A DNA stretch of 8,915 bases from an archaeon MnTg01 (GTDB lineage Archaea; Thermoproteota; Nitrososphaeria; Nitrososphaerales; Nitrosopumilaceae). Location: the NCBI GenBank assembly GCA_008974855.1, contig BFAR01000032.1, forward strand, positions 1-8,915. Direction: 5' to 3'. The notes below the pieces were generated by a model, which saw only the letters and a program-made list of their open reading frames with translations, was not told the DNA's origin and searched no databases. The stretch's first letter is position 1; each line of letters opens with the position of its first letter. Shown here one piece after another: positions 1-8,915 of this stretch. The position numbers were made by a program, and so were the translations under genes.

Positions 1-13
1 TTCGTTTTGACAT
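1..13 (-). CDS. Possible 5' end of an unidentified gene (first 4 codons)
   Basis: An ATG on the minus strand at 13-11 opens a frame (Met-Ser-Lys-Arg) that leaves the window at once, so the product cannot be named. The only support is context. An AT-rich box at 36-45 is centred about 27 bases upstream, the spacing expected for a leaderless archaeal transcript, and the ATG lies 36 bases after the stop of the acetyltransferase gene on the same strand. A plus-strand gene ending near position 8 or 29 cannot be excluded. Confidence 0.25.
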
Positions 14-35
14 TGCGCTACAAGTTTAAACTGAG

Positions 36-45
36 TTATTTATTT
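36..45 (-). promoter_or_regulatory. Putative TATA box for the gene starting at 13
   Basis: The minus strand reads AAATAAATAA, centred about 27 bases before the ATG at 13. This is the usual distance of an archaeal TATA box from a leaderless start. In an AT-rich intergenic region such a match can arise by chance. Confidence 0.3.
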
Positions 46-49
46 GAAT

Positions 50-550
50 CTAGTAATCAAACTCAATTGCCATCAAAAAAGAATCTTCGCCATCACGATA
101 ATACGCTTTTAACCTCTGTCTAATAATAAATCCAAGTTTTTCATATAGTCGTACTCCTTCTGTATTACTACATCTAACTTCAAGATAAAATTCATCGCAT
201 TTTTTGATTTTAACTCCATTCATTGATTCTTCTACAATGGCTTTACCAATTCCTTTTTTGCGATGCTGTTCTATCACTGCAATGGATACCATATGTCCTT
301 TCTTTACAAATCCCAATTTTTTAAAATTTGAAAATCCATATTCTGTTTTACACATAATGTATCCAATGGCTCTACCATCAATTTCTGCTACAAGAAATGC
401 CTCTGGCAATTCAGATAATAGGCTCTCATAGAAATAATCAGAATAGTGTTCAGGGAGAGTTTTCATATTGATTTCCATTACTGGAATCAAATCTGAAGGA
501 TCACATCTTCTAATTACACAATTCCCTATTTGTCGAAGTATTACTTGCAT
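50..550 (-). CDS. Archaeal N-terminal protein acetyltransferase (Ard1/NatA, RimI-type GNAT)
   Basis: This is a single-domain GNAT enzyme of 166 residues that transfers acetyl from acetyl-CoA to the alpha-amino group of nascent or ribosomal proteins in the cytoplasm. The acetyl-CoA loop RKKGIG lies at residues 97-102, after the beta-strand GHMVSIAV (85-92). LPEHY (32-36), YGFSN (71-75), YLEVRCSN (122-129), LYEKLGF (135-141) and YYRDGEDSFLMA (150-161) closely resemble the Sulfolobus Ard1/NatA sequence as I remember it. By that alignment E34 matches its substrate-selecting Glu35, and H86 and E124 match its catalytic His88 and Glu127. I chose the ATG at 550; a TTG directly before it (553) would add one residue. 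A TATA-like box is centred 25 bases upstream, so the transcript is probably leaderless. The family is clear; exact N-terminal specificity is inferred. Often annotated rimI. Confidence 0.9.
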   Translation of the reverse strand: MQVILRQIGNCVIRRCDPSDLIPVMEINMKTLPEHYSDYFYESLLSELPEAFLVAEIDGRAIGYIMCKTEYGFSNFKKLGFVKKGHMVSIAVIEQHRKKGIGKAIVEESMNGVKIKKCDEFYLEVRCSNTEGVRLYEKLGFIIRQRLKAYYRDGEDSFLMAIEFDY

Positions 551-570
551 CAATATTGATAATTAATTCA

Positions 571-579
571 TATATTTAT
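571..579 (-). promoter_or_regulatory. Putative TATA box of the acetyltransferase gene
   Basis: The minus strand reads ATAAATATA, centred about 25 bases before the ATG at 550, in keeping with leaderless transcription. No Shine-Dalgarno sequence is visible before the start, which fits. Confidence 0.45.
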
Positions 580-602
580 TTTTGAGTATTTTTTTCGAAC
601 TA

Positions 603-611
603 GTATATTTT
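603..611 (+). promoter_or_regulatory. Putative TATA box of the site-2 protease gene
   Basis: The plus strand reads GTATATTTT, centred about 46 bases before the ATG at 653, which would put transcription start near 633 and leave a leader of about 20 bases without a Shine-Dalgarno sequence. The 99-base gap at 554-652 therefore seems to hold two back-to-back promoters; I see nothing else in it. Confidence 0.35.
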
Positions 612-652
612 AACCGCAAAAGCATTAATGTACAAACTCTCGATGATAAAGA

Positions 653-1741
653 ATGAGTGAACCAACCCAGGAAGAAGTTATTTCAATAGTTTCTTCACAA
701 TTTCAGGTCACAACCGTAGATCTGACGTTAGATACTCTAAAATTTCGAATAGAAGATAGAGAATTCAAGACAGGATTTGTAGAACTCGCTCAAAGATTAG
801 AATCGCGGGATCTTATTTGTAGAATGGCAAAAACTTCAGAGGGTACGTATGTTCTAGTAAATAGATTCCCCCCAAGAAAACAACGAAAATTATTACCAGG
901 ATCATGGTTGCCTAGGATTCTTTTTGTCATAGTTATTGGATTTGTAATGATTGACGGTTATTACAGAACAATTGCTGCAAATTCTCTAGTAGATATTGGA
1001 GACCCTTTTGAAATAGCAATTATCTATACAATTTCTTTGGTAGGTATTTTGGGAATACATGAATCAGGTCATTTGATTGTTGCAAAGTTCCATAAACTCA
1101 AAACATCATGGCCATACTTTATTCCAGGAATTCCAATCTATGGTATTCCTACTTTTGGAGCTGTTATTACTTCAAGAGGATTAACAGTTAACAGACACAT
1201 TCTATTTGATGTTGCAATTGCAGGACCTATTGCAGGTTTAGTTATTACAATGATTGTCTTAATGTATGGTGCATACACTGCACCAGTGATTACAGATGAA
1301 CTTGCTGAAGATTTATTCTCACAATCTCAATTAATTGAAATGAATGAACCATTACTGATGATAGCAACTCTTGCAATGTTTGGAAAAGGTGGTCAGGGAG
1401 AAGAGGTAATAATGACACCAGTTTTGTTTGCAGCATGGCTAGGATTTTTAATTACATTTTTGAATTTACTTCCAGCATGGCAGCTTGACGGGGGCCATAT
1501 GGCACGAGCACTTTTTGGAGCAAAATGGCATAGAATTGGAACATATGCAAGTATTGGTGTTCTTGTTTTGTTAAATTACTGGGTAATGGCGATGTTTATC
1601 TTACTTCTAAGTACAAGAAGTCCAAGTGCAATGCCACTTGATGATGTTTCACCAGTTCCTAAGAACAGAAAATTTATGTATATAGTAATAGTAGTGCTTG
1701 CCATTTTATGTGCACCAATCCCTCCATCAATGTTACCTTAA
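653..1741 (+). CDS. M50 family site-2 protease (intramembrane zinc metalloprotease)
   Basis: This 362-residue membrane protein belongs to the S2P/M50 family, which cuts substrate proteins inside the membrane, typically in regulated proteolysis of membrane-held factors. The zinc motif HESGH (HExxH) is at residues 136-140. The second motif, N-x-x-P-x-x-x-LDG, is at 271-280 (NLLPAWQLDG), giving the third ligand D279. About six or seven hydrophobic segments are visible, near 88-105, 119-135, 183-208, 255-275, 300-320 and 341-358. PYFIPG followed by GTFGA-like residues (FGAVI, 168-172) recalls the plant and cyanobacterial EGY branch. Residues 1-75 form a soluble N-terminal region with no motif I can name, and there is no PDZ domain. 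An in-frame TAA at 647-649 fixes the start at 653 or later. The last 9 bases overlap the convergent LarA-like gene. The substrate is unknown and neighbours do not indicate one. Confidence 0.9.
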   Translation: MSEPTQEEVISIVSSQFQVTTVDLTLDTLKFRIEDREFKTGFVELAQRLESRDLICRMAKTSEGTYVLVNRFPPRKQRKLLPGSWLPRILFVIVIGFVMIDGYYRTIAANSLVDIGDPFEIAIIYTISLVGILGIHESGHLIVAKFHKLKTSWPYFIPGIPIYGIPTFGAVITSRGLTVNRHILFDVAIAGPIAGLVITMIVLMYGAYTAPVITDELAEDLFSQSQLIEMNEPLLMIATLAMFGKGGQGEEVIMTPVLFAAWLGFLITFLNLLPAWQLDGGHMARALFGAKWHRIGTYASIGVLVLLNYWVMAMFILLLSTRSPSAMPLDDVSPVPKNRKFMYIVIVVLAILCAPIPPSMLP

Positions 1742-2815
1742 GAGGATTCTTGCGCCATCAGAAACAACTGCTACTTTTTGATTGATTCCTTGCACTTTTA
1801 GTATATGATCCATTGCTCTTTTAATGCCTCCAAAAGAAACTAAATTCAATTTTTTCGTATAAAATTCAGGCAAAATAGAAACTAATGCAATTTGGAATCT
1901 CTTTTGAATTTCTGTTAAGAACAAAAGGTCTTCCATTCCATCTACATATTTTACAGGTTCTTTCAGTCTTTCAAGACTCAATCTACCTTCTATGAATTGT
2001 TGAATAGCTTCAGAGCCAATTCCATTCTTACATTCTGCCAAAAGCACTGCTAGTCCATTATCTTTTATAGCTTCACTACAATTCCATAGAGAAGATAATG
2101 ATTTACTAAGTGTATCATTACTTGCATCTTTTCCCGTACTAATCATCAAAGTACGATGTTTTTCAACCTGCTTTATAGCAGATTCGCCAAATGGTTTAGA
2201 GATTGTCATGGTTGAGGATGGATGGCCAATAGATAAATCAAATATACCGTTTTGGTTTGCTGTTATTTCAATTCCTAAGATTTCAAAAGAGTCTACAAAT
2301 TTTTTGGCAATCTGCATGTTATCAATTGTTTCACCAGGAGATGGAAGATCACCTTTTCGTTGTTGATATGCAGTAAGCATTTGTTCATTTCCAAATTTCT
2401 TAATTAACCTAGTTGCTATAGTTTCAAAACCAAATAATCCATCTAATTCCATTTCTCCAACAAAAACAAGGCTAGAATTGGAAAGATTTTCATCCCTAAA
2501 CTCAGAAATTGTACTTCCTTCAGGAAGGAATGATTTAACATGGGTCAGAATTGTTCTATCAGCAAAAATTCTTGGTTTTGGAAAAGATTTTTGTTCACAT
2601 TTTTCAAAAATAGTCGATATGGTTTTTTGAACAGATTTAGAGTAATTGAGAATTACAAGCTCCATTTGTTTTGCTAAATCAAATGTGTCAAGCTTTTCTG
2701 CTAGTTCAGAATCAGTAAGTGATTTGCCTTGAGAATCTACTTGTTGGTCTAGATTCTCAGCTCTTATATCGAGTACAATCTCAGTTTTACCGTAATTTAG
2801 CCAGATTTCAGGCAC
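1733..2815 (-). CDS. LarA-family (DUF2088) protein, probably catalytically inactive
   Basis: The 360-residue product resembles nickel-dependent lactate racemase LarA (usually about 420 residues) at both ends. The N-terminal strand is LNYGKTEIVLDI (6-17). The C-terminal half has a Rossmann-like layout with a LarA-style LLAECKNGIGSEA segment (258-270) and a VAVVSDGARIL tail (348-358). Where LarA has the EPHYFAGFSGGAK motif, this protein reads ELDGLFGFETIAT (123-135). Aligned without gaps, D125 replaces the catalytic histidine and T135 replaces the lysine that tethers the nickel-pincer cofactor. The DxTRPxP-type loop also appears lost (N57, K60 instead of Asp, Arg). I therefore infer no racemase activity; its role is unknown. 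I prefer the GTG at 2815 because the family motif begins right after it and an AT box lies 26 bases upstream. A TTG at 2833 would add six residues without family support. It diverges from pyrE. Confidence 0.72.
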   Translation of the reverse strand: MPEIWLNYGKTEIVLDIRAENLDQQVDSQGKSLTDSELAEKLDTFDLAKQMELVILNYSKSVQKTISTIFEKCEQKSFPKPRIFADRTILTHVKSFLPEGSTISEFRDENLSNSSLVFVGEMELDGLFGFETIATRLIKKFGNEQMLTAYQQRKGDLPSPGETIDNMQIAKKFVDSFEILGIEITANQNGIFDLSIGHPSSTMTISKPFGESAIKQVEKHRTLMISTGKDASNDTLSKSLSSLWNCSEAIKDNGLAVLLAECKNGIGSEAIQQFIEGRLSLERLKEPVKYVDGMEDLLFLTEIQKRFQIALVSILPEFYTKKLNLVSFGGIKRAMDHILKVQGINQKVAVVSDGARILLR

Positions 2816-2836
2816 AATTAAACAAAAATACAAACC

Positions 2837-2845
2837 AAAATAAAT
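2837..2845. promoter_or_regulatory. Candidate shared TATA-like element between the LarA-like gene and pyrE
   Basis: The only strongly AT-rich block in the 50-base divergent gap is AAAATAAAT (plus strand). Its centre (2841) is 25 bases from the pyrE ATG at 2866 and 26 bases from the GTG at 2815 on the other strand. Both distances fit leaderless archaeal starts, so one element may position polymerase in both directions. This is inferred from spacing only. Confidence 0.35.
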
Positions 2846-2865
2846 CCAGTTTAGTTAATTTTTGT

Positions 2866-3474
2866 ATGGAATTTGTAAAAGAGTTTGCAACCTTTTTACA
2901 TCAAAATGAGGTAATAAAATTTGGCGATTTTACCCTTTCAAGTGGAAAAAACAGCTCATACTATGTTGATTTAAGGTTGGTTTCTAGTTTTCCTCATCAA
3001 TTCCGTAAGATGATAAAGAATCTCCAAGATTTAATTTCAGAAGAAATAGGATTTGATAATTTTGATACTCTAGCATCTGTTCCTACTGGAGGTCTAGTAA
3101 TTGCCTCTGCACTTGCAATTGAAACAGTGAAACCTCTAATTTACGTTAGAACTAAACCAAAAGAATATGGTACATCAAAATCAATTGAAGGAAAAACCCA
3201 TCAAGGAATGAAGGTGTTAATGATTGATGATGTAGCAACTACAGGAGGCTCAGTCGTAAATAGCATTAAGCTTCTAAAAGAAGCTGGAATAGTTGTTACA
3301 GATGCATATGTAATTATTGACAGATTAGAAGGTGCAGAAAAACTCTTGGAATCAGTGGGAGTAAAGATGCATCAACTTACCGATATTATAGAAATAACAA
3401 ATTCATTACACGAGAAAAATTTAGTTAGTGATGAGGTTTTAAAAAAAATTCAATCCCAAGTAGCTCAAAACTAA
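2866..3474 (+). CDS. pyrE: Orotate phosphoribosyltransferase
   Basis: The 202-residue cytoplasmic enzyme joins orotate and PRPP to give orotidine 5'-monophosphate, the fifth step of de novo pyrimidine synthesis. The PRPP-binding signature is VLMIDDVATTGGS at residues 117-129. The mobile catalytic loop with R95, K97 and K99 is in YVRTKPKEYGTSKSIEG (93-109). The N-terminal FGDFTLSSGKNSSYYVDLR (19-37) is the typical orotate-site region, and SVPTGG (71-76) follows. The frame stays open upstream to 2719, but that part lies antisense to the LarA-like gene and does not look like PyrE. The ATG at 2866 gives the usual family length and has an AT box 25 bases upstream. No other pyrimidine gene is adjacent, and pyrF is not in the window. 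Confidence 0.95.
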   Translation: MEFVKEFATFLHQNEVIKFGDFTLSSGKNSSYYVDLRLVSSFPHQFRKMIKNLQDLISEEIGFDNFDTLASVPTGGLVIASALAIETVKPLIYVRTKPKEYGTSKSIEGKTHQGMKVLMIDDVATTGGSVVNSIKLLKEAGIVVTDAYVIIDRLEGAEKLLESVGVKMHQLTDIIEITNSLHEKNLVSDEVLKKIQSQVAQN

Positions 3475-3478
3475 ATTT

Positions 3479-3486
3479 AAAAAAAA
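3479..3486 (-). terminator. T-run terminator of the C/D sRNA
   Basis: Eight consecutive T on the minus strand begin 3 bases after the end of the proposed sRNA terminal stem (3490). Archaeal RNA polymerase stops at such T-runs without needing a hairpin. The run sits 4 bases beyond the pyrE stop on the other strand. Confidence 0.45.
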
Positions 3487-3489
3487 TTT

Positions 3490-3552
3490 GGCAGCTCAGT
3501 CAAATGCCTTCACATCATTTTTCAGATATAACTCTGATTCTTCATTGCGGCC
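3490..3552 (-). ncRNA. Box C/D guide sRNA candidate (two guides, 23S rRNA targets)
   Basis: Read on the minus strand, this 63-base segment has the full order of an archaeal C/D sRNA, which directs 2'-O-methylation of RNA by the L7Ae-Nop5-fibrillarin complex. Box C is ATGAAGA at 3545-3539 (one change from RTGATGA). A 13-base guide follows at 3538-3526. Box D' is CTGA at 3525-3522, then a 3-base spacer, box C' ATGATGT at 3518-3512, a 12-base guide at 3511-3500 and box D CTGA at 3499-3496. Flanks GGCCGC (3552-3547) and GCTGCC (3495-3490) form a terminal stem with 5 of 6 pairs. A TATA-like box lies about 27 bases upstream and a T8 run follows. From memory of conserved 23S rRNA, the D guide pairs with CAAAUGCCU and the D' guide with UAU(A/G)ACUCU, both in domain IV. 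Expression and targets are inferred. Confidence 0.72.
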
Positions 3553-3574
3553 ATATTACATAGGTAGTTACTAG

Positions 3575-3585
3575 TTTTAAAATTA
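3575..3585 (-). promoter_or_regulatory. Putative TATA box of the C/D sRNA
   Basis: The minus strand reads TAATTTTAAAA. Its centre at 3580 is about 27 bases upstream of 3552-3553, where the sRNA terminal stem begins. The match between this distance and the RNA boundary supports an independent transcription unit. Confidence 0.45.
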
Positions 3586-3597
3586 ATGTAAATTCCT

Positions 3598-3617
3598 TCC
3601 TAAAATGAGGATTTTTT
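3598..3617 (+). terminator. Weak hairpin plus T-run on the plus strand
   Basis: TCCT (3598-3601) and AGGA (3608-3611) can pair around a 6-base loop and are followed by six T (3612-3617). It could stop plus-strand transcripts reading on from pyrE before they run antisense into the tRNA gene. The stem is only 4 bp, so support is weak. Confidence 0.22.
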
Positions 3618-3623
3618 GATAAG

Positions 3624-3697
3624 TGGGCCCGAAGGGCTTCGATCCCTTGGCTCACCGGTTATGAGCCGGTTACTCTACCAAGCTGAGTTACGGGCCC
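3624..3697 (-). tRNA. tRNA with CAU anticodon (elongator Met or Ile2)
   Basis: The minus strand folds into a complete uninterrupted cloverleaf of 74 bases including discriminator A. The acceptor stem is GGGCCCG/CGGGCCC, the D stem ACTC/GAGT, the anticodon stem ACCGG/CCGGT around CTCATAA (anticodon CAT), and the T stem AAGGG/CCCTT. CCA is not encoded. The G1-C72 pair argues against the initiator, which in Archaea normally has A1-U72. A CAU anticodon may belong to elongator tRNA-Met or to tRNA-Ile2, whose C34 is modified to agmatidine; I cannot separate these by eye. Two unusual points: position 10 pairs as A-T rather than the common G-C, and the T-loop is ATCGAAG, with A instead of T at position 54. 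Both strands of every stem still pair, so I read it as functional. Confidence 0.9.
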
Positions 3698-3722
3698 CAC
3701 GCAAAAAAGGTTCTATCCTCAG

Positions 3723-3730
3723 TATAAAAT
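3723..3730 (-). promoter_or_regulatory. Putative TATA box of the CAU tRNA
   Basis: The minus strand reads ATTTTATA, centred about 30 bases before the tRNA 5' end at 3697, suitable for a start a few bases upstream of the mature end. It lies in the 42-base gap after the CADD-like gene, on the same strand. Confidence 0.4.
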
Positions 3731-3739
3731 GTTATAGAG

Positions 3740-4375
3740 TTAACAATAAGATTCGTAACAACTATCAAGTAACATATTTTGTGCAGAAATTGATTTTTCT
3801 GCAATTTCAAATAATTCTTCCTTTTTAGATGAAGTTTGTTCAAGAGCTTTTCTCCAAGCAGCTGCATGTCTGATATCTGCTTCAGTGTGTAACTTGAAGT
3901 ATTCAGTAGCTTGTTCACTTGAAATTCCATAGAATTCTACTAATCCCTCAAGTTTTATTTGGCTTATTTTTGGAATTTCTTTTTCAAATGCATACATTGC
4001 ACATGATCCCCCTTCAAATGAATTCATCAATGATGAAAGTTGTGAAACTGCTTGAATAGTTTTAGGGAGGCCAGCATAATGTTCTAAATCTTTTTCATCG
4101 ACACCTAATGAGCAAGCAAACCTCATCCATGGTTTAATGTGCTGAATTTCTTCTTCTTGATTTGATGTTAATTCACTTTTTAAAGAATCAGGGGCTTGCT
4201 CAATTATAGGAGTCATAAATGATGGTACGGATTTAACAAGTTGATAATATTCTTTTGAATATCCTGTAAGAGAATCTAATGAAAGCTTTCCATCTGACCA
4301 CATTTCATAAAATGGATGTTTGAGTAAACTTCTTTCTTCAATCATTTCATCAATTCTTTTTATAAGAGAATTCAT
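3740..4375 (-). CDS. CADD-like heme-oxygenase-fold diiron protein; probable self-sacrificing p-aminobenzoate synthase
   Basis: This 211-residue cytoplasmic protein belongs to the TenA/PqqC-like helical fold and most resembles Chlamydia CADD and Nitrosomonas NE1434, which supply the p-aminobenzoate ring for folate. LLKHPFYEMWSDGKLS (17-32) matches the CADD segment holding Tyr27, so Y23 is the likely sacrificed tyrosine. K141 matches CADD Lys152. Metal ligands visible are H79 with E74-E76 nearby (EEEIQH), E131 (AFEKEIP), H163, D167 and H170 (KLHTEADIRH). The first glutamate is uncertain because spacing to H79 is shorter than I recall for CADD. Alignment is from memory. The ATG at 4375 starts the family-like region; a longer in-frame start at 4480 would run into the tRNA-Glu gene. 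An AT-rich box lies 26 bases upstream. In an ammonia oxidiser the ring would feed folate or methanopterin synthesis. A thiaminase/TenA role is the alternative. Confidence 0.8.
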   Translation of the reverse strand: MNSLIKRIDEMIEERSLLKHPFYEMWSDGKLSLDSLTGYSKEYYQLVKSVPSFMTPIIEQAPDSLKSELTSNQEEEIQHIKPWMRFACSLGVDEKDLEHYAGLPKTIQAVSQLSSLMNSFEGGSCAMYAFEKEIPKISQIKLEGLVEFYGISSEQATEYFKLHTEADIRHAAAWRKALEQTSSKKEELFEIAEKSISAQNMLLDSCYESYC

Positions 4376-4395
4376 GACTTTAATCCTAGAAAACT

Positions 4396-4406
4396 GATAA
4401 AAAAAT
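4396..4406 (-). promoter_or_regulatory. Putative TATA box of the CADD-like gene
   Basis: The minus strand reads ATTTTTTTATC, centred at 4401, 26 bases before the ATG at 4375. This fits a leaderless transcript. Sequence quality as a TATA box is only moderate. Confidence 0.3.
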
Positions 4407-4424
4407 CTTTGCAGTTCCCAAAAG

Positions 4425-4431
4425 ATTTTAT
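4425..4431 (+). promoter_or_regulatory. Putative TATA box of tRNA-Glu
   Basis: ATTTTAT is centred about 29 bases before the mature tRNA 5' end at 4457. A second AT-rich block at 4434-4442 is too close to fit as well. Confidence 0.3.
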
Positions 4432-4456
4432 GGATAAAATAACTGGATGCAAACGG

Positions 4457-4552
4457 GCTCCTGTGGTGTAGACCGGTCAAGCATACCGCCCTTTCAAGGC
4501 GGTGATCCCGGGTTCAAAATCAAAAACGATGAAAGTCCCGGCGGGAGCACCA
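4457..4552 (+). tRNA. tRNA-Glu (UUC) with a 17-base intron in the T-loop and encoded CCA
   Basis: The acceptor stem is GCTCCTG/CGGGAGC (one G-U pair), the D stem GTGT/GCAT, and the anticodon stem CCGCC/GGCGG around CTTTCAA, giving anticodon TTC for glutamate. The T stem is CCGGG/CCCGG, but 24 bases separate its two strands instead of 7. Removing 4519-4535 leaves the normal T-loop TTCAAAT, so the intron lies between positions 59 and 60. The gene also encodes the 3' end: discriminator A at 4549, then CCA at 4550-4552. The intron forms an exact bulge-helix-bulge (see the intron entry), so this is a spliced functional gene and not a broken one. The polyprenyl synthase gene begins 23 bases downstream on the same strand. 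Confidence 0.93.
4519..4535 (+). other. Non-canonical tRNA intron (position 59/60) with bulge-helix-bulge
   Basis: The precursor folds as follows: outer helix CCGGG/CCCGG (T stem), central 4-bp helix TTCA (4513-4516) with TGAA (4530-4533), 3-base bulge AAA (4517-4519), inner TC/GA helix (4520-4521 with 4528-4529) closing a 6-base loop, and 3-base bulge AGT (4534-4536). Cutting each bulge after its second base, as the archaeal splicing endonuclease does, releases exactly 17 bases and restores a 7-base T-loop. Confidence 0.88.
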
Positions 4553-4554
4553 AC

Positions 4555-4564
4555 TTATAATATA
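4555..4564 (+). promoter_or_regulatory. TATA-like block between tRNA-Glu and the polyprenyl synthase gene
   Basis: TTATAATATA sits 3 bases after the encoded CCA and is centred only 16 bases before the ATG at 4576. As a TATA box it would start transcription near 4586, inside the annotated frame. It may instead be a simple AT-rich spacer with tRNA and gene co-transcribed. Confidence 0.25.
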
Positions 4565-4575
4565 CTATCAAAAAT

Positions 4576-5460
4576 ATGACAGCAGGGCTGGTTTTGAGTA
4601 GAAAGAATATTGAGATAAATCCTCTTTTAGAAGTCTATGGAACATATATTAAAAAAATTGATGCTTCGCTAAATTCTGAACTGGCATTATATTCAGAATC
4701 TGAATTTATTGAGCCATTAAAATATGCCATGGAAAGTGGAAAGAGAATTAGGCCTCTGATTTTAGTTCTAGCGGCTGAAAGTATAGGAAAAGCAGATGAT
4801 AATGCATATGTTGCATCCTGTGCTGTTGAATTTTTACACACTGAATCAGTCATTCATGATGATATCATAGATAATGAAACTATGAGGAGACAAAAGGATC
4901 CATTTCATATCAAATATGGTTATAATGCAAGTATACTAACTGGGGATTTTGTTCTAGGATTAATTCTAAATATTTCATCACGACTTAACAACCCAAGAAT
5001 TACAAACTACCTAGCCAATACTGCAATGCTCATGAGTGAAGGAGAAATTATAGAAGGACGATTAGAAGAAAGTGAAGATGCAACATTTGATGACTATCTT
5101 AAAGTAATTGAATACAAAACTGCTACTGCATTTGAAACCGCAGCAAGACTTGGAGCAATCTTAGGTGGGGGGTCAGAAGAGGAAATTGAAGCATTAGCAG
5201 TGTATGGAAAAAATATTGGCATAGCTTATCAAATTCAAGATGATCTTAATGATTGGAAAAATGAAGATAAACTATTCAATCTTTTAATTAAGAAAAGTTC
5301 TGATCCTCGTGATATCTTCAATAAAATGGAAGAACTATTAAAAAATTATTCTGAAAAAGCAAAAATTGGTTTAAGAAAAATTGAAGAGGGAAATGCAAAA
5401 TCGTATTTAGAAAATTTAATTAAATTTACTATGTTTAAGGCGAAAGTGCAGTCAAATTAG
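4576..5460 (+). CDS. Trans-isoprenyl (polyprenyl) diphosphate synthase, shortened C-terminal half
   Basis: This 294-residue enzyme of the all-alpha isoprenyl synthase fold would add isopentenyl diphosphate units to an allylic diphosphate. GKRIRP (55-60) is the isopentenyl diphosphate site. The first aspartate-rich motif is HDDIID (94-99) and the second QDDLND (221-226). K181-T182 (EYKTATAF) is the diphosphate-binding Lys-Thr pair. After the second motif the usual GK-x-x-G-x-D-x-x-x-GK-x-T stretch is missing, leaving about 70 residues where relatives such as Sulfolobus GGPP synthase have roughly 110. K239 falls about where the GK lysine would be. Catalytic motifs are kept, so I expect activity, but product length is unclear. 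It could be a GGPP synthase for lipids or a hexaprenyl synthase for menaquinone. An in-frame TAA at 4558 supports the ATG at 4576. Its last 26 bases overlap nuoN convergently. Confidence 0.87.
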   Translation: MTAGLVLSRKNIEINPLLEVYGTYIKKIDASLNSELALYSESEFIEPLKYAMESGKRIRPLILVLAAESIGKADDNAYVASCAVEFLHTESVIHDDIIDNETMRRQKDPFHIKYGYNASILTGDFVLGLILNISSRLNNPRITNYLANTAMLMSEGEIIEGRLEESEDATFDDYLKVIEYKTATAFETAARLGAILGGGSEEEIEALAVYGKNIGIAYQIQDDLNDWKNEDKLFNLLIKKSSDPRDIFNKMEELLKNYSEKAKIGLRKIEEGNAKSYLENLIKFTMFKAKVQSN

Positions 5461-6916
5461 GAACTGCCATTTCTGTAAATTGAATTATTGGGTCTGGATA
5501 AACACCTATTCCAACTATGAATATTATTGAGAAAATCATTACTGCAATTATTGATCTTGGTTCTTTGACTCTCTTTTCTTGTTCACCTTCAAAGTACATT
5601 TTTCGTATAATCCAACCATAGTACGCTAGTGATAGTGCACTATTTAGAACAGCAGCTATCGCAAGCCATGGGGCCCATGGCGCTACTGGTCCTGCATCAA
5701 TAGCAGCTCCAAATAAAACAAGTTTACTCCAAAATCCACTTAATGGTGGAACACCAGCAAGAGCTAAAAGTGAAATTACTAATCCCAAGGAAGTAATTGG
5801 CATTCTTCTTGCCAGTCCTTTTAGTTTGTCAATGTTAGTAACAGCAAGGGTGGTAACGATTCCTGCTACCGCAATAAAGGCGGCACCTTTCATTACTGCA
5901 TGATTAAGAACATGAAATAGTGTACCTTGGATTCCAATTGGTGAGAAGGGTGCTATTGAAAGACCGATTAGTATGTATCCCGCATGTCCTATGCTAGAAT
6001 AAGCAAGCATTCTTGCCAAGTTTTTCTGCATGATGGCTGCAATATTTCCTACAGTCATGGTCATTACTGCAATGATTCCTAGTGCAAATGTCCAGTCAAT
6101 ACTAAGAGCAATTGCACCCATCACAACAACTCTAAGTGCTGCAGCAAAACCTACTTTCTTTGTACCTGCAGCCAAAAATGCAGCAATAGTTGGGGGTGCT
6201 CCTTCATATGCATCTGGTAACCACATATGGAATGGAACTAATCCCATCTTAAATCCAAATCCTGCAATGAACATTCCCACTGCCAACAAAGCAAGTGGCA
6301 CCATAGTTGAATCAAGTGCTGCAAAGCCTTGGATCACTTCTCCTATGTTAGTTGAACCTGTAAGACCGTAAGCTATTGAAATTCCATAAATTATGATTGC
6401 AGAAGAAAGTGCGCCAAACAAAAAGTATTTGAGAGCAGCCTCATTAGATGAGGGATCTTTTTTCATGTAACCTACTAAGATGTAAGTTGGAATACTCATT
6501 AACTCCCATGCAACAAAAAGCATTACCAAATCTGTAGAGTATGCAACAAAGACCATGCCGATTGAAGATAATAGAATTAATGAAAAGTAAACAGCAGTAT
6601 TTTTTTGATTTTTCATGAAATTGAATGAACCAACTGTAGTCATTATTGCAACAATTAGCATTGCAATGGCAAACAAGCCACCAAATGCATCATCTGATAA
6701 AACATCTTCAGAGAAAATTGCACCTCGTGTAACATTACCTATTGCAAATTGGTAAATAACATATCCAATAGATGCTAAAAGTGCTCCAAATGTTATTGCT
6801 CCATAAAATGATGTTGAACCCTGTTCTTTTCTTGCAATGTGAATTAATGGAAGAGAAATGCCTACAGTTCCAAGTATTGCCAATATAATCAACGGAGTTG
6901 AAGTAATTTCGATCAT
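5435..6916 (-). CDS. nuoN: NADH-quinone oxidoreductase-like complex I subunit N
   Basis: The 493-residue protein is an antiporter-like proton-pumping subunit of the membrane arm of complex I, with about 14 hydrophobic segments. Key charged residues of the family are present: E138 (FVAWELMSIPTYILVGY, segment 5), K223 (GFGFKMGLVPFHMWLPDAYEGAPP, 220-241), K253-K254 (GTKKVGF), the His/Lys helix FHVLNHAVMKGAAF (334-347, with H335, H339 and K343) and K398 in GFWSKL (394-399). The start is the ATG at 6916. It is preceded at 5 bases by AGGTGAT, a good Shine-Dalgarno sequence, while the adjoining TTG at 6919 would be only 2 bases away. It follows nuoL by 10 bases on the same strand and is surely co-transcribed. 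No NADH-input gene is visible; in ammonia-oxidising archaea the electron donor or reverse flow remains unsettled. Its 3' end overlaps the polyprenyl synthase gene. Confidence 0.96.
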   Translation of the reverse strand: MIEITSTPLIILAILGTVGISLPLIHIARKEQGSTSFYGAITFGALLASIGYVIYQFAIGNVTRGAIFSEDVLSDDAFGGLFAIAMLIVAIMTTVGSFNFMKNQKNTAVYFSLILLSSIGMVFVAYSTDLVMLFVAWELMSIPTYILVGYMKKDPSSNEAALKYFLFGALSSAIIIYGISIAYGLTGSTNIGEVIQGFAALDSTMVPLALLAVGMFIAGFGFKMGLVPFHMWLPDAYEGAPPTIAAFLAAGTKKVGFAAALRVVVMGAIALSIDWTFALGIIAVMTMTVGNIAAIMQKNLARMLAYSSIGHAGYILIGLSIAPFSPIGIQGTLFHVLNHAVMKGAAFIAVAGIVTTLAVTNIDKLKGLARRMPITSLGLVISLLALAGVPPLSGFWSKLVLFGAAIDAGPVAPWAPWLAIAAVLNSALSLAYYGWIIRKMYFEGEQEKRVKEPRSIIAVMIFSIIFIVGIGVYPDPIIQFTEMAVPNLTALSP

Positions 6917-6921
6917 CAATA

Positions 6922-6928
6922 ATCACCT
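6922..6928 (-). promoter_or_regulatory. Shine-Dalgarno sequence of nuoN
   Basis: The minus strand reads AGGTGAT, a strong complement to the 16S rRNA 3' end, 5 bases before the nuoN ATG. It overlaps the last bases of the nuoL stop codon TAG (6929-6927). It decides for ATG 6916 over TTG 6919 and contrasts with the lack of such a site before the operon-leading genes here. Confidence 0.7.
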
Positions 6929-8915
6929 AAATTAGTAATATCAGGACAATAAAGAGCAGTCCTGCTCCAAATACGTAAAGATACGATTGTGCAACTCCTG
7001 TTTGGGTTCTCTGTACAACTTTAGCGCTCCATGCAATTGATCTTTCTAGACCTACATTCATTCCCATATCAATAACTGTACTTTCAAAGTAACGCCAAAT
7101 TCCTCTGGATAGCCAGAGAGGGGCTACTACAAAAACCCAATAAATCATTGCGTTAAGATACCATCTGTTAAGAATTATTTTGTGAAGCGAATAGAAGAAA
7201 ATATTTGAATTGATAAACTTTACAGGGTCTATCCATCTGGCAATATAGAATATGTATCCAAGTCCAAATCCAACTGAAAATGCAATCAAAGAGGCACCTA
7301 ATGCGATAGGATTGAGTCCAGCTAAGAATCCTGGTAACATCGATTCTTCAACTCCATGTTGAACAGAGTGAATGCCAAATGACTCAGCCAAATATTCTGT
7401 GAATAATTCATGAATGCCTCCTTCTACAGAAAATCCAATAATTCCTACTCCAATTGTTAATACTGCAAGAATACCATATGGAATCCACATGGACATTGGA
7501 GCTTCATGTATGTGATGGCCTTCCTTTTCCATTTTTTGAATGTGTTTGCTGTTTTTGCCAAAGAAGACCATTCCAATCATTCTTGTTGTGTAAAATGCTG
7601 TAATTACAGCAGTCACTACAGCAATGATGAAAATTGGCATTGCCCATGTGTTTCCAGATTCGTAAATTGCTGCAAAGATTGCATCTTTACTCCAAAAGCC
7701 CATAGTAATGAACGGAGCTCCCATTAATCCAAGACCTGCTGCCCACATGAATGCATATGTCTTTCGCATTTGTTTTCGCAGACCGCCCATATCTGTCATA
7801 AACCGAGATCCAACAACATGTATCAACGAACCAGCAGCCATGAACAAAGATGCCTTAAACATGGCGTGAGAAATTAAATGGTAGAATCCTGCGGTATAAC
7901 CATCTACAAATTGTTCTGATAATCCTGCAATTCCAAATGCCATCATCATATACCCAATTTGTGAACCTGTAGAGTATGCAAGTACTTTCTTTATCTCAGG
8001 ATTTGTCATTGCTTGAGTAGCAAGTAATATTGCAGTAATTGCACCAACCCATGCTATTATCTCAAAGAATTGATCTGCTAAAATTCCTGCAGCACCTAAT
8101 GCAAAGAATAGAGGTCCTAATCTTGCAACTAAGAACACACCTGCCTTGACCATGGTTGCTGCGTGAATTAGTGCAGAAACTGCTGTAGGACCAGTCATGG
8201 CCTCTAGTAGCCATTCGTTGAGGGGGAATTGAGCAGATTTACCAATTGCGCCTCCAAAAAGTAAAACTGCTGCAGGAACTAGTAGTCCTTCAGCAGCCAT
8301 GTTAGTAGCCCAAGTGGTTTCAGCAATAAGCTCCTTGAATCCAAATGTTCCTGCATAGGCAAAAATCAAAAACATTCCTGCTAACATCATAATATCTCCT
8401 ACCTTTGTCATGATGAATGCCTTCATTCCAGCATGTGTTGGTGAATAATACTCCATTACTCCAAGTGCAGAATAACCTTCTCTTCCAACATGATGTTGTG
8501 CTTTATCACGATACCAGAAGCTAATCAAGGCATAAGATGCAAGCCCTACACCTTCCCATCCAAAGAACATTTGAAGTAGGTTATCAGATAGAACAATTAG
8601 CTGCATTGAACCAATAAAGAACATCATCCAGAACCAGAATCTTACAATGTCCTTGTCACCCTTCATGTAACCTGTACTGTAAACTAAAATCAAGAACGAA
8701 ATCCAGGCAACAACATTTGCCATTATTACAGCAAGAGGATCAGCTAAGACTCCTGCTTTGATACCAATTGAAGAAATCCATGATACTTGTTCATGAACCT
8801 CTTGAGCTTCTAATGCACCTGGTAAAAGAGATGCTGCAAATAATGCACTAGCAAGTGCTAAACCAACTGCAACGTATCCGGTTGCTTTTTTGGAACCCTT
8901 TCCAACAGCTGGAAT
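6927..8915 (-). CDS. nuoL: NADH-quinone oxidoreductase-like complex I subunit L (5' end outside window)
   Basis: The frame stays open to the right edge, so 662 residues are visible and the N-terminus is missing. An internal ATG at 8723 is not the start: upstream codons continue the typical NuoL text (ISSIGIKAGVLADPLAVI, then MANVVAWISF). This is the most distal proton-pumping subunit of complex I. Family landmarks are FFGWEGVGLASYALISFWY with the segment-5 glutamate at 8553-8555, GKSAQFPLNEWLLEAMTGPT, ALIHAATMVKAGVF with its lysine at 8145-8147, HLISHAMFKASLF with its lysine at 7854-7856, and GFWSKDAIF with its lysine at 7686-7688. After the antiporter core comes a C-terminal extension ending in one hydrophobic segment (YLYVFGAGLLFIVLILLI), as expected for the long lateral helix and last anchor of NuoL. 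nuoN follows by 10 bases. Confidence 0.96.
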   Translation of the reverse strand: MPAVGKGSKKATGYVAVGLALASALFAASLLPGALEAQEVHEQVSWISSIGIKAGVLADPLAVIMANVVAWISFLILVYSTGYMKGDKDIVRFWFWMMFFIGSMQLIVLSDNLLQMFFGWEGVGLASYALISFWYRDKAQHHVGREGYSALGVMEYYSPTHAGMKAFIMTKVGDIMMLAGMFLIFAYAGTFGFKELIAETTWATNMAAEGLLVPAAVLLFGGAIGKSAQFPLNEWLLEAMTGPTAVSALIHAATMVKAGVFLVARLGPLFFALGAAGILADQFFEIIAWVGAITAILLATQAMTNPEIKKVLAYSTGSQIGYMMMAFGIAGLSEQFVDGYTAGFYHLISHAMFKASLFMAAGSLIHVVGSRFMTDMGGLRKQMRKTYAFMWAAGLGLMGAPFITMGFWSKDAIFAAIYESGNTWAMPIFIIAVVTAVITAFYTTRMIGMVFFGKNSKHIQKMEKEGHHIHEAPMSMWIPYGILAVLTIGVGIIGFSVEGGIHELFTEYLAESFGIHSVQHGVEESMLPGFLAGLNPIALGASLIAFSVGFGLGYIFYIARWIDPVKFINSNIFFYSLHKIILNRWYLNAMIYWVFVVAPLWLSRGIWRYFESTVIDMGMNVGLERSIAWSAKVVQRTQTGVAQSYLYVFGAGLLFIVLILLI

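Follow-up and report, generated by a model that had tools for sequence, protein, structure and literature searches.

Archaeal double-guide C/D sRNAs share a layout in which box C, a guide, box D', a spacer, box C', a second guide and box D succeed one another within ~60 nt, with guides of 12–13 nt, two nearby targets in rRNA and boxes that form a k-turn. The guides of archaeal C/D sRNAs were described as fast-evolving, and in a survey of seven species zero methylation positions were common to all seven (PMC7994747); among six thermophiles one methylation position was common to all six (PMC4644070). The latter work also presents a coupled guide pair common to distant archaea, seen in four thermophile sRNAs directed to the 16S rRNA, and it names helices 68, 69 and 71 as hotspots of predicted 2'-O-methylation in archaea, with a high density of predicted methylations near A1912 among hyperthermophilic archaea (PMC4644070). 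In yeast, the snoRNA snR13 guides 2'-O-methylation of the 25S rRNA at positions 2280 and 2281 (PMC5389607).

Judged from its sequence, the locus described here very probably is the gene of an archaeal double-guide C/D sRNA, with guides to sites in domain IV of the 23S rRNA and a predicted role in 2'-O-methylation via L7Ae, Nop5 and fibrillarin. It was found in an archaeon of the family Nitrosopumilaceae, which belongs to the Nitrososphaeria, a class known for ammonia oxidisers. The predicted RNA belongs to a known type and would act in the normal way for it, and it agrees with the layout given above in box order, length, guide size, the proximity of its two rRNA targets and its k-turn boxes. 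Beyond routine are the retention of both guides in most of the sampled class genomes and in part of the rest of the phylum, and the compensated changes in the k-turn; moreover, two nucleotides at an intersubunit bridge are named as predicted methylation sites. The conservation of the two guides reaches further than that in the published archaeal examples compared. Like the thermophile case, the two guides form a coupled pair common to distant archaea, but they address the 23S rRNA and not the 16S rRNA and they occur in most sampled genomes of the class and in part of the rest of the phylum.

None of the papers listed in the literature searches was seen to describe this sRNA, and the string 'thaumarch' is absent from the main texts of PMC4644070 and PMC7994747. 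A survey from 2012 had zero annotated snoRNAs for this group (PMC3486863), for which the present sequences could supply an Rfam family. For Nitrosotalea devanaterra, a report whose references cite a snoscan server gives seven annotated small RNA genes in the genome (PMC4836417). The record of this species carries the sRNA (locus L213), and one of the seven genes may be the sRNA described here, so that a later annotation may hold it.

Architecture of the RNA gene

The window, i.e., the whole stretch of DNA that was analysed, comprises 8,915 nt of a 69% complete assembly (1.07 Mb, 180 contigs). The conserved core of the gene occupies positions 3490..3553 on the minus strand with its 5' end at 3553, as delimited by blastn matches in the family and by R1, a covariance model built from 57 family copies and applied with a match threshold of E 0.01. 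Read on the minus strand, it starts with the 5' strand of a terminal stem, GGCCGC (3547..3552), a single A and box C, AUGAAGA (3539..3545), followed by the D' guide of 13 nt, AUCAGAGUUAUAU (3526..3538), box D', CUGA (3522..3525), and a spacer, AAA (3519..3521), the sequence and length of which vary among copies. Box C', AUGAUGU (3512..3518), the D guide of 12 nt, GAAGGCAUUUGA (3500..3511), box D, CUGA (3496..3499), and the 3' strand of the stem, GCUGCC (3490..3495), complete the gene. The four boxes were assigned from the sequence, boxes D', C' and D together with the alignment A1 of the family copies, and the two stem strands from their covarying pairs. Boxes D and D' correspond exactly to the consensus CUGA, boxes C and C' each deviate by one base from RUGAUGA, and five of the six stem positions are paired in the window copy. 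The box order C, D', C', D thus comes with guides within the range of 10–15 nt and a short D'-C' spacer. A first-pass annotation of this DNA had proposed a box C/D sRNA on the minus strand with all elements in the right order and spacing, including a 13-base and a 12-base guide, a 3-base spacer and a stem of 5 of 6 pairs, and the sequence has all of these where that annotation had put them, on the minus strand.

The box motifs are short and the gap between the flanking genes is AT-rich, which might suggest that C/D-like motifs were assembled here by chance. To describe the architecture, a regular expression was composed post hoc, with the element already known, that leaves position 5 of box C free and permits guides of 10–15 nt and a spacer of 0–8 nt. 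It matches the window a single time, at 3496–3545, and none of 300 dinucleotide-preserving shuffles of the window (0/300). Moreover, 220 of 250 family genomes have a match to the element. A chance cluster is refuted by this conservation and, taken together with the shuffles, is extremely improbable; the first-pass annotation had called it unlikely from the number of agreeing parts in a 149-base gap.

Folding of the free sRNA strand was not significant (z −0.76) and was for this reason not used as support. A weak fold of the free strand is usual for C/D RNAs, which fold on their proteins. A scan with the Rfam covariance models, a check that had been proposed for this segment, gave archaeal C/D families as best matches, all of them below their cut-offs. 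The best one, sR17 (RF01144), covers 3549–3494 on the minus strand with 29.4 bits (E 0.0011), and sR14, sR9 and sR1 are also among the best matches. sR17 has AUGAaGA as its consensus at box C, as seen here, but its guides differ and the match rests mainly on the boxes; membership in sR17 was rejected with the score lying below the gathering cut-off of 36 bits. For the window's sRNA zero Rfam families reach their cut-off, and in 20 more distant loci all C/D families that overlap the homologue also stay below theirs.

Concerning the protein partners, Nop is encoded in three of the four genomes of the genus, that of the window included. Fibrillarin is likewise present in three of four, as a near-whole domain in two of them (G001 and G002) and as a C-terminal piece of 39 positions only in the window's own genome. 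Fibrillarin and Nop5 are both present in this way, the own fibrillarin being represented by its C-terminal piece.

Conservation in the family and the compensated k-turn

With a blastn query of 81 bases, the sRNA was matched in all 22 genera represented among the 250 genomes of the Nitrosopumilaceae. Among the high-quality genomes of the family 128 of 131 have it, and three of 131 are without a blastn match. Many matches span little beyond positions 8–71 of the query, which correspond to 3553–3490 of the window, and the conserved block is therefore the sRNA and not its flanks. Alignment A1 comprises 57 family copies; one more was left out, as the contig ends inside the copy. Across these copies the 19 columns that pair with rRNA have a mean conservation of 99.8% with 17 of them invariant, the 21 box columns 96.7% with 13 invariant, and the 27 remaining columns 80.7% with two invariant. 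The most conserved part of the sRNA in these copies is hence the part that pairs with rRNA. Applied to the window's own genome, R1 matches 3488–3554 with 96.6 bits.

In the canonical k-turn, a U-U pair is found at the position that involves base 5 of box C. This U-U pair and the adjacent pair were named as a test for a k-turn (PMC7994747). Copies of the family carry A or G at position 5 of box C. In each of the 48 distinct rows this base forms a standard pair with base 2 of box D (A-U in 39, G-U in four and G-C in five of them), which distinguishes these RNAs from archaeal C/D sRNAs generally with their usual U-U. The first-pass annotation had noted box C, AUGAAGA, as deviating; with its changed base paired to box D and covarying with it, this sequence is a compensated trait of the Nitrosopumilaceae. 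In a wider set of 61 sequences position 5 forms a standard pair in 29, and the other 32 include the canonical U-U (e.g., L100, L104 and L123). The adjoining pair is kept in 61 of 61 and is realised by four pair types. Over the seven stem and k-turn pairs, both partners have changed in 91 cells, where shuffles give 22.8 and slid versions no more than 20. The alignment used for this count (A2) had been adjusted to the structure and is biased towards it. With this leaning of A2 in mind, the covariation supports the pairing of the terminal stem and of the k-turn. The architecture, the conservation, the covariation and the guide targets described below agree on the proposed identity as a box C/D sRNA.

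Within the terminal stem, the central mismatch (columns 6/67) is unpaired in 42 of the 48 distinct family rows. By eye it is mostly pyrimidine-pyrimidine, and both sides vary with the mismatch kept.

Guide targets in the 23S rRNA and predicted mode of action

The window's own assembly, being 69% complete, has no 23S match, and the targets of the window's guides, for which the first-pass annotation had proposed none, were therefore read from ten other Nitrosopumilaceae genomes that contain both rRNAs. In 10/10 of them, nine nucleotides of the D' guide (3529–3537, UCAGAGUUA) form a Watson-Crick run with the 23S stretch UAACUCUGA in helix 69, and ten nucleotides of the D guide (3501–3510, AAGGCAUUUG) form one with CAAAUGCCUU in the helix-71 region. 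The D site starts 24 nt beyond the D' site in all ten; in G001, which is of the same genus, the sites are located at 2021–2029 and 2045–2054 of the 23S rRNA. A 16S target was rejected, with zero Watson-Crick runs of at least 8 in 10/10 genomes, and the only other 23S run of at least 8 in the ten genomes is one of 9 nt for the D' guide in G051. Upon shuffling each guide 20,000 times, 830 shuffles reach a run of 9 (D') and 258 a run of 10 (D), and none (0/20,000) reaches both run lengths within 100 nt. Under a looser score that allows G-U pairs and charges mismatches, the D site is outscored in some genomes, for example by one place in the 23S rRNA of G001 and one in the 16S rRNA of G004, and the case for the targets consequently rests on contiguous pairing and conservation.

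Both guides stand beside a box D or D' and are complementary to rRNA with position N+5 inside the duplex. The D duplex spans N+2 to N+11 in Watson-Crick pairs, and by the N+5 rule its predicted site, which is well supported, is A1938 in E. coli numbers. The D' duplex is Watson-Crick from N+4 to N+12, and its predicted site by the same rule is A1912. This second assignment is weaker and less secure than A1938, since the bases near box D' form G-U pairs (N+1 and N+3) or a mismatch (N+2) and vary among copies, and since only one Watson-Crick pair would separate A1912 from the end of the duplex. In two of the 57 copies (L081 and L086) there is one base fewer before box D', which would shift the D' site by one nucleotide. 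The E. coli numbering was fixed by two landmarks, pseudouridine 1911 and m5U 1939, and the E. coli rRNA record used was taken as 6 nt short before the target region. Position 2281 of the yeast 25S rRNA presumably corresponds to E. coli A1938, and the predicted D site would then equal one of the snR13 sites. snR13 differs in being a eukaryotic snoRNA with a C'/D' guide and an extra base-pairing region.

The sRNA would assemble with L7Ae, Nop5 and fibrillarin, and the D guide would direct 2'-O-methylation of A1938 in the helix-71 region and the D' guide that of A1912 in helix 69. The paired binding may also aid the folding of the intersubunit-bridge region during assembly. Two targets that are only 24 nt apart, and a D' core of 9 nt that is nearly invariant even though its Watson-Crick pairing begins only at N+4, might point to a different emphasis: the RNA would be part of a real C/D RNP, with its main job that of an RNA chaperone whose guides clamp helix 69 and the helix-71 region while these fold, and the D' site would be methylated incidentally or not at all. 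RNA chaperone activities of C/D sRNAs were indeed named (PMC7994747). However, the D duplex includes N+5, which is the normal arrangement for methylation, and fibrillarin is present in the genus. This makes a predominant chaperone function unlikely, and the two roles are compatible. The preferred reading is that of a guide for methylation.

Distribution in the class and the phylum

Using R1, matches were obtained in 343 of 400 genomes of the Nitrososphaeria (72/82 genera; 209/220 high-quality genomes). For the Thermoproteota 168 of 300 genomes have a match (139/244 high-quality), where the draw of 300 includes Nitrososphaeria genomes and matches near E 0.001–0.01 are weak. R1 was built from sequences carrying these guides and therefore favours copies with them. 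A pattern scan of named genomes returned at least 119 stretches, mostly titled Thaumarchaeota or Nitrososphaeria; out of 12 such loci searched with R1, all nine archaeal ones match and all three bacterial ones are without a match at E up to 1.

Inspected were 28 loci from Nitrososphaeria outside the family and 32 from Thermoproteota outside the class. Both 8-nt cores, CAGAGTTA and AAGGCATT, occur with at most one mismatch each in 27/28 class loci and in 23/32 phylum loci, and the order of the two guides is the same. The D' core is absent in one class locus (L117) and in eight of the 32 phylum loci (L136, L138, L141, L142, L143, L145, L146 and L149), and L143 has, besides the missing D' core, two mismatches in the D core. 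In L139 the D' core has two changes and still pairs via G-U. The first-pass annotation had named boxes and guides that are not conserved, next to genes that are, as an argument against the proposed RNA; instead, most family and class genomes and part of those of the phylum retain the boxes and guide cores.

The box sequences, the spacer length and the stem sequence differ widely among the distant loci, as do the neighbours where these were seen. The homologues outside the Nitrososphaeria might therefore be convergent, i.e., unrelated C/D sRNAs with guides to the same conserved rRNA stretch, as suggested for many shared methylation sites (PMC4644070), and the preference of the model search for copies with these guides would add to such an impression. 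The same guide order and the presence of both cores in most of the distant loci, compared to 3/6000 shuffled versions of their sequences, speak against convergence, which appears rather doubtful. Common descent would go further: the RNA would be an ancestral double-guide sRNA of the Thermoproteota that had kept both guides since before the classes of this phylum split, with the U-U of the k-turn replaced by covarying pairs in the family and with A1938 still methylated in yeast. This composite reading is put forward tentatively, its chances being slightly less than even. If it were true, the two guides would be the most widely conserved C/D guide pair of archaea and an exception to the view of a fast turnover of archaeal guides.

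In L141 and L146 the D guide is kept and the D' guide is different. These D' guides form 11 (L141) and 8 (L146) Watson-Crick pairs with the 5' strand of helix 69 in the 23S rRNA of the family, which was used here as the rRNA, and look as if they had slid along their target.

Neighbours and transcription

The sRNA lies 15 nt past the stop codon of a convergent pyrE-like gene (2866..3474, plus strand; Pfam PF00156, E 2e-12) and 69 nt past a tRNA-Met(CAU) gene on its own strand (3623..3697, minus strand; ARAGORN, 60.6 bits in Rfam). This position might suggest a 3' element of pyrE or a signal for processing the precursor of tRNA-Met instead of an independent gene. Within the family, 37 of 57 copies have tRNA-Met on the same strand at most 400 nt upstream, and 45 of 57 have a convergent pyrE match (tblastn) within 700 nt. 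However, pyrE is 600–700 nt away from the sRNA in 23/57 copies and no tRNA-Met is present within 400 nt in 20/57, some of these loci stopping at a contig end. Among 48 loci outside the family, 21 of which have only ~300 nt per side, tRNA-Met was seen in none and pyrE in one, at a distance of 1119 nt. Boxes and guide cores are kept even where pyrE and tRNA-Met are not neighbours, and a loss of the sRNA upon a change of neighbours was not seen. A role as an element of either neighbour is accordingly very improbable.

A TATA-like element, TTTTAAAA (3575..3582, minus strand), which starts 30 nt upstream of the stem, is likely to serve as a promoter for the sRNA alone. For 49 of the 57 family copies, the best match to TTTTAAAA, with up to three mismatches allowed and a search range of 8–79 nt, starts 27–32 nt upstream of the stem. 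This is the normal distance for an archaeal promoter with a start at the stem. From the TATA-like element and the pattern of neighbours, it is likely that the family sRNA is transcribed from this promoter with a start near 3553. The TATA-like box had been noticed in the first-pass annotation, together with a T8 run just downstream. The latter is present in the window, where it follows AAA 3' of the stem, but only 12 of 57 family copies have T5 or longer within 20 nt downstream; the T run is thus not a conserved element, and a conserved terminator was rejected.

In six of 21 phylum loci a tRNA-Gly gene follows the homologue on the same strand 4–39 nt downstream, at 4–6 nt in L122, L127 and L131 and at 34–39 nt in L132, L133 and L140; the former three have stems of the GGGGC/GCCCC type. 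Transcripts shared by a tRNA and a C/D sRNA are known (PMC7994747), and a shared transcript with tRNA-Gly is plausible for these six loci. In L145 a second C/D sRNA (363–421, plus strand) follows directly downstream of the homologue as a tandem pair. It is this neighbouring RNA, and not the homologue, that matches Rfam sR11 above the cut-off (48.2 bits; cut-off 39).

The window also contains, at 4457–4548 on the plus strand, a tRNA-Glu(UUC)-like gene that was not called by ARAGORN. It has an insertion of ~17 nt in the T-loop, a candidate non-canonical tRNA intron. Of the tRNA-Glu(UUC) genes in 27 family loci found by pattern, 16 have the longer form, with 90–93 nt between fixed ends, and 11 the uninterrupted form of 74–75 nt.
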